Shown here: positions 1-64,000 of the stretch, in pieces
How the letters are laid out: the number at the start of each line of letters is the position of its first letter
How positions within the stretch are numbered: position 1 is the first letter of the stretch
DNA from: Acetobacter oryzoeni
Lineage (GTDB): Bacteria; Pseudomonadota; Alphaproteobacteria; Acetobacterales; Acetobacteraceae
DNA length: 64,000 nucleotides
Assembly: GCF_004014775.2 (NCBI RefSeq)
Contig: NZ_CP042808.1
Span: 1,826,001-1,890,000 of the forward strand
Reading direction: 5' to 3'
Position numbers and translations under genes: made by a program
The notes under the pieces: generated by a model
The model's database searches: none
What the model was told of the DNA's origin: nothing
What the model saw: the letters and a program-made list of their open reading frames with translations, nothing else

Positions 1-176
1 CGTAAAAGCGATATTCGCGTCAGCTTCCATTCCGATATTGAAGCCGAGTTCCCGCGTATTCATGATCTTGTGAACCGGACAAACCAGCTCAATTTCACCA
101 AGAACCGGTGGCCAGAAGATATTGAAGAAGCACGCCTGCGCTTTAGAGAAGAAGTGGAAGCCGATTTTGATACAGA
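1..176 (+). repeat. Long inverted repeat, left copy (pairs with 10593-10768)
   Basis: Bases 1-176 equal the reverse complement of 10593-10768 with no mismatch that I could find. Identity falls to very roughly 90 percent beyond base 176. The repeat may extend to the left of the window. It lies inside two paralogous FkbH-like genes of opposite orientation. Confidence 0.85.
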
Positions 177-1245
177 TGTTGGCTATGTAAAAGTTGCCGA
201 TGCCTACGGGAACTACGGCATTTGTGGATTTTACCTTTCACGCAAGGATGAATTTCTGCACTTCCTGTTCTCCTGCCGCACAATGAACATGGGGGTAGAA
301 CAGTTTGTATGGCAGAAGTTGGGGAAACGCCGCGTGCCTATTCAAGGCAAAGTAGGCTCCAAACTTGAAGATCCGATTGTTGACTGGATTAAAGTTGTTG
401 AAGATGTAGATGCTTCAACGGAAACATCATCAGCCTCTGCAAAGCGCCTGAAAGTGTGTATTCGCGGCGCATGCGATATGATGATGACCTCCAATTTCTT
501 GCGTACAAAAGTCGATACGCTTGAAGAGCTGAACTACGCCTACGAAGGTTGGGAAATTATCGCCTCCCCTCGCTTTGTTGCCCTCACGCGTGATCTGAAA
601 GACGATCGGAACAGGGAAATTATTGCGCATCTTCCTGGCATGCCTGATGGACGCTTTAAAACCGATATTCTTGAAGAAACATCAGATGTGTATGTTCTGT
701 CTTTTTCTCAGGAATCTTTCCACGGCCTTTATCAGTCCAAAACCACAGGCATGATTGTGCCAATGGGCCATTTTGGCCTGCCCTATCATCTGCCTGGTGG
801 GCCGAAAGATAAGTTTGATTACACGTCTGTTTCCTACGATGATCTTGTGAATAAATATGGCGTAGAACACGTCTCGCAAGAACAGTGGGACTTCTTTAGA
901 AAAGAATTTGTTTTCCTGGGTGGTTTTAACAAAAATCTGTTCTTGAAAGATTTGCGTTATATTTTCAATCGCATGATGGCCGCGCAAAAGAAAGTTATCA
1001 TCATTGGGCTAAATCAGGCTGTTGGGCGCGATCATAAGCTTTTGGAATTTTTTGCTGAAATCAATTCCATTGTGCGCCCTCTGGCTGAAAAATATAAGTT
1101 TGATTACATTGATGTAAACGATATCGTTCGGTCTGAAGATGATTTAGCGAAAGATGGCATGTTTGGCGGAGCTCATTTTGACCGTCCAGCCTACAAAACA
1201 ATATCAGATAAAATTCTCTCTCTGTTACCTACGTCTGCGGCGTAA
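1..1245 (+). CDS. FkbH-like protein, 3' part only (GNAT-like and SGNH-like domains)
   Basis: The reading frame is open from the first base, so the gene starts outside the window; 414 codons are visible. The first part aligns with the acyltransferase-like segment that follows the HAD domain in FkbH proteins (NRTNQLNFTKNRW). The rest is a C-terminal domain with a G-x-C-D motif near base 470 and an AHFDR motif near base 1170, which resembles the first and last blocks of SGNH hydrolase-like domains. It is a close paralogue of the reverse-strand gene at 9491-11719: bases 1-176 are identical to the reverse complement of 10768-10593, after which the two diverge. The HAD domain presumably lies upstream of the window. 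It is followed after 43 bases by another FkbH-like gene on the same strand, probably in one transcript. The catalysed reaction is unknown; FkbH relatives load glyceryl groups onto carrier proteins. Confidence 0.8.
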   Translation, partial: RKSDIRVSFHSDIEAEFPRIHDLVNRTNQLNFTKNRWPEDIEEARLRFREEVEADFDTDVGYVKVADAYGNYGICGFYLSRKDEFLHFLFSCRTMNMGVEQFVWQKLGKRRVPIQGKVGSKLEDPIVDWIKVVEDVDASTETSSASAKRLKVCIRGACDMMMTSNFLRTKVDTLEELNYAYEGWEIIASPRFVALTRDLKDDRNREIIAHLPGMPDGRFKTDILEETSDVYVLSFSQESFHGLYQSKTTGMIVPMGHFGLPYHLPGGPKDKFDYTSVSYDDLVNKYGVEHVSQEQWDFFRKEFVFLGGFNKNLFLKDLRYIFNRMMAAQKKVIIIGLNQAVGRDHKLLEFFAEINSIVRPLAEKYKFDYIDVNDIVRSEDDLAKDGMFGGAHFDRPAYKTISDKILSLLPTSAA

Positions 1246-1288
1246 AGTATCACCATAAATTCCACTATCAAGGCACCTCGAGACTATC

Positions 1289-3520
1289 ATGATAGAAACT
1301 AAGACTTTTCGCGGGCAATCTACCATTCTGTCACCGCAACTTACTGAAATGACTTGGACTTTTGGTGCGGAAGGACAGTTTCCTCTCACGACAACTCTCA
1401 AACTTACTCCTGATGGAAAGATTGTTGGTTATTCTCATCCCAATGAATCTTTCTGGAGAATAGAAAACCACAAACTCCTGCTTCTAAAAGAAAATGGAGA
1501 ACTGATGTGGCGTGCCGCAAAGGTTGTTAAAAATCAGGACGGCCTTCTAACAATGTTGTTAGACACGCCTGAAGATCCAAATACACATTTTATATTGCAG
1601 CAAAATCCGGCCAATAGCGCGCCAATACCAGCGCCAGAACAGGCTTCTGCCGGGTCTGCTATGCCAGCACCTGCACCTGCTCAAGCACAGCCTTCTGGCA
1701 TTCCTGATGCAGAATACCTTTTCCCTGCCGATCTAGAAGTAACACCAACAAAAGTTAAAAAGGTGCTGCTCATTGGTTCATGCTTGACTGCGCTTTACCT
1801 GGAACAGTTTCAGAAACGCTACCCAGCCACTGCCTTTGATTACGTTCCCTATAACTTTGTGAGCGTGCTGCCTCCTGCTCCTCCAGCTCCTGTTGGAGAA
1901 TATGACTTCCAATACATCCAGATCCCCCTACGCTCTGTCATAACAGATCGTATCATATGGGGCTTCCGCTTTAATGAAGCGGGGTTTGCAAATACACTCT
2001 TGCAAGATGCTTTTGCTGTTATTGATGTCATGCTGGATGCAGCAATGGTCTATAATAAACAGCATGGGCTGTTGGCCTTTGTATCCAACTTCATTGTGCC
2101 GCAGATGAACAGCGCTTCCAGCATACACGGGCGCGGTAGCATGAACGATATTGCTGCCCTTGTACGCCGGCTCAATGAATATCTCAGCTCAAAAGTTGCC
2201 GAATATAATAACGCGTACCTTGTAGATATAGATGCTGTTGCCAGTTCTATCGGAAAGCGATTTGTGCTGGATGATATGATCTACTTCTACTCTCATGGTG
2301 CTGTGGCATATCAAGATTGGGATGATTTTGGATCCATTGCCAGAAATGAGCCCATTCCCCCGCTGGAACAGTCTTACCCCATTAAAAGAGATGCTTTTGT
2401 AGATGCGGTTTTCCGCCAAGCCGTGTGCACTTACCGCAGCGTAAAGCAGATTGATCAGGTTAAGGCCGTTATATTCGATCTGGATAATACATTGTGGCGT
2501 GGGCAGATTGCCGAACACTACCGCCCAGAAGCACGCCCATGGCCCCGTACGGATGGCTGGCCCTTGGGAATATGGGAAACAATCCACCACCTACGCGCGC
2601 GTGGTATCTTGGTCGCTATCTGCTCCAAAAATGATTATGACTATGTAAAAGAAAGATGGGCAGACGTTGTTGATCCAAACTTTGTTTCACTAGATGATTT
2701 TGCATCGGTGAAAATCAACTGGACCCCGAAAGCGCAAAATATTTCTGAAATCTGCAAAGAATTCAACATTAAGCCCAAAAGTGTTGTGTTTGTAGATGAT
2801 AACCCTGTTGAGCGCGCTGCTGTTACATCTGCCTTCCCCGAAATCAGAGCTATTGGGGGTAACCCTTATCTTACCCGCCGCATTCTTTTGTGGGCTGCTG
2901 AAACACAGGTGGCGCGCCTTACAGAGGAATCCAGCCGTCGGGAAGAAATGATCCGTAGCCAGATAGACCGTGAAGAAACACGCTCGTCTATGGACAGAGA
3001 TGACTTTCTGGCCTCTCTTAACTGCGAGGTTAGCTTTACGATCATTACCAACACGGACCAGCCAGAATTTGGCCGCGCCCTGGAACTGACCAACAAGACC
3101 AACCAGTTCAATACAACTGGCAAGCGTTGGTCTTTTGAAGAAGTTGCCGATTTCCTGAAAGCAGGCGGGAAGCTCCTGTGCTTCCGCGTAAAAGATAGAT
3201 TCACCGACTACGGGCTAGTAGGTGTTCTCTATGTCAAGGGCACAGAGATTGTTCAATACGTTATGAGTTGCCGTGTGTTGGGCATGGAAATTGAAGAATT
3301 TGTTGTTGCCGAAGCTGTACAACTCCTCCGTTCAGATCATAATGGTAACGTAGATATTATCGCACTGCTTAAAGAAACTCCTGACAACACTCCATGCCGA
3401 GAAGTATATTTACGTACTGGATTCCGAGAACTTTTATCATCTAACAATATGAGAACTTTTGTCTTGGACAGTGATGAAGTTCCATTCATACCGTTGCACA
3501 TTACAAAAAATACTAAATAA
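1289..3520 (+). CDS. FkbH-like protein (beta module, SGNH-like, HAD-IIIC, GNAT-like)
   Basis: This is a 743-residue multidomain protein. Residues about 15-105 form a module with the pattern DGKIxGYxHPNExxW. A Pro/Ala-rich linker follows (about 108-137). Next is an SGNH-like domain opening with GSC at 163-165. The HAD-IIIC phosphatase domain has DLDNT (D397, D399), CSKND, and VDDN (D503, D504). A GNAT-like C-terminal domain (NKTNQFNTTGKRW) ends the protein. The order SGNH-HAD-GNAT is that of standard FkbH-like proteins, to which the N-terminal module has been added. Known FkbH enzymes dephosphorylate 1,3-bisphosphoglycerate and load glyceryl onto an acyl carrier protein; no carrier protein gene is seen here, so the acceptor is open. 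The neighbours suggest modification of a surface glycan. An inverted repeat that could terminate transcription follows the stop codon. Confidence 0.85.
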   Translation: MIETKTFRGQSTILSPQLTEMTWTFGAEGQFPLTTTLKLTPDGKIVGYSHPNESFWRIENHKLLLLKENGELMWRAAKVVKNQDGLLTMLLDTPEDPNTHFILQQNPANSAPIPAPEQASAGSAMPAPAPAQAQPSGIPDAEYLFPADLEVTPTKVKKVLLIGSCLTALYLEQFQKRYPATAFDYVPYNFVSVLPPAPPAPVGEYDFQYIQIPLRSVITDRIIWGFRFNEAGFANTLLQDAFAVIDVMLDAAMVYNKQHGLLAFVSNFIVPQMNSASSIHGRGSMNDIAALVRRLNEYLSSKVAEYNNAYLVDIDAVASSIGKRFVLDDMIYFYSHGAVAYQDWDDFGSIARNEPIPPLEQSYPIKRDAFVDAVFRQAVCTYRSVKQIDQVKAVIFDLDNTLWRGQIAEHYRPEARPWPRTDGWPLGIWETIHHLRARGILVAICSKNDYDYVKERWADVVDPNFVSLDDFASVKINWTPKAQNISEICKEFNIKPKSVVFVDDNPVERAAVTSAFPEIRAIGGNPYLTRRILLWAAETQVARLTEESSRREEMIRSQIDREETRSSMDRDDFLASLNCEVSFTIITNTDQPEFGRALELTNKTNQFNTTGKRWSFEEVADFLKAGGKLLCFRVKDRFTDYGLVGVLYVKGTEIVQYVMSCRVLGMEIEEFVVAEAVQLLRSDHNGNVDIIALLKETPDNTPCREVYLRTGFRELLSSNNMRTFVLDSDEVPFIPLHITKNTK

Positions 3521-3531
3521 AAATATTATTA

Positions 3532-3559
3532 TACATGGAGGGTTAAAACTCTCCATGTA
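3532..3559 (+). terminator. Hairpin after FkbH-like gene
   Basis: A perfect 9-base inverted repeat (TACATGGAG / CTCCATGTA) with a 10-base loop begins 12 bases after the stop codon of the gene ending at 3520. No clear T-run follows, so a terminator or mRNA-stabilising role is inferred from position. Confidence 0.5.
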
Positions 3560-3689
3560 CTTACGTATTATTTAATAATGTTTATGAATTTATATATTTT
3601 TATTATTTTTCTCTTTTCATCTAATTTGAGAATAATTGAGGGTTACTTTTGATGTAAAAACAAGTCTTGCTTATCTAAGCAACGACATA

Positions 3690-4100
3690 GGTATCCTACC
3701 CTTTAATCCGATGCTTAATGTGCAAGCACCTCCCTCAGGCTACTAGCTGCTCTGCGATCAAGACCCGATGGGTCTACGAACAGACGCACCAGCAACTTAA
3801 AGGGGAACTTGGACCTTGATCACTTTGAAGGGCGATCATGAACCGACACGCACTGATGTCATGATGGCCTACGCCTTTTTCCAGTGCCGGCACTTCACAG
3901 TGGTCGGGCGGAAAAAAGAGTCACCGCCCCACTTCTACAGCCTATCCTGCCAGCAATACGACAGGCCTCCCTTGATCGCATCCTGCGACTACCCACCGGG
4001 CAATGTCCGCATTGTAGAAACCTTCTATGCCAGACCGCAAAACGCATTCTGCCAAAGTAGTGCTAGTAGCCGACCGAGTTCCACTAAAAACACAGTCCGT
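3690..4100 (+). pseudogene. Decayed IS701/IS4-like transposase C-terminal fragment
   Basis: Conceptual translation across at least three frameshifts gives HQQLKGELG, then GLDHFEGRS, then RHALM and MAYAFFQCR. This is the conserved C-terminal block of IS701/IS4-type DDE transposases. Stops and frame changes show that it is dead. No terminal inverted repeats or target duplication were recognised. The remaining part of the 661-base interval between the two flanking genes shows no gene. The open frame at 3816-4103 is a by-product of this relic. Confidence 0.65.
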
Positions 4101-4181
4101 TAGCGTTACAGAGACACATCAAATGACCGACGATGTTCAATAGACTTCAATATAAACTTCCTCGATCTCGCGACCTCTGTG

Positions 4182-5999
4182 TTATTTCTCCAACATAGAA
4201 AGCATTTTTATCTGGTTTTCTCCCAAAAATTCTTTTCTTTGGGAGATTTTTTGCAACAAGGTATCAAGTTTATTTTTGAAGATATCTACATTGATTGATA
4301 TTTCATATTTCACTGTAGGAATCGATAACATTTTTTCATATTCTTCATAAAAATGATCACGTAAAAAAGATATATCTGGGAATGACAAACTATCAGATGT
4401 AACTGTATTCTCCGCTTCAAAATGTTCTAAAAACCATGTTACTAGTATTTCATTGAAAGACGTATTTAAAAAGTCAGTATTCTTGGGGTGATCGCCACGA
4501 TTGCGAGCAGACTTCCAAATAAATTCTTCTATAGACTTAAAATAGTAGTGATAAATGACTGCAAAACGTGAATCCGGTGCGTCATTCAGATGCTTTCCTA
4601 AAGGTCCATGTTTTTCTTCATTTTGTCGTGTCTTAAGCAGATTACCCACACTATTACGTCTGATAAACGAATAATTATCAAATTCCACTGGAAAATGAGG
4701 ATAAGATTTTGCAGCCTTCGCCGGACGAAAAATTGTTTTTAATTTTTCATGCTCCAGAAATCCTTTATTTGAAAATCTATCAAAATAAGGCTCTTCACTC
4801 CAAGTTATTTGTTTATTACTTCCTATGTTAATCCAGTCAAAAGCAACGGTATCAACCTGCTTTTTTTCTAAAAATTCGAAATAAGATTTGAGATCCTTAA
4901 ATTGTTTTTTATCATAAACAAATAACTCATCCAAATCTACGATTAAAACCCAACGGTAATTTAATATCTGTGGTAAAAAACTCAACGCGTGTGCATAAGC
5001 TTTACCTTGAACATTTACACCATCTTTGGATACCGTTTCAAAGAATTCCAAGTAATCTTCTTGCTCTAAAGATGAAAGAATACCTCTCGAGTTATCTTCG
5101 CAATCATTAATATAGAGATAAATACCATCAAATCCAATTGATTTGTAATAAGAAACCCATTCTGCCAAATAAATTCCTTCATTTCGGGCAGTTGCTAACA
5201 CACAGAAATCATGCGTAGGCTTGACCAGTGCACGTATCGTGCGCACAATCGTTTCGGTAGCAGAGGCAGATCGCGTGCCATAACCATCGAACGGAACAAT
5301 TTCGTCACTAAGAAAATCAAAGTCTTTACCTACAATATAGGATGTAGGTTTTGTATTTCGGTTATTTAGCCAGGTTGTTAACGGTTTCAGGCCAAACGAA
5401 CTCCAAATCGACTGATCCTGATCACAGATAATATTAACCCACTCAGTATCTCTTGAAATGTGAGAGCATATTTGTTCCAATTCTTCTAATTTAATATGTC
5501 TGATATGTGCAAAAAATCCTAAGATAATAGATTTTTTTTCTTGCTCACTGGATAATTCTGAAAAGCACGAATAATTTTCCAAAAAATTCTCTATGGAGTG
5601 CACGACCTCAACAACATATTTCTTTTCCGCAATACAAGAATATTCAATTTTTCGTAATGTAAAGAGCTCCCACTCTTGCATATTACGTGCTTCAAAAGTC
5701 AACCAACCCCAATCAACACTCGTCAGAAAAAAACCATTAGACACATCGGTAAATGCAACTTGGTTAACATTTGCGTAAAAAACATTGAGTGAATAAACAC
5801 ACTCCCCAAAAGGGTCATCTGCGCAAAATACTTTTCTTTTACTTTCTGGTATTATATAACCAATATTCTGATTGCGACTTGAAATAAAAAGGAAAACATC
5901 GCTACAATCCTTATTGTCTTTTTTAGGCGCTAACGTTCCATCGGTATTAAGGCCTATCTCTCGCCCAAAATGATCAATTATCTTATAAAAATTTTCCAT
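4182..5999 (-). CDS. Glycosyltransferase (GT2/GT92-like, Glyco_tranf_2_4) with extra N-terminal domain
   Basis: The protein has 605 residues. I chose the ATG at 5999 because GAAGGAAAA lies just upstream; an upstream start would add 11 residues. The catalytic part starts near residue 265 with LATARNEGIYLAEWVSYY, then IYLYINDCEDNS, and a metal-binding DLDE at about 355-358. A late RNRGDHPK motif is typical of this family. It is likely a cytoplasmic or membrane-associated enzyme that transfers a sugar from a nucleotide donor. The first 250 residues are not part of the usual fold. They include a stretch (WGWLTFEARNMQEWELFTL) that resembles one repeat of a fascin-like beta-trefoil, perhaps a carbohydrate-binding module. 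The gene is strikingly A+T-rich and is divergent from the exported-protein gene at 6157. Donor and acceptor cannot be told from sequence. Confidence 0.8.
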   Translation of the reverse strand: MENFYKIIDHFGREIGLNTDGTLAPKKDNKDCSDVFLFISSRNQNIGYIIPESKRKVFCADDPFGECVYSLNVFYANVNQVAFTDVSNGFFLTSVDWGWLTFEARNMQEWELFTLRKIEYSCIAEKKYVVEVVHSIENFLENYSCFSELSSEQEKKSIILGFFAHIRHIKLEELEQICSHISRDTEWVNIICDQDQSIWSSFGLKPLTTWLNNRNTKPTSYIVGKDFDFLSDEIVPFDGYGTRSASATETIVRTIRALVKPTHDFCVLATARNEGIYLAEWVSYYKSIGFDGIYLYINDCEDNSRGILSSLEQEDYLEFFETVSKDGVNVQGKAYAHALSFLPQILNYRWVLIVDLDELFVYDKKQFKDLKSYFEFLEKKQVDTVAFDWINIGSNKQITWSEEPYFDRFSNKGFLEHEKLKTIFRPAKAAKSYPHFPVEFDNYSFIRRNSVGNLLKTRQNEEKHGPLGKHLNDAPDSRFAVIYHYYFKSIEEFIWKSARNRGDHPKNTDFLNTSFNEILVTWFLEHFEAENTVTSDSLSFPDISFLRDHFYEEYEKMLSIPTVKYEISINVDIFKNKLDTLLQKISQRKEFLGENQIKMLSMLEK

Positions 6000-6156
6000 T
6001 GCTTTTCCTTCAAAAGTCATTAAATATACCAATTTTTAAATACATAATCTTAAATTTGAAATCAAGATTTTTTATTTCAACTGTTCTTTCTTTTATGATT
6101 TGAAAGAGTTGGTGAAAAATCTTCAGGAAAACACTTTTGATAAGAAGGAAGCTTAA

Positions 6157-7854
6157 ATGCTATTAAATTTTTTCTCCTATCGGAAGATAAAAAACGATAT
6201 ATTTTTAGGATTATCTTTTTTTTTATTTTCCTACTCCTTATGTGAAGCACAAGACTTTTCATCTATTTATGATCACCCCAAACATCTGCTGAATTTAGGT
6301 GATGTCTTCAATCAGAATAACATTAATGCGGATTCAATACAGAAATTTTACGATGATTTACCAGATGGTTCCGTCGTTGAGATTCCAAAATATTTATCTT
6401 GGAATGGGTATATACCCAAACCAGAACCTCAAAAACGTATCTCGTGGATTTTCGATGACAAAATTAGTGGCTGGTGGCCAGCCCCTGCTGGGGACGGTGA
6501 TTTGTCAATACAATACAATAGTGGCTTAGAAGTTAGCTCACGTTTCTTAAAAAATAAACACTTTTTATATCCAGCAGATTTTTTCCTCTGGAACGATGAT
6601 CCTAATTTTCTTGGACCATGGAACTACCATTGGCAACAATATTCACCCGCCAATTTCAGAGCCATTAGTGGTCCCGTCAGTTCTGGAAATACCAGTGCGA
6701 TTACTGCTAGTTTGAATTCTTACGGTCAAAATCCTAGTGCTTCATATGATGTAGGTCTTTCTCTTAATATGAGCAAGTATGGGCAAAACTCCAACTGGGG
6801 ACTTGTGATTGATCAGACAGATTTTTCAGCAAAATCACCAGGAGCATTCGCTCAGTGGAATGAATATGACGTATGGGCAAATGGTAGTGATATTCAAACG
6901 TGGGATCCTAATTATGGTCTTCCTCAGGCAGGTCACAGGTCTATCTTCTTCATTAATGCTCATCATTTAGGGTGGCCAGACTGGAAACCTCTTACCCCGA
7001 TTAAAGTTGATCCTCTTATTCAAGGATCTCTACCTGTGCCTAAAGTTATTAATACGACAGCACCAGATCATCAGCAATATATATGGTATGCAATATCTTC
7101 GGGGACTACTGGGACAAATCCCCCCTTATTTCCAGCTCCAGCTAAAATTGTCGCCACATTGCATCATAGCATTATGAAAGTTACAAAGATCGTTTCTGGC
7201 AACATTAACGCGGGCGATTATATCACAGGCTCTCTACCTGTTACGCCTGTAAAAATCAACAAACAGATAAGAGGAATAAAAGGAAAAGAAGGATTGTATG
7301 AACTTGAAAATTTTTCAGGCGAAATTGATAATCTTCAGCCTTTTTATGTTGCTCCTCGAATATATGACAATGATGTCATATGGCAATTTGGTGAAGAACT
7401 GAACATGACAGTTTCATCTGGGATTTTTTTCAGCGGTGGGGATACATACGATACAATTCTTGCGGTCGATAAAAACAATACCGTATCAAATGCCATTATT
7501 GATTCTACATTAGCGACATTAGCTAAAGAAGCAGCCGTTTTAAGAATGAGTAAGGGACAGTCAATCGATTTTAGTAGTAATGGAGCCCTAGATCATCGTA
7601 ATAATCATACTTTAGATTATGATAATGGTGCGCTCAATTACAAAGTTTCTGGGAAAACCGTTTTTTCCATTAGCGATAATGGGCAAATAAAATCGCAAGC
7701 ACCTGCAACACTCCCCCTTTTCTCACGACGTGAGATTCTGGTATTCCCATTTCCTAAAAAGGGAATGGAAATATATGATACGGATGACGATGCTATAGCT
7801 ATTTATACAGGAAAAGATTGGAAATTATTATCCCTTTCTAAAATACCTTCTTAA
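6157..7854 (+). CDS. Large exported protein of unknown function
   Basis: I do not recognise this 565-residue protein. It begins with a basic stretch and a hydrophobic run (about residues 16-30) ending in a plausible signal-peptidase site near CEAQ-DF, so it is probably exported. The start is supported by AAGGA about 8 bases upstream of the ATG. The body is rich in Trp, Tyr, Asn, Gly and Ser. The middle section has many WDPNYG/WPDW-type aromatic clusters, which suggests a beta-rich carbohydrate-active or phage-tail/adhesin-like fold. The C-terminus (about 470-565) has short repeats of the form NGALDH / NGALNY, then a small domain ending in IAIYTGKDWKLLSL, similar in style to C-terminal segments of tail-fibre or surface proteins. 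It is divergent from the glycosyltransferase at 4182-5999 and shares its A+T-rich composition, so both probably arrived together. Confidence 0.7.
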   Translation: MLLNFFSYRKIKNDIFLGLSFFLFSYSLCEAQDFSSIYDHPKHLLNLGDVFNQNNINADSIQKFYDDLPDGSVVEIPKYLSWNGYIPKPEPQKRISWIFDDKISGWWPAPAGDGDLSIQYNSGLEVSSRFLKNKHFLYPADFFLWNDDPNFLGPWNYHWQQYSPANFRAISGPVSSGNTSAITASLNSYGQNPSASYDVGLSLNMSKYGQNSNWGLVIDQTDFSAKSPGAFAQWNEYDVWANGSDIQTWDPNYGLPQAGHRSIFFINAHHLGWPDWKPLTPIKVDPLIQGSLPVPKVINTTAPDHQQYIWYAISSGTTGTNPPLFPAPAKIVATLHHSIMKVTKIVSGNINAGDYITGSLPVTPVKINKQIRGIKGKEGLYELENFSGEIDNLQPFYVAPRIYDNDVIWQFGEELNMTVSSGIFFSGGDTYDTILAVDKNNTVSNAIIDSTLATLAKEAAVLRMSKGQSIDFSSNGALDHRNNHTLDYDNGALNYKVSGKTVFSISDNGQIKSQAPATLPLFSRREILVFPFPKKGMEIYDTDDDAIAIYTGKDWKLLSLSKIPS

Positions 7855-7883
7855 GCATAATTTTGATAAACGGGAGTTTTATT

Positions 7884-7982
7884 TTGAATATACTTGGTCG
7901 ATTTCGTTATTCTTCTCATGAAGAAATGGAAAAACGTCGCAGAAAAAGTTTTTCTGTATTTAATAAAGTTCTACCCCTCTGA
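7884..7982 (+). CDS. Possible very small protein (32 aa)
   Basis: A TTG-initiated frame of 32 codons lies just after the exported-protein gene. A possible ribosome site (CGGGAG) sits 8 bases upstream. The product would be short and strongly basic (EKRRRKSF). It may be a genuine small gene or the truncated 5' end of a gene cut off by the IS debris that starts immediately downstream. It has no recognisable family. Confidence 0.2.
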   Translation: MNILGRFRYSSHEEMEKRRRKSFSVFNKVLPL

Positions 7983-7989
7983 ACTAATT

Positions 7990-8250
7990 GAGAAGTAAAA
8001 GTCGTGCTCATACTGAGATATATTTCGACAGAAACTTGGAGATTTTTTTTCGGAAATGCGAAGGATCTACAATCGAAAAACCGTTCAATGATGTTTCGTT
8101 GTTTATAAAGCGGGAATAGGGTTTTACGGGGATTGCGTCTGTTTTTTCTTGAAGGAATAACCGGTGTGATCTATCGTTATTCACGCTTTTCAATGAGCGG
8201 ATCGGCTTCATCAAGCAGTGGCTCTGCTTCAGTGATGTCGGTCCTTTGTT
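7990..8250 (-). pseudogene. Decayed IS5 (IS427-group) transposase, C-terminal part
   Basis: Reading the minus strand across frame changes gives ITEAEPLLDEADPLIEK, then PVIPSRKNRRNPRK, then LYKQRNIIERFF. These are the conserved C-terminal blocks of IS427-type IS5 transposases, including the catalytic-Glu neighbourhood (IERFF). Stop codons interrupt every frame. No intact ends were found. It abuts a second, differently typed IS5 relic at 8410-9189. Confidence 0.65.
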
Positions 8251-8409
8251 CAGGCATCAGAGAAAGCATCACAATCTGGAGGGATCGAAGAACCGTTGAT
8301 TGATGCGCCTTTTTTTGGATTTTGGGCTTTTGGCGTTTTGATTGATGGTTGCCGTGGTGGCATTCGATCTGCGTTTTGAGCAGATCGGAAGGTGCCATCC
8401 ACTGGATTG

Positions 8410-9189
8410 CTATGCTGTGGCGCTGATCCGCTCCATGAAGAAGAAGCGGCGCATGTTGTAGACAATATTAGCTAGCCCGCCCCTCATTGCGGCCCGGGTG
8501 ATGCCTACTATCCAGATGAACAGTCCCGTTTGTGACTTTTGACCGGCAAAGAGGTGCTCAACGCGGGATCGAATCACCGACTTTCCAGAATTTGATTTCT
8601 GGACATGCCGGAGCGTGGGCTTGAGATGTGGTTTTTCCTGTGAACTTTCGAGACAAATCCTGCTTTTCCATGAAGTCTTCATTAGCCTCTAAACGATACG
8701 CCGTGTCTGCCCACACCGTTGAGGCTGTATTGGTTTTATACAGAAGTCCCTCTCTCTCTCGCGCTCCATCACTGGTGGCGGCATCGGTTGTTTTCCATTT
8801 GCGGATCAGACGAAACTTCCGGTCGATGGAAACATGCGATTTGCCGCCAAAGAACGGGATGGCGAGATCCGTTGCGGGAATCGTTTCGTCATCCTGATGC
8901 TTCGCTTTGGTAAACTTCAGTGCCCAGCGCGCATGAAGGAGAGACGGTCGTTGATCTGGTATTCCGTCCGTTCGTCGGAGAGATTGTTCAGGGGCTGGAT
9001 GACCAGAATTTTAAACATCAGCACTGGATCAAACGGTGGACGCCCGCCTCTCCCGTCCGAATACACCCGTATCTTGTCCAGGTCAGGGCGGCACACTTCA
9101 AAATCCACAGTCCGAAAAAACGCTTCGAGTTGGCCACCAAGCCCACTCAGCCGAGCAAGCCGCTCTTCATCATCTATCCTTCCAATCAA
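8410..9189 (-). pseudogene. Decayed IS5-family transposase with internal deletion
   Basis: The N-terminal part is well preserved from 9189 down to about 8920 (RPPFDPVLMFKILVIQ, NDRLSFMR). The frame then jumps to a segment reading RWALKFTKAKH, DLAIPFFGGKSHVSID and NTASTVWADTAYR. A further frame shift leads to the end (VIRSRVEHLFAGQKS). About 80 or more residues expected between SFMR and RWALKF are missing, and with them part of the catalytic core. The reading frame is broken at least twice, so the copy is inactive. The stretch 9190-9430 between it and the next relic shows no gene. Confidence 0.8.
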
Positions 9190-9429
9190 CGCAGAAGAAA
9201 TGGAATCACAGAGCAGGTCTCAAAACTAGAGAGTTTTTCGACCCCTCCACCTTCGCGACCTGGGAGAGGATTTTTTATCCGCTCCCACTCAGACCTTATC
9301 GCATCTATATACTTCCTCGAAAAATAGGGAGAAAACATCATAAAATGCGGCAATGTACAAGGTCAGTATCGCTACCCGTTAACTGACGACACGCTCTAGC
9401 ACTCCACGAAAAACAGACCTGCTGCGTTA

Positions 9430-9490
9430 CAAGCATCGCAACCCGCTACGACAAGACCGCCCCGTCCTTCACAAGTCTCCTAAATATCAA
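9430..9490 (+). pseudogene. IS427-type transposase C-terminal scrap
   Basis: A short frame reads IATRYDKTAPSFTSLLNI, the signature C-terminal end of IS427-group IS5 transposases. It ends right at the stop codon of the convergent FkbH-like gene at 9491, so the IS inserted at, or was deleted up to, the 3' edge of that gene. Confidence 0.55.
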
Positions 9491-11719
9491 TCAACTGTTC
9501 TTTAATTTCTCCGAATAATTGATGGTAATATTTAGAATTTTATCAGAAATATTTTTATATACTAACCGATCAAAATGCGCACCACCCAATGCACCGTCAT
9601 TAGCAAGGTCATCTTCTGATTTAACAAAATTTTCCATTTTCAAATAATGGAAGCCATATTTTGCAACAATAGGCTCGACAATAATATTTATTTTCTCATT
9701 AAATTTCATAAGATCAATATCTTTACCAATCTTAGAATTCAATCCCAAAATAATAACTTTTTTATTAGCATTTCTTAACCTATTAAAAATATAATGAATA
9801 TCATTTTCAAAAAGTTCTTTATTAAACCCACCAAAAAATATAAATTCTTCTCGAAAAAATTCCCACTGATCCTTTGTGCAACCTGTTGTAATTCCCCAAT
9901 CTAAGACTTCTTGATATGTTAATTTAGTATAATCATTTTTGGAATATGGATCCCACGCATGCCCACCTGGCATATAGTACCATGGAAGCCCTACATTCCC
10001 TAATGGTAAAATCATGCCTGTCGTTTTGGATTGATACAAACCATGAAAAGATTCTTGAGAAAAAGACAGAACATATACATCTGATGTTTCCTCAAGAATA
10101 TCTGTATCAAAACGATGAGGCGGCATAGCCGGAAAACGAGCAACTATCTCCCGATTTCTTTGATCTTTTAAATCTTCTCCAGCAACATATACAATACGAG
10201 GTGTAGTTACGATTTCCCATCCCTCATAAGGATAATTAAATTCTTCAACTGTATCGACTTTCGTGCGCAAGAAATTGGAGGTCATCATCATATCGCATGC
10301 GCCGCGAATACACACTTTAAGACGGTTTGCAGAAAATGATGATGCGTCTGTTGCTTTATCTACATCTTCAACGACATTAATCCAGTCCACAATCGGATCT
10401 TCAAGTTTGGAGCCTACTTTGCCTTGAATAGGAACGCGGCGTTCCCCCAGTCTGCGCCACACAAACTGTTCTACCCCCATGTTCATTGTACGGCAGGAAA
10501 ACAGGAAGTGTAGAAATTCCCCTTTACGTGAAAGGTAAAATCCGCAGATGCCGTAATTCCCGTAGGCATCGGCAACTTTTACATAGCCAACGTCTGTATC
10601 AAAATCGGCTTCCACTTCTTCTCTAAAGCGCAGGCGTGCTTCTTCAATATCTTCTGGCCACCGGTTCTTGGTGAAATTGAGCTGGTTTGTCCGGTTCACA
10701 AGATCATGAATACGCGGGAACTCGGCTTCAATATCGGAATGGAAGCTGACGCGAATATCGCTTTTACGCAAGAAAGCTTCATTATCGCCGCCAGTGGCAG
10801 CCATATCCTTGTGTTTGGATTCCAGAACCTGATAGCGCTTGAGGCGGCTATGCTCTGGGTCTGTTTTGCCTTTAAATCGTGGATTATCCAGCAAGTTTTC
10901 CAAAACAGCGGGTTCAGCCACGTTCAACTCTGGTACAAAATGCTTGGCTTCGTTCAGATTTGTAACGTTATCATCAATGAACAACACGGTTTCAGGGCGA
11001 AGCTGGATTTTTTCGATAATGTCCTTAACTAGTGGTCCCTTCGGCCCCCATGAAATGCGTGGGAAAACAAAATCATCCCATATCCGAAGCTGTTCCAGAC
11101 GCGCTTTAACGTCCTCAAACGTATTGCGTGAGCAAATGGCATTCACAATGCCTCGGGCATTCAATGTTTTTACAATATCAATATTGCGCTGAATGGGGGA
11201 GATTTCCCCTTCAGAGAGAGTGCCTTTCCAGAAGGTGTCATCCAAATCCCAAATAACCAGCCGAATGCCTTCTTGCTGCTGGTTTTTCCCTTCAGACAAT
11301 CGACTCAATATATTTCCAGACAAATATTGATCCTCAGTTAAAACCAAGTTATTCAAATCGTATTCTGGAGGGATAATATCAGATTTTTCTATGATATTAT
11401 TATTGCTTCCTATTAAATTAAAAATAACTCCCCATTCAGGATCCTGTGACGGCCCACTAAAGAAATATATTTTATTTTGAAATATGAAAAATGCTTCAAA
11501 TTTCCATGTTGGAGAAGCATCATGCGAAAGTATTTCTAAAATATTTTCATCATTTATACGCCATGAGCATTCATTTGGATGTTCATATCCTAGTATTTTT
11601 CCACTTGGATCGAACCTTAAACTTGTGGTCATAGGAGGTTGATTTACAGCCCCCCATATCCAATGCTGCTGCGTTAATAAATCGAAGATTTGTTTTTTGT
11701 TTAAGTGCAAACGTCCCAT
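9491..11719 (-). CDS. FkbH-like protein with permuted domain order (beta module, HAD-IIIC, GNAT-like, SGNH-like)
   Basis: The ATG at 11719 gives 742 residues, with GGAG about 9 bases upstream. Residues about 15-100 are the same DGKIxGYxHPNExxW-type module (here SGKILGYEHPNECSW) as in the 1289-3520 protein. A HAD-IIIC domain starts near residue 155 (WDLDDTFW, CSRNT, FIDDN). The GNAT-like part follows (NRTNQLNFTKNRW). About 300 C-terminal residues make an SGNH-like domain with RGACDMMM and a late AHFDR. The SGNH-like part therefore sits at the C-terminus, not in front of the HAD domain as in the 1289-3520 protein. It is a paralogue of the fragment at 1-1245, in inverted orientation. The 3' and 5' thirds look more A+T-rich than the middle, which suggests a mosaic origin. 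The reaction is unknown; glyceryl or acyl transfer to a glycan is an inference from the FkbH family. Confidence 0.85.
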   Translation of the reverse strand: MGRLHLNKKQIFDLLTQQHWIWGAVNQPPMTTSLRFDPSGKILGYEHPNECSWRINDENILEILSHDASPTWKFEAFFIFQNKIYFFSGPSQDPEWGVIFNLIGSNNNIIEKSDIIPPEYDLNNLVLTEDQYLSGNILSRLSEGKNQQQEGIRLVIWDLDDTFWKGTLSEGEISPIQRNIDIVKTLNARGIVNAICSRNTFEDVKARLEQLRIWDDFVFPRISWGPKGPLVKDIIEKIQLRPETVLFIDDNVTNLNEAKHFVPELNVAEPAVLENLLDNPRFKGKTDPEHSRLKRYQVLESKHKDMAATGGDNEAFLRKSDIRVSFHSDIEAEFPRIHDLVNRTNQLNFTKNRWPEDIEEARLRFREEVEADFDTDVGYVKVADAYGNYGICGFYLSRKGEFLHFLFSCRTMNMGVEQFVWRRLGERRVPIQGKVGSKLEDPIVDWINVVEDVDKATDASSFSANRLKVCIRGACDMMMTSNFLRTKVDTVEEFNYPYEGWEIVTTPRIVYVAGEDLKDQRNREIVARFPAMPPHRFDTDILEETSDVYVLSFSQESFHGLYQSKTTGMILPLGNVGLPWYYMPGGHAWDPYSKNDYTKLTYQEVLDWGITTGCTKDQWEFFREEFIFFGGFNKELFENDIHYIFNRLRNANKKVIILGLNSKIGKDIDLMKFNEKINIIVEPIVAKYGFHYLKMENFVKSEDDLANDGALGGAHFDRLVYKNISDKILNITINYSEKLKNS
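10593..10768 (-). repeat. Long inverted repeat, right copy (pairs with 1-176)
   Basis: This is the other arm of the inverted repeat, inside the FkbH-like gene at 9491-11719. The exact identity over 176 bases, flanked by more diverged homologous sequence, is what recent gene conversion or recombination between paralogues leaves behind. Confidence 0.85.
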
Positions 11720-11939
11720 CAACTTTTCTCCAACTCTTATTATAATTTAATCTATTTATGATTGATTATTATTGCAATCAAGATAAGAAAAAGTAGTCCT
11801 TATTGTCCAGATCAAAACTGAAGGGTTCTAAAAACCTTTTGGTTCTAAGACTCTATCTCTGCTTCTATTCTCCAAGCGTTGATTGGAGAGAATGGTGAGA
11901 TGAAGCAATTTACTTTCTTCAATGTTTAAGAGTGACTAG

Positions 11940-12200
11940 CTCGCCTGAGCAGTCTTGATGATCAACATGATCCAGGTGCTGAATAATTTGACCTATGAAC
12001 GGACAGAATGCCTGATTAATAGCCTCCTGTATTTTATGCGCTTTCTAGGTCTGGGGTCATCGAATCGTGTGCCACGACAATCTGGCTGTTTCGCGAGTGC
12101 TTGACAAGGCCAGTACGATTGAGGCTCTGTTTGATCGTTTCTTGGACGCAACGCAGACCGTAAGTCATCACGCAGAACCATCAAAATCTGTTTGTCGAGC
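11940..12200 (+). pseudogene. Decayed IS5-family transposase N-terminal fragment
   Basis: Translation with frameshifts gives VLNNLTYERTECLIN, YFMRFLGLG, then STIEALFDRFLDATQT. This is the region after the N-terminus of the same transposase type as the relic at 8410-9189. Stops interrupt it and no downstream catalytic part remains in place. The rest of the 11720-12392 interval contains no gene that I can support. Confidence 0.65.
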
Positions 12201-12370
12201 GCAAAATCAGATGTTTTTCGAACCCTTTAGTTTATGATGGAACTTGCCATATGGGCGGATACCCTCAATCATTGATCCCTTATTCGCCCATGCCTCGTCT
12301 GTGAAAATGCCTGTTTCACTTTCGTGTGCCATCCATACAATATATAGAAAATATCAAGCGCTAAGAAGCG

Positions 12371-12398
12371 CCTAGCTTTCTTTAAATTAAAGCTAGGA
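12371..12398 (-). terminator. Hairpin at the end of the DUF4422 gene
   Basis: A perfect 9-base inverted repeat (CCTAGCTTT / AAAGCTAGG) overlaps the stop codon of the minus-strand gene ending at 12393. No T-run follows on the minus strand, so termination is only suggested. Confidence 0.4.
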
Positions 12399-13187
12399 CC
12401 ATGATAACATTGGTACGTAATTCACCCTGAGAAGAGGATTTTCCATTTTTTTCTGAAAAAGATAGTATGAGAATATTTTTTCAGAATAATACCCTAACTC
12501 TCTTGGATGATTGTGAAGTATTTTCCCTAAATTCTTAACAATTTCGTACCAAAATTCCATATATTCATTAAAGTAATCTCTCCTCATAATAAACGAACAT
12601 CTATAATTTGTGGTTGTATGGTTAAAATCTACGAACATTGGTTTGTTTGAAAAATAAGAACATGATGTGAGAACATGTTCTAATATATTATCATCGCAAA
12701 ATTCACTTTTTGTACTGATATTTTGAGATCTTACACAAAAAATATCATATTCCGAAACTTTTTGTTTCAGAATATGATTGTATTCCGTTTTGTTTTCTCG
12801 CCTTACTTTCATTACGTTATCAAACGCAACACTATCATGAAAAATTTCTTTTAATTGATCTTTTTCTATTTTTTTTCTTAAAAGTAAAATACTTGGATAT
12901 TGATCCTTAACAATAGAGTAAGGAAGATAATCTACATACAACAACCTTCTAAAATGCTCAAATCCTATATAATCATAGTTTTGCAAATGATTTTTCCAAA
13001 TATAATAATGTGCCCTCATTTCAGAATGAGTATCTTCAAATGCTATATTATCCTCATGATCAAGGTCTCCAAAAAAACAATTTTCTTTAGATTTCTGTCC
13101 TATGATAAAATCTGAAAAAATATCATTAGACATATAATCTACATGTTCATCAAAAAAATGAGTCACCCTGAAAATCTTTAACTTCAT
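12393..13187 (-). CDS. DUF4422-family glycosyltransferase-like protein
   Basis: The ATG at 13187 gives 264 residues; a GTG 27 bases upstream is an alternative, and neither has a strong ribosome site. The pattern EMRAHYYIWKN followed by YDYIGFEHFRRLL is characteristic of the DUF4422 family. That family is found in capsule and exopolysaccharide clusters and is regarded as glycosyltransferase-like. A second conserved region (KVSEYDIFCVRSQ) lies near residue 150. No signal peptide or membrane segment is seen, so a cytoplasmic enzyme is likely. The gene is very A+T-rich and is isolated between two stretches of IS debris. It is on the same strand as the FkbH-like gene at 9491-11719 and the GT17 gene at 14599-16098, so the three may be remains of one locus. 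Substrates are unknown. Confidence 0.75.
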   Translation of the reverse strand: MKLKIFRVTHFFDEHVDYMSNDIFSDFIIGQKSKENCFFGDLDHEDNIAFEDTHSEMRAHYYIWKNHLQNYDYIGFEHFRRLLYVDYLPYSIVKDQYPSILLLRKKIEKDQLKEIFHDSVAFDNVMKVRRENKTEYNHILKQKVSEYDIFCVRSQNISTKSEFCDDNILEHVLTSCSYFSNKPMFVDFNHTTTNYRCSFIMRRDYFNEYMEFWYEIVKNLGKILHNHPRELGYYSEKIFSYYLFQKKMENPLLRVNYVPMLSWS

Positions 13188-13309
13188 AATAAAACCAACT
13201 TTTTCAAATCTCACTGAAGATAAAATAAATCAAAACAGCAGCACGCACAATGGTAATCCCCACACAAAAAAGTGGCGTTTGAATAAGAATTTTCTCAACG
13301 TAAGAATGA

Positions 13310-13690
13310 GGAGATTCTGATGAAGAATGATCGCTTTACTGATGCCCTGATCATAGAGTGATCCGCCAGGCTGAGGGCTGTATTCTGTTTTTTGACCTGT
13401 GTTGGGAGCATGCAGATAGATGTTTTGAAGAAAATCTTTGGAAAAAGTTAAGCAACCAGCCCAGCGCCGGGAACTGGCCGCACAAGCTGTGGCCTATCAT
13501 GGCGTCAGCATTGCGCTGGCCTGTTGGATTTTTTTGGTATCTGAGACCTGCTTTCGCTATCATCCGCGATTAACAGCGGAAAACGACAGAATTTCTAATC
13601 TTGTTGTACGATTGGCCCAAGCTCACAGGAGATGGGGATTTGGTTTATGTTGTCCGTATATCTGCGCAATGTGCAGGGACATATCAGGAA
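13310..13690 (+). pseudogene. Decayed IS3-family element (orfA end and orfB start)
   Basis: With frame changes this reads KNDRFTDALII, IRQAEG, LCWEHAD (orfA, helix-turn-helix part). It then gives AQRRELAAQAVAYHGVS, RYHPRLTAENDRI and LAQAHRRWGFG, the start of IS3-type orfB. A stop follows the orfA start and the frame shifts several times, so the copy is inactive. Confidence 0.7.
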
Positions 13691-13721
13691 TCATTAGCGG
13701 GTTTTCGGATCTATTAGGATG

Positions 13722-13750
13722 GGGATCGGGATCGGGATCGGGATCGGGAT
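13722..13750 (+). repeat. Hexamer tandem repeat GGGATC
   Basis: Four complete GGGATC units and a fifth partial unit (GGGAT) lie in a row, inside the IS3 relic. This is a microsatellite-like tract and probably a replication-slippage product in dead sequence. Confidence 0.9.
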
Positions 13751-13789
13751 TTCAACCTGCAAGCGTCTGGTTCGCGAAAAGCTTGGAAA

Positions 13790-13995
13790 GCTGTCGGTTC
13801 CAGTCCTTCTCAACACGATCTGGCCCATAGAGTTGATAACGGAGAAACTTTTGGATAGTCGCGCTTTTCGGTTCCTGGACATTCTGAATGACTTCAATCG
13901 TGAAGGACTGGCGATTGTGGTTGTTTTTCCCTTGCCTGCCTTGCCTATCGGGTTGCTTGCGGTCTGGAACAGATTATCGAGTAGCGCGGCAGGCC
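13790..13995 (+). pseudogene. IS3 orfB fragment (catalytic-domain part)
   Basis: The segment reads [13 protein letters not shown], then [17 protein letters not shown] and VFPLPALP. The DDFNRE-like block is the region around the second catalytic aspartate of IS3-family orfB (integrase fold). It continues the relic at 13310-13690 after the hexamer repeat and is out of frame with it. Confidence 0.65.
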
Positions 13996-14084
13996 AGAGG
14001 CTATCAGAATGGATAATGATCCGAAATATGCAATCATACGTTAGTTTCATGGGCCGAGAAACAAAGGATTACCCGAACTATATC

Positions 14085-14200
14085 CTGATGTCGAATCAGA
14101 TTTTGGACGCAACGTTGATTGCCGCATTGTAGGAGAGACTACTCGATCGAAGCAATACTGCATCTGATGCCTGAGCAGACACAGTAACATCGCTCAAAGA
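14085..14200 (+). pseudogene. IS5-family transposase scrap
   Basis: The frame contains [15 protein letters not shown], which matches the conserved block around the first catalytic aspartate of IS5-type transposases (SxQILDATLVAAP). A stop codon follows at once. It may derive from the same ancestral copy as the fragment at 11940-12200. Confidence 0.55.
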
Positions 14201-14271
14201 GCAGCGAGATTTTCATGAAAAAACAGGTCTTTGTCTCACCAAGATCGAGGAATTATATTATATTCAGAAAT

Positions 14272-14499
14272 CTATCTTTCCTCTACTGGTATTGCGATAT
14301 TTTTGAAGCATCTACCAATATTGCGTGCAACATATGGTCTTGACATCGGAAGGTAATGGATACTTCGCAAGATCGTGTTAAACCGATTGAACAGAACTTC
14401 AATCATTACGGGATAAGTCCGATTCGCAGATACGATATCAATCTCAGAAGAATTTTCGAAACCTTCATTTTTAAAAATAATACAATTCAATAAATACAT
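14272..14499 (-). CDS. Small hypothetical protein (75 aa)
   Basis: The ATG at 14499 has a good ribosome site (AGGAAAG) 5 bases upstream, better than most chance frames. The product has no recognisable domain. It starts MYLLNCIIFKNEGFEN and may be the remaining 5' end of a larger gene cut by the IS debris downstream. It lies on the same strand as, and after, the GT17 gene, separated from it by a strong hairpin. Confidence 0.35.
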   Translation of the reverse strand: MYLLNCIIFKNEGFENSSEIDIVSANRTYPVMIEVLFNRFNTILRSIHYLPMSRPYVARNIGRCFKNIAIPVEER

Positions 14500-14535
14500 C
14501 TTACTTTCCTAATAAAATAATAAATATTTTTTAAC

Positions 14536-14577
14536 TTTCCCTTTTCTTGCCACAGAATGTGAACAAGAAAAGGGAAA
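14536..14577 (-). terminator. Long hairpin after the GT17 gene
   Basis: A perfect 14-base inverted repeat (TTTCCCTTTTCTTG / CAAGAAAAGGGAAA) with a 14-base loop lies about 20 bases past the stop codon of the gene ending at 14599. There is no long T-run on either side, but the position and stem length support a terminator. Confidence 0.6.
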
Positions 14578-14598
14578 TTAATATCAAAACCTAATTTC

Positions 14599-16098
14599 TT
14601 ATACTTTTTTGTAGATATAAACTTTATCTAAATGAAGGCACTGAAAATCATTCAGGGAAAGTTTTACAAACCGAGCTTTTGTTGCCGTTTTCGGTGAAAA
14701 TATTAAAGGTTTTCCATCAAGCCCACCAATAAGATAGTCACTTTGATGGAGATAGATAGTTTTGAAAATTTTCCCATCTTCGGATACGGAAATCTGAAGG
14801 GTGCTCAAACGTTTCAAAACTTCGTGGTCAGATGAATTTGGAAAAATACGGTTAAACACACGTATTTCCGAAATATCATAAATGCTTTCTAAATCAGCCA
14901 TCCACCAAGGATTTTGTTCTTGTTCTGTATGGCAACTAAAAAGACCGGTTGGAGTACCCGATAAGGCATTTGTAGCATCTTCAGCACAGGTACGTCCTTT
15001 TGACCAAGCGCAAATAGAACTCTGAGTTGCCTGCTTCCCTTCACTAACAAGCATACCTTTGGGAAGTGGTTGAGGTAAACGATTTTGGTCAACAGGAATA
15101 GGATGTTCATCACAGAGAGCGAACTCTAAGAAGCGCAAAGCCGAAAGATAATTGAGTTCTTCTTGAGGAACTGGGTTTCCAACCTCTCTAAGAGCATAAG
15201 AACGACGAACTTTCACGAATAACTCTTGCAGAGTTTTGTGAGCATCATAAATATTTCTTATATAACCATTTTTTTGAAAATACTCGACATTTTCAAGAAT
15301 GTATTTCGGGAATGTTTTATCAACTGGCACATATTCCGCCAGTTCATCGAAACGAAAGATACGAGTGCCAATATCAATTTGCTGCTTCAGACGGTTCCGA
15401 TCTTTCATGAGATTAGGCCAAGGATCATCTGAATGTGCATAAGCGTGAAATTTCTTTTCTAAAGCATCAAGCCCACCCATATTGGTAAAATGCCAGCCAG
15501 AGTCATTTCTGACCGTAACCGGAATCGATAAATGGTAAGCCTCATGTAGTAGAGTATAACGCATGTAAGTAAATAAATAAAAATTCCAGTCATTTTCTGT
15601 AATATTTTTTTCTCTATTCAATGAATCTAAGATATTAATATATTTTTTCTGAATAGCATATGGATGCCACCATCCTTTTCGCTCAAGAAGATTAAAATAA
15701 TATTGATACATATTCATTGAAAAATATGTAATACCATCAAATTTTTTTGCAAAACGAATCGCATCAAGTGTTGGAATCTCATCGATATCTGTATGAATGA
15801 TAAGGTCATCAGGCTGCGCACGCTGCACAATACGCATCATTTGTTCACGTTGATATGCATCTCTTTTAAACTGATCTAAACCTTCAGGAAATGATAGTAT
15901 AGGTAAATAAATGATTTTGTGAGCATATTTTTTATAGCGACTATTATTTTCCTGAAAAAATAAATTTTTCTTTTTCCCCATATAATTATAAGATGATTCA
16001 CAGATAACAAAGTAATCAACCACTTCATCAAGTTCTGCTAATCGTATATCAAGAAGGTCAAATTCATTAAAAAACGAAAAACAATCAAATACAGCCAT
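14599..16098 (-). CDS. GT17-family glycosyltransferase with C-terminal F5/8-type C domain
   Basis: The protein has 499 residues, with GGGAG 7 bases upstream of the ATG. The N-terminal half matches glycosyltransferase family 17 (relatives of beta-1,4-mannosyl-glycoprotein GlcNAc transferase). It opens with FDCFSFFNEFDLLDIRLAEL, carries VDYFVICESSYNYMGKKK, and has a DID metal motif at 104-106 in HTDIDEIP. From about residue 350 to the end there is a discoidin/F5/8 type C-like domain (VSEGKQATQSS, NPWWMADLESIYDISEIRVFN, ARFVKLSL). This is a beta-sandwich that usually binds carbohydrate. The fusion suggests an enzyme that grips a polymeric or surface-attached glycan while transferring a sugar. 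No signal peptide is seen. The gene is A+T-rich and lies at the right end of the glycan locus. Confidence 0.85.
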   Translation of the reverse strand: MAVFDCFSFFNEFDLLDIRLAELDEVVDYFVICESSYNYMGKKKNLFFQENNSRYKKYAHKIIYLPILSFPEGLDQFKRDAYQREQMMRIVQRAQPDDLIIHTDIDEIPTLDAIRFAKKFDGITYFSMNMYQYYFNLLERKGWWHPYAIQKKYINILDSLNREKNITENDWNFYLFTYMRYTLLHEAYHLSIPVTVRNDSGWHFTNMGGLDALEKKFHAYAHSDDPWPNLMKDRNRLKQQIDIGTRIFRFDELAEYVPVDKTFPKYILENVEYFQKNGYIRNIYDAHKTLQELFVKVRRSYALREVGNPVPQEELNYLSALRFLEFALCDEHPIPVDQNRLPQPLPKGMLVSEGKQATQSSICAWSKGRTCAEDATNALSGTPTGLFSCHTEQEQNPWWMADLESIYDISEIRVFNRIFPNSSDHEVLKRLSTLQISVSEDGKIFKTIYLHQSDYLIGGLDGKPLIFSPKTATKARFVKLSLNDFQCLHLDKVYIYKKV

Positions 16099-17010
16099 TG
16101 TTAACTCCCGTTAAAGATTGACAGAAATGTTAGCTTTCTTTATTAAATGTATTATATAAACTCAATGATGTTACAGGAAAATCACTTTATTCCTAAGAAT
16201 GAGAAGAAAACAAAACCTCAAAATATTATAAAGCTTTATTTCAGGTCTCACCGACCTTCATTCGGATAACTCGATTGAGTTCACTAACAAAAACCTTCCG
16301 TTATTTAATTTACACATTTCTTAGCATCTTCTGCCGTCAAAATATGCCAGATTTTTGCCCGGTTGACGAGCCTCTGTGTCTCGCCTTTTTACTGCAGTTA
16401 GTAAAATAAGGGGAAAACTTCTTTGCGCAAAACTGAAGCTTTAGCCTGAGAGCCCACCTGCGAAAAAGAGTCTGATTACTTTTTCGCAGCATTCTGCGCG
16501 TGGATAAATGTAATGGTGAGCCAAGTTCAAGAAGTTCTGATTGTTACCTCGACCTTTCTATTGGTGCATAAACATGATCCAAGTAAAATAAAGTACTTTT
16601 TTTACTATCAAACACCGTTATCAGGGACATAAAACCCTTGAGAATGATGAACGTTTCATAATAACCAGCGACCAGTTTATCTTCTCCTTCCTGCGGATTC
16701 TCGCAAGTTTCCACCAGCGTATCCCCCATCAGCAACAAGGCGACGGAGCCAAGATTAAAGAAAGGAAAAGCACTGTAATCACAGAAATTTACTTTCGGTC
16801 AAAATCTAGAAATTATTTTCTACAATCCAAAACAATATCTGCTTCTCACTTTACACAAAGAAGAATGGAATTGAATGCTTTATTCATAAGGTCGATACGT
16901 TTCGCGAACATGTTAATCTCATATAGCAAGTCGAAAATTAAACTTCTTTCGCCACTACTCAAACCTTAGGACCTGTTATATCTTGAAATTCTTTCTATAT
17001 TGTCGGGGGA
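16099..17010. other. Intergenic A+T-rich stretch, no supported gene
   Basis: I find no convincing gene in this stretch. Around 16250-16310 a short frame reads LHSDNSIEFTNKNL, which weakly recalls an integrase-core (rve) motif. A 64-codon minus-strand frame at 16544-16738 has no recognisable family. It is most likely decayed mobile DNA. Confidence 0.5.
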
Positions 17011-17170
17011 ACAGAGCAGGCAACCTTTACGGACGAGGCATGGACGATCTGGGAACCTCTAGCCTCGCCTTAAGGCGAAGCGCGCTATCGCAACCAGATA
17101 CGAAAAAACAGCAACACTCTTCCCCGCGGTCATGCTCATCTCTGCCGCAGCAGACTGGGTCAAGCCCTAA
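17010..17170 (+). pseudogene. IS427-type IS5 relic with large internal deletion
   Basis: The right part (17084-17170) reads AIATRYEKTATLFPAVMLISA to a stop, a typical C-terminus of IS427-group transposases. The left part reads TFTDEAWTIWEPL, resembling the N-terminal LTDEQWxxxEPL block of the same group. The whole catalytic middle is missing. It marks the right-hand limit of the IS-rich accessory region. Confidence 0.55.
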
Positions 17171-17346
17171 TTTACTACTACCATTATAATGAACTGATGA
17201 CATTTCCGAGCAACATCCCAACTCAGAAAATAAATTATTCCGAACACGATATGTTATTGCTTATATACGCAGAAAATCGCATAATTCTAAACATTATATA
17301 ACCTTATCCATCGCCTAGGTTTATATCCACGGGAGTGCAACGCTGC

Positions 17347-18726
17347 ATGCTGCAATATTGTTCCAAGCTTTTACGCAACCCTTTGGCAAGATTAGCAGTT
17401 CTTACTCTGTCTTGTTGTACCATAGCTCTTCCAGCCCATGCAGCTGATTCCTCACCAGCAATTGATACCGGTGATACAGCATGGATGCTAGTCAGCACTG
17501 CCCTTGTGCTGATGATGACAATACCTGGTTTGGCCCTGTTTTATGCGGGCATGGTACGCAAGAAAAACGTACTGGCAACACTGATGCAATCTTTTGCGCT
17601 GTGCTGCATTATTTCCATTGTCTGGATGATCGCTGGATATTCTCTGGCCTTCACCACAGGCTCTCCGTGGATTGGCGGATTGGGCCGTATGTTCCTGAAC
17701 GGTATCGGTGCCAACATTCATAATGGTGCGGATATCGGCTTTACCCTTGGTGCAGATTCCCCCAACGCCACAACGATGACCATTCCTGAGAGCATCTTCA
17801 TGATGTTCCAGATGACATTTGCCATCATCACCCCGGCCCTGATCTCCGGTGCCTATGCTGAACGCATGAAGTTCAGCGCCATGTGCGTATTCTCCATCAT
17901 CTGGTCCCTAATCGTATATGCCCCTATCGCACATTGGGTCTGGAGCCCTATCGGTTGGCTGGGTGGCCTTGGCACAGCAGACTTTGCCGGTGGCACGGTT
18001 GTGCATATTAACGCTGGTGTTGCTGGCTTGGTGTGCGCTCTAGTGCTGGGCCGCCGTAAAGGTTACGGGCAGGATGATCTCTCTCCCTTCAACCTGACAT
18101 ATGCCGTTATTGGCGCTTCCCTGCTATGGGTTGGCTGGTTTGGCTTTAACGCCGGTTCTGCCGTAGGTGCCAATGGGCGCGCAGGTATGGCCATGGCCGC
18201 TACCCAGATTGCCGCTGCTGGTGCTGGCGTATCCTGGATGCTGGTTGAATGGCTGCGCTCTGGCAAACCAACTGTGCTGGGTGTTATTTCTGGCGCTGTT
18301 GGTGGTCTGGTGGCTATCACACCTGCTGCTGGTTTTGTGCTGCCGGGCAGCGCACTGATTATCGGCCTGATTACAGGCGTTGTCTGCTACTGGGGTGCCA
18401 CATCTCTGAAGCACATGATGGGCTATGATGACAGCTTGGATGCCTTTGGCGTGCATGGCGTAGGTGGTATTGTTGGTGCACTGCTAACCGGCCTGTTTGC
18501 CTATGGCCCGCTCTCTGCAACAGATTCAAACCCCTCCGGCATTACGGGGTCTGTGCATCAGCTTATCGTGCAGACAGAAGCCGTGCTGGTGACCATTGTA
18601 TGGTGTGCTGTTGTATCCTTCATCATCCTGAAAGTGGTTGATCTGGTTATCGGCCTACGCGTTACACCCGATGAAGAACTGGAAGGTCTGGATATGTCCC
18701 TGCATGGGGAACGTATTAACGACTAA
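17347..18726 (+). CDS. amt: Ammonium transporter (Amt/MEP/Rh family)
   Basis: The ATG at 17347 gives 459 residues and is spaced 11 bases after GGGAG; a GTG at 17335 is too close to that site. A signal peptide ends near PAHA-ADSS, as in many bacterial Amt proteins. About eleven membrane segments follow. Family motifs include LFYAGMVRKKN near the start, DFAGGTVVHINAG in the middle, and FNAGSAVGANG. The paired pore histidines are expected in HINAG and in the later FGVHGVGG. It imports ammonium across the inner membrane. A glnK gene, often the partner, is not adjacent here. A strong rho-independent terminator follows. It is the first core-genome gene to the right of the IS-rich region. Confidence 0.95.
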   Translation: MLQYCSKLLRNPLARLAVLTLSCCTIALPAHAADSSPAIDTGDTAWMLVSTALVLMMTIPGLALFYAGMVRKKNVLATLMQSFALCCIISIVWMIAGYSLAFTTGSPWIGGLGRMFLNGIGANIHNGADIGFTLGADSPNATTMTIPESIFMMFQMTFAIITPALISGAYAERMKFSAMCVFSIIWSLIVYAPIAHWVWSPIGWLGGLGTADFAGGTVVHINAGVAGLVCALVLGRRKGYGQDDLSPFNLTYAVIGASLLWVGWFGFNAGSAVGANGRAGMAMAATQIAAAGAGVSWMLVEWLRSGKPTVLGVISGAVGGLVAITPAAGFVLPGSALIIGLITGVVCYWGATSLKHMMGYDDSLDAFGVHGVGGIVGALLTGLFAYGPLSATDSNPSGITGSVHQLIVQTEAVLVTIVWCAVVSFIILKVVDLVIGLRVTPDEELEGLDMSLHGERIND

Positions 18727-18765
18727 CCCTTCTCAAACACGTCGGGTTCTACCCGTTATACAAAG

Positions 18766-18798
18766 CCCTCTCCCGTTTATTCGGGAGGGGGTTTTTGT
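18766..18798 (+). terminator. Rho-independent terminator after amt
   Basis: A G+C-rich 10-base stem (CCCTCTCCCG / CGGGAGGGGG) with a 6-base loop is followed by TTTTTGTTTTT. Confidence 0.9.
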
Positions 18799-18920
18799 TT
18801 TTCTCATAAAAATATCATCCCCCATTCATTTCGCTGCCACAGTTTGCGATACTATTTACGGGAGTAAAAAACGGCATCGGGTCGTTTTTTGATTCGCCCC
18901 TTTGCATGAGGTTTTATTTT

Positions 18921-19385
18921 ATGAACTTTTCTGCACGCACCGGCTTGGCTGCATTACTGCTTGGTTGCGCAACTGCTCTTACCGCTCCTAGCGCCCATGC
19001 ACTGACGGCCAAGGAATGCCACGCAAAATTCAAGGAAGCCAAAGCGGAAAACACGCTTAACGGCCAGACATTTAAAGCATTTAAAGCCGCCAACTGTGAT
19101 GCCACCACGGCAGAGGCTGCTCCTGCCGCCACCAGCAAACCAGCAGAAACCACACCAGAAGCTGCCAAACCGGCTGCACCTGCTGCTGTAAGTGCTTCTG
19201 GCGCTACCTTCCCTTCTGCGGTCGATCCTCAGTATTCCAAGCTGAGTGCTGGTAAAGCCCGCATGAAAACCTGCCTGGATCAGTACCACACCAACAAATC
19301 CAGCAATGCCAATGGCAACATGAAATGGATTCAGAAAGGCGGCGGTTATTACAGCGAATGCAACAAGCGCCTGAAAGGCGAATAA
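18921..19385 (+). CDS. Exported Cys-containing protein with PsiF-like repeats
   Basis: The ATG at 18921 gives 154 residues, with GAGG about 8 bases upstream. A signal peptide ends near AHA-LTAKE. The first repeat-like unit reads KECHAKFKEAKAENTLNGQTFKAF and ends in NC; a second C-x-n-C unit lies at the C-terminus (KTCLDQYHTN to SECNKRLKGE). The Ala/Pro/Thr-rich centre is probably a flexible linker. The pattern recalls PsiF-type periplasmic repeats, in which paired cysteines bracket a Lys/Ala-rich helix. The function of such proteins is not known. It is a single gene between two terminators. Confidence 0.6.
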   Translation: MNFSARTGLAALLLGCATALTAPSAHALTAKECHAKFKEAKAENTLNGQTFKAFKAANCDATTAEAAPAATSKPAETTPEAAKPAAPAAVSASGATFPSAVDPQYSKLSAGKARMKTCLDQYHTNKSSNANGNMKWIQKGGGYYSECNKRLKGE

Positions 19386-19397
19386 TCTAACGCTCAG

Positions 19398-19436
19398 AAG
19401 GCAGAAGAAATTATGTTCTTCTGCCTTTTGTTTTTT
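19398..19436 (+). terminator. Terminator between convergent genes
   Basis: A perfect 12-base stem (AAGGCAGAAGAA / TTCTTCTGCCTT) with a 6-base loop is followed by TTGTTTTTT. It lies between the plus gene ending at 19385 and the minus gene ending at 19440 and could serve both. Confidence 0.9.
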
Positions 19437-19439
19437 ATA

Positions 19440-22313
<2,874 letters not shown>

Positions 22314-22396
22314 GATCTTCCTCTGTCGGGCAGAAAGCTTGATGCGCTTTTTCTCCCCTGTTCTTTCCTTGTGGGCAGCATTACAACCAAATCCTG

Positions 22397-24667
22397 ATGG
22401 CGCAGAAACCCTTCCCCAATATACCTATGCAGGATTCTGGCAACTTAACGGCCAGTGCTTGCAGCACCACACGTATTTCCGTGCTGCTGCCTATGCCTTT
22501 TGCCGGGCCTTTTGATTACCGCGCGCCAGCAGATATGGATTTGCAACCCGGTGATATTGTTGTCGCCCCACTGGGTAAGCGGCAGGAAACCGGTGTGGTA
22601 TGGGATGCAACATCTTCACTTCCCGCCGATCTGGCCCCACCAGCCACAGAAAAAAAGGTGGATGCGGCACGCCTGCGCCCGGTGGTCTGCCGGCTTGATC
22701 TGCCGCCTTTATCAGCAGAACTGCGCCAGTTCATAGATTGGGTGGCCGCTTATACGCTTACCCCTCCGGGTATGGTGCTGGCCATGACCTTACGGTTGCA
22801 TATGCGCGCAGCCCCTACCCCCACAATGGGTTGGGCCTTGGCAGAAAACCCTGATCTGAACGCTCTGCGCCTTACCCCTGCACGCCAAAAGGTGCTGGAC
22901 CTTCTGGCAGATGGCAACCACCGCACCACCACAGATATTACCAATGCCACGGGCGTAAGTGCTGGCGTGGTAAAGGGGCTTGCCAATGCAGGCGTGCTGC
23001 GTCCTGTTTCCCTTGGGCCAGAACGCCCATTTGGCCACCCCGATGCCCACTACAACCCACCTGTGCTGGAAGGTGAGCAGCAAAGTGCCGCTGTGGCCTT
23101 ACGCCAAACTGTTACGGAAAATCGTTTTTCCGTAACCTTGCTGGAAGGGGTTACCGGCTCTGGCAAAACAGAAATCTACCTAGAAGCCATCGCCGAATGT
23201 CTGGAACAGGGCAAACAAGCCCTTATCCTTCTGCCCGAAATTGCTCTTTCCGCCCAATGGATGGAACGTTTTTCCCGCCGTTTTGGCGTGCAACCTGCTG
23301 TATGGCACTCCGAAATCGGGCAGCGCGCGCGTAGGCTTACGTGGCTTGGGGCAGCAGATGGTTCTGCCTCTGTCATTGTGGGAGCCCGCTCTGCCCTGTT
23401 TCTGCCCTTCCATAATCTCGGCCTGATTATTGTGGATGAAGAGCATGAAGCCCTGTTCAAGCAGGAAGAAGGCGTCATCTACAATGCGCGAGATATGGCC
23501 GTAGTGCGTGGGCGGCTGGCGCGTTTTCCTGTGGTTGTGGTTTCCGCCACCCCCAGCTTGGAAACACTGGCAAACGTAGAGGCTGGACGGTATCGGCACC
23601 TTGTTCTGCCCACCCGGCACGGAGGGGCAGAATTGCCAGAAACCCGCGTGCTGGATTTGCGTGATCATCCCCCGCCCAGAGGGCTTTTTCTCTCCCCCGA
23701 ACTGGTGGAAGATATTGGCGCCACGCTGGAACGGCAGGAGCAGGTTATGCTGTTTCTCAACCGGCGCGGCTATGCTCCTCTGACACTGTGCCGATCCTGC
23801 GGGCACCGTATGGAGTGCCCGCATTGCACGGCATGGCTGGTGGAGCACCGCAACCGCAAGGTGCTTTCCTGCCATTATTGCGATCACACAGAACCCATGC
23901 CCCCCACCTGCCCGCAATGCGGATCTGACCACAGTTTGACCGCCATAGGCCCGGGCATTGAACGCATTACGGAAGAAGCACGCCAACTGTTCCCTGATGC
24001 CCGTTTGCTGGTGATGTCTAGCGATACACTTGGCGGCCCAGCCGCCACAGCGGAAGCTGTTGCCAAAATCTCGCGCAGGGAAGTGGACCTGATTATCGGC
24101 ACGCAGATTGTTGCCAAAGGGTGGCACTTTCCGCACCTTACTCTGGTTGGCGTGGTGGATGCAGACCTCGGGCTTAGCGGGGCAGACCTGCGGGCTGGAG
24201 AACGTACGATCCAACTTTTACATCAGGTGGCAGGCCGTGCTGGCCGAGCGTCCTCCCCCGGGCGGGTTATTCTGCAAAGCTATGCCCCTGAACATCCGGT
24301 GATGCAGGCACTGCTTTCGGGGGATTTTGATGCCTTCATGCAGCAGGAGGCCGCACAGCGTAAACCGGGGTTCTGGCCTCCTTACGGGCGATTAGCTGCT
24401 TTAATTGTAAGTGCAGATACACCTGTTGCAGCAGATGAAGCCGCCGCCCAACTGGGCCGCACCGCCCCTTATGGAGAGGGTATACAGGTGCTTGGCCCGG
24501 CCCCAGCCCCGCTGGCCGTATTGCGTGGGCGGCACCGCAGGCGGCTATTGCTACGCACACATCGTAATATTGCGGTGCAACCTATCCTGCGCCGCTGGCT
24601 GGGTATGGTAAACCTGAACAGAAACGCCAAAGTGGACGTAGATATAGACCCCGTTTCCTTTCTCTGA
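22397..24667 (+). CDS. priA: Primosomal protein N' (PriA helicase)
   Basis: The 756-residue protein restarts stalled replication forks as a 3'-to-5' helicase that loads the replisome. The N-terminal DNA-binding domain includes VLLPMPFAGPFDYRAP. The helicase part has Walker A in GVTGSGKTEIYL, Walker B DEEHE, and motif VSATPSLE. The zinc-binding region has eight cysteines in four pairs (CRSCGHRMECPHC and CHYCDH...CPQC). Late motifs include GTQIVAKGWHFP and HQVAGRAGR. No clear ribosome site precedes the chosen ATG, and an in-frame ATG ten codons downstream is possible. It is divergent from xerC. Confidence 0.95.
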   Translation: MAQKPFPNIPMQDSGNLTASACSTTRISVLLPMPFAGPFDYRAPADMDLQPGDIVVAPLGKRQETGVVWDATSSLPADLAPPATEKKVDAARLRPVVCRLDLPPLSAELRQFIDWVAAYTLTPPGMVLAMTLRLHMRAAPTPTMGWALAENPDLNALRLTPARQKVLDLLADGNHRTTTDITNATGVSAGVVKGLANAGVLRPVSLGPERPFGHPDAHYNPPVLEGEQQSAAVALRQTVTENRFSVTLLEGVTGSGKTEIYLEAIAECLEQGKQALILLPEIALSAQWMERFSRRFGVQPAVWHSEIGQRARRLTWLGAADGSASVIVGARSALFLPFHNLGLIIVDEEHEALFKQEEGVIYNARDMAVVRGRLARFPVVVVSATPSLETLANVEAGRYRHLVLPTRHGGAELPETRVLDLRDHPPPRGLFLSPELVEDIGATLERQEQVMLFLNRRGYAPLTLCRSCGHRMECPHCTAWLVEHRNRKVLSCHYCDHTEPMPPTCPQCGSDHSLTAIGPGIERITEEARQLFPDARLLVMSSDTLGGPAATAEAVAKISRREVDLIIGTQIVAKGWHFPHLTLVGVVDADLGLSGADLRAGERTIQLLHQVAGRAGRASSPGRVILQSYAPEHPVMQALLSGDFDAFMQQEAAQRKPGFWPPYGRLAALIVSADTPVAADEAAAQLGRTAPYGEGIQVLGPAPAPLAVLRGRHRRRLLLRTHRNIAVQPILRRWLGMVNLNRNAKVDVDIDPVSFL

Positions 24668-24694
24668 CGTTTCTGCACATTAAGCCAGAAAAGC

Positions 24695-25057
24695 TTACTT
24701 TTTTGCGGTTGCTGTATCGTTTGCGGGCTTGGCGGTGCTGGTCAGCACTGTGGAAATTGTGCCGCGCAGCACCATAACACGCACGTTTGGCGCGATTTCC
24801 ACTTCCACTTCTTCCGAATCTTCCTTGGCGCGCTGAACAATACCCACAACGCCACCAGCCGTTACAATCCGGTCTCCACGGCGGAGGGCTTTGAGTTCTG
24901 CCTTAAGCTGCTTCTGCTGTTTTTGCTGCGGACGGATCAGCAAAAAATACATAATCGCAAAAACAGCCACAAACGGCAGGAAGGACATCAGGCTAGAGCC
25001 CCCACCAGCACCTCCAGCGCTTTGGGCATAGGCGGCGGGAATAAGGAAATTGGACAT
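24695..25057 (-). CDS. yajC: Sec translocon accessory protein YajC
   Basis: The ATG at 25057 gives 120 residues, with AGGAAA upstream. A single membrane segment (about 24-43, FLPFVAVFAIMYFLLIRPQ) is followed by QQKQQKQLKAELKAL and a small cytoplasmic domain with LRRGDRIVTAGGVVG, all diagnostic of YajC. It joins SecD and SecF in the accessory complex that aids protein export. Here yajC stands alone: it is convergent with priA and divergent from the DUF815 ATPase, with no secD or secF downstream. The C-terminal tail is longer and Thr/Ala/Lys-rich. Confidence 0.95.
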   Translation of the reverse strand: MSNFLIPAAYAQSAGGAGGGSSLMSFLPFVAVFAIMYFLLIRPQQKQQKQLKAELKALRRGDRIVTAGGVVGIVQRAKEDSEEVEVEIAPNVRVMVLRGTISTVLTSTAKPANDTATAKK

Positions 25058-25208
25058 CAAGCAGACTTTCCTGAAAGGCGTGTTGCGAAAACAGAGAAAG
25101 TGACCATAATTTTCAATCCTCGTGCGTCAAGCACCTGCACGGATGAAAACGCCTTACGGCCCGTAATTTTATAACCAACGACCGGCGACAAACAGGATAG
25201 ATACCCAG

Positions 25209-26078
25209 ATGGATACACCGACACTCCCTGTTCTGGAACGCATTGCCTCTGCTCTGGAGCGGCTTTCTCCTCCACCAGCCACGCTGGAAGGGGTGGATAC
25301 CGCCGATGCCTTTGTCTGGCTGCCAGAACGCGGGCGCCTTCTGCCTGTGCCTCATGTTGCGCATGTGCCGGTTGATCTGCTGCGCGGGGTGGATCTGCAA
25401 CGCAAGATCCTGATTGAAAACACAGAGCACTTTGCCCGTGGCCTGCCCGCCAACAACGCCATGCTCTGGGGTGCTCGCGGCATGGGTAAATCCTCATTGG
25501 TAAAAGGCGCACACGCCTTGGCCAATCAGGTTAATGGCAAACCATGCACCCCCGGTAAGGGCGCGATTGCCCTAATTGAAATTCAGCGCGAAGATCTGGC
25601 AACCCTACCACTGCTGCTCAGCCTGCTGCGGGAAAACCCGCGCCGCTTTATTCTGTTCTGCGATGATCTGTCCTTTGAAAAGGAAGACCGGGATTACAAG
25701 GCGCTGAAATCTGTTCTGGATGGCGGCATTGCCGGGCGGCCAGAAAATGTTCTGTTCTACGCCACATCCAACCGCCGCCATTTGATGCCGCGGGACATGA
25801 TTGAAAATGAACGCGCAACCGCCATCAATCCCTCCGAAGCCACAGAAGAAAAAGTCTCGCTTTCAGACCGGTTTGGCATCTGGCTTGGTTTTTATGCTTG
25901 TGAACAGGATACGTTTGCAGACATGGTGCAGAGCTATGCGCGTGAACGTAACCTGCCCATTGCCGATGCGGACCTGATGGCCCGCGCCAATGAGTGGGCA
26001 ATTACACGCGGGAGCCGCTCCGGACGTGTGGCTTTCCAGTTTATTGAGGACCTGACGGCAGAGCTGGCAGAACATTAA
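25209..26078 (+). CDS. DUF815-family AAA+ ATPase
   Basis: The 289-residue protein carries a Walker A motif (GARGMGKSSLVKG, near residue 90) and a Walker B-like segment (FILFCDDLSFE). These are followed by YKALKSVLDGG, ENVLFYATSNRRHLMPR and DRFGIWLGF, which define the DUF815 ATPases. Such genes are often found near yajC in Alphaproteobacteria, as here, where the two are divergent over 150 bases. The cellular role is not established. AGGA lies upstream of the ATG. No signal or membrane segment is seen, so it is cytoplasmic. Confidence 0.88.
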   Translation: MDTPTLPVLERIASALERLSPPPATLEGVDTADAFVWLPERGRLLPVPHVAHVPVDLLRGVDLQRKILIENTEHFARGLPANNAMLWGARGMGKSSLVKGAHALANQVNGKPCTPGKGAIALIEIQREDLATLPLLLSLLRENPRRFILFCDDLSFEKEDRDYKALKSVLDGGIAGRPENVLFYATSNRRHLMPRDMIENERATAINPSEATEEKVSLSDRFGIWLGFYACEQDTFADMVQSYARERNLPIADADLMARANEWAITRGSRSGRVAFQFIEDLTAELAEH

Positions 26079-26194
26079 TTTCTGTCAGCCATGCGCTCCT
26101 GTCTTGCTTCTTGCGTCACGATGAGTTGAGATAGCATTCGCAACAGCGGCATCAAAACGGCGCCGCACAGGTATTCTTTGTGATTTGAGGCGAA

Positions 26195-27313
26195 ATGGAT
26201 CAGACCGCTCAGACCGATTCCTCCACCCAAGAACTGGCTGTTGAAGCCAGAAAGGGTAAAATAGATCTGCGGCGCGTCAGATCCAACCCGGACTACTGGT
26301 ACCCTGTTGCGTGGTCTCGGGAGCTTAAGCCCGGCAAAACCATTGGCACGCGCTATGCTGGCACACCTATTGCTTTGGTGCGCCCGGATGCAGGCCCCGT
26401 ATTTGCACTGGAAGACCGCTGCGCCCACCGGCAGGTGCCTCTTAGCAAAGGCACGGTAGAAGGCGCCTCTGTTAAATGCTGCTATCATGGCTGGGCGTAT
26501 GGACGCTCTGGCCGATGCATTGATGTGCCCTATCTGGGCAAGGGCAAACTTCCTAACGGCGTGCGCACTTTCCCCTGCCGGGAACAGGACGGCATGATCT
26601 TTGTTTTTCCCGGTGACCCGGAAAAAGCAGACACCGTACCCCTGCCCGCGCATCTGGCCCGTGCCAGCAATCCGGCCTACAAAACCCGTTACTTTGGCAC
26701 TACCATTGGGTGCCATTACAGCTTCATGCATGAAAACCTGATGGATATGAATCATCAGTTCATGCACTCCAAACAGATGGGGCAGATGAAGCCTCGCTTT
26801 TTGGGCCAGAAACGTGAGCCAAAGCTGGTGGAAGCCCGCTACAGCTTTGCCCGTACTGGCGGCAAGCAGCCTTTTGGTGAAGCCCTGATTTTTGGTGAAC
26901 GCCGCGATTCTTCGGAAAAGTTCCAGCATCGCGATGTCATGACCATTCGTACGGAATATCCGTATCAAACCCTGCGCATCCAGACCGGAGATGAAGATCC
27001 GGTGATGGATTTGTGGATTGTTTATGTGCCGCAAAGCGCAGATGAACTCACCAACCGTACCTTTGGCCTGCTTTCCGTCAAGCGACCCAAAATTGGTAGT
27101 TTGCTGGATATTGCGTGGCCTTTCCTTGTAGCCTTTACCAACCGCATTTTTGCCGAAGACCGCGAAATTGTGGAACTGGAGCAGAACGCGTGGCGCGAAC
27201 TGGGTGGTGACCACAACGTAGAGGTTTTCCCCGTTATCAATGCCCTGCGTGAACTTCTGACCGAATGCGGTATTCCCCCAGAACCAGCGCAAACGCCTAA
27301 ACCCAATGCCTGA
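26195..27313 (+). CDS. Rieske non-haem iron oxygenase
   Basis: The 372-residue protein has an N-terminal Rieske domain with C-x-H-x16-C-x2-H (CAHRQVPLS ... CCYHGW) that holds a 2Fe-2S cluster. A catalytic domain follows, with candidate mononuclear iron ligands in HENLMDMNHQFMH. The arrangement is that of VanA/PaO-type single-component oxygenase subunits. It needs an electron-transfer reductase, and none is adjacent. The hydroxylation or demethylation target is unknown; lipid or aromatic substrates are both possible. The 3' end overlaps the GNAT-Nudix gene by 8 bases, so the two are translated from one message. Confidence 0.85.
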   Translation: MDQTAQTDSSTQELAVEARKGKIDLRRVRSNPDYWYPVAWSRELKPGKTIGTRYAGTPIALVRPDAGPVFALEDRCAHRQVPLSKGTVEGASVKCCYHGWAYGRSGRCIDVPYLGKGKLPNGVRTFPCREQDGMIFVFPGDPEKADTVPLPAHLARASNPAYKTRYFGTTIGCHYSFMHENLMDMNHQFMHSKQMGQMKPRFLGQKREPKLVEARYSFARTGGKQPFGEALIFGERRDSSEKFQHRDVMTIRTEYPYQTLRIQTGDEDPVMDLWIVYVPQSADELTNRTFGLLSVKRPKIGSLLDIAWPFLVAFTNRIFAEDREIVELEQNAWRELGGDHNVEVFPVINALRELLTECGIPPEPAQTPKPNA

Positions 27314-28298
27314 TACTGCCCCGACCGAACTGGAAGCCCCGCCCTATCACCTACGCCCACTTTGTGCGCAGGATGCCCCTGCTCTCCACCATCTGGTGAA
27401 TGACTGGGAAGTGGTGCGGATGCTCAGCCGTCTGCCTTTTCCATACCCGCGAGAACTGGCAGATAGCTGGATAGCTTCCACACAGCAGATGCAGCAAAAA
27501 GGAGAAGGGTATCATTTTGCCATTCTGGATAAGGATGGCACTTTTATTGGCTGTATTGGCTTGGGTATTCAAACCCCAGCCAATTCTGCACGTATTGGCA
27601 TGTTGGGGTATTGGATTGGCCGCCCCTACTGGGGGCAAGGCATTGCCACCCGCGCTGCCGAACGCGTTACCAGTTGGGCGCTGGCGCATCTGGAAATTTC
27701 CAGTATCCGCGCACATGTGGCCGTAGATAATGTTGCCTCTGCCCGTGTGCTGGAACATGTGGGTTTTCAGAAAATCGGAACAGACAAACAGGTTTTTGCC
27801 TCCCGCGGGAGCGAACAGCCCATGCTGGTTTTTGAAACCACGCGCCACATGCAGGATGCACGCCGCGCCTCAGCATCAACTCCCACATCATCTGCTCCCA
27901 AAAAGCTGGTTCTGGTTTCCGCCGCAGCACTTATTGATACACAAGGCCGCATTTTGCTCGCTCGCCGCCCGGAAGGGAAAAGCATGGCAGGCCTATGGGA
28001 ATTTCCGGGTGGCAAAATAGAAGCAGGGGAAACGCCAGAAGCCGCTTTGGTACGCGAACTGCATGAAGAACTGGGGCTTGATATGTCCCGCGCCTGTTTG
28101 GCGCCGTTTACCTTTGCCTCCCATTCTTACCCGACATTTAACCTGCTGATGCCGCTTTATGTCTGTCGGCGCTGGCAAGGCACGCCCATCCCCAAGGAAG
28201 GGCAAAAGCTGGCATGGGTTGCCCCGCAGGATCTGCGCAAATACCCCATGCCCGAAGCCGACCTGCCGTTTATTCCGCTGCTTCAGGCATTACTTTAA
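27306..28298 (+). CDS. GNAT acetyltransferase / Nudix hydrolase fusion
   Basis: This is a 330-residue two-domain protein. Residues about 12-180 are a RimJ/RimL-type GNAT domain (YHLRPLCAQDAPAL, GYWIGRPYWGQGIATRAAERV). From about 195 a MutT-like Nudix domain follows with the full Nudix box (GGKIEAGETPEAALVRELHEELG, split here by wording only) and WEFPGG before it. MutT-type domains remove oxidised nucleotides such as 8-oxo-dGTP; RimJ-type domains acetylate protein N-termini or small molecules. The fusion may be a housekeeping sanitiser plus an acetyltransferase. The start lies within the end of the Rieske oxygenase gene. Confidence 0.9.
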   Translation: MPDTAPTELEAPPYHLRPLCAQDAPALHHLVNDWEVVRMLSRLPFPYPRELADSWIASTQQMQQKGEGYHFAILDKDGTFIGCIGLGIQTPANSARIGMLGYWIGRPYWGQGIATRAAERVTSWALAHLEISSIRAHVAVDNVASARVLEHVGFQKIGTDKQVFASRGSEQPMLVFETTRHMQDARRASASTPTSSAPKKLVLVSAAALIDTQGRILLARRPEGKSMAGLWEFPGGKIEAGETPEAALVRELHEELGLDMSRACLAPFTFASHSYPTFNLLMPLYVCRRWQGTPIPKEGQKLAWVAPQDLRKYPMPEADLPFIPLLQALL

Positions 28299-28344
28299 AA
28301 ACTATCAGGAACAGATTTGGCCTTCTGCAGGCCTCCTGTCATGC

Positions 28345-29808
28345 CTATTCCCGGCTATACAAATCCTGCACACGCACAATATCGTCTTCACCCAGATAGG
28401 GGCCAGACTGCACTTCAATAAGCGTAAGCGGGATACGGCCAGGGTTTTCCAGCCGGTGCAGCATACCAACCGGCAGGTACACGCTTTCATTCTCCCGCAC
28501 GAGAATTTCCTCATCTCCACGGGTTACAAGCGCTGTACCTTCCACCACCACCCAGTGTTCTGACCGATGAAAATGCTTTTGCAAAGAAAGCTTCTGCGCC
28601 GGGTTCACCACAATGCGCTTAACCTGAAAGCGGTCTCCCTGCGTAAGGCCCTCATAAAACCCCCACGGCCGATATATGCGGGCATGATCTGTTGCTTCTG
28701 TGCGGCCTTCTGCCTTCAGGCGCTGGACAATGTTTCTAACATCCTGCGCACGATCTTTATGCGCAACCATTACGGCATCCTGTGTCACCACAATGGTCAG
28801 ATTTTCAACACCCAGTGCTACGGTCAGCGTGCCATCTGTGCGAATGTAAGAATTGTGCACATCCTCCAGCATCACGTTGCCATAAACCGCGTTGGCGTTT
28901 TCGTCCTTCGCGCTGAGTTCCCATAAGGAATCCCAGCTTCCGATATCGGACCACCCAAAATCAGCAGGCACCACAGCTGCTTTGTCCGTGCGCTCTGCTA
29001 CCGCGTAATCAACTGAAATATCAGGAGATTTTTTAAAACTCTCCACATCCAGACGTTCAAAATCCATGTCTGTCTGGCGTTTTTCTACAGCTTGACGCAC
29101 GCATTCATATAATTCGGGTTCGTATTTTTGGAGTTCATGTAAAAACGTACCGGCACGCGTAACAAACATGCCTGAGTTCCACAAATACTTGCCACTTTCC
29201 AAAAACTGATGCGCTGTTTGCACATCCGGTTTTTCAACAAACCGCGCTACACGGCATACGCCTGAAAGATCGGGCAGTGGCGCGCCTTCCTCTATGTATC
29301 CGTACCCTGTTTCAGGGCGGGAGGGCTTCATACCAAATGTCACAACGTATCCGGCTTGGGCGGCCTGAACAGCACTTTCCAATGCCTTATATAACCGCTG
29401 CGTATCCGTTATGGCGGCATCTGCGGCCATAACCCACAATACGGCATCGGAATCTTTTTCTGCTGTCAAAAAAGCTGCGGCGGCAATAGCCGGAGCTGAA
29501 TTGCGGCCCACAGGTTCCAGCACAATGCGGGCGTCCTGCACGCCTACATCCCTCAGTTGTTCCGCTATAATAAAACGATGTTCAGCATTGCAGATCACCA
29601 CCGGGCCGCACAGCTTGGCTGTCACACCACGCAGGGCTGTTTCCTGCAACAGGGTTTTTTCTGTCAGCAACGGCCAGAACTGCTTGGGATAGCTCCCGCG
29701 AGAAACCGGCCACAAGCGGCTACCAGAACCGCCAGAAAGAATAACAGGCACAACCTCCTGCGCATTGTCTACATAAACAGAAGTGACTGATTCTTTCTTG
29801 CCGGACAT
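28345..29808 (-). CDS. manC: Mannose-1-phosphate guanylyltransferase / mannose-6-phosphate isomerase
   Basis: This bifunctional enzyme makes mannose-6-phosphate from fructose-6-phosphate and GDP-mannose from mannose-1-phosphate, the donor for mannose-containing polysaccharides and lipids. From the ATG at 29808 it has 487 residues; an upstream TTG start at 29844 is possible. The nucleotidyltransferase domain begins VILSGGSGSRLWPVSRGSYP, with PKQFWPLL and VEKPD following. The C-terminal cupin domain carries YRPWGFYEGL, QKLSLQKHFHRSEHW and YLPVGMLHRLENPG. It is a single gene between the convergent GNAT-Nudix gene and the divergent metZ leader. It could supply GDP-mannose to the glycosyltransferases at the left of the window, an inference only. 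Confidence 0.93.
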   Translation of the reverse strand: MSGKKESVTSVYVDNAQEVVPVILSGGSGSRLWPVSRGSYPKQFWPLLTEKTLLQETALRGVTAKLCGPVVICNAEHRFIIAEQLRDVGVQDARIVLEPVGRNSAPAIAAAAFLTAEKDSDAVLWVMAADAAITDTQRLYKALESAVQAAQAGYVVTFGMKPSRPETGYGYIEEGAPLPDLSGVCRVARFVEKPDVQTAHQFLESGKYLWNSGMFVTRAGTFLHELQKYEPELYECVRQAVEKRQTDMDFERLDVESFKKSPDISVDYAVAERTDKAAVVPADFGWSDIGSWDSLWELSAKDENANAVYGNVMLEDVHNSYIRTDGTLTVALGVENLTIVVTQDAVMVAHKDRAQDVRNIVQRLKAEGRTEATDHARIYRPWGFYEGLTQGDRFQVKRIVVNPAQKLSLQKHFHRSEHWVVVEGTALVTRGDEEILVRENESVYLPVGMLHRLENPGRIPLTLIEVQSGPYLGEDDIVRVQDLYSRE

Positions 29809-29945
29809 GCATAAATCCATCAGATTTTTGAAATATTCATCCAAGTTAAATCACCGCAAGCCTGTTTTGTGAAGGCTGCTTGCACAGAACTTGACGATAG
29901 CCAATATCCGGGCTTACCCTGCCTGCCAGCAAGGTGTTGCGCCCT

Positions 29946-30004
29946 GCCCTCGTGATTTGTAAGGCCGGCTTGCGGCGAGGTAAAAGAAACGCGCTAAAGA
30001 GGCT
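29946..30004 (+). promoter_or_regulatory. SAM-II riboswitch upstream of metZ
   Basis: The segment shows the SAM-II layout. Stem P1 is CCTCG (29948-29952) with CGAGG (29976-29980), enclosing TGATTTG, GCCGGCTTGC. After P1 come TAAAAGAAA and the conserved GCTAAAGAGG, which forms the pseudoknot. S-adenosylmethionine binding would lower expression of the downstream sulfhydrylase. The metZ start codon lies about 125 bases further on. Confidence 0.9.
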
Positions 30005-30128
30005 CTGACACGGCATTTGGCCGGCTGTCATGGTTTCCACGGTCAATTTAAGAGATTGAGCTGCTTTGGCAGGCACATGGGCCTGTCTGCTGCTTGGTCT
30101 GACACGCCAGAACCGGATACAAAGACCC

Positions 30129-31337
30129 ATGAGTGACAACAAGATTGCATTTTCTGAAGCGTGGCGCCCCGCAACCCGTCAGCTCCATGCTGGTGTGGAA
30201 CGCACGGAATATGGTGAAACCAGCGAAGCCGTGTTTCTGACCTCCGGCTTTGTTTATGACAACGCTGAACAAGCTGCCCGCACCTTCCGTGGTGAAGAAG
30301 AGCACTATCAGTATAGCCGCTTTGGCAACCCCACAGTTGCGGCTCTGGAACGCCGGTTGGCTGATCTGGAAGGCGCAGAGGCTTGCGTAGCAACGGCTAC
30401 GGGCATGGGTGCAGTTTCCTCCGCCCTGCTCAGCCACGTTAAAGCAGGAGATCGGGTTGTTGCCTCCCGCGCGCTGTTTGGCTCCTGCCACTGGATTGTT
30501 GCCAACCTTCTGCCCCGTTATGGCGTAGAAACCGTTTTTGTAGATGGCTGTAACCCGGACGAATGGGCAAAAGCACTTTCCAAACCCACAGCCGCCGTAC
30601 TGCTGGAAAGCCCATCCAACCCCATGCTTGATATCCTGGATATCAAGGCCATTTCAGACCTAGCCCACAAGGCTGGTGCAATTGTGGTGGTGGATAACGT
30701 ATTTGCCTCCCCTGTTTTCCAGAAGCCTCTTCAGTTGGGTGCGGATGTTGTTGTCTATTCCTGCACCAAGCACATTGATGGCCAAGGCCGCGTGCTGGGT
30801 GGAGCTGTGCTGGGCCGCAAAGACTGGATTACGGAAACGCTTCAGCCTTTCACCCGCAATACGGGCAATGCGCTTTCACCTTTCAACGCATGGGTGATGC
30901 TTAAAGGGTTGGAAACACTTTCCCTGCGCGTTAACGCCATGGCAGCCAATGCTGCGGCTGTGGCCGATTATCTGGCATCTGCCCCCGGTATTGTAAGTGT
31001 GCGCTACCCCGGCCGGGCCGATCATCCGCAGTATGAACTGGCCAAACGCCAGATGAGCGGCAGCGGAAGCCTGATTGCCTTTGAGGTAAAGGGTGGCCAG
31101 AAAGGGGCATTCGCCTTTATGGATGCACTAAAGCTGATTGCCATTTCCAATAACCTTGGGGATGCACGCTCTTTGGTAACGCACCCAGCCACAACTACGC
31201 ATTCCAAGGTGAGCGCAGAAGACCGCGCCGTACTCGGCATTACAGATGGCGCCATCCGCTTTTCCGTCGGGCTGGAAGACAGCGCAGATCTGATTGACGA
31301 TCTGGCCCGTGGTGTTGCGGCCCTTCAGGCTATCTAA
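30129..31337 (+). CDS. metZ: O-succinylhomoserine sulfhydrylase
   Basis: This PLP enzyme of the Cys/Met metabolism family forms homocysteine from O-succinylhomoserine and sulfide in methionine synthesis. From the ATG at 30129 it has 402 residues. It begins WRPATRQLHAGVERTEYGETSEA. The PLP-binding lysine is in YSCTKHIDGQGR, with YQYSRFGNPT and ATGMGAVSSALLS earlier and SLVTHPATTTHS late. MetZ rather than cystathionine gamma-synthase is favoured by the HIDGQGRVLGG segment and by the upstream SAM-II riboswitch. A long hairpin follows. Confidence 0.93.
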   Translation: MSDNKIAFSEAWRPATRQLHAGVERTEYGETSEAVFLTSGFVYDNAEQAARTFRGEEEHYQYSRFGNPTVAALERRLADLEGAEACVATATGMGAVSSALLSHVKAGDRVVASRALFGSCHWIVANLLPRYGVETVFVDGCNPDEWAKALSKPTAAVLLESPSNPMLDILDIKAISDLAHKAGAIVVVDNVFASPVFQKPLQLGADVVVYSCTKHIDGQGRVLGGAVLGRKDWITETLQPFTRNTGNALSPFNAWVMLKGLETLSLRVNAMAANAAAVADYLASAPGIVSVRYPGRADHPQYELAKRQMSGSGSLIAFEVKGGQKGAFAFMDALKLIAISNNLGDARSLVTHPATTTHSKVSAEDRAVLGITDGAIRFSVGLEDSADLIDDLARGVAALQAI

Positions 31338-31347
31338 ATAAAACCCT

Positions 31348-31392
31348 CATTGCCTCTCCCAAGCCACCTTTAAGGTATCGGGAGAGGCAATG
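31348..31392 (+). terminator. Long hairpin after metZ
   Basis: A perfect 13-base inverted repeat (CATTGCCTCTCCC / GGGAGAGGCAATG) encloses a second small stem (ACCTT / AAGGT). No T-run follows. Confidence 0.6.
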
Positions 31393-31457
31393 CTTGGCAT
31401 AACAGATGGGTTCGTGATAGGTGCAAGCACCATCCCGTACCACAAACAGGATATTCC

Positions 31458-31928
31458 ATGCCCGACTGGGCCACTTCTCCCCTTTTGCAAGATCCAGAAG
31501 AAGCCATGAACGAGCTCTTTTCCTCACTACCTGTCTATGAGGCAGTTACGGAGAATGTGCGCGTGCAGGTACAGGTGTTCTGGCTGCCAGACCAATCCGA
31601 ACCAGATGAGCATTCCTATTGCTGGGCCTATCGTATCCGCATTGGTAACGATGGCACACAGCCTGTGCAGCTTCTGGAACGCACGTGGCACATTACAGAT
31701 ACCGCCGGGCATACAGAATATGTGCACGGTTCTGGCGTAGTGGGAGAACTACCGGTTATTCAGCCCGGTGCGCTGTATGAATATACCTCCGGGGCATCTC
31801 TTGCCACGCCGGGCGGATTTATGAGCGGGCATTATCTTATGCAGGACAAAAGCAGCGGCAGACGGTTTGATGTCAGCATTCCTGCTTTCAGTCTGGACAG
31901 CCCCTTTCTGCTCCGCCAGATCCACTAA
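31458..31928 (+). CDS. apaG: ApaG-family protein
   Basis: The 156-residue protein is a single ApaG (DUF525) beta-sandwich. It carries [54 protein letters not shown] and [10 protein letters not shown]. These match the conserved strands of the family, linked genetically to Co2+/Mg2+ homeostasis and Ap4A metabolism; the biochemical role is unsettled. The N-terminus extends the family norm of about 125 by some 25 residues, so an in-frame ATG at 31506 is another possible start. folE follows 40 bases later on the same strand. Confidence 0.92.
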
Positions 31929-31968
31929 TCCGCCCCATCATATCCCTATACTTTTTCTGGAGTGTGGC

Positions 31969-32580
31969 ATGAGCGTGCCTCCGTCTGATACATCCAAACG
32001 CCCAACACAAGCCGAAGCAGAACAGGCCGTACGCACCCTGCTGCGCTGGGCTGGCGACAACCCGGACCGTGAAGGCCTGCACGATACCCCTGCCCGTGTT
32101 GCCCGCGCTTACACCGAGTTTTTCTGTGGGTATGAGATTGACCCCGCAGCCTTGCTACGCCGCACCTTTTCCGAAGTGGAAGGGTATGATGAAATTGTGC
32201 TGCTGCGTGATATCCGCTTTGAAAGCCATTGCGAACACCACTTGGCCCCCATTATCGGGCGTGCACATGTTGCGTATCTGCCGCGCCAGCGCGTTGTAGG
32301 CATTTCCAAACTGGCACGTGTGGTGGATGCCTATGCCAAACGCCTGCAAATTCAGGAACGGCTGACAGCCCAGATTGCCAACACCATCAATGATGAACTG
32401 GAACCGCACGGGGTTGCCGTTATTATTGAATCTTCCCACGAATGCATGACAACACGCGGCGTGCACAAACCCGGTGTTTCCATGGTCACCAGCACCATGC
32501 TTGGCGTTTTTCGGGAAAACTCAGACACGCGGCGCGAGCTGATGGCGATGCTGAACCGCCCTGCTGCCTGCGAATTCTAA
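31969..32580 (+). CDS. folE: GTP cyclohydrolase I
   Basis: This enzyme makes 7,8-dihydroneopterin triphosphate from GTP, the first step of folate synthesis. From the ATG at 31969, with TGGAG upstream, it has 203 residues. Conserved motifs are [36 protein letters not shown] (Zn-binding Cys/His), [20 protein letters not shown] and [15 protein letters not shown]. The third zinc-ligand Cys is in HECMTTRG. An ORF-opening ATG upstream lies inside apaG and is not needed. Confidence 0.95.
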
Positions 32581-32588
32581 AAGAAGAC

Positions 32589-32617
32589 TCTCTCCCATCC
32601 AATCATGATGGGAGAGA
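32589..32617. terminator. Bidirectional hairpin between folE and the PfpI-like gene
   Basis: A perfect 11-base stem (TCTCTCCCATC / GATGGGAGAGA) with a 7-base loop lies between two convergent genes. Confidence 0.65.
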
Positions 32618-32632
32618 AAAAGCCTTTGGGCC

Positions 32633-33211
32633 TTAGATGCTCACATTTGCACCCAGCACCTTAAGGAACTGAGCCAGCCACGCTGGGTGTGCAGGCCATG
32701 CTGGGGCCGTTACCAGTTCCCCATCCGTTACGGCTTCAGTAACCGGAATATCAGCGTAAGTGCCGCCAGCCAGTTCCACATCTGGGCGGCAGGCTGGGTA
32801 AGCCGAGACTTCACGCCCCTTAATGATACCTGCAGCAGCCAGAAGCTGTGCCCCGTGGCAAATAGCGGCAATTGGCCTATCGGCAAATGCTTTTACAATT
32901 TCCAACACCCGCGCATTCAGGCGCAGATATTCAGGCGCACGCCCACCGGGAATAATCAGCCCCAGATACTCATCCGTATCAATGGCATCAAAATCTGCAT
33001 TCAGCACAAAAGCATGGCCGGGCTTTTCACTGTATGTCTGCGCGCCTTCAAAATCATGAATGGCCGTCAGCACCTTATCGCCCGCTTTTTTACCGGGGCA
33101 GATCACGTCCACCTTATACCCCACCATAAGCAGAGCCTGATAAGGCACCATGATTTCATAGTCTTCTACGTAATCACCTGCCAGCATCAGCAGTTTGACA
33201 TCATCAGTCAT
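32633..33211 (-). CDS. DJ-1/PfpI-family protein
   Basis: The 192-residue protein has the DJ-1/PfpI fold with the nucleophile-elbow cysteine in [13 protein letters not shown] (near residue 117). [15 protein letters not shown] provides the upstream Gly-rich loop. [14 protein letters not shown] at the N-terminus places the Glu that supports the cysteine. Members act as glyoxalase/deglycase-like enzymes or stress proteins; the precise activity cannot be read from sequence. The start overlaps the end of moaB by 8 bases, so they are co-translated. Confidence 0.88.
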
Positions 33212-33758
33212 GATGACCGTTTCCTTTCAAGCCTTCGCGCAAACGCGGCATCAACTCCACAAAGTTACAGGGCCGGTGGCGGCTATCAAGCTGGAAAACC
33301 AGAATATCATCCCAACCATCCTTCACCGCACCAGTAGAACCCGGCAGCGCAAACAGATACGTGCCGCCAGCCACACCTGCCAACGCACGAGACTGAATGG
33401 TGGATGTGCCAATCTTGCGGTAAGACAGCATACGGAATAGCTCACCAAACCCTTCAATGCGTTTTTCCAGCACGCTTTCAAACGCTTCGGGCGTTACGTC
33501 ACGGCCGGTTACGCCTGTGCCGCCATTTGTAATAACAACATCCACCTGCGGGTCAGCAATCCACTTGCGCAGTTGTGCGGAAATCTTGTCTGCATCGTCT
33601 GAGATAATGGCCCGATCAGCCAGAACATGGCCCGCACCTTCCAGCCGCGCAACAAGCGCTGCGCCAGAGGTATCTGTTTCCAGCGTGCGCGAATCCGAAA
33701 CGGTAAGCACTGCAATACGAACAGGAAGAAACGGCAGGTTGGTATCGATTTTAGACAT
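33204..33758 (-). CDS. moaB: Molybdenum cofactor biosynthesis protein MoaB
   Basis: From the ATG at 33758 it has 184 residues. It has the MoaB/MogA fold: [19 protein letters not shown] at the start, [19 protein letters not shown] in the middle and [18 protein letters not shown] near the end. These are the molybdopterin-binding segments. MogA-type proteins adenylylate molybdopterin before molybdenum insertion. Acetic acid bacteria use molybdenum cofactor in aldehyde dehydrogenases, so the pathway is expected. A frame extending upstream to 33854 lacks support. It overlaps the DJ-1/PfpI gene. Confidence 0.92.
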
Positions 33759-33976
33759 TGAGAGAATCTTATCTCCATAATTCTGATGCAGAACTGCACC
33801 ATATGGCCGTAATAATGGCCTATTTTTATATAAAAAATCCATTAAACTGCACAACAGCGACTACAATCGCATAAAAAATGCTTTAGAAAACGGGAACCGC
33901 AGTATCCCGAAACCCAAGGCCACACTTTTTTCTGCTGAAATATGAGGTGGCCGAAAGAAATAAAAATTAAGGGAAC

Positions 33977-35443
33977 ATGATTAAACGCCTTCACCTCCAT
34001 TTTCCTTTTCGCGCCTTATGGCCGACCTGCCTGCTTGTTCTATCTCTTTTCGTTGTTTTACCTGCGCACGCACAGTTGCTGACAGGTGGAAACAGCGCCG
34101 TAGGCCTCTGGCCCAGCTTGCAGGTGGATAATGAAGCCGATCAGGTTGAAGATCCTGGCCCCTTTTTTTCTGCACCGTATGGCAAGGATCATTTCTTTGG
34201 AAACTGGTGGGGCGCACAGCCTTGGCTGCTAAGCCACGGCATCCATATCCTGGCAGACGTGCATGAAGAACTTGCAGGCAACTTTCGTGGTGGCCGCAGG
34301 AAAGGCGTGGATAATGCCGGACAGGTGGGTGTTGAACTGGATGTGGACTGGGGCAAGCTGACCAATGCCGACATCATGAAAGGGTTCTGGACCCACATGA
34401 TGGTGGTGAACGGACATGGCCGTAACCTGAGCACAGATTACATTGGGGATTCACTGGGCGGCGTGCAGCAGATTTATGGCGCACGTGGTAACGTGGTGGC
34501 CCATCTTGTTTACCTGTATGGTGAACACGCTTTTCTGCACAATCATGTAGATATCAGCGCGGGCTGGATTCCGGTTGGCAGCTTTTTTGCCGCTTCACCA
34601 CTGTTTTGTATGTACATGAACGTTGCCATGTGCGGGAACCCGGCCCCCACCAAATACACAGAAGGCGCCCGAGACTGGCCATCCGGTAACCTCGGTTTTG
34701 TTGCCCGTGTTATGCCCACAAAACAAACCTATATTATGGCTGGCCTGTTTGCTGTTTCCCCGCACGCTTATAACGGTGGCATTTCTGGCTGGGCATGGGC
34801 GCAGGATGGCTTGGGCAAGTTCTCATCCCCGGTGGAAATTGGTTGGCTTCCTTCCTTTGGGCGCAACCATCTGGTTGGCCACTACAAGGCTGGGTTTGGC
34901 TACGACAACTCCAAATACAAAAACCTGCTGAACGATGTAAACGGCAATGCATGGGTGCAGACAGGCGCACAGCCGCAATACGAGGCAGGCCGTGCAAGCG
35001 CATGGTTTATGGCTGACCAGATGCTGATGCGGAATGGTGATGGCCCCACCAATGGCCTGATCGCTCTGGCGGGTTGGATGTGGTCTGATGGTAAAACCAC
35101 CGCCATGTCTCACCACGTATGGGCCGGCATGACGGAAACCGGTGCCGCATGGGGCCGCCCGAATGATAGCGTTGGCGCCATGTTCCAGTGGATGACCATG
35201 AGCCGCGCCTCTGTTCTGCAGCAGGAAGCTGCATTAGCTGCTGGCGTGCCCTTCCCCGATAACCAGTGGGGCAAGGTATGGGGCATTCAGACCCACGAAA
35301 ACATCTACGAAGTGTTTTACAACGCACATGTTGCCAATGGCATGTCTTTGCAGCCAGACTTCCAGTATATCAACCGTCCGGGCGGTTCCACCGTGTTCCA
35401 TGATGCCGCAGTGATGGCGCTTCAGTTTAACGTGGTGATGTAA
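33977..35443 (+). CDS. OprB-family carbohydrate-selective porin
   Basis: The 488-residue outer-membrane protein has a signal peptide ending PAHA-QLLTG. The body is a 16-stranded barrel typical of OprB: GNWWGAQPWLLSHGIHILADVHEELAGN, ISAGWIPVGSFFAASPLFC, and PDFQYINRPGG near the C-terminus, which ends in alternating aromatic strands. OprB porins let glucose and related sugars cross the outer membrane. That fits the periplasmic sugar oxidation of acetic acid bacteria. The 3' end overlaps the convergent ATPase gene by 17 bases. Confidence 0.9.
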   Translation: MIKRLHLHFPFRALWPTCLLVLSLFVVLPAHAQLLTGGNSAVGLWPSLQVDNEADQVEDPGPFFSAPYGKDHFFGNWWGAQPWLLSHGIHILADVHEELAGNFRGGRRKGVDNAGQVGVELDVDWGKLTNADIMKGFWTHMMVVNGHGRNLSTDYIGDSLGGVQQIYGARGNVVAHLVYLYGEHAFLHNHVDISAGWIPVGSFFAASPLFCMYMNVAMCGNPAPTKYTEGARDWPSGNLGFVARVMPTKQTYIMAGLFAVSPHAYNGGISGWAWAQDGLGKFSSPVEIGWLPSFGRNHLVGHYKAGFGYDNSKYKNLLNDVNGNAWVQTGAQPQYEAGRASAWFMADQMLMRNGDGPTNGLIALAGWMWSDGKTTAMSHHVWAGMTETGAAWGRPNDSVGAMFQWMTMSRASVLQQEAALAAGVPFPDNQWGKVWGIQTHENIYEVFYNAHVANGMSLQPDFQYINRPGGSTVFHDAAVMALQFNVVM

Positions 35444-38132
35444 AACTTTCTTGCGGGCGCAGGCTTAACATCCTGCCCCGCAATGGCGCGAACAGTTGCG
35501 CATGGCACGTAAAAATAAGAATCTGAAAGCGCGTTGCAGCTTCTGCCATCACATCAAACAAACGTTCCAGCCGCATTGGATCTGCAAAAGTAAGTGCATC
35601 ATCCAGCACCAGAATGGCCGGCACACCGCGCCCATGCAGCATTTCAGCAAAGCCCAGACGCACCAGAACAGCTATCTGCTCGCGCGTACCATCAGAAAGA
35701 TCCACCACATCTTCGCGCTGATTGCGTGAAAGAGCAGCCACCCCGAAATCTGCATCCATTTCCAGTTCAGCACCGGGAAACAATGCTGAAAATGCGGGCT
35801 GCATGGTTTTTACCAGTGGCCCCATATAGCGTGCTGTTTGCTCTTGCTCTGCCTTGCTTAAAACCTGATCTAGCAAAACAAGGGCAGACCTATCCCGCGT
35901 GCAGGCAGCCACTTCCATATTCAGGCGCTGCTGGAGCCGATCTGCCTCGGCTATACGTTCATCCAGCCCTTCACCTTCTGCGCCACGCACACGGGTTTCG
36001 CGCTCACGTATATCTTCACGCAGGCGGGCTATAGTTTCTCCGTCTGTTTTCTGGGCCTGTTCGCGCCGCTGAATACCGCTTTCCACCACAGCCAAAGGCC
36101 GTTCTTTTTGGCGTGCGTGCTCACAATGCTCCACGGCTGCCTGTGCGGCGTCCTGCTCCTGCTGGCATAGCTGCTTACGTTGGGCCAGTGCCGCATCTGG
36201 CTCACGCTCCTGCCAAAGTGCCAACTCTCGCTGCACACGGGCCAGCCCGGCTTCCTGCTGCTGTTGGGCTGCATTGGCTTTATCCAATGCAGCTTTGGCC
36301 GTTATAAACACCTGTTGCGTATCGCGCTCTTTTTCTCTGGCGCGCTCTACTGCTACTGCCGCTTCCTGCTCTTGCTGTACGGCTTCCTCTGGCAGGCGGT
36401 TGAGGGCATACTCATCAACACTTCCAATCTGGCTGGCCAGATTTTGCGTCAGCGTCTGTTTTTTCTGCGTGTAAGCGGCTTCCTCCTTCGCCAGAACATG
36501 CCGCAATTCCAGCAAAACCTGATCCGGGTTTACGCCCTTTTTATTGGGCACCGTGGCGGCAAAAACGGCTTTGGCTTCCTTAAGCTGACGTTCTGCCAAA
36601 CAGCGCTTTTCATACTGTTGTTCGGCATCTTCTACATTCAGGCATGCAGCCTGTTGCAAAAGATCGGTTAATGCAGCTTGAGCTGTCTGTAACGCCTGCT
36701 GCAATTCAACCGTATCCCCGCCAACGGAAGGGGTAATAATAAACCGGCCGATGCCTTCTATCTGAATTTCTGCAGGAGCATGTAACAGGCTTTTACCCGA
36801 TGCGCAGGCTTTGCCATTCAACACAACACGCTGCTGCGCTTGTGGCAGCAAATCCATCTCCAACACAGTTGCCTGCGCTTGCAACTGTTGCTCCAACGTT
36901 GCCACTTTTTGGGCTGCCTTACGCAGGCGCTGAATTTTGGCCTCATCCATAGGCAACGCATCAAACGCTGCCTGTGCCTGCTCTATTTGGGCAAAGCTTT
37001 CCTGCACATGCTTTAAATTTTCACGCTGGCGTAAAAGCGCTGCTTCCATGTGCTGCACTTCGCGCTGCTGCATGACATGGTGCAAAACAGCACGCCGCAC
37101 CTGATGCTGCTGCACGGCCTTCTGGCATTCAGCCTGTGCAGCCTGATACCGCAGATTGGCAGCTTTTTCGTGCTCTGCCAGTTCTGCAAGCTCTTGCTTA
37201 CTGGCTGCAATCAACTGCTCCAGCCGGGCACATTCGGCCCGGTATTCTTTTCGCCGTTCCTCTTCATCCCGAATATTCTGGAACTGCTGCACCGCTGCGG
37301 CTTTTCTGGCTTGAGCAGCTTTTTCTTCTGCATCCAAATTGCGCAGGCGGTCACGCTCTTCACGCAGCTTATGCAGTTCCTGCTCTTCCTGCTTTTGCCG
37401 TTCTGGGTTTTCCTGCTCACGCAACATGCGGCGGGTTTGCTCAAGCAGAACCAGATCTTCTTCCAGCGCCTTACGCTTGGCGTGAAGATGTTTCAGATTT
37501 TCCGCAGCTTGGGCCTGATCATCCAGAAGTTGCTTATAACGCCCTGTCGGTCTGCCGGTCGCGGCTGTTTGCAACTGCCCCAACCGCGCCTTTACACGCT
37601 CTAGCAACGCCCCCGCAGCAGCAATGCCCGTTACTTCCTGAACACCTTGCTCCAGACAATTCTGAATACTCGAACGGCCCGCGTTGTTTAAAACCGGAGC
37701 AACAAAACTCTCCCCTTGGCGCACCAAAAGGGCATTCCACAAACCCGTTGCTTCAGTTCTGCCGTTTTTCTCCAGTTCTAACAGCGCGTTCAGACGTTCT
37801 TCTGCCGTGTCTCCATCAAAACGTTCCTGCCCCAAATCAAGGCGCGCAAAAGCACCTTTCATGAAGCGTTTTTCCAACCAACAAGGCTTACCGCTCCATT
37901 CAAACCCCACACCAATATGGGGCGCACCTCCGCCATAGGGCTGCATCTCTTTAACAGGCTGAGCTTTGGAACCATGACGCAGGGTTAGCGCAGCGCGCAG
38001 GGCCATCAGCAAAGTGGATTTACCGGCTTCATTCGGGGCAGCCAGCACATTCAGCCCTTTGCCCAAACCTTCCAGACGCACTGGAGAGGTAAACCGACGC
38101 ACACATTCAAGCTGGATATCTGTCAGAATCAC
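35427..38132 (-). CDS. SbcC/YhaN-like SMC-type ATPase
   Basis: The 901-residue protein has a Walker A at the N-terminus (APNEAGKSTLLMALRAAL, residue about 32), long Gln/Glu/Ala-rich coiled coils (about 180-740), and a C-terminal signature/Walker B half (DLSDGTREQIAVLVRLGF, ILVLDDALTFAD). That is the layout of SbcC/Rad50. A CxxC zinc hook at the mid-point of the coils is not evident, and the protein is shorter than typical SbcC (about 1000-1200). It overlaps the phosphoesterase gene upstream by 4 bases, so the two act as an SbcCD- or YhaN/YhaO-like DNA end-processing pair. Confidence 0.87.
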   Translation of the reverse strand: MILTDIQLECVRRFTSPVRLEGLGKGLNVLAAPNEAGKSTLLMALRAALTLRHGSKAQPVKEMQPYGGGAPHIGVGFEWSGKPCWLEKRFMKGAFARLDLGQERFDGDTAEERLNALLELEKNGRTEATGLWNALLVRQGESFVAPVLNNAGRSSIQNCLEQGVQEVTGIAAAGALLERVKARLGQLQTAATGRPTGRYKQLLDDQAQAAENLKHLHAKRKALEEDLVLLEQTRRMLREQENPERQKQEEQELHKLREERDRLRNLDAEEKAAQARKAAAVQQFQNIRDEEERRKEYRAECARLEQLIAASKQELAELAEHEKAANLRYQAAQAECQKAVQQHQVRRAVLHHVMQQREVQHMEAALLRQRENLKHVQESFAQIEQAQAAFDALPMDEAKIQRLRKAAQKVATLEQQLQAQATVLEMDLLPQAQQRVVLNGKACASGKSLLHAPAEIQIEGIGRFIITPSVGGDTVELQQALQTAQAALTDLLQQAACLNVEDAEQQYEKRCLAERQLKEAKAVFAATVPNKKGVNPDQVLLELRHVLAKEEAAYTQKKQTLTQNLASQIGSVDEYALNRLPEEAVQQEQEAAVAVERAREKERDTQQVFITAKAALDKANAAQQQQEAGLARVQRELALWQEREPDAALAQRKQLCQQEQDAAQAAVEHCEHARQKERPLAVVESGIQRREQAQKTDGETIARLREDIRERETRVRGAEGEGLDERIAEADRLQQRLNMEVAACTRDRSALVLLDQVLSKAEQEQTARYMGPLVKTMQPAFSALFPGAELEMDADFGVAALSRNQREDVVDLSDGTREQIAVLVRLGFAEMLHGRGVPAILVLDDALTFADPMRLERLFDVMAEAATRFQILIFTCHAQLFAPLRGRMLSLRPQESFTSPR

Positions 38133-39277
38133 GCTGCGCCACCTTCTACTTCATGCCAGAACAGGAACAGCCTTTGCAGGGCTTCCCTTGCCACAACACC
38201 TTCCTCGCCCCCTTGCTCCACCATCTGCAACAGTTCCTGTGCAGCCACTTTTACGGTTGCTGAGGCATCAAGTCGCTCCAGATCCTGCGCTCCTGCGGCC
38301 AGTTGAGGTGCGCCGGTTATGCGCAAACACGCCACGGCACTTTGTAAGCGCGTGAGAATAACGCTTTCGTATTTACGCAAATCATCCACACCCAGCAGGC
38401 CAGAAACTTCTAGCCATGCCATAACAACGCTGGGGTTATCAGGGTTTATGCCTCTTACACGCGCTTCCAGGGCTTCAATATCTTCATCATTGGTCAGCAC
38501 AATGTCTTCCAGCTTGCGCCAGATATATTTACCCGTGCGATGCCGGGAGATAACGGGCTGCGCACATGGGCCATCCACTGTTACCACCAGTGTTTCCCCA
38601 CCGCCTGCACCACCTGTTACAAAGCGATCTGTTTCTGGAGTGCCCGAATAGCAGGTGCGGGCATCAATCTGGCAAAAGCCGTGCCAGTCCCCTAACCCCA
38701 GATAGGCAAGCCCGGCCTGTTTGGCCCGATCCAGCGCAATAGGATTATGCTCAGCCTCTTGCCCATTGCTAAACCCCACAACAGACCCATGCGCCAACCC
38801 AATGCGCAAGGCATCTGGCGGCGTTACCTCATCATTCATGTAATCTGTGAGATCAGAAAGCGTATGGCGGCGCTTGAGCACGGCAGGCAACAACCACGCA
38901 TTATGGGCTTTATCTATCTCTACCGCCTGCGGGCATGTGTGCAGATGCACATTATCCGGCACAGCATCTTCTCGCCTTAAACGTGCCCACACACCTTCTG
39001 GCGTATCTGCATCATGGTTACCGGGAATAAGATGCCACTGCACATCGGGGAACTGCCGCATCCGCTCCATAGGCTGGTGCAATGTGCGCCTTTCTGGCGT
39101 TTCGTGTTCATAAATATCACCCGCCACCAGCACACAACTTGCACCTTCCTGCCGGGCCAGTGTGCCAATATTACGCACAACATCTACACGTGCGGCCTGT
39201 AGCGCGCCCAAGGTATCATCATCTGCAAAACTGAATGTCTTGCCGATCTGCCAGTCTGATGTGTGAATAAATTTCAT
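38129..39277 (-). CDS. SbcD/Mre11-like DNA repair phosphoesterase
   Basis: The 382-residue metallophosphoesterase has the five calcineurin-type metal motifs: HTSDWQIGK near the start, AGDIYEHE, IPGNHD, LAHGSV and LGDWHGF. This is the nuclease partner of SbcC-type ATPases and cuts DNA ends and hairpins. The C-terminal half is specific to the YhaO/SbcD group. It is the first gene of a two-gene operon with the ATPase at 35427-38132. The intergenic region 39278-39589 upstream separates it from the divergent efflux genes. Confidence 0.88.
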   Translation of the reverse strand: MKFIHTSDWQIGKTFSFADDDTLGALQAARVDVVRNIGTLARQEGASCVLVAGDIYEHETPERRTLHQPMERMRQFPDVQWHLIPGNHDADTPEGVWARLRREDAVPDNVHLHTCPQAVEIDKAHNAWLLPAVLKRRHTLSDLTDYMNDEVTPPDALRIGLAHGSVVGFSNGQEAEHNPIALDRAKQAGLAYLGLGDWHGFCQIDARTCYSGTPETDRFVTGGAGGGETLVVTVDGPCAQPVISRHRTGKYIWRKLEDIVLTNDEDIEALEARVRGINPDNPSVVMAWLEVSGLLGVDDLRKYESVILTRLQSAVACLRITGAPQLAAGAQDLERLDASATVKVAAQELLQMVEQGGEEGVVAREALQRLFLFWHEVEGGAA

Positions 39278-39589
39278 GAACTCTGGTGCACTCCATCACG
39301 CAACTGGCAGAAAAATTTCACTTTTCCATGACATACCCAGATCGTGAGCAGCCATCCCTTAACCTCACTTCATCTTATCTTATCATTAGGTTAGATATAA
39401 TTCACACCCTCGCCATCTGGCCTGCCCCGCGTTAAGCGCAACCCCCCTCGTCACTCGTGGCATCACGCCAAATATTATATTTTATTTTAAGAAGCATGCT
39501 GATACTGCGAGATTCGCTTAAACCCGCCCTGTCTGGCTGGAAGTGGCATGCCCCTGATGTGAAGCAAAGAGGTTAAAGACAGCACAGAC
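39278..39589. promoter_or_regulatory. Divergent intergenic region of nuclease and efflux genes
   Basis: This 312-base gap lies between two divergent operons and must hold both promoters. An A+T-rich core near 39370-39400 (with GATATAAT near 39395, a possible -10) is the best candidate. I see no gene in it. Confidence 0.4.
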
Positions 39590-41674
39590 ATGACAACAGA
39601 AACACCGGCAGCATTCCGTATGGGATCTTGGAAGACATTGTTTCTTCCCCTGCCATGCAGCATCTTCGCACATGGCTGGTTTCTGTTTTGTCTGCGCACA
39701 TGGCTGTCTGCTGTTCTGGCACTTTCTACCGCTTTCTGGCTCCAGCTTTCCTCCCCCGGTTCTGCTGCCGTTACGGTTATGATTCTGGCACAGCCCACAC
39801 GTGGGCAGGTGCTCTCCAAAGCACTTTACCGGCTGGCTGGCACAATTATTGGCGCGTTTGTCGCGCTTTTTCTAACCGCCTGCTTTAATCAGGAACGAGG
39901 GGTGTTTCTGGGCGGTGTGGCGCTATGGCTCACCCTATGCACCATTATGGGCACATTGGAGCGAGACTTCCGTGCCTATGCGGCCATGCTTTCTGGCTAC
40001 ACCGTAGCCATTGTGGGCATTAGCTGCATTGATAACCCGGCTTCCATCTTTGATGTTACCGTTAACCGTGTGTCCGCCATTGTGGTGGGCATTGCGGCCA
40101 CGGCAGCCATTAACGATGTGTTTGGCTCCCCCACCGCGTTTGAAAAACTGGCAGCCAACCTGCGCCGCACAGGTGAAATGGTGCAACGCATTGCGCGTGA
40201 TGCCGTAGCCGGCCACGGCGTGCCGGATGACATGACATGCGCTGGCCTTGCGGGCGAAATTATTGCCCTGACATCTCAGGTCTCATTCGCCAAAACCGAG
40301 CTTGCTGATGCCAAGCTGCGCCTTGCCGGTGCACGTTCTGCCATGGTGGCGCTACTGGAAATGCTAACCTGTAGCCGTGCCATTGCCAACGTGCTGCGCC
40401 GCGGCAACATCTCCGGCCCCATACTCAAACACATCCGCACATCGTTTGGGGATGGTACACCAGTAGAATCCCCACTTCAGGCCGTGCATGATCTGGAAGA
40501 TCTGGCCAAGGAAGCCCATGCTGAGGAAGCCTCGCTTGGGCCAACGCTGGATGAAGCGTGGCTGATTGAGCGCTCCATGGCGCTTCTGTCTGACGCGCGA
40601 TGGGCGGCAGATGGTATAGATGCGCTCCAGCATGGGCAGCGGGCCCGCACACAGGCGCCGGAACTCAAGATCGATCAGCATCATGATGTTATTGCGGCCC
40701 TCCTCAACGGCCTGAGAACCCTGATTGGGTTTTCCGTTGCCGCCGGGCTTTGCATTATCTCTGATATTCCTGCCACCTACAGCGCGCTTTCTCAGGTGGC
40801 CATTATTCTCACTTTGGCGGCCACCACTTATAATGCGCGCGGTTTTGGCATGGGGGCCCTTATCGGCACACCTTTGGCTATTGCCGTGGCCGCGGTGCTG
40901 AACTTTGGCGTGTTGCCCCACGGCGCAGACATGCCTTTTCTGGCAATGGCTATTCTCCCAATTATCTTTGGGGGCTGCCTGCTGTTAATGAACCCCAAAA
41001 CAGCCACGATCGGGTTTAACGCGGGCGTTTTCTTCTTTGTTATTCTGGGCGTTGCCAACCAGCAAAACTACGAACCCTCAGCCTTTATAGACCGCAACGT
41101 GCTGTATCTGTTTGCAGCTATTATCATCTTTATTTCACTGGTGCTGCTGCTGCCACCTTCCGCTACGGGCAGGCGCTTTAGGGTTGGCATTACCATTGGG
41201 CACGATCTGCTGCTTCAGTTTGAAGGACATGGCGAACAAGCCGGTTCTGCCCTGATCAGCCGCCATTATGATCGGCTATGCCGCATTCTGGAATGGAACC
41301 GCTACCTCCCCAACAACAAGGCAAAGCAGCGCGTTTTCTCCCGCCTTGCCAGCCTAGATGAGTTGAACGTGGAACTGGCACGCGCACGCCGCCATCTGCA
41401 ACGTGCCGCCACCATTCCTGCCATTCGGCTGGATGCGGAATCTGCCTACCGCGCCACCATTATCTATAACGTGGATTCAGCCCTTTACCGCATGAAGCGC
41501 AAAGCACGCGTTTTGCTGGATCATTCCATCAACCTGCCACACGGCCAGATGGCAACGGCCCTTGCCGCCGTATCTGCCATGGTTGGTGCCATACATCTGC
41601 TGGAACACAACCGTTCCGCTTTGCATCTGTACGATCTTGTCCCTGTGCCAGATCAGCAATGGAAGGCCCGCTAA
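39590..41674 (+). CDS. FUSC-family efflux transporter (AaeB-like)
   Basis: The 694-residue inner-membrane protein has two blocks of membrane helices (about 35-180 and 370-540), separated and followed by soluble domains. This is the layout of FUSC/AaeB pumps for aromatic acids or other organic anions. SWKTLFLPLPCSIFAHGW and PGSAAVTVMILAQPTRGQVL are in the first block. With the downstream DUF1656 protein and membrane-fusion protein it makes a tripartite-type exporter. The start is uncertain: the ATG at 39590 has no strong ribosome site, and an in-frame ATG at 39620 is possible. Confidence 0.88.
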   Translation: MTTETPAAFRMGSWKTLFLPLPCSIFAHGWFLFCLRTWLSAVLALSTAFWLQLSSPGSAAVTVMILAQPTRGQVLSKALYRLAGTIIGAFVALFLTACFNQERGVFLGGVALWLTLCTIMGTLERDFRAYAAMLSGYTVAIVGISCIDNPASIFDVTVNRVSAIVVGIAATAAINDVFGSPTAFEKLAANLRRTGEMVQRIARDAVAGHGVPDDMTCAGLAGEIIALTSQVSFAKTELADAKLRLAGARSAMVALLEMLTCSRAIANVLRRGNISGPILKHIRTSFGDGTPVESPLQAVHDLEDLAKEAHAEEASLGPTLDEAWLIERSMALLSDARWAADGIDALQHGQRARTQAPELKIDQHHDVIAALLNGLRTLIGFSVAAGLCIISDIPATYSALSQVAIILTLAATTYNARGFGMGALIGTPLAIAVAAVLNFGVLPHGADMPFLAMAILPIIFGGCLLLMNPKTATIGFNAGVFFFVILGVANQQNYEPSAFIDRNVLYLFAAIIIFISLVLLLPPSATGRRFRVGITIGHDLLLQFEGHGEQAGSALISRHYDRLCRILEWNRYLPNNKAKQRVFSRLASLDELNVELARARRHLQRAATIPAIRLDAESAYRATIIYNVDSALYRMKRKARVLLDHSINLPHGQMATALAAVSAMVGAIHLLEHNRSALHLYDLVPVPDQQWKAR

Positions 41675-41675
41675 C

Positions 41676-41876
41676 ATGGAATTACGCCCTGTTCTGGACA
41701 TAGGCGGGCTGCTTGTTTCGTCCTTTGTTGTCCATGCCGGATTGGCTATTGCCACCCTGCTGGCTCTTAACCCGGTTCTATCCAAAGTACGTGCCCGCCG
41801 CGTGGTATGGAACCTGCCTCTGGCTGAATTTGGCATTCTTATATGCCTTATCGGCCTTTACACTATTTTGTTGTGA
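41676..41876 (+). CDS. DUF1656-family small membrane protein (AaeX-like)
   Basis: This 66-residue protein starts 1 base after the stop codon of the FUSC gene. It has two membrane segments (about 10-31 and 46-65). MELRPVLDIGGLLV and the central RARRVVWNLPLAEF follow the DUF1656/AaeX pattern. The gene sits between the pump and its membrane-fusion subunit, as in aaeXAB-type sets. Its role is unknown, presumably an accessory to the exporter. Confidence 0.85.
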   Translation: MELRPVLDIGGLLVSSFVVHAGLAIATLLALNPVLSKVRARRVVWNLPLAEFGILICLIGLYTILL

Positions 41877-41891
41877 AAGGGCTTTCCGACC

Positions 41892-42854
41892 GTGTTTGAG
41901 CGCGCCCGCCGCGTCCTGCAGTTTATCACAACGGGGACCATTCTTGCCATTGCAGCCGTTGTTTGCTTCGTACTGTGGGATTACTACACAGCCGCCCCCT
42001 GGACCCGAAACGGACAAGTACGTGTACAGGTTGCAGATATTGCCCCACGTGTTTCGGGCCAGATTATTGCTGTGCGCGTGCGGGATAACCAGTTCGTTCA
42101 CGCTGGGGATATTCTGTACGAAATTGATCCGTTTGACTTCAAGGTAGCTCTGGCAACAGCAACAGCCGCAGTCAACCAGCGCAAGGCGGATATGGCGCTG
42201 AAAGACACACAGGAATTTAGGCGTGACAAGCTGACAGATGCCGCTGCCTCCCGGGAAGAAAAGCAGGTTTATCAAGCCACGGCAGATATTGCCAAAGCCG
42301 CTTATGCACAGGCATTGGCCAATCTTTCCCAAGCCAAAATCAACCTTGATCGTACGTATGTGCGCAGCACGGTAACGGGGTATGTCAACAACCTCATCAT
42401 GCGTGTGGGTGATTACGCAACGGCTGGTAAATCCAATATTGAGGTGATTGATGCCTCATCCTACTGGGTGGATGGATATTTTGAGGAAACCAAAATCCGC
42501 TCCATCCATGTTGGAGACCGCGTGCGGCTAGACCTTATGGGGTATCGTGAACCCATGTGGGGGCATGTTGTGAGCCTGACGCGTGGCATTGCAACGGCCA
42601 ACGCGGCAACCTCAACACAAGGCCTGCCATCGGTTGATCCGGTTTATACATGGGTGCGTCTGGCACAGCGCATTCCCGTACGTGTGCAAATAGACAGCAT
42701 TCCCCCCGGCACCCAGTTGGCCGCAGGCATGACCAGCACCGTGACTGTTGTGGGCAGCAAGGGCAAACGCGCGCATGATACCCTTACTGAGGCATTGGAC
42801 CGTATGCACGATGCACTTATGGGTGGCACAGGTGGTAGTGGGCTACGCCATTAA
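41892..42854 (+). CDS. HlyD-family membrane-fusion protein (AaeA-like)
   Basis: The 320-residue protein starts with GTG, with AAAGGG upstream. A single N-terminal anchor (about 10-33) is followed by a periplasmic biotinyl-lipoyl-like hairpin: APWTRNGQVRVQVADIAPRV, SGQIIAVRVRDNQFVHAGD and LYEIDPFDF. A beta-barrel part follows (YWVDGYFEETKIRSIHVGD). It would bridge the FUSC pump to an outer-membrane channel. It lies 15 bases after the DUF1656 gene in the same transcript. Confidence 0.9.
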   Translation: MFERARRVLQFITTGTILAIAAVVCFVLWDYYTAAPWTRNGQVRVQVADIAPRVSGQIIAVRVRDNQFVHAGDILYEIDPFDFKVALATATAAVNQRKADMALKDTQEFRRDKLTDAAASREEKQVYQATADIAKAAYAQALANLSQAKINLDRTYVRSTVTGYVNNLIMRVGDYATAGKSNIEVIDASSYWVDGYFEETKIRSIHVGDRVRLDLMGYREPMWGHVVSLTRGIATANAATSTQGLPSVDPVYTWVRLAQRIPVRVQIDSIPPGTQLAAGMTSTVTVVGSKGKRAHDTLTEALDRMHDALMGGTGGSGLRH

Positions 42855-42896
42855 AACAGGATAGACGCACCCCTCAGGCACTGGCAGAAAGAAAGC

Positions 42897-43661
42897 ATGC
42901 TGTATTCTTTTTTTCGTTCAGAAGTTTGCGCTGCAACGGCTCTTTGCCTAGCTGTTTTTCTGCCCTCTGTTGCCTGTGGGGCAGAAAACACTCAAAGCCC
43001 AACGCTTGATATTGCAGCACCCTGCCTGAACAGCCTGCATATCCGGGCCCAAAAAGGCGTAACGCGGCCTGAACCGGAAAATGGCCAATGGCCTGCGGGC
43101 ATTCAACTGACCACCAACGCAGACGGCAGCCTATCCCTTACAGGGCAAAACTGTCGGGCAGATACCAATCTTACACTCACCACCGCACCAAATATGCCAT
43201 TGGCTATTACCAGCACAGGCAAAACATCTATTCAGGTGGATGATCGTAAAGGCCCTGTTTTTCTTCAGGCAGGCAGCGGCGCGGTAACACTAGGGCGTGC
43301 TGCGGAACTGAATGTTGTGTCTGATTCCACAGGAAGCATTACCATTCCTGTATTGGCAGATTCCGCACGTTTGCGTTCGACGCTTTCTGCTCCATTCAAC
43401 CTCGGAAAAGTGCAAGCCCCGGCTCTGGCCGTTTATCTTGGTGGATCTGCCGCCTTTACGGCCCAGCAAGGCACACTGGAAGCGCTGGAAATTACATCCA
43501 ACAGTACCGCAGATGCTGTATTTCATGGTGAAACTTCCGTGGCAGCTTTGCATGTTGAAAATGCAGGCAATATTTTAGTGGATAAAGCCACCGGCACATT
43601 GGCCACAGAGCGTGATGGCAAAGGGAAAATTGTTGTGACCTCAACCCAAGGCAACCATTAG
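42897..43661 (+). CDS. Exported protein with repetitive beta structure (GIN/DUF2807-like)
   Basis: The 254-residue protein has a signal peptide ending near ACG-AENTQ. The mature part is rich in short beta-type repeats with Gly/Ser/Thr turns (SGAVTLGRAAELNVVSD, STGSITIPVLAD, GTLEALEITSNS). This recalls the beta-helix-like GIN (DUF2807) domain of putative adhesin heads. Two cysteines, in APCLNS and GQNCRAD, could form a disulfide. It follows the efflux genes after 42 bases on the same strand and is probably part of that operon. The function is not known; family membership is a weak inference. Confidence 0.55.
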   Translation: MLYSFFRSEVCAATALCLAVFLPSVACGAENTQSPTLDIAAPCLNSLHIRAQKGVTRPEPENGQWPAGIQLTTNADGSLSLTGQNCRADTNLTLTTAPNMPLAITSTGKTSIQVDDRKGPVFLQAGSGAVTLGRAAELNVVSDSTGSITIPVLADSARLRSTLSAPFNLGKVQAPALAVYLGGSAAFTAQQGTLEALEITSNSTADAVFHGETSVAALHVENAGNILVDKATGTLATERDGKGKIVVTSTQGNH

Positions 43662-43762
43662 CCCGCATTCTGCGCTGTAAATGCTGATCGAGCATGGTCT
43701 TTCAATATGAAAGCCCTTAAAACATCGGGGCACTTTTAACCGATATTTTAAGGACTCTCTAA

Positions 43763-43999
43763 ATGTCTGATACCCTGCCCGACCGCCTTTCCGTAAACCC
43801 GGAAAGCCCTTTTTATAATGAAGACCTGCTGGCCCGGGGCATTGGCGTGCGCTTTAAGGGCGTGGAAAAAACAAACGTTGAAGAATATTGCATCAGCGAA
43901 GGCTGGGTGCGCGTGGCTGTAGGCAAAACGGTAGACCGGCGCGGCAACCCGCTTACCATGAAGCTGAGTGGCCCGGTTGAAGTCTGGATCAAGGACTGA
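43763..43999 (+). CDS. DUF3297-family protein
   Basis: This 78-residue protein matches DUF3297 throughout: MSDTLPDRLSVNPESPFYN, LLARGIGVRFKGVEKTNVEE, SEGWVRVAVGKTVDRRGNP. It is a compact cytoplasmic protein with no signal or membrane segment. The function of the family is unknown. It stands alone between the efflux operon and an SQR-like gene, and an inverted repeat follows at 44015-44063. Confidence 0.85.
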   Translation: MSDTLPDRLSVNPESPFYNEDLLARGIGVRFKGVEKTNVEEYCISEGWVRVAVGKTVDRRGNPLTMKLSGPVEVWIKD

Positions 44000-44014
44000 C
44001 CTGCCCTCCACACA

Positions 44015-44063
44015 TATCCCAAATACAATTAAATACTTTATTAAATTGTAGATGTTTGGGATA
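44015..44063. repeat. Inverted repeat between DUF3297 and the SQR-like gene
   Basis: The arms are TATCCCAAATACAATT and AATTGTA-gatg-TTTGGGATA, i.e. 16 paired bases with a 4-base bulge around an A+T-rich loop. It may terminate the DUF3297 transcript, or bind a regulator upstream of the SQR-like gene, whose start is about 38 bases on. Confidence 0.6.
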
Positions 44064-44100
44064 GTGCACCCACGTCAACGTGAGATTCAGGGAGACTTCC

Positions 44101-45360
44101 ATGACTCAAACAGAAAACTCCACAACACCAGATCTACGCTACACTGTTGTTGTCGTGGGTGGTGGATCGGCCGGTATTGCCGTAGCAGCCCGCCTGCTGC
44201 GTGAACGGCCTACGCTGGATATTGCCATTATCGACCCCGCAACCACTCACGCCTATCAACCGGGCTGGACACTGGTTGGCGCAGGCGTCATGAAACTGCG
44301 GAGCACGCTGGATCAGGAAGGTGGCGTTATTCCCAAAGGCTGCACGTGGCTGCGCGCTGCTGCGGCATCCTTCCAGCCAGATGACAACATGGTTACGCTG
44401 GAAGATGGCCGCACGGTTGCTTACAATCGCCTAATTGTCTGCCCCGGCCTCCAGCTCGATTGGAACAAGATTGAAGGCCTGACAGATACGCTGGGCCGCA
44501 ATGGCGTATGCAGTAACTATTCCAAAGACACCGTGGAATATACATGGACATGCATTCAGTCCCTTTCCGGTGGCACAGCATTATTTACCCAGCCGCCCAT
44601 GCCTATCAAATGCGCAGGCGCACCGCAGAAAATTGCCTATCTGGCATCTGATTACTGGCGCAAGCAGGGCACGCTAAACCGCACCAACGTAGATTTCTGC
44701 ATGACGGGTGATGCGCTGTTTGGCGTTGGTTACTATCGCCCCGGTTTGCAGGAAGCTGTGGACTATTACGGCATTAACGTGCTGTACAAACATACGCTAA
44801 TTGCCGTGAACGGGCCGGAACACAAGGCAACCTTTGCCGTTACCGGGCCAGATGGCAAAGTTACAAATGTGGTGAAAGAGTTTGACATGCTGCATGTCAC
44901 CCCGCCACAGAGTGCTCCAGACTTTATCAAGAAAAGCCCCTTGGCAAATGAAGGTGGCTGGCTGGATGTAGACCCCAGCACGCTCCAGCACACCAAGTAT
45001 CCGTCCATCTTTGGTATGGGCGATGTTATTGGCACATCCAACGCCAAAACCATGGCTGCTGCCCGTGCGCAAACCCCGGTAGTAACAGCAAACGTTCTGG
45101 CATCTTTGGATGGCAAACCGCTGACAGGCAGCTACGATGGATACGGCGCCTGCCCGCTAACAGTTGCTTATGGCAAGGTTATTCTGGCGGAGTTCCTGTA
45201 CGGCGGCAAACCTGCCCCCAGCTTCCCTTACGATCAGCGCAAGCCTAGCCGCTTTGCCTGGTTCCTGAAGACAACCGTATTCCCGCGTGTTTACTGGGAT
45301 ATGATGTTGAAGGGGCGTGATATTGAAATGCCGCACCATCCTGAATGGGTGAAGAAGTAA
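44101..45360 (+). CDS. Sulfide:quinone oxidoreductase-like flavoprotein
   Basis: From the ATG at 44101 (AGGGAG upstream) it has 419 residues. A dinucleotide-binding motif at the N-terminus (VVVVGGGSAGIAVAARLL) binds FAD. A second FAD segment is FGMGDVIGTSNAKTMAAAR. Three cysteines are at the places used by SQR to pass sulfur: GVCSNYS, KCAGAPQK and GACPLT. It would oxidise sulfide to polysulfide and reduce quinone at the inner membrane. The N-terminus GWTLVGAG and HPEWVKK C-terminus fit the type-II group. The reduced quinone can feed the cytochrome bc1 complex or quinol oxidases. Confidence 0.87.
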   Translation: MTQTENSTTPDLRYTVVVVGGGSAGIAVAARLLRERPTLDIAIIDPATTHAYQPGWTLVGAGVMKLRSTLDQEGGVIPKGCTWLRAAAASFQPDDNMVTLEDGRTVAYNRLIVCPGLQLDWNKIEGLTDTLGRNGVCSNYSKDTVEYTWTCIQSLSGGTALFTQPPMPIKCAGAPQKIAYLASDYWRKQGTLNRTNVDFCMTGDALFGVGYYRPGLQEAVDYYGINVLYKHTLIAVNGPEHKATFAVTGPDGKVTNVVKEFDMLHVTPPQSAPDFIKKSPLANEGGWLDVDPSTLQHTKYPSIFGMGDVIGTSNAKTMAAARAQTPVVTANVLASLDGKPLTGSYDGYGACPLTVAYGKVILAEFLYGGKPAPSFPYDQRKPSRFAWFLKTTVFPRVYWDMMLKGRDIEMPHHPEWVKK

Positions 45361-45401
45361 GCACCTGCCTTTCTGATTTTTCTTTCAGAAAGCCGATATC
45401 A

Positions 45402-45437
45402 AAAAAAAGCCTCCCGATATTTTCGGGAGGCTTTTTT
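45402..45437. terminator. Bidirectional rho-independent terminator
   Basis: The stem GCCTCCCGA / TCGGGAGGC with a 5-base loop is flanked by eight A's on the left and six T's on the right. It serves the SQR-like gene on one strand and hpnN on the other. Confidence 0.93.
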
Positions 45438-45465
45438 ATTACCCGGTTCTTGGGGACTGTTTTTA

Positions 45466-48060
45466 TCAGGCCTCGTCTATGGGCCGCTTGGGCAGAAGTG
45501 CTGGCACAAACACAAGCGTGGCCAACAGCGTGCAGCCCAGAGAAAGCAGCAACAACCGCCCCATGCTCGCCGTGCCCGGATGGTGCGAAAGCGCCAGAGA
45601 GCCAAAGGCCGTGCCTGTTGTAAGAGCGGAAAACAACACGGCGCGCGCAGTGGGAGAAGCCAGCGGATACTTCACGCCATCCCGCCAGTTCATGACGAAA
45701 TAGATATTGAAGGAAACCCCAACCCCCAGCAGCAGAGGCAGCGCGATAATATTGGCAAAGTTCAGGGTTTCGGGCAGCAGCACAATCAGAATAACCGTCA
45801 TCAAGGCTGAAAGCAGCAACGGTGCCAGCACCAACGCCATATCCTTAACACGGCGCAGAGCCAGCATGAGAATAACGGCAATCATCACAATAGCTGCGCC
45901 TGCTGCCTGCTCAAACGCCTTCACAATGGAACGTGCGCTTTCCACAATATCAACCGCTGTGCCAGCCATTTGCGGCTCTACTTTTTGCAAAGAGGCCACG
46001 AACTTGCGCAGCGCGCCAGAATTGGACATCACACCCTTAGGATGCACTTCCACCAAGGCGCGGCCATCTGGCAGCAGGTAATCATCTGCAATTTCAGCAG
46101 GCACGTCTTTAATGCTTACAGGTGTTGCCTGAAGCATGGTGCGCAGCTGATCGAGCTCTGTCGGCAGGAAGCGAACCAATGCGGTATTAGCCCCCTGCAC
46201 TGTGGCATCTGGTGCTTCAGCCAGCTTGGCCAGAGCAGCCTGAATACGGCGCAGCGGATCCTGCGCAGGCAATTTATCTAGCACCCCGGCCAAAGCAACA
46301 GACGTATCATGCGCGGATTTACGCAGATCATCCGCTGTAGGAGCAGCCTTGGGCTGTGGCACAATAAGCGTTGGCAACAGAATGGAAGCAGCATCCTGAA
46401 TAAGAGCCAGTTTCTGCTGCTGTTGGGTTGGCACAAAGGAACCCAGCCACATCACATCATTTACATCTGGCAGACCAGAAAGGCGCGTGGTTTCTTTTTC
46501 TGCATCAGCAAGAGAATGCACCAGCAGTTCTGCGCTGTAAGGAGATGTCTGCGGGTTATTGATTAACAGTTTAAGGGCGCGCATCCCTTCCGAGTTCGGA
46601 TTTTTGGTATGCAGCGGGTCACCATCAAACTGTAGGCTGGGCACCAGAGCCAAACCCACCAGAGCCACCAGCGTAAAAAAGCCCAGAAGCAGCTTGCGCA
46701 TATGGCGGATTTTAATATCCACCGGCTTCATGAACGCATAACCCATGCTAGGGCAGTTCAGCGGCGGGTGGCAGATTTTCAGCAACGCAGGCAAAAGCGT
46801 GGTGGTGCAGATAAAGGCCACCAGCATGCCAATACCGGCAATAAGACCAAGCTGCGCAACGCCCAGAAAAGCTGTGGGGGTAAAGGCCAGAAACCCAGCA
46901 GACGTTGCCAAAGCAGCCACAAGAATCTGATGCCCGGTTTCTTCACCCGTCAGGCGCAGGGCTTCAAAAACGCCTTCTTCACCCGGCTGCGTAGGTGTTT
47001 GGGCACGAAAGCGGACAGAAAACTGGATGGCAAAATCCACCGCAATGCCAACAAACAGAATAGCAAATGCCACGGAAATCAGGTTTAGCGTACCAACGGC
47101 CACAGCAGCAAAACCGGTTGTCAGCAACAGGCCCACAACAAGCGTGACTACAATAGGCAGCACCACACGCCATGTTCTGACAGCAAGCGTAAGCCACAAA
47201 GTAACAAGTGCCAGAGAGCCCAGAAGCCCTGCCACCATGCCTTCTGCCACGGTTGCAAATTCTTCGTCATCCAGCTGCACTTGCCCGGTCAGATAAACCT
47301 TGGCGTGTCCGTTTTTAACAAATTCCAAAGAATTAACAGCCTGCCGCATGGCATCTGCCGCAGCCCCACCCGGCTGGAAGGACCCGTAATCCAAGATCGG
47401 CTTGGTGATAACAAACTGATAGTTACCTGCCAGATCAGAAAGCTTGCCGCCCAAAAGCTGCTGCCAGGACATGGCCTCGGCATGGCCTGCCACAGCCTGT
47501 TCCAGCGTATTGGCAAAACCAGACAAAGGTGCCTGAAAGTCAGACAGATTGGCCTGATCCTGTTTTACGCCTTCCGCCATAAGGGAGAGCGCGCCAAACA
47601 AGCCGCGTGCTGAAGGATCCTGCGCCAGCGCCGCCAAGAATGGCTGCGCCGCAATGGTATCATTCAACACCTGAGAAAGCGGCTGTGGCTCCAGAAACAT
47701 CAGGCCATTGCGCAGCAAATACGGGTTGGCATCTGGCCTATGCGCAAAAGAAAAATGAGTATGATCAGCGCTTATCTTGGCGGCCAGTTCCCGCGCTGTT
47801 TCCTGCCCTTCTTCCGGCATTTTGGCCTGAATGACAGCCACCAGAAGGTTTTCCTTCTGGGGGAACAAACGCCCCATTTCATCGGAACGCTGCTTCCACT
47901 CCAAACGGGGGGAAAGCATTTTGCTGGTATCTGTCGTTACTCCCAGACGGGTCATGCCAGCGTAAACGCCTGCCCCCGAAAGCACGAGAAACAACGCCAC
48001 AACAGCCCAGGCATGGCGGGCGCAGAACGTAATGAAACGACCTATGGGTGCAAACAGCAT
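45466..48060 (-). CDS. hpnN: RND-type hopanoid transporter HpnN
   Basis: From the ATG at 48060 it has 864 residues; a TTG start 36 bases upstream is possible, and neither has a good ribosome site. There are twelve membrane helices in the RND (MMPL) layout: one near the N-terminus, five at about 270-430, then again one at 460-480 and five at 690-850. Two large periplasmic loops lie between them. The start FCARHAWAVVALFLVLSGAGVY and the first loop (TRLGVTTDTSKMLSP) match HpnN proteins. In other bacteria HpnN moves hopanoids from the inner to the outer membrane. It follows hpnL. Confidence 0.85.
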   Translation of the reverse strand: MLFAPIGRFITFCARHAWAVVALFLVLSGAGVYAGMTRLGVTTDTSKMLSPRLEWKQRSDEMGRLFPQKENLLVAVIQAKMPEEGQETARELAAKISADHTHFSFAHRPDANPYLLRNGLMFLEPQPLSQVLNDTIAAQPFLAALAQDPSARGLFGALSLMAEGVKQDQANLSDFQAPLSGFANTLEQAVAGHAEAMSWQQLLGGKLSDLAGNYQFVITKPILDYGSFQPGGAAADAMRQAVNSLEFVKNGHAKVYLTGQVQLDDEEFATVAEGMVAGLLGSLALVTLWLTLAVRTWRVVLPIVVTLVVGLLLTTGFAAVAVGTLNLISVAFAILFVGIAVDFAIQFSVRFRAQTPTQPGEEGVFEALRLTGEETGHQILVAALATSAGFLAFTPTAFLGVAQLGLIAGIGMLVAFICTTTLLPALLKICHPPLNCPSMGYAFMKPVDIKIRHMRKLLLGFFTLVALVGLALVPSLQFDGDPLHTKNPNSEGMRALKLLINNPQTSPYSAELLVHSLADAEKETTRLSGLPDVNDVMWLGSFVPTQQQQKLALIQDAASILLPTLIVPQPKAAPTADDLRKSAHDTSVALAGVLDKLPAQDPLRRIQAALAKLAEAPDATVQGANTALVRFLPTELDQLRTMLQATPVSIKDVPAEIADDYLLPDGRALVEVHPKGVMSNSGALRKFVASLQKVEPQMAGTAVDIVESARSIVKAFEQAAGAAIVMIAVILMLALRRVKDMALVLAPLLLSALMTVILIVLLPETLNFANIIALPLLLGVGVSFNIYFVMNWRDGVKYPLASPTARAVLFSALTTGTAFGSLALSHHPGTASMGRLLLLSLGCTLLATLVFVPALLPKRPIDEA

Positions 48061-48174
48061 GATGAACGACAGGATCCCAAAATAATCACAGCCCAAGCAG
48101 ACAGGGCTGTCATGGTTTGCCCAACCCCCCAGCCAGAAGCAAGTGATGATGTAAGCAGGGCTCTGTTTTCCTTT

Positions 48175-49185
48175 TTACAGACCCGTGCGGGAAAAGGGCA
48201 TTTTACGCAGGCGCTCGGCATAAGGGCGCCACGAATGCTCAAGCCATTGCCACAGTATAAGAGAGGGTAAGCCCCAAGCAATTTCACGCAAACGTTTGAT
48301 GAGAGAAAGCGCAATGGCAACAGCAGGCGGCATACCAAAAAGGCTACCAACCATAATGTAGCCCCCTTCTGATACGCCAAGGGCACCGGGCACGGCAAAC
48401 CCGGCTGATTTAGCTGCTTCCCCCACACCTTCGATCACAAATCCGGTAGCAAGAGAGCACCCATGCCCCATGAAGTGCAGAATCAACCACACCTCCACAG
48501 CCCCTAAAGCCCATGCACAAAACTGCAATATCAGGCCTGTAACCGCGTTGCGGCCTGATTTATATAGCGCGAGCACTTCCTTATTAAGGCCGCGAATACC
48601 ATCAACACCGCTCCACCCTAAATGAGCGGCAATGCGGATCAGCAATTTTTCTATAAAAGCCACGGCGCCAAGCCACTGGCTGATAAATACGCCACCACCT
48701 ATGGCCAAAAGCACCAATGCACTTTCCAGCAGGCGGTCTGTCACGGCGGAGCGTTTGACCAGAAACAGCAGCATAACCAAGCCGCTGAGGGTGAATACCA
48801 CCTGGCTGAGTAGTTCGATTGTCAGATCGCAAATTGTTGCGGCAGCCGCATGCTTCAGACCCAAACCACGACGGGCCAACAGGCGGGAGGACATAACCTC
48901 CCCGCCAACCTGCGCTACGGGGAGCAGATTATTTATGCCCTCTCGCACACAGCGGAGCATAAAATAGGCCCTTAGCGGCAGAACCGGGCCAAAAGTGCGG
49001 CCTGCAATGGTGCGCCAAGCGGAAGCAGAAAGAAAAACCTGCACACTATGAAAAGCAATGGCAGCCAAAATGCCCCAACCGCCTGTCATAACCAGAGAAA
49101 AAATGGAAGACACCCCAAACTGGGCCAGCATCCATAGGGTCAACCCCAAACCGAAAATCCCGGCAATGAGAGTGACCCGCTTCAT
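48175..49185 (-). CDS. hpnL: HpnL-like integral membrane protein
   Basis: The 336-residue protein has about eight membrane helices and belongs to the flippase-like/LPG-synthase transmembrane family (UPF0104). REGINNLLPVAQVGGEVMSSRLLARRG contains the conserved NxxLPVxxxGG motif (about 100-115). The HpnL assignment rests on adjacency to hpnN and on overall layout. It may take part in hopanoid handling or membrane lipid transport. It lies 70 bases after ribH on the same strand with no terminator that I can see, so the rib operon could run into it. Confidence 0.82.
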   Translation of the reverse strand: MKRVTLIAGIFGLGLTLWMLAQFGVSSIFSLVMTGGWGILAAIAFHSVQVFLSASAWRTIAGRTFGPVLPLRAYFMLRCVREGINNLLPVAQVGGEVMSSRLLARRGLGLKHAAAATICDLTIELLSQVVFTLSGLVMLLFLVKRSAVTDRLLESALVLLAIGGGVFISQWLGAVAFIEKLLIRIAAHLGWSGVDGIRGLNKEVLALYKSGRNAVTGLILQFCAWALGAVEVWLILHFMGHGCSLATGFVIEGVGEAAKSAGFAVPGALGVSEGGYIMVGSLFGMPPAVAIALSLIKRLREIAWGLPSLILWQWLEHSWRPYAERLRKMPFSRTGL

Positions 49186-49255
49186 GCTTCCTCCATCCTT
49201 TTTCTGGCTTGGCTTTTACACTTTCGGTTGGTGCAGCCTAACACAACCCATTTTT

Positions 49256-49741
49256 TCAGCCTTTGATCTGGCGCAGTAAGGCCAAGGATTCCACACACGC
49301 AGCAGCGGCTTCGCGCCCTTTGTTGTGGATATCATCAGCAGAGCGTACCTGCGCCTGCTCTTCTGTATAAGTTGTCAACACACCAAAGGCGATAGGCGTT
49401 TCTGTGGCCAAAGAGGCCTGAAGAATGCCCATTGTGGCGCCCAGGCTGATAAATTCAAAATGCGCTGTATCCCCTTTTACAACGCAACCAAGGCAGATAA
49501 CGCCTTCATAGTTGCCTGTTTTGGCAAGTGTCTGTGCCAGAAGTGGCATTTCAAAGGCACCGGGAGCCGCAAAAACATCACCCTCTTTCACAGTAATGTT
49601 ATGTTCAGCCAGCCACGCAATAGCACCATCGCGCAGGCCACCCGTTACAACTTCGTTAAACCGGCTGACAATAATGGCCAGACGCGGCGCAGGAGAAAGT
49701 GCCTTGAGATCCGGCAAGGAAACAGGGGAACGTGTACCCAT
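49256..49741 (-). CDS. ribH: 6,7-dimethyl-8-ribityllumazine synthase
   Basis: The 161-residue enzyme joins the 4-carbon phosphate from RibB with the pyrimidine from RibD to form lumazine. Motifs are IIVSRFNEVVTGGLRDGA, APGAFEMPLLAQTLA, GCVVKGDTAHFEFIS (with the catalytic His) and TPIAFGVLTTYTEEQA, where the family usually has GVLTTDNxEQA. It forms icosahedral or pentameric assemblies. It is the fourth gene of the riboflavin operon, 36 bases after ribBA. Confidence 0.95.
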   Translation of the reverse strand: MGTRSPVSLPDLKALSPAPRLAIIVSRFNEVVTGGLRDGAIAWLAEHNITVKEGDVFAAPGAFEMPLLAQTLAKTGNYEGVICLGCVVKGDTAHFEFISLGATMGILQASLATETPIAFGVLTTYTEEQAQVRSADDIHNKGREAAAACVESLALLRQIKG

Positions 49742-49777
49742 CAGTCAAACACCTTTAATCATTCGCTTATTTAAAAA

Positions 49778-51121
49778 TCAGACAACCACATCTGGTTCGG
49801 CATCAGCGGCAACAAACTGCCCAAGATGATGCCCCATGCGCCGGCGCTTGGCTTCCAGATAGGCGCGATTATGCACTGTGGGTGGAATTTCCAGCCCAAT
49901 CCGGCGGCGCACCATAAACCCGCGTGCTTCCAGCGCGCGCACTTTATCGGGGTTATTCGTCAGCAAATCCAGTTCGCCCACACCAAGGCTGCGCAATATG
50001 CCCGAAGCTGCGCGCCAATCTCGGGCATCTGTTGCAAAACCCAGACGATGGTTGGCATCTACCGTATCCAGCCCGGCATCCTGTAGTTCATAAGCACGGA
50101 TTTTGTTGACCAGCCCGATGCCGCGCCCTTCATGCCCGCGCACATAAACCAGCACGCCACATTCCGCTTTCCCTATGGCCCGAAGTGCCGCATGCAGTTG
50201 TGAACCGCAATCGCACCGCAGAGAACCAAGGGCATCGCCCGTCACACATTCAGAATGCAGGCGCACCAGCGGCAGAGCGCCTTTGCGGTGCACATCACCT
50301 TTTACCAAGGCCACATGCTCTACGCCGTTTTCATCCTGATAGGCATGAATCACCAGATCATCCCCACCGTAAGCACTGGGTAAGGATGCCTGCGCCAGAT
50401 CCGGCACGGCTGGTTCTGGTGCAATTTCGGGATTTGCCTCAGCGGCCTGCGTCGCCAAGGATGACAGGCCATGTGCTTTAATCCACGTCACCAACTCTGC
50501 AATAGAAACAATCGGCAGATCATGCTGGCGGGCAAAGACTTCCAACTGAGGACGGCGCGCCATGGTGCCATCTTCATTCAGAATCTCGCAGATAACAGCG
50601 GCTGGCTTTAACCCGGCCAGACGCAGCAGATCTATCGAACCCTCCGTATGGCCAATACGCTCCAACACCCCACCGGGGGCGGCGCGCAGCGGAAAGATGT
50701 GCCCCGGTGTGGCAATATCCGCAGGTGTTGCGTTTTCTGATGCCGCTACACGCACAGTATGCGACCGATCTGGCGCAGAAATACCGGTGCTTACGCCCTC
50801 TTTGGCCTCGATAGATACCGTAAACGCCGTACCGTACTGGGCTGTATTATCACTTTGCCGCACCATCATGGGCAGACCGAGACGATCCACCTGTTGAGGC
50901 GTAAGTGGCAGACACACAAGGCCACGGGCATGGGTAATCATGAAGTTCATGGCTTCAGGCGTCATGAACTCCGCGGCCATAACCAGATCGCCTTCGTTTT
51001 CACGATCTTCATCATCCACCATGACGACCATACGGCCAGCACGCACGGCTTCTACCGCCTGCAAAAGCCTTGCCGATGCCTTAGCTGCCACAGGGGCTGC
51101 TGTATTTACTTGGTCCGGCAT
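49778..51121 (-). CDS. ribBA: Bifunctional DHBP synthase / GTP cyclohydrolase II family protein
   Basis: The 447-residue protein has an N-terminal RibB domain ([52 protein letters not shown]), which makes dihydroxybutanone phosphate from ribulose-5-phosphate. A linker at about 215-250 leads to the RibA domain. Zinc cysteines are in [20 protein letters not shown], and [16 protein letters not shown] is the catalytic loop. It overlaps ribE by 16 bases. It is the third gene behind the FMN riboswitch. Confidence 0.95.
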
Positions 51122-51708
51122 TGTGCCTCCACATATTTGGCAATGATATCCACTTCCACATTCACGGCATCACCGACTTTAAGCGTGCCGAGCGTGGTGT
51201 GCTCCCATGTGTGCGGGATAATCATCAGTTCAATGGGAAAGGTCTCGCCGTTTGGCTCACCCACTTCATTCAGCGTCAGGCTAATGCCCGCAAGCGCCAC
51301 AGAGCCTTTGGCCACCATGTAGCGCCGCAATTGGGCTGGCACTTCAAACACCACGCGCCGCGCATCACCAAACTGGGTACATTCTGTAAACCGTGCCACG
51401 GCATCCACATGGCCTTGCACAATATGGCCAGACAGACGCGTGGCAGGCGTAACGGCCCGTTCCAGATTAACCCGGCCACCAGCCTCAAGCACGCCCAATG
51501 TGGTGCAGTCCAGTGTCTCACTGCTCACAAAAAAGCGCACAAGCCCGGTTGTTGAAGGCTCTACAGCAGTTAGGCACACACCGTTTACGGCTATGCTTTC
51601 CCCCTCCGCCACATCGTACAGCCCTGTTTCCACTTCCAGCATAAGAGACTGGGGGCTGCGCTCCACCTTAGCCACATGACCGAGAGATTCTATGATACCG
51701 GAAAACAT
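51106..51708 (-). CDS. ribE: Riboflavin synthase alpha subunit
   Basis: From the ATG at 51708, with GCAGGAGCAGG upstream, it has 200 residues. Two lumazine-binding repeats are visible, each a beta-barrel: [16 protein letters not shown] ... [11 protein letters not shown], and [15 protein letters not shown] ... [15 protein letters not shown]. It dismutates two lumazines to riboflavin. It overlaps ribD by 19 bases and ribBA by 16 bases, so translation is coupled along the operon. The terminal step sits second in the order ribD-ribE-ribBA-ribH, a usual arrangement. Confidence 0.95.
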
Positions 51709-52742
51709 ACCTGCTCCTGCGCACACCGTACCCATTCGGGAAAAAGAGAAAGAGGTGTGACATCATGTTGGGTTGAAACAGCAAGATGATCCTGCCCTGA
51801 AGCATCCTGACGAATGGTCAGCCAATCATCCCACAAATTATGGGTTTTAAGGGCCTCAAGCAGAGTTGGCCCGGCTTCTACCAGCACCCACAGCGCATCG
51901 CTTTGCGCCAGAATATCTGGCAGCTGCGCAATATCGGGGCAGAAGCGCACATCGAATGTAGCCGAAACGCTGGCCAGCCACTCAGCCGGCGCATGTTGTT
52001 CCTGCCCACACACCACCAACAGGCGGCGGCGTTCAGGGTGATCTTCAACATGCCTTACGGTTAGTGTGGGCCGGTCAGCCAATACAGTGCCTGTGGCTGT
52101 CACAATGCCATCTGTGACACGCCGCAAAGTATGCGCCAGACGGAGGGATGCCGGAGTTGTAAAGGTTTTTTGCCCTTTTGGGGGCACCATGGAGCCTTTG
52201 CTATCCAGCGCCTGTTTAACGGTTACCCAAGGCCGCCCGTGTGTCATGCGCATGGCAAATGGGGCCAACAACGCACGGCAGCGCGCATATGTGGCCGCAG
52301 CATTCATGCACTGCCACAAACGGTTAACCGTAATACCTTCACGTTCCAGCCGGGCAGCGCCCCCGCCCTGCACATGCGGGTTAGGGTCTGCACAGCCAAT
52401 CCAGACAGTTTTTACAGGGGTAGAAAGCAGTGCTTCCGTACATGGGGGGGTGCGACCGGTATGATTGCAGGGCTCCAGCGTAACAACAGCGGTATCAATC
52501 CGCTCCACCAACCCAAGAGCACGTGCCTGCTCTACGGCCAATCTTTCTGCATGTGCGGTACCTGCCTGATGATGTGCGGCCACAACCAGCACATCTCCTT
52601 GCGCATCCAGCAGCACACACCCTACCGGCGGGTTGGGGGCTGTACGCCCTACAAAGCTCCACGCCTCAGCCACGGCAAGGTTAAACGCCGCGCCAATGCG
52701 TTCTGGCATGATCTGTCGGGAAATCTGTGAAAAGCTGTTCAC
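51690..52742 (-). CDS. ribD: Bifunctional riboflavin deaminase/reductase
   Basis: The 350-residue protein has an N-terminal deaminase domain with the zinc motif HAE (TAHAERLAVEQA) and PCNHTGRTPPC. A C-terminal reductase domain follows (RPWVTVKQALDSKGSMVP, DGIVTATGTVLADRPTL, WVLVEAGPTLLEAL). It deaminates and reduces the GTP-derived pyrimidine in riboflavin synthesis. The start may be the GTG at 52742 or the ATG at 52709. The FMN riboswitch lies about 110 bases upstream. Confidence 0.93.
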   Translation of the reverse strand: MNSFSQISRQIMPERIGAAFNLAVAEAWSFVGRTAPNPPVGCVLLDAQGDVLVVAAHHQAGTAHAERLAVEQARALGLVERIDTAVVTLEPCNHTGRTPPCTEALLSTPVKTVWIGCADPNPHVQGGGAARLEREGITVNRLWQCMNAAATYARCRALLAPFAMRMTHGRPWVTVKQALDSKGSMVPPKGQKTFTTPASLRLAHTLRRVTDGIVTATGTVLADRPTLTVRHVEDHPERRRLLVVCGQEQHAPAEWLASVSATFDVRFCPDIAQLPDILAQSDALWVLVEAGPTLLEALKTHNLWDDWLTIRQDASGQDHLAVSTQHDVTPLSLFPEWVRCAQEQVCFPVS

Positions 52743-52848
52743 CCTGTTTCTGCCCGCGTTCTCATAAACCAGACGGACTCAGGGCATAAGATAGCCTTGC
52801 ACGCACGTAATTCTGAACGAATCACGACCACGTACCAGTCTTTCTGTT

Positions 52849-52984
52849 CTCTTCCATCCGGACTGTAACCGTCGGCCCCGGAATTGCACCGGATCTGCTG
52901 ACCCCGCCAGAAGCGGGCGCTCGCGGGCTTACAACGCTGTGCGCTGCTTACCGCCGGTAGGGATTTTCACCCTGCCCTGAGAAC
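52849..52984 (-). promoter_or_regulatory. FMN riboswitch (RFN element) of the riboflavin operon
   Basis: Read on the minus strand it begins CAGGGCAGGGTGAAA and continues with CCTACCGGCGGTAAGC, AGCCCGCGAGCG, GTCAGCAGATCCGGTG, ATTCCGGGGCCGACGG and TTACAGTCCGGATGG. These are the conserved blocks of the RFN element in order, including the long P3-type hairpin. FMN binding should repress ribD and the genes behind it. Confidence 0.96.
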
Positions 52985-53395
52985 ATCACACCCACAACAT
53001 GCGAGTGATAACAAGTATGATGGCCCTGCATTTTGCCTTATGCAAGAGCAAATCCCTTCACAGTTTGTTAAAAACTGCACCCACCTTGCCCAAATGTTTC
53101 GGCAAAGTTATGATGCCGCCGCATCTATCTGGATCAGGTAAAAGGAACTTATTGCTCCTTAATCTTGGTCATTCTGATAGCAATCTATGGCAGGTTTTTA
53201 TGGCACAACACCAAGCACGTGCGTTTTGCATCATACGCAGGCAGACGAAACGACTTTAACCTGTATGCCCTTCATATCTCATCTGAGCCATGGATTCCGC
53301 ATATCGCTTTTGGGTATGCGTTGCCTTTCCTTACAGCCACAGCGGAACACGGAGCACTGCCTGCCCCTGTTTCTGCCAGCCAACATGGATTTACC
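52985..53395. promoter_or_regulatory. Divergent promoter region of rib operon and bc1 operon
   Basis: About 410 bases separate the 5' end of the FMN riboswitch (minus strand) from the cytochrome b start (plus strand). It must hold both promoters; I see no unambiguous -35/-10 pair. A small inverted repeat (AAGGA ... TCCTT near 53142-53160) is visible. Open frames here are not credible genes. Confidence 0.4.
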
Positions 53396-54637
53396 ATGAG
53401 CATACCCGACCAGAAGCAAACATCTGCTTCTTCCACACCACCTTATTCTGGCCTGGCTGGCTGGATTAACAGACGCCTTCCGGTCATTTCCGCCTTTCGG
53501 GCTGAATATGTTGATTTCCGTGTGCCGCGCAATCTGAATGGCTGGTGGAATTTTGGGGCTATTCTTACGCTTGTTCTGGGGCTGATGCTGGCAAGCGGCA
53601 TTTTTCTTGCCATGAACTATACCCCCACAGATGCAGGGGCTTTTCTTTCTGTTGAAGCCATAGAACGCCAGCTTTCTGGCGGGTGGCTTTTACGTGCCAT
53701 GCATATGACAGGCGCTAACCTGTTTTTGGCCGCTCTGTATCTGCATCTGTTTCGTGGGCTTTATTACGGGTCTTACAAAGCCCCGCGTGAACTGCTGTGG
53801 CTAACCGGCCTTGTGCTGATGCTAATGGTTATGGCCACTGCTTTTGCAGGCTATCTGCTGCCATGGGGCCAGATGTCTTACTGGGGCGCGGATGTGATTA
53901 CCAAAGCCGTAGGTGCCATACCGGGTATTGGCCCAACGCTGGAACACATTATGACAGGCAGTGACCATCTGGGAGACATCTTCCTCCACCGCTTTTTTGT
54001 GCTGCACTTTGTTCTGGCATTTCTGATTGTGGGTGTTGTGGGCATGCACGTAGCGGCTGTGCACGTTTCAGGCTCCAACAACCCCACTGGTGTTGAACCA
54101 CGCACACCCAAGGATACGGTGCCTTTCTATCCTTACTATGTCAGCAAGGATCTGGTTGGGCTTATTCTGTTCGCCATGGTGTTTGCAGCCCTGATGTTCT
54201 TTTGGCCCAACATGCTGATTGAGCCAGACAACTACACCCCGGCAGACCCCATGCACACCCCGGCAGACATTGAGCCAGAATGGTATTTCCTGCCGTTTTA
54301 TGGGCTTCTGCAATCTGTGCCATCCAAGTTTGGTGGGCTGGTTGCCGCCGCAGGCTCTTTGCTGGTTCTGTTTGCTTTGCCGTGGCTTGATCGCTCCCCC
54401 GTGCGCTCCATGCGTTTCCGCCCTCTGTGCCGCATTGGGCTTTTAGGCGTTGTGTGTGCATTTATTGTGCTGGCAGATGCGGGTAAGCATCACGCACAAG
54501 GTGGCTGGCTGATTGCCGCCCGTTTGGCCGGGCTTTATTATTTTGGGTATTTCCTTGTGTTCCTTCCCCTTGTTTCCCGCACGGAAAAAACGCGCCCTCT
54601 CCCTTCCTCCATTGCTGCCTCACAGGGAGATGCCTGA
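53396..54637 (+). CDS. petB: Cytochrome b of the bc1 complex
   Basis: From the ATG at 53396 it has 413 residues. It has eight membrane helices. The haem-ligand histidine pairs are in MHMTGANLFLAALYLHLFRG (split here only in description) and in the LHRFFVLHFVLAFLIVG / GMHVAAVH region. The quinol-oxidation PEWY motif is present (EPEWYFLPFYG). It carries electrons and protons from ubiquinol across the inner membrane. The three bc1 genes are in the order b, c1, Rieske, whereas the Rieske gene usually comes first. The next gene starts on the last base of this stop codon. Confidence 0.94.
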   Translation: MSIPDQKQTSASSTPPYSGLAGWINRRLPVISAFRAEYVDFRVPRNLNGWWNFGAILTLVLGLMLASGIFLAMNYTPTDAGAFLSVEAIERQLSGGWLLRAMHMTGANLFLAALYLHLFRGLYYGSYKAPRELLWLTGLVLMLMVMATAFAGYLLPWGQMSYWGADVITKAVGAIPGIGPTLEHIMTGSDHLGDIFLHRFFVLHFVLAFLIVGVVGMHVAAVHVSGSNNPTGVEPRTPKDTVPFYPYYVSKDLVGLILFAMVFAALMFFWPNMLIEPDNYTPADPMHTPADIEPEWYFLPFYGLLQSVPSKFGGLVAAAGSLLVLFALPWLDRSPVRSMRFRPLCRIGLLGVVCAFIVLADAGKHHAQGGWLIAARLAGLYYFGYFLVFLPLVSRTEKTRPLPSSIAASQGDA

Positions 54638-55410
54638 TGCGTAAGCATGTTTTTGCAGGCTCCTTGCTGGCTGCGTTTACCCTTGCAATGCCTGCACTGG
54701 CCAACACGCCAGATAAAGCCCCGCCGCATCAGAAATGGAGCTTTGAAGGCGCAACCGGCACATATGATAAAGCCAGCCTGCAGCGCGGCTTTTTGGTGTA
54801 TGATCATGTATGCGCCAGCTGCCACGGCATGCGCAGCCTGACATATCGGGATCTGGAAGGGATTGGGCTAAGTGATCAGGCGATTACAGACCTTGCCCAT
54901 AGCAAGCAGATTGCCGGCCCGGTTGGCATCTCGGGCATGCCCACAATGCGGCCCGGTCTGCCGGATGATCACTTCCGCTCCCCCTTCCCCAATGATGCCG
55001 CAGCGGCTGCGGTTATGGGTGGGGTTGCACCGCCAGATCAATCTCGCTTGGCGGCTGTGCACCCCGGTGGGGCAGATTGGCTTTACGCCTTTCTAACAGG
55101 TTACCGCATGCCCCCGCCGGCGGATGCCCCTATTGTGCCGGGCAAGTTCTATAATGATTGGGCAGAAGGCCATATGATTGGCATGCCCCCGCCGTTAATG
55201 AACGGTGCCATTCAATACCCAGATGGCACACCGGCAACTGTGGAGCAGCAGGCCAAGGATATTACCACCTTCCTGGTCTGGGCTGCAGATCCACACCGTA
55301 ATGAGCGCCACCATATTGGCAAAGGGGTTCTGGCTTATCTGGCTGTTCTGCTTGTTCTGGCTATCGCATGGAAGCGGAAAATCTGGAAAAACCTGAAATC
55401 GCACGGATAA
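54637..55410 (+). CDS. petC: Cytochrome c1 of the bc1 complex
   Basis: The 257-residue protein has a signal peptide ending near ALA-NTPDK. A c-type haem site (CASCH) is near residue 58, and the axial methionine is likely in MIGMPPPL. A single C-terminal anchor (about 228-247, VLAYLAVLLVLAIAW) holds it to the inner membrane with the haem domain in the periplasm. It hands electrons to a soluble or membrane cytochrome c. The start overlaps the cytochrome b stop by 1 base (TGATG), so translation is coupled. Confidence 0.94.
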   Translation: MRKHVFAGSLLAAFTLAMPALANTPDKAPPHQKWSFEGATGTYDKASLQRGFLVYDHVCASCHGMRSLTYRDLEGIGLSDQAITDLAHSKQIAGPVGISGMPTMRPGLPDDHFRSPFPNDAAAAAVMGGVAPPDQSRLAAVHPGGADWLYAFLTGYRMPPPADAPIVPGKFYNDWAEGHMIGMPPPLMNGAIQYPDGTPATVEQQAKDITTFLVWAADPHRNERHHIGKGVLAYLAVLLVLAIAWKRKIWKNLKSHG

Positions 55411-55428
55411 ACGGAAAGCACGAACAGC

Positions 55429-56067
55429 ATGACACGCGAAACCGAAGAAACCGCAGCAACAGAACAAGCCCCCGGACGCCGTGACTTTTTGGGAATTGTA
55501 ACCACGGCTGGCACAGTTACAGGCTTGGCGGCCTGTGCTGTTCCGTTTGTGCAAAGCCTGAAGCCGCAGGATAGTGCATCCGCCCATCTGCCAGTGGATG
55601 TTGATATTTCCAAGCTCACTCCCGGCCAGCAGATGACGGTTGTTTGGCAGGGCAAGCCTGTCTTTATCATGCGCCGCACGCCGGAAGAAATTGCTCTGCT
55701 GCAAGACCACGCTCTGGCTGAAAAACTGCGGGATGCAGAATCCACTGCAAACCAGCAGCCCGCTTATGCCCGCAATTGGCATCGCTCTCTTGTGCCGGAA
55801 TATGGCGTTTACGTGGGTATTTGCACGCATTTGGGCTGCGTGCCGGGCCTTAACCAACCTACAGGCAACACGGCCGATACATGTGGTGGCTATGGCTGCC
55901 CGTGCCACGGATCAAAGTTTGATCTGGCGGGCCGCGTTTATAAAGGCGCACCGGCTCCGTATAATCTGCCTGTCCCGCCTTATTCCATGCCCTCGCCCAC
56001 CAGCATCCGGCTGGGAGAAAACCCCAAAGGGGAAAACTTCGATTTCTCAACAATCGAACAGATTTAA
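55429..56067 (+). CDS. petA: Rieske iron-sulfur protein of the bc1 complex
   Basis: The 212-residue protein has a twin-arginine-like N-terminus (GRRDFLGIVTTAGTVTGLAA), which acts as an uncleaved anchor and Tat signal. The 2Fe-2S cluster motifs are CTHLGC and CPCHGSKFD. The family disulfide is expected from the second Cys of CTHLGC and the first of CPCHG. A flexible hinge (DSASAHLPVDV) precedes the soluble head. It takes the first electron from quinol and passes it to cytochrome c1. Here it is last in the operon, and a strong terminator follows. Confidence 0.95.
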   Translation: MTRETEETAATEQAPGRRDFLGIVTTAGTVTGLAACAVPFVQSLKPQDSASAHLPVDVDISKLTPGQQMTVVWQGKPVFIMRRTPEEIALLQDHALAEKLRDAESTANQQPAYARNWHRSLVPEYGVYVGICTHLGCVPGLNQPTGNTADTCGGYGCPCHGSKFDLAGRVYKGAPAPYNLPVPPYSMPSPTSIRLGENPKGENFDFSTIEQI

Positions 56068-56078
56068 TCTTCTCTACA

Positions 56079-56106
56079 AACGCCGCATTCACCCTGCGGC
56101 GTTTTT
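56079..56106 (+). terminator. Rho-independent terminator after bc1 operon
   Basis: The stem AACGCCGCA / TGCGGCGTT with a 7-base loop is followed by a run of T's. Confidence 0.93.
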
Positions 56107-56134
56107 TATATCAGCATAACAGACACTCTTATTT

Positions 56135-56147
56135 CACTCTGAGAGTG
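56135..56147. promoter_or_regulatory. Palindrome upstream of the flavodoxin-like gene
   Basis: CACTCT-G-AGAGTG is a perfect palindrome. CACTCT also occurs at 56123 and near 56169. The cluster lies about 80-130 bases upstream of the gene at 56252 and may be a regulator site. This is inference from sequence symmetry only. Confidence 0.4.
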
Positions 56148-56251
56148 TGAGATGAATTGTCAAAATTCACTCTTATCGAGGGAATGGAAAACCGCCAATC
56201 TGTGTTGTGGTTGCTTTTTCTAACCAGCTTGATTGCAAGGGTGTAAAATAG

Positions 56252-56803
56252 ATGTCTGATATTGTGGTGATTTATCATTCTGGGTTTGGTCATACCCGCC
56301 GGGTTGCAGAATACGTTGCCAAAGGTGCCAACGCTACACTGCTGGAAATTGATCAAAATGGTGATCTGCCAGAAAGCAGTTGGGAAGCTTTAGATAAAGC
56401 CAAAACCATTGTGTTTGGCACCCCCACTTATATGGGCAATGCCAGTTGGCAGTTTAAAAAGTTTGCAGATGCCACATCCCGCATCTGGTTTAATCGTGGG
56501 TGGCAGAACAAGCTGTTTGCTGGCTTTACAAACAGCGCCAGCCCGGTGGGAGATAAAGGCTGCACCATGGCGTGGCTTCAGGTTCTGGCGGCTCAACACG
56601 GTGGAATCTGGATCAGTCTTGACCTGCTTCCTTCCAACACCAAAGCCGCTACAAAAGCAGATCTCAACGTGCTGGGTGGTGCCGCTGGCCTACTGGTGCA
56701 AAGCCCATCTGATGCCAGCGTAGATGAAATTCCCAGCGGGGATCTGGATACAGCAACAGCTTACGGCGCACGTATTGCAGAAGTAACTTCTCGCTTTAAA
56801 TAA
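56252..56803 (+). CDS. Flavodoxin-fold NAD(P)H:quinone oxidoreductase-like protein
   Basis: The 183-residue protein has a flavodoxin-type FMN-binding loop at the N-terminus (VVIYHSGFGHTRRVAEYVA). FGTPTYMGNASWQFKKF and FTNSASPVGDKGC are the usual second and third FMN-contact segments of the WrbA/flavodoxin family. It probably reduces quinones or acts as a flavin reductase. It is a single gene with symmetrical sequence repeats in its upstream region. Quinone reduction is inferred, not shown. Confidence 0.85.
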   Translation: MSDIVVIYHSGFGHTRRVAEYVAKGANATLLEIDQNGDLPESSWEALDKAKTIVFGTPTYMGNASWQFKKFADATSRIWFNRGWQNKLFAGFTNSASPVGDKGCTMAWLQVLAAQHGGIWISLDLLPSNTKAATKADLNVLGGAAGLLVQSPSDASVDEIPSGDLDTATAYGARIAEVTSRFK

Positions 56804-56845
56804 CAGACACTTAGCCAGCATGTTTCCTGCCGCGGAATAGCAGAC

Positions 56846-57433
56846 ATGCTGGCTATACCTTTTTCAGCCAGCCCCTCAAACGCTAAAACACCCCCAGCAT
56901 CTACCACAAACGGGGACGTAATGGCTGTTTCTTGGGGGGATTTTCAGGCTATCATCCAGCTTTCCGCTGGCTTGAATGTTGCTATTCTCAGCTTTGTGGA
57001 TATCAGCATCCCCGCCATTAAGGAACGCCGCCGTGTGTTTTCCAAGGCACGGCAGGAGCTGGAAATCTACCGCAAGAACCCACACAAAGTGACAACAGAA
57101 GATAAAGCCGCCCATGCTGGCGCGGTAGGAGAAATAGACCGCCAGCTTTTTGACCTGTGGCGTGAAACATCAGAGTTTGAAACCGTGGAAGATTCCATGA
57201 TTAAAACGACGGGTGTTTTCGGCTTTATTGGTGCAATCGTGAGCATAAGCCTGTTGTGGTATTCTGGCTTGCATTACGATGACCCAATCAGAACATCAGG
57301 AGAGTTACTGACATTACTTTCGTTCCTCTCCTTAGCGGCGGCATTTTTCATTAACTTTATTACTGCGTTTAAGGCAGCACATTATACAAAGCGCTGTAAC
57401 GACCTACGGCAACAAATGCGGCAAAAACTATAA
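56846..57433 (+). CDS. Hypothetical inner-membrane protein
   Basis: I do not recognise a family for this 195-residue protein. The first half is soluble, with a weak hydrophobic stretch around residues 34-52 (AIIQLSAGLNVAILSFVDI) and a charged helix-rich section (KERRRVFSKARQELEIYRKNP). Two clear membrane helices are near residues 122-142 (GVFGFIGAIVSISLLWYSG) and 151-171 (LLTLLSFLSLAAAFFINFI). The start may be at 56846 or at the ATG at 56921 (MAVSWGDF). It is a single gene between the flavodoxin-like gene and the porin. Confidence 0.65.
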   Translation: MLAIPFSASPSNAKTPPASTTNGDVMAVSWGDFQAIIQLSAGLNVAILSFVDISIPAIKERRRVFSKARQELEIYRKNPHKVTTEDKAAHAGAVGEIDRQLFDLWRETSEFETVEDSMIKTTGVFGFIGAIVSISLLWYSGLHYDDPIRTSGELLTLLSFLSLAAAFFINFITAFKAAHYTKRCNDLRQQMRQKL

Positions 57434-57562
57434 CCCATAAAATTACTCTATCAGCGGATAACATATATCATTTCTTTGTTATTTCTTTTTCGGAATGTTT
57501 TTATCTACACTTCCCAGTGATCTGGCCATACAACCTGCCGCGCTGAAGGGGAAATACCCTCC

Positions 57563-58879
57563 ATGACGACGCTTCCCAAACAAACAAAACTTTTCTTGCT
57601 GTTTTCTGCATCTTCACTGTTGCTTCCTGTCATGCACAAAATAGCACACGCGCAGGTTCTGCCCTTTACAAGCCTGAAAACAAGCAGTTCCAGCTTGGGC
57701 CGCTGGCTGTCTGATATTACCCTTACGGGGCAGATTGAAGGCGGTATCATGGCCAACCCGGCACGCCCCAACCCTGGCTATAACTACGGGGACTTTCTGG
57801 CTGATCATGCTAACCAGGTACAACTCAACCAAGCTGAATTCACCATCTCCAAAGCCATTGATTCCAGCCTGAACGACTATCAAATCGGCTTCACGCTGGA
57901 GGGGCTGTATGGTTCCGATGCCAGATACTACCATGTGCTGGGTATTTCAGATCAGGAATGGAAGGCGCGTTACCAGCTTATTCCCGCCCAAGCACATGTA
58001 GATGTCCATCTGCCGTGGCTGACAAAAGGTGGGCTGGATATGCAGGTTGGTATTCTGCAGGCCCCAATGGGTGTTGAAGGATTGGACCCGACATCCCGCG
58101 CCTTTTATACGCTTGCCTATACATCTGAATATTCTGTGCCGTTTGAGCATATCGGCGCCATGTTTAACTGGCACGTAACACCCATGGTGGATGTAACGTT
58201 CGGGATTGATACCGGCAACCAGACATCCTTTGGCAATTCTGATAACAACCACATGCCTGCGGCCTATTTTGGCTTTAACCTTAACAATCTGGCACATGGC
58301 AAACTACGCATTGTAGAGCTCAGCCGCGTTGGGCCAGAAAACTCATGGCGCAGTGTCGGACATTATGAAGCAGACCATGCGCAACGCTTCTGGAACGATA
58401 TCAACGCCACCTATGCTATCAACGACAAGCTTTCTGTTACTGCAGAATTCAACTATCTGCATGATGAAGGCGTGCGTGGCATTGGGGCGCGCGGGCAGTT
58501 TGCTGGTGCTGATGCAGAAAGTTTTGTCAGCTTCCTCAGCTACAAGATCAACAAGGAGTTCACCTTCAATTATCGTGGGGAAATCTACCGCGATAATAAC
58601 AACATGATGGTGGCCACCTTCCGCGGCAACAATTCCTATATGGAAGCCTTGGCTGGCACGGGTGGAGAAACCGTTGCTGGCCCATCTGGCCACGGCACTA
58701 CGTATGGAGATCTGTCCTTAAACGTCGTGTATCATCCAGATTTGGGGCACCACGTGCGCGTCTTCCAGTTGCGGCCGGAAATACGGTTTGATCGTTCCCT
58801 TAACGGCACCACGCCTTTTAACGGTGGCCGAAACAACGGCATGTTTACCTTTGGTGGCGATGCCGTTATCGGGTTCTGA
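57563..58879 (+). CDS. Outer-membrane beta-barrel porin (BBP2/OmpL-like)
   Basis: The 438-residue protein has a signal peptide ending near AHA-QVLPF. The mature part consists of alternating strands with the pattern of the putative beta-barrel porin-2 family: LTGQIEGGIMANPARPN, NQVQLNQAEFTISKAID, DVHLPWLTKGGLDMQVG, and a C-terminal aromatic-ended strand (FTFGGDAVIGF). It should form a diffusion pore for small solutes in the outer membrane; the solute is unknown. A terminator lies just after the stop codon. It is convergent with the purine permease gene, a possible hint of nucleobase uptake. Confidence 0.8.
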   Translation: MTTLPKQTKLFLLFSASSLLLPVMHKIAHAQVLPFTSLKTSSSSLGRWLSDITLTGQIEGGIMANPARPNPGYNYGDFLADHANQVQLNQAEFTISKAIDSSLNDYQIGFTLEGLYGSDARYYHVLGISDQEWKARYQLIPAQAHVDVHLPWLTKGGLDMQVGILQAPMGVEGLDPTSRAFYTLAYTSEYSVPFEHIGAMFNWHVTPMVDVTFGIDTGNQTSFGNSDNNHMPAAYFGFNLNNLAHGKLRIVELSRVGPENSWRSVGHYEADHAQRFWNDINATYAINDKLSVTAEFNYLHDEGVRGIGARGQFAGADAESFVSFLSYKINKEFTFNYRGEIYRDNNNMMVATFRGNNSYMEALAGTGGETVAGPSGHGTTYGDLSLNVVYHPDLGHHVRVFQLRPEIRFDRSLNGTTPFNGGRNNGMFTFGGDAVIGF

Positions 58880-58890
58880 TACACTCAAGC

Positions 58891-58926
58891 ACAGGCTGTC
58901 ATATCCATGGCGGCCTGTTTTGTTTT
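58891..58926 (+). terminator. Terminator after the porin gene
   Basis: An 8-base stem (ACAGGCTG / CGGCCTGT) is followed by TTTTGTTTTTT. Confidence 0.8.
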
Positions 58927-60285
58927 TTAGTTACCCAATCTGGATGAGAGCACCAGATACAAAATAAATACACAGTCTAGCCCGCAGAGCATCAGGGTAA
59001 GTTCCGCCCATTTGCGGGTTGTCAGCACAAAGGCTGTGTGCAGCAGCAAGCCAAATGCCAGACTGACCATAAAATCACCCGTCAGCACGGTAACAAGCAG
59101 CATAAACAGCGGAATAACCCGCTCCTGCACAGCCAAAGATTTCAGATCCGGCAGGCTGCCCAACATACCCAACCCCACCAGAATCAGGGCCGGTGCTGTT
59201 GCCACAGCAGGCACACAAATGATGAGCGGCCACAAGATGGAGGACACAGCAAACAGGCAGGCCACCACCAGTGCTGTCAGACCCGTGCGTCCACCCTCTT
59301 CCACCCCCACCAGAGATTCCAGATACGCTGAAACCGTGGACGTGCCTAAAGCAGACCCAATAACACTGGCTGTTGCATCTGCCACAAAAGCCGATTTTGC
59401 CAGCAAAGGCTGCCCCTGCTTATCCTTCAGGCCAGAACGCTGCATCACGGCCATCATGGTGCCCGTGGCATCAAAAAAATCACCCAAAAAGAAATAAAGC
59501 GTTATGGGTAAAACCAGAAACAGATTGGCAAACAGGCCGTGAAAATCATACGGGAATAACATGAACCACGGGTAGGAAGGCCAATCCACCCAATGTGCTG
59601 GCAGTTGTGTAACCCTGCTGCCATCTGGATGCGCAACCCACAGCCCGGCAATGGTTACTGCAATAACAGACAGTAAAATGGCCGCAGGTATACGCGCCCA
59701 TTTTAACATCATGGCCAGAAAAACCCCGGCCAAGGCCAACAACACAACGGGGTTGGACAGTTGCCCAAATACCAACCCTTCCCCGCCCTTGGTTACCAAA
59801 CCCCCATTTACAATGCCGATATGAGCCACAAAGGCCCCAATAGCAAAATGAATGCCCTGTTTGACTGAAAGCGGGAATGTTTCAACAATTCTACGCCGCC
59901 ACGGCGTGAGGGAGAGGAACAGAAACCCAAGCCCACCCAACAACACCATGGTAAAGGCCTGATCCGGTGGCACCCCCATACGCACAACAACAATCTGGGC
60001 AAACACCACGTTGCTGCTCATAACTGGTGCCAGCGCGATAGGCAGATTAGCCCCCACGGCCATAATAAAAGACCCCACAACAGCAGAAGCTATTGTGGTG
60101 ATAACCATGGCATGCTGGTCTAACCCGGCAGAGGCCAGAATATTGGGGTTAACCGCCATAATATAGGCCATAGCCCCAAAGGTGGTGATACCTGCCACAA
60201 CCTCCTTGGGGATACTGGACCCTCGGCCAGAAATATCAAAAGCACGATCCAGACATGCACGCATGCCTGACCATAAATATCTCAT
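58927..60285 (-). CDS. NCS2-family purine permease (AzgA-like)
   Basis: The 452-residue protein has about 12-14 membrane helices. RGSSIPKEVVAGITTFGAMAYIMAVNP is the typical start of the AzgA (COG2252) group. Later motifs are FDATGTMMAVMQRSGL, LVGVEEGGRTGLTALV, and ATASVIGSALGTSTVSAYLES. Members of this group carry hypoxanthine, guanine or adenine with protons across the inner membrane. Substrate choice cannot be read off directly. It is a single gene convergent with the porin and divergent from a small gene at 60511. Confidence 0.9.
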   Translation of the reverse strand: MRYLWSGMRACLDRAFDISGRGSSIPKEVVAGITTFGAMAYIMAVNPNILASAGLDQHAMVITTIASAVVGSFIMAVGANLPIALAPVMSSNVVFAQIVVVRMGVPPDQAFTMVLLGGLGFLFLSLTPWRRRIVETFPLSVKQGIHFAIGAFVAHIGIVNGGLVTKGGEGLVFGQLSNPVVLLALAGVFLAMMLKWARIPAAILLSVIAVTIAGLWVAHPDGSRVTQLPAHWVDWPSYPWFMLFPYDFHGLFANLFLVLPITLYFFLGDFFDATGTMMAVMQRSGLKDKQGQPLLAKSAFVADATASVIGSALGTSTVSAYLESLVGVEEGGRTGLTALVVACLFAVSSILWPLIICVPAVATAPALILVGLGMLGSLPDLKSLAVQERVIPLFMLLVTVLTGDFMVSLAFGLLLHTAFVLTTRKWAELTLMLCGLDCVFILYLVLSSRLGN

Positions 60286-60510
60286 CCATTCCTCGGCAGT
60301 GCTGCTAGGGCCAGTTTCTATTGTATCTTACGGATGTACGAACAAAAATAACACCAGCGGAATAAAAGTTTTCCTGCGCTAACGAATGTAATCTGCGCAG
60401 CACATAGCTGCCATCCGGCCTGCCCCCGTAGCCGAATACTGGAGGCATCCCCATTTCGTAGAATGAACAAATGCTTAGGTTTAAGCATCAAGGCAAAAAG
60501 GATATTTTCC

Positions 60511-60753
60511 ATGACTGATAAAGCACCGCACGAAACCAGCTCCCTTTTCCATCTGGCAGAACGCGCCCTTAAGCAGCCCAAGCTGGCAACCAAGGAAGAA
60601 GTGCGCGAACTTGCAAACTATGTGCTGAAAGGCGGCGTAAAGGCTGGTGAAGCCGAGCGCGAAGTAGCCAAAAAAGCAGAGCGCAACCCAGAGGGCGTAG
60701 AAGCCTCTGATATTGAATCTCTGGCAAAAACCGTTATTGCCGCACATTCCTGA
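60511..60753 (+). CDS. Small hypothetical soluble protein (80 aa)
   Basis: The ATG at 60511 has AGGA upstream and gives 80 residues. The protein is highly charged, with many Lys, Glu and Ala, and is probably helical: KEEVRELANYVLKGGVKAG and REVAKKAERNPEGV. No known family is recognised. It may be a stress-type or nucleic-acid-associated small protein. A frame opening earlier, at 60463, is not supported by a ribosome site. Confidence 0.65.
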   Translation: MTDKAPHETSSLFHLAERALKQPKLATKEEVRELANYVLKGGVKAGEAEREVAKKAERNPEGVEASDIESLAKTVIAAHS

Positions 60754-60854
60754 AAATTGCGCAGGCAGGTGGCCCAAAACCACCTGCCACCAAAATGTAG
60801 ACTGGGGCTCCCTCTTCTTCTCTCCGAAGATATAATTGCGGACAAAGAAGGGAG

Positions 60855-61559
60855 ATGAATTTGAAAAAGTTACTTCTGGTTGCCATGCTGATATGGGCAA
60901 CACCAGTTATGGCCTCTTCTGCGCCGCAGACTGTTGATGATGCCTATCCTTATGTTGATGCAGCATCCATTTTACTGACCAATGATATCAAAACATTTCT
61001 AAGCGGCGGCAAAAGCCTTATAAATTGGGCTCCTGTTTTTCCGCGCCCAACACCCGTAACGGCCCAAGCCTATTGGGCACACTGGAAGTCTCATTCCTCT
61101 ACGGCGGCCACAGATTTTCCTATGGACAAGCCCATCTATATTACCGGGCCGGTTCTTTCTGTTTCTCAAACAGGGGAAGATTTTTATGTTGATTATGCCT
61201 CATCCCCATCAGGCATAGATGATGTGCAAGCCTATCTCTCCAATAATGGAGTCAATGCTGCCTCATCTTATTCAGCCGGAAAAAAGATCTCTCTGCTTTG
61301 TTTTCGCGCAAAAAACATGTTCCAGCCGACAGATTTAGGCGGCTGTGAGGATATTGGCAGTGTTGCACAAAATATTTTTGTAGATGCGTATAAGGATCTT
61401 GCTCTTATTGCAGCAGGCAAAAGCGGCGGCAGATTGCCCTTTTCTGCTAGCGCACAAAGAATGATTATTTCTGCGCAAAGTTGTGCCTTGCAGCTTCGCA
61501 AGGCTGCATCGGAAGCAGTTTCCACCAGAGAAATGGCTTCATGCAGAGGTGGTGGGTAA
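60855..61559 (+). CDS. Exported protein with OB-fold-like segment
   Basis: The 234-residue protein has a signal peptide ending near VMA-SSAPQ and a ribosome site (AAGGGAG) before the ATG. The middle section (about 90-165), with PIYITGPVLSVSQTGEDFYVDYAS, a central AYLSNNGV, then KKISLLCFRAKNM and LGGCEDI, follows the outline of the tRNA_anti-like/OB-fold periplasmic domains. Those have a strand with ITGxVxxV and a late LxxC. The C-terminus has four cysteines. The function is not known. It is a single gene between an unknown small gene and a convergent esterase. Confidence 0.6.
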   Translation: MNLKKLLLVAMLIWATPVMASSAPQTVDDAYPYVDAASILLTNDIKTFLSGGKSLINWAPVFPRPTPVTAQAYWAHWKSHSSTAATDFPMDKPIYITGPVLSVSQTGEDFYVDYASSPSGIDDVQAYLSNNGVNAASSYSAGKKISLLCFRAKNMFQPTDLGGCEDIGSVAQNIFVDAYKDLALIAAGKSGGRLPFSASAQRMIISAQSCALQLRKAASEAVSTREMASCRGGG

Positions 61560-61610
61560 AGCTAACACCACAGCCTGACAGGCTAAACAACCTGTCAGGC
61601 ACTGTTGGTA

Positions 61611-62567
61611 TTACAGATTCAATGTGCGTTTAAGTGCTGCACAGTAGGCATCCATAAACCTACGGGAAAGTTCGGCATCTGGCACATACATATCAAACAC
61701 ATGATACGCCCCCGGCACCACCATAACTTCCGTTGGCACGGCCGCTGCCATCAGGCGGGTTGCGTAATCAAGGTCTTCTTTCAAAAACAGATCCATTGAT
61801 CCCACACCAATAAAGGTGGGAGGCAAACCTGCCAGATCAGTTGCACGGCCAGCCGCTGCATATGGCGGCGTTTGCGGGCCACCCGCTTTATCACCCAGAT
61901 AAGCCTGCCATGCGTATTTGTTGGCAGAACGTGTCCAGACAAATTCGCCAAAATTGGCGCCCGGATCACTGTTTATTGCCGTGCGATCATCCAGCATGGG
62001 GTAAATAAGCAACTGAAAAGCCAGTTTGTATTCTTTTTTGTCACGCGCCATCAGGCTCAGCGCTGCACTTAAACCACCACCTGCACTTTCACCCGCAACA
62101 ACAACCTTATCACGCGAAATACCAAGTTTGCTGGCGTTTTCATGCACCCATTTCAGCACTGCGTAACAGTCTTCAATCGCACCGGGATATTTGACCTCAG
62201 GCGCCAGCCGATAATCTACAGAGAAAATCTGAAATCCCAGATCACTGGCCAGCTTTTGGCATTTGGGGTCATCCACTTCTGGATGGCCAGAAACAAGACC
62301 GCCACCATGAATGTAAACCATGGCAGGCGCATTGGGCTGCACTTCACGCGGCGTATAAACAACCACACGCACATCTGGGGCATTGTTCAACCCCGGTACG
62401 TATTCTTCCCGCGTGATAACATCTGGCAGAGGCCGACCTTCTATAAGGCGCACAGATGTTAGAAAAACTTCTCGCACTTCTGGCAGTGAAAGCGACGAAA
62501 GACCATCAAAAGATGGCATTTTCTCAAGAATGGGAAGGAATTCGGGATTAACTACTGATTTTGGCAT
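61611..62567 (-). CDS. HSL-type alpha/beta-hydrolase esterase
   Basis: The 318-residue protein belongs to the hormone-sensitive-lipase group. It has HGGGLVSGHPE (oxyanion hole), FSVDYRLAPEVKYP, the nucleophile Ser in GESAGGGLSAALS (near residue 158), Asp in VGSMDLFLKED, and His in GAYHVFD. It likely hydrolyses short-chain esters in the cytoplasm. No signal peptide is seen. The start has GGAGG (AGGAGG-like) about 7 bases upstream. It is a single gene; the natural substrate is unknown. Confidence 0.9.
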   Translation of the reverse strand: MPKSVVNPEFLPILEKMPSFDGLSSLSLPEVREVFLTSVRLIEGRPLPDVITREEYVPGLNNAPDVRVVVYTPREVQPNAPAMVYIHGGGLVSGHPEVDDPKCQKLASDLGFQIFSVDYRLAPEVKYPGAIEDCYAVLKWVHENASKLGISRDKVVVAGESAGGGLSAALSLMARDKKEYKLAFQLLIYPMLDDRTAINSDPGANFGEFVWTRSANKYAWQAYLGDKAGGPQTPPYAAAGRATDLAGLPPTFIGVGSMDLFLKEDLDYATRLMAAAVPTEVMVVPGAYHVFDMYVPDAELSRRFMDAYCAALKRTLNL

Positions 62568-62873
62568 AGTAACTCGCCTCCTATTTTGCGGCTGGCATCA
62601 CAGACCATGCCGCAAGACAAGTGTATATACCTATGAACCTTAGAGTTTATTGATTGGTATCAATATAAAAATACAATACTCAGATATTTTATATATGATT
62701 TTCACATAACATATTATGTTTATACGTATTATAAGTTTAATTTATTAAAAGAAATACTATTTAAACGTAATTGAAATTCATAATATATTTTATGTTTTCT
62801 GTATGAATATAAACGACACCAAGCAACAACAGGTATTCTAAAAATACCAGCTAACCTATTACCCAGATAGATT
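62568..62873. other. A+T-rich intergenic region, no gene seen
   Basis: About 300 bases, very A+T-rich from 62640 to 62820, hold the esterase promoter. I see no gene. Confidence 0.6.
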
Positions 62874-62907
62874 CATGGTCAGCCTGATTGACACCAGGCT
62901 GACCATG
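62874..62907 (-). terminator. Hairpin after the Hint-domain gene
   Basis: A perfect 13-base inverted repeat (CATGGTCAGCCTG / CAGGCTGACCATG) with an 8-base loop lies 16 bases beyond the stop codon of the gene at 62924. Confidence 0.65.
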
Positions 62908-62923
62908 AAAACACTTTCTTTAA

Positions 62924-64000
62924 TTAAGCAAAACTCTTTTTGCTATCAGCTTGTTTTTCAGTGTTCGCAATGTAAGGCCCTGCAGCACGGATTGTTATGG
63001 AAAGCAGCGCTATTTCATGGCCGATCAGATGATCTTCCAAGGGCAACAAGGCATTGCCATCTGTCCATGCGCAATCTGTCCAACCCGTTTCATGCCAGCC
63101 TTCGGGCTTGTCCTGCTTGAGATGTGCGATGATGCCATGCTGCTTTCCGGCTGCGGCAAGATGCACATCCGCTACAGCTACGCCCATAACCCGACGGTCA
63201 TCCACAAAAGGCCCGATGACATCGGCAGGCCGTGCAGCGCGGGAAACAACGCGTACAAAGCGTGTACCTGCACGCAGCATAAAGCTATACCGCTGGCCGT
63301 TACGCCGCACGGCACGCACAATGGCGCCTTTATCTGTTACCAGATGCAAGTCTGGCTCCTCAGTAAGAACCTGCGGTGCTTCAGCCACCAGATGCTCTGC
63401 AATACCTGTTGAGCGGTCTGCCAATTTGCGGAACAGCGGCTCCACAAAAGCACGATCCACACACAAATCTACTGCAGCATCTTTTTCCCAGCTTTTGACT
63501 TTTCCGCCCATGCTCATGACAGAGCCAGCCTGACGGAACGCCCGGCGGTTACCGGTATCCAAGTAGCTTTCTGTCAGCATACCATCTGCTGTAATCACAG
63601 AATGTTCTTCTGTTTCTACATGATAGTAATCGTAAGAGGTGATAGATTTATCATAAAAGATGGAAGATCCGTTCACCAACATGCGCACAGGCACAAACTT
63701 GCCTTCAAAGAACAGGCAATGTTCAGATGTAATCAGCATATCCTTGTAAGGCACGCCATCTGCAATGGCATCCTTAAGGATACGCACTGGGTATCCTGCC
63801 TCATCATCTGGCAGACCAGCCCGCACATTGGCATGCGCCTTACCAGCCCATGTCACTTTACGAACAGTGCTTTGACCATCTGCAAATGTGAGAACTTTAT
63901 CCCCCAGCTGCAAAGTTTCAACTGCAACATCACCAGACAGTGTGCGGATCATGGAGCCTGCAAGAAAACAGACTTCATAAACGGCATTGCCATCCGCATC
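62924..64000 (-). CDS. Hint-domain surface protein, 3' part only
   Basis: The frame runs off the right edge of the window, so only the last 358 codons are visible. The first visible residues are YEVCFLAGSMIRT, where Cys is the first residue of a Hint (hedgehog/intein) domain. GDKVLTFADG, then the late block SEHCLFFEGKFVPVRMLVNG with the conserved His, complete the domain by about 110 residues. HSVITADGMLTESYLDTGNR follows. The remaining 200 residues are a conserved C-terminal region seen with Hint domains in Acetobacteraceae proteins. The complete gene probably has an N-terminal repeat or adhesin part that the Hint domain could cut and release or tether. An internal ATG at 63952 is not the start. 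Confidence 0.85.
   Translation of the reverse strand, partial: DADGNAVYEVCFLAGSMIRTLSGDVAVETLQLGDKVLTFADGQSTVRKVTWAGKAHANVRAGLPDDEAGYPVRILKDAIADGVPYKDMLITSEHCLFFEGKFVPVRMLVNGSSIFYDKSITSYDYYHVETEEHSVITADGMLTESYLDTGNRRAFRQAGSVMSMGGKVKSWEKDAAVDLCVDRAFVEPLFRKLADRSTGIAEHLVAEAPQVLTEEPDLHLVTDKGAIVRAVRRNGQRYSFMLRAGTRFVRVVSRAARPADVIGPFVDDRRVMGVAVADVHLAAAGKQHGIIAHLKQDKPEGWHETGWTDCAWTDGNALLPLEDHLIGHEIALLSITIRAAGPYIANTEKQADSKKSFA

Follow-up and report, generated by a model that had tools for sequence, protein, structure and literature searches.

Two FkbH-type proteins encoded in a single locus of Acetobacter oryzoeni combine the same kinds of module in two different orders, which we call type A (beta module, SGNH, HAD-IIIC, GNAT-like) and type B (beta module, HAD-IIIC, GNAT-like, SGNH). 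We propose, with about as much to be said for the idea as against it, that both are soluble acyl transferases that act on glycans without a carrier protein and that they stem from two FkbH lineages, with a donor and an acceptor that we infer. The observed parts of this proposal are the domain orders, the SGNH folds in the structural models, the conservation of Cys and His, the beta-module fusions, the tandem gene order and the homogenization of the type B core.

Domain organization of the type A and type B proteins

The window, meaning the whole 64,000-nucleotide stretch that was analysed, corresponds to C1:1826001-1890000 of a 3.15 Mb genome (G000). It holds a type A gene, a solo type B gene and the end of a second, tandem type B gene:

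1289..3520, plus strand: type A protein, 743 aa; beta - SGNH - HAD - GNAT
1337..1606, plus strand: A beta module, residues about 17-106 (model strands 22-105)
1736..2449, plus strand: A SGNH-fold domain, residues about 150-387; C165, H336
2450..2923, plus strand: A HAD-IIIC domain, residues about 388-545; D397-L-D399, S446-K-N448, D503-D504
2996..3493, plus strand: A GNAT-like domain, residues about 570-735; TNQFN and SCR motifs
9491..11722, minus strand: type B protein, solo copy, 743 aa, TTG start; beta - HAD - GNAT - SGNH
11405..11680, minus strand: B beta module, residues about 15-106
10859..11278, minus strand: B HAD-IIIC domain, residues about 149-288; D159-L-D161, S198, K228, D250-D251
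10403..10792, minus strand: B GNAT-like domain, residues about 311-440; TNQLN and SCR motifs (C410, 87/87)
9494..10330, minus strand: B C-terminal SGNH-fold domain, residues 465-743; C476, N662, H716
1..1245, plus strand: tandem type B, C-terminal 414 residues (GNAT-like and SGNH-like), cut by the window edge

The two orders were read with profiles derived from alignments of 80 A and 87 B relatives; 40 and 36 listed homologues, respectively, had been excluded by hand, for the most part fragments, overlong rows or near-duplicates. These profiles bear out the original prediction that both orders occur in one locus. Models of the two proteins (mean pLDDT about 90), which that prediction had called for, match solved structures of the three-layer SGNH fold in both cases, and the objection that the C-terminus of B might have no SGNH fold fails.

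Type A passes the curated cut-off of the FkbH family TIGR01686 (211.9 versus 146.65 bits; 214.6 in the genome search). Type B misses it (136.4 bits, E 1.2e-39; 139 and 135.4 bits for two B copies in the genome search) but is homologous nonetheless. Both pass the HAD-IIIC family TIGR01681 (curated cut-off 35.75 bits) with 61.4 bits for A and 38.9 bits for B, and the DxD motif is conserved in each. At the level of Pfam, the A SGNH domain scores 15.4 bits against FkbH_N (PF21211), below the gathering score of 27, and the best trace for the B C-terminal domain is Lipase_GDSL_2, at a sub-cut-off 21.9 bits in the tandem copy.

The homologue lists comprise 243 proteins, including the three from the window. 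The full A order is found in 91 and the full B order in 86; 29 have the B order and 27 the A order without the beta module, in five a B core is preceded by three or five beta modules, and the last five are partial or doubled. A mixed domain order occurs in none of the 243, which were drawn from two lists seeded by A and B themselves. The proteins with tandem beta modules ahead of the core are the B relatives P0048, P0057, P0060, P0109 and P0067 (five modules in four proteins, three in one), and this multiplicity suggests a repeatable binding module. One further protein, P0104 (1217 aa), contains two complete HAD-GNAT-SGNH units in series.

Origin of the SGNH domains

Comparison of A with B by hhalign gave 99.9% for the beta modules, 99.6% for the HAD domains and 99.4% for the GNAT-like domains. 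The two SGNH domains gave 0.4% (E 0.16; 0.3% in a second comparison), so that no relation was detected, although an undetected profile relation is not proof that there is none. As a control, the A SGNH domain was compared with the N-termini of 27 ordinary FkbH proteins (39 rows minus three B-like, five odd and four very long ORFs) and matched them at 96.5% (E 9.1e-10, 172 columns), whereas the B SGNH domain reached 7.0% against the same 27 (E 0.0051, 96 columns), a weak hint at most. When searched alone, the B SGNH domain retrieved eight proteins, two of them known full-length-type relatives and six short metagenome ORFs, and no free-standing family.

The original prediction treated the two proteins as domain permutations of each other, the SGNH part having moved from in front of the HAD domain to the C-terminus. 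The shared module set agrees with this, but the relocation of a single SGNH domain does not emerge from the profiles: the A domain is of the standard FkbH N-terminal type and the B domain has no detectable relation to it. A lack of relatedness between the two SGNH parts had itself been named as grounds for giving up the idea, and sequence comparison found no relation. The underlying observation is partly confirmed, and the relocation idea is unsupported.

Trees built from the HAD-GNAT core separate A, B, ordinary FkbH and a third group, each of which falls on one side of a branch. Type A groups with ordinary FkbH and type B with the third group in the main tree of 55 cores, from which five long-branch rows were excluded (support 97/93; 98% of 200 bootstrap trees), and the same grouping is obtained with a support of 94 in a quick tree of 70 of the 135 distinct cores. 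A tree that forces A and B into one clade is 5.7 log units worse, and the AU test does not reject it (p-AU 0.27). Because of the SGNH profile results together with the core tree, we favour a history, read from sequence, in which A kept the SGNH domain of the ordinary FkbH N-terminus and B gained one separately at its C-terminus. Since the AU test leaves a joint A and B clade unrejected, we retain as a rival a true permutation, in which the SGNH domain of an A-like ancestor was relocated to give B and diverged strongly afterwards. Such a permutation, which we judge unlikely, would fit the identical module set of A and B (beta module included), the presence of G-x-C and a late His in both SGNH domains and the result of the AU test; it fits poorly with two SGNH profiles that are unrelated to each other when that of A still recognizes ordinary FkbH N-termini, and with the pairing of A and B with different groups in the unconstrained tree.

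The third FkbH group, nearest to B in the core tree, consists of 14 rows (L054-L056, L058-L063, L065-L067, L069 and L071), in which about 260-315 residues with an H-C-x-E-C...P-x-C-Y/F motif precede the HAD-GNAT core; no SGNH domain was detected in these 14 rows. In other Pseudomonadota (L153, L150 and L160), FkbH domains lie in open frames of ~2700 residues (2696-2766 aa) and are possibly parts of giant multidomain enzymes.

Gene arrangement and the shared core of the two B copies

The full tandem B gene extends beyond the window (C1:1825014-1827245; L018:13014-15245) and encodes 743 aa from a GTG start, with 80% identity to solo B over query residues 144-732. It directly follows groEL, and its stop codon lies 43 bases before the start of A. 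The order groEL-B-A recurs in Acetobacter malorum DsW_057 (L124), with a B-A gap of 56 bases; in A. persici JCM 25330 (L112, L114) A and B stand side by side with broken frames, and in A. farinalis (L120) groEL is followed by A with no B between. Several pairs of database proteins share an equal longest contig (P0007/P0127, 4994; P0008/P0128, 5984; P0013/P0129, 13013; P0047/P0147, 9779; P0033/P0184, 73406; P0055/P0154, 208436), which suggests adjacency in these as well.

Elsewhere in the genome there is a second A gene without the beta module (C1:265245) and a third B-type gene (C1:1804182-1806150; L017:8188-10150), adjoining glf and a galactofuranosyltransferase gene. The latter is split between two overlapping frames and is either a broken gene or a sequence error. 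At the post-groEL site of A. pasteurianus-like genomes (L115:4927-7140, L123:7313-9535 and L064), other genes come after a divergent A with about 36-37% identity.

We considered whether A and B are obligate partners and rejected this. B was found in 2 of 20 genomes with A loci (20 of the 53 loci were checked) and in none of the 53 A-search loci within the flanking DNA examined. Conversely, a B match was obtained in 24 family genomes, and 8 of these also gave an A match, which in four of the eight (G018, G070, G130 and G145) covers the shared HAD-GNAT part only; the other 16 have no A-type match at E <= 1e-30 among the candidates scored, at most four per genome.

The two B copies are very unevenly conserved. 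Protein identity is 96.3% in the HAD domain and 96.6% in the GNAT-like domain, as against 45.1% in the beta module and 79.6, 56.8 and 54.7% in three parts of the SGNH domain. At fourfold-degenerate sites the pair matches at 102/120 positions in the core, 27/66 in the SGNH domain and 3/12 in the beta part, while comparison with the tandem B of A. malorum gives 30/108 in the core and 30/87 in the SGNH domain. The core thus differs from the SGNH domain within the pair (p 1.5e-9) and from the core in the orthologue comparison (p 5.9e-19), whereas the SGNH domain of the pair does not differ from that in the orthologue comparison (p 0.50). The longest identical run is 198 bases in the pair (residues 311-377) versus 22 in the orthologue comparison. 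From these fourfold-degenerate-site contrasts and the 198-base run it follows that the B core was recently shared between the copies, via gene conversion or end replacement. The exchange ends near the borders between domains, at residues about 149 and 450-490. In type A the pattern is milder, with the HAD domain just the best preserved of the domains.

Judging from sequence divergence, we favour the view that the differing ends of the two B copies serve different acceptors. For A and B, either of the roles first suggested, two steps on one substrate or two acceptor types, may apply. Copies with a homogenized core and diverged ends would offer a naturally occurring test of which module determines the acceptor.

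Putative active-site residues of the SGNH domains

SGNH enzymes are described with a Ser that follows strand 1 and, in block V, an Asp-His pair, of which the Asp is missing in some (PMC9487903). In both models, a Cys is the first helix residue after strand 1 (A strand 158-163, helix 165-177; B strand 469-474, helix 476-485). This nucleophile site is Cys in 76/80 rows and Ser in 4/80 for A (C165), and Cys in 87/87 for B (C476); the block I catalytic Ser of the superfamily is therefore absent from B (0/87) and present in A in those four rows only. The divergent A of L064 reads GSS, with Ser in place of Cys. The late His is kept in A (H336, 80/80) and B (H716, 86/87), as is the oxyanion or block III Asn (B N662, 85/87; A N267, 18/20 sampled rows). 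The Asp three residues before the block V His is not conserved, position 713 of B being Asp in 4/87 rows and position 333 of A being Phe in at least 90%. In the N-terminal SGNH domain of ordinary FkbH (n = 27), the His site is K, R or Q in 27/27 and the nucleophile site is Cys in 2/27, as read from an alignment of distant rows.

The core is intact in both types. The catalytic Asp residues of the HAD domain are conserved in A (D397 and D399, 80/80) and B (D161, 87/87; D159, 86/87), and all FkbH core motifs, including TNQ and SCR, are retained.

Instead, the role of the SGNH domain could be structural or hydrolytic. In one such scenario, which seems to us rather unlikely, it would be an esterase that trims or proof-reads acyl groups, or a sugar-binding remnant, and transfer would fall to the GNAT-like domain. 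SGNH proteins are mostly hydrolases, and ordinary FkbH retains the domain despite missing catalytic residues, both of which would agree with this role; the near-invariance of Cys and His in A and B argues against it, as does the normal use of Ser by hydrolases of the superfamily as described (PMC9487903).

Beta module and probable glycan setting

The neighbourhood of A and solo B includes the following genes:

4182..6032, minus strand: glycosyltransferase, 616 aa (PF13704 / PF01697 GT92), convergent neighbour of A
12393..13214, minus strand: DUF4422 protein, adjoining solo B
14599..16098, minus strand: GT17 glycosyltransferase with F5/8 type C domain (Pfam)

A Glft2-type galactofuranosyltransferase and a GtrII protein are encoded upstream. 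In Gluconacetobacter asukensis (L121), the gene that follows A shares 49% identity with the GT92-like neighbour of A in the window. Between the GT92-like gene and solo B, positions 6157-7854 encode a 565-aa protein with a secreted-like start and no Pfam match. A PADLOC run returned 0 families.

The beta module is found at four sites in this genome, each an FkbH gene, and in 30 of 249 family genomes (E <= 1e-5). In 15 regions from other genomes, 16 ORFs carry it. A Pfam scan of ten of these ORFs gave seven matches above cut-off (GT61 in three, Hexapep in two, DUF707 in two), one sub-cut-off sulfotransferase trace and two ORFs without a match. Glycosyltransferases and sugar-acetyltransferase-like proteins are among the fusion partners of the module. 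Among the B relatives, P0102 is fused to a GT2 domain (PF13704, the Pfam family also seen at 4182-6032 of the window), P0072 to an F5/8 type C domain and P0054 to DUF1796, and P0110 has a Hexapep match below cut-off. A glycosyltransferase match lies near 12/32 A loci versus 1/21 other FkbH loci, a comparison that is indicative only, given nine glycosyltransferase queries, unequal locus lengths and several close Acetobacter relatives. A glycan setting, as originally suggested, is likely in view of the fusions of the beta module and of B to glycosyltransferases and the glycosyltransferase neighbours. The beta module, to which Pfam gave no name here, can serve as a marker of an Acetobacteraceae glycan-enzyme set.

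Proposed function

FkbH proteins are described as converting 1,3-bisphosphoglycerate to glyceryl-ACP (PMC7489565). In the assembled A and B proteins, the HAD-GNAT core would form an acyl thioester from an acyl phosphate, and the Cys of the fused SGNH domain, in place of an acyl carrier protein, may then take over the acyl group. The SGNH His and the oxyanion Asn could help the acyl group to move to a sugar hydroxyl or amine, while the beta module may be a docking element for the glycan or for glycan enzymes that act as partners. By analogy with FkbH, the group attached to surface sugars is perhaps glycerate. Passage from the core through the SGNH Cys to the sugar is the simplest mechanism because the core motifs are retained, no ACP gene is nearby and a Cys-SGNH domain is attached. 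Several points count against this explanation: the glycerate donor is borrowed from polyketide synthase work; the Cys site holds Ser in some A rows and in L064, and the Asp of DxxH is unconserved; and most A loci have no nearby glycosyltransferase match, within a limited query set.

Alternatively, A and B may play the ordinary FkbH role, in which an acyl carrier protein is charged with glycerate on the way to a polyketide-type or lipid product and the SGNH domain is an accessory. The score of A above the curated FkbH cut-off and the TNQ and SCR motifs, which are those of FkbH, are in keeping with this role. We nevertheless hold it to be quite improbable, given that the whole genome contains two PP-binding (ACP) matches, none within ~160 kb of an FkbH gene and the nearer about 160 kb away, and that glycan enzymes are both neighbours and fusion partners.

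Returning to the transfer of acyl groups to glycans, a bolder and distinctly tentative extension, more apt to be wrong than right, is that two FkbH lineages independently became self-contained glyceroyl transferases that need no carrier protein, with a Cys-SGNH domain at the N- or C-terminal side. The B core would have been recombined while the acceptor-facing beta and SGNH ends varied, and the proteins would be modular surface-glycan acylators.

Comparison with known systems

A and B share with FkbH proteins (TIGR01686; Mad7 and Mad14 of tetromadurin, as described in PMC7489565) the HAD-IIIC and GNAT-like core, the catalytic Asp, TNQ and SCR. They differ in the added beta module and Cys/His SGNH domain and in having no ACP gene beside them, and B differs further in its C-terminal SGNH domain and its score under the curated cut-off. 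The solved part of BF1531 of Bacteroides fragilis (PDB 3slr), its SGNH and HAD part, is without a beta module; its domain order is not that of B, which it matches via HAD alone (139 residues). No paper on BF1531 was found in the open-access literature searched.

The peptidoglycan O-acetyltransferase PatB (PDB 7tlv/7tjb/7trr) resembles the B C-terminal domain in fold only: PatB is described with Ser133-His305-Asp302 and an MBOAT partner (PMC12148441), whereas B has Cys476 and His716 and is fused to a HAD-GNAT core. In the polysaccharide enzyme WcbI, Cys14 and His201 are reported to hold the head group of acyl-CoA (PMC4104973), which recalls the Cys/His pair of A and B; compared by its description only, WcbI differs in having a novel fold, binding CoA and lacking a HAD domain, and it is described with no demonstrated activity.

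A further comparison is with C. jejuni, in which the FkbH-domain gene cj1302 is reported in a flagellar-glycan locus and the glycan carries dimethylglyceric acid on pseudaminic acid (PMC7099621), a likeness to A and B at the level of the locus. FkbH-SGNH glycan transferases were not found described in the open-access literature searched, and in A and B FkbH cores are coupled to Cys-SGNH domains in two orders, probably for glycan acylation. Glyceroyl groups are called rare in a review of Bacteroidota (PMC12871550), and the gene behind the glyceroyl group on the glycan of Tannerella forsythia has been termed elusive (PMC6120980). For genes of this kind, FkbH-SGNH proteins in which the Cys/His site is conserved offer concrete candidates that can be tested.
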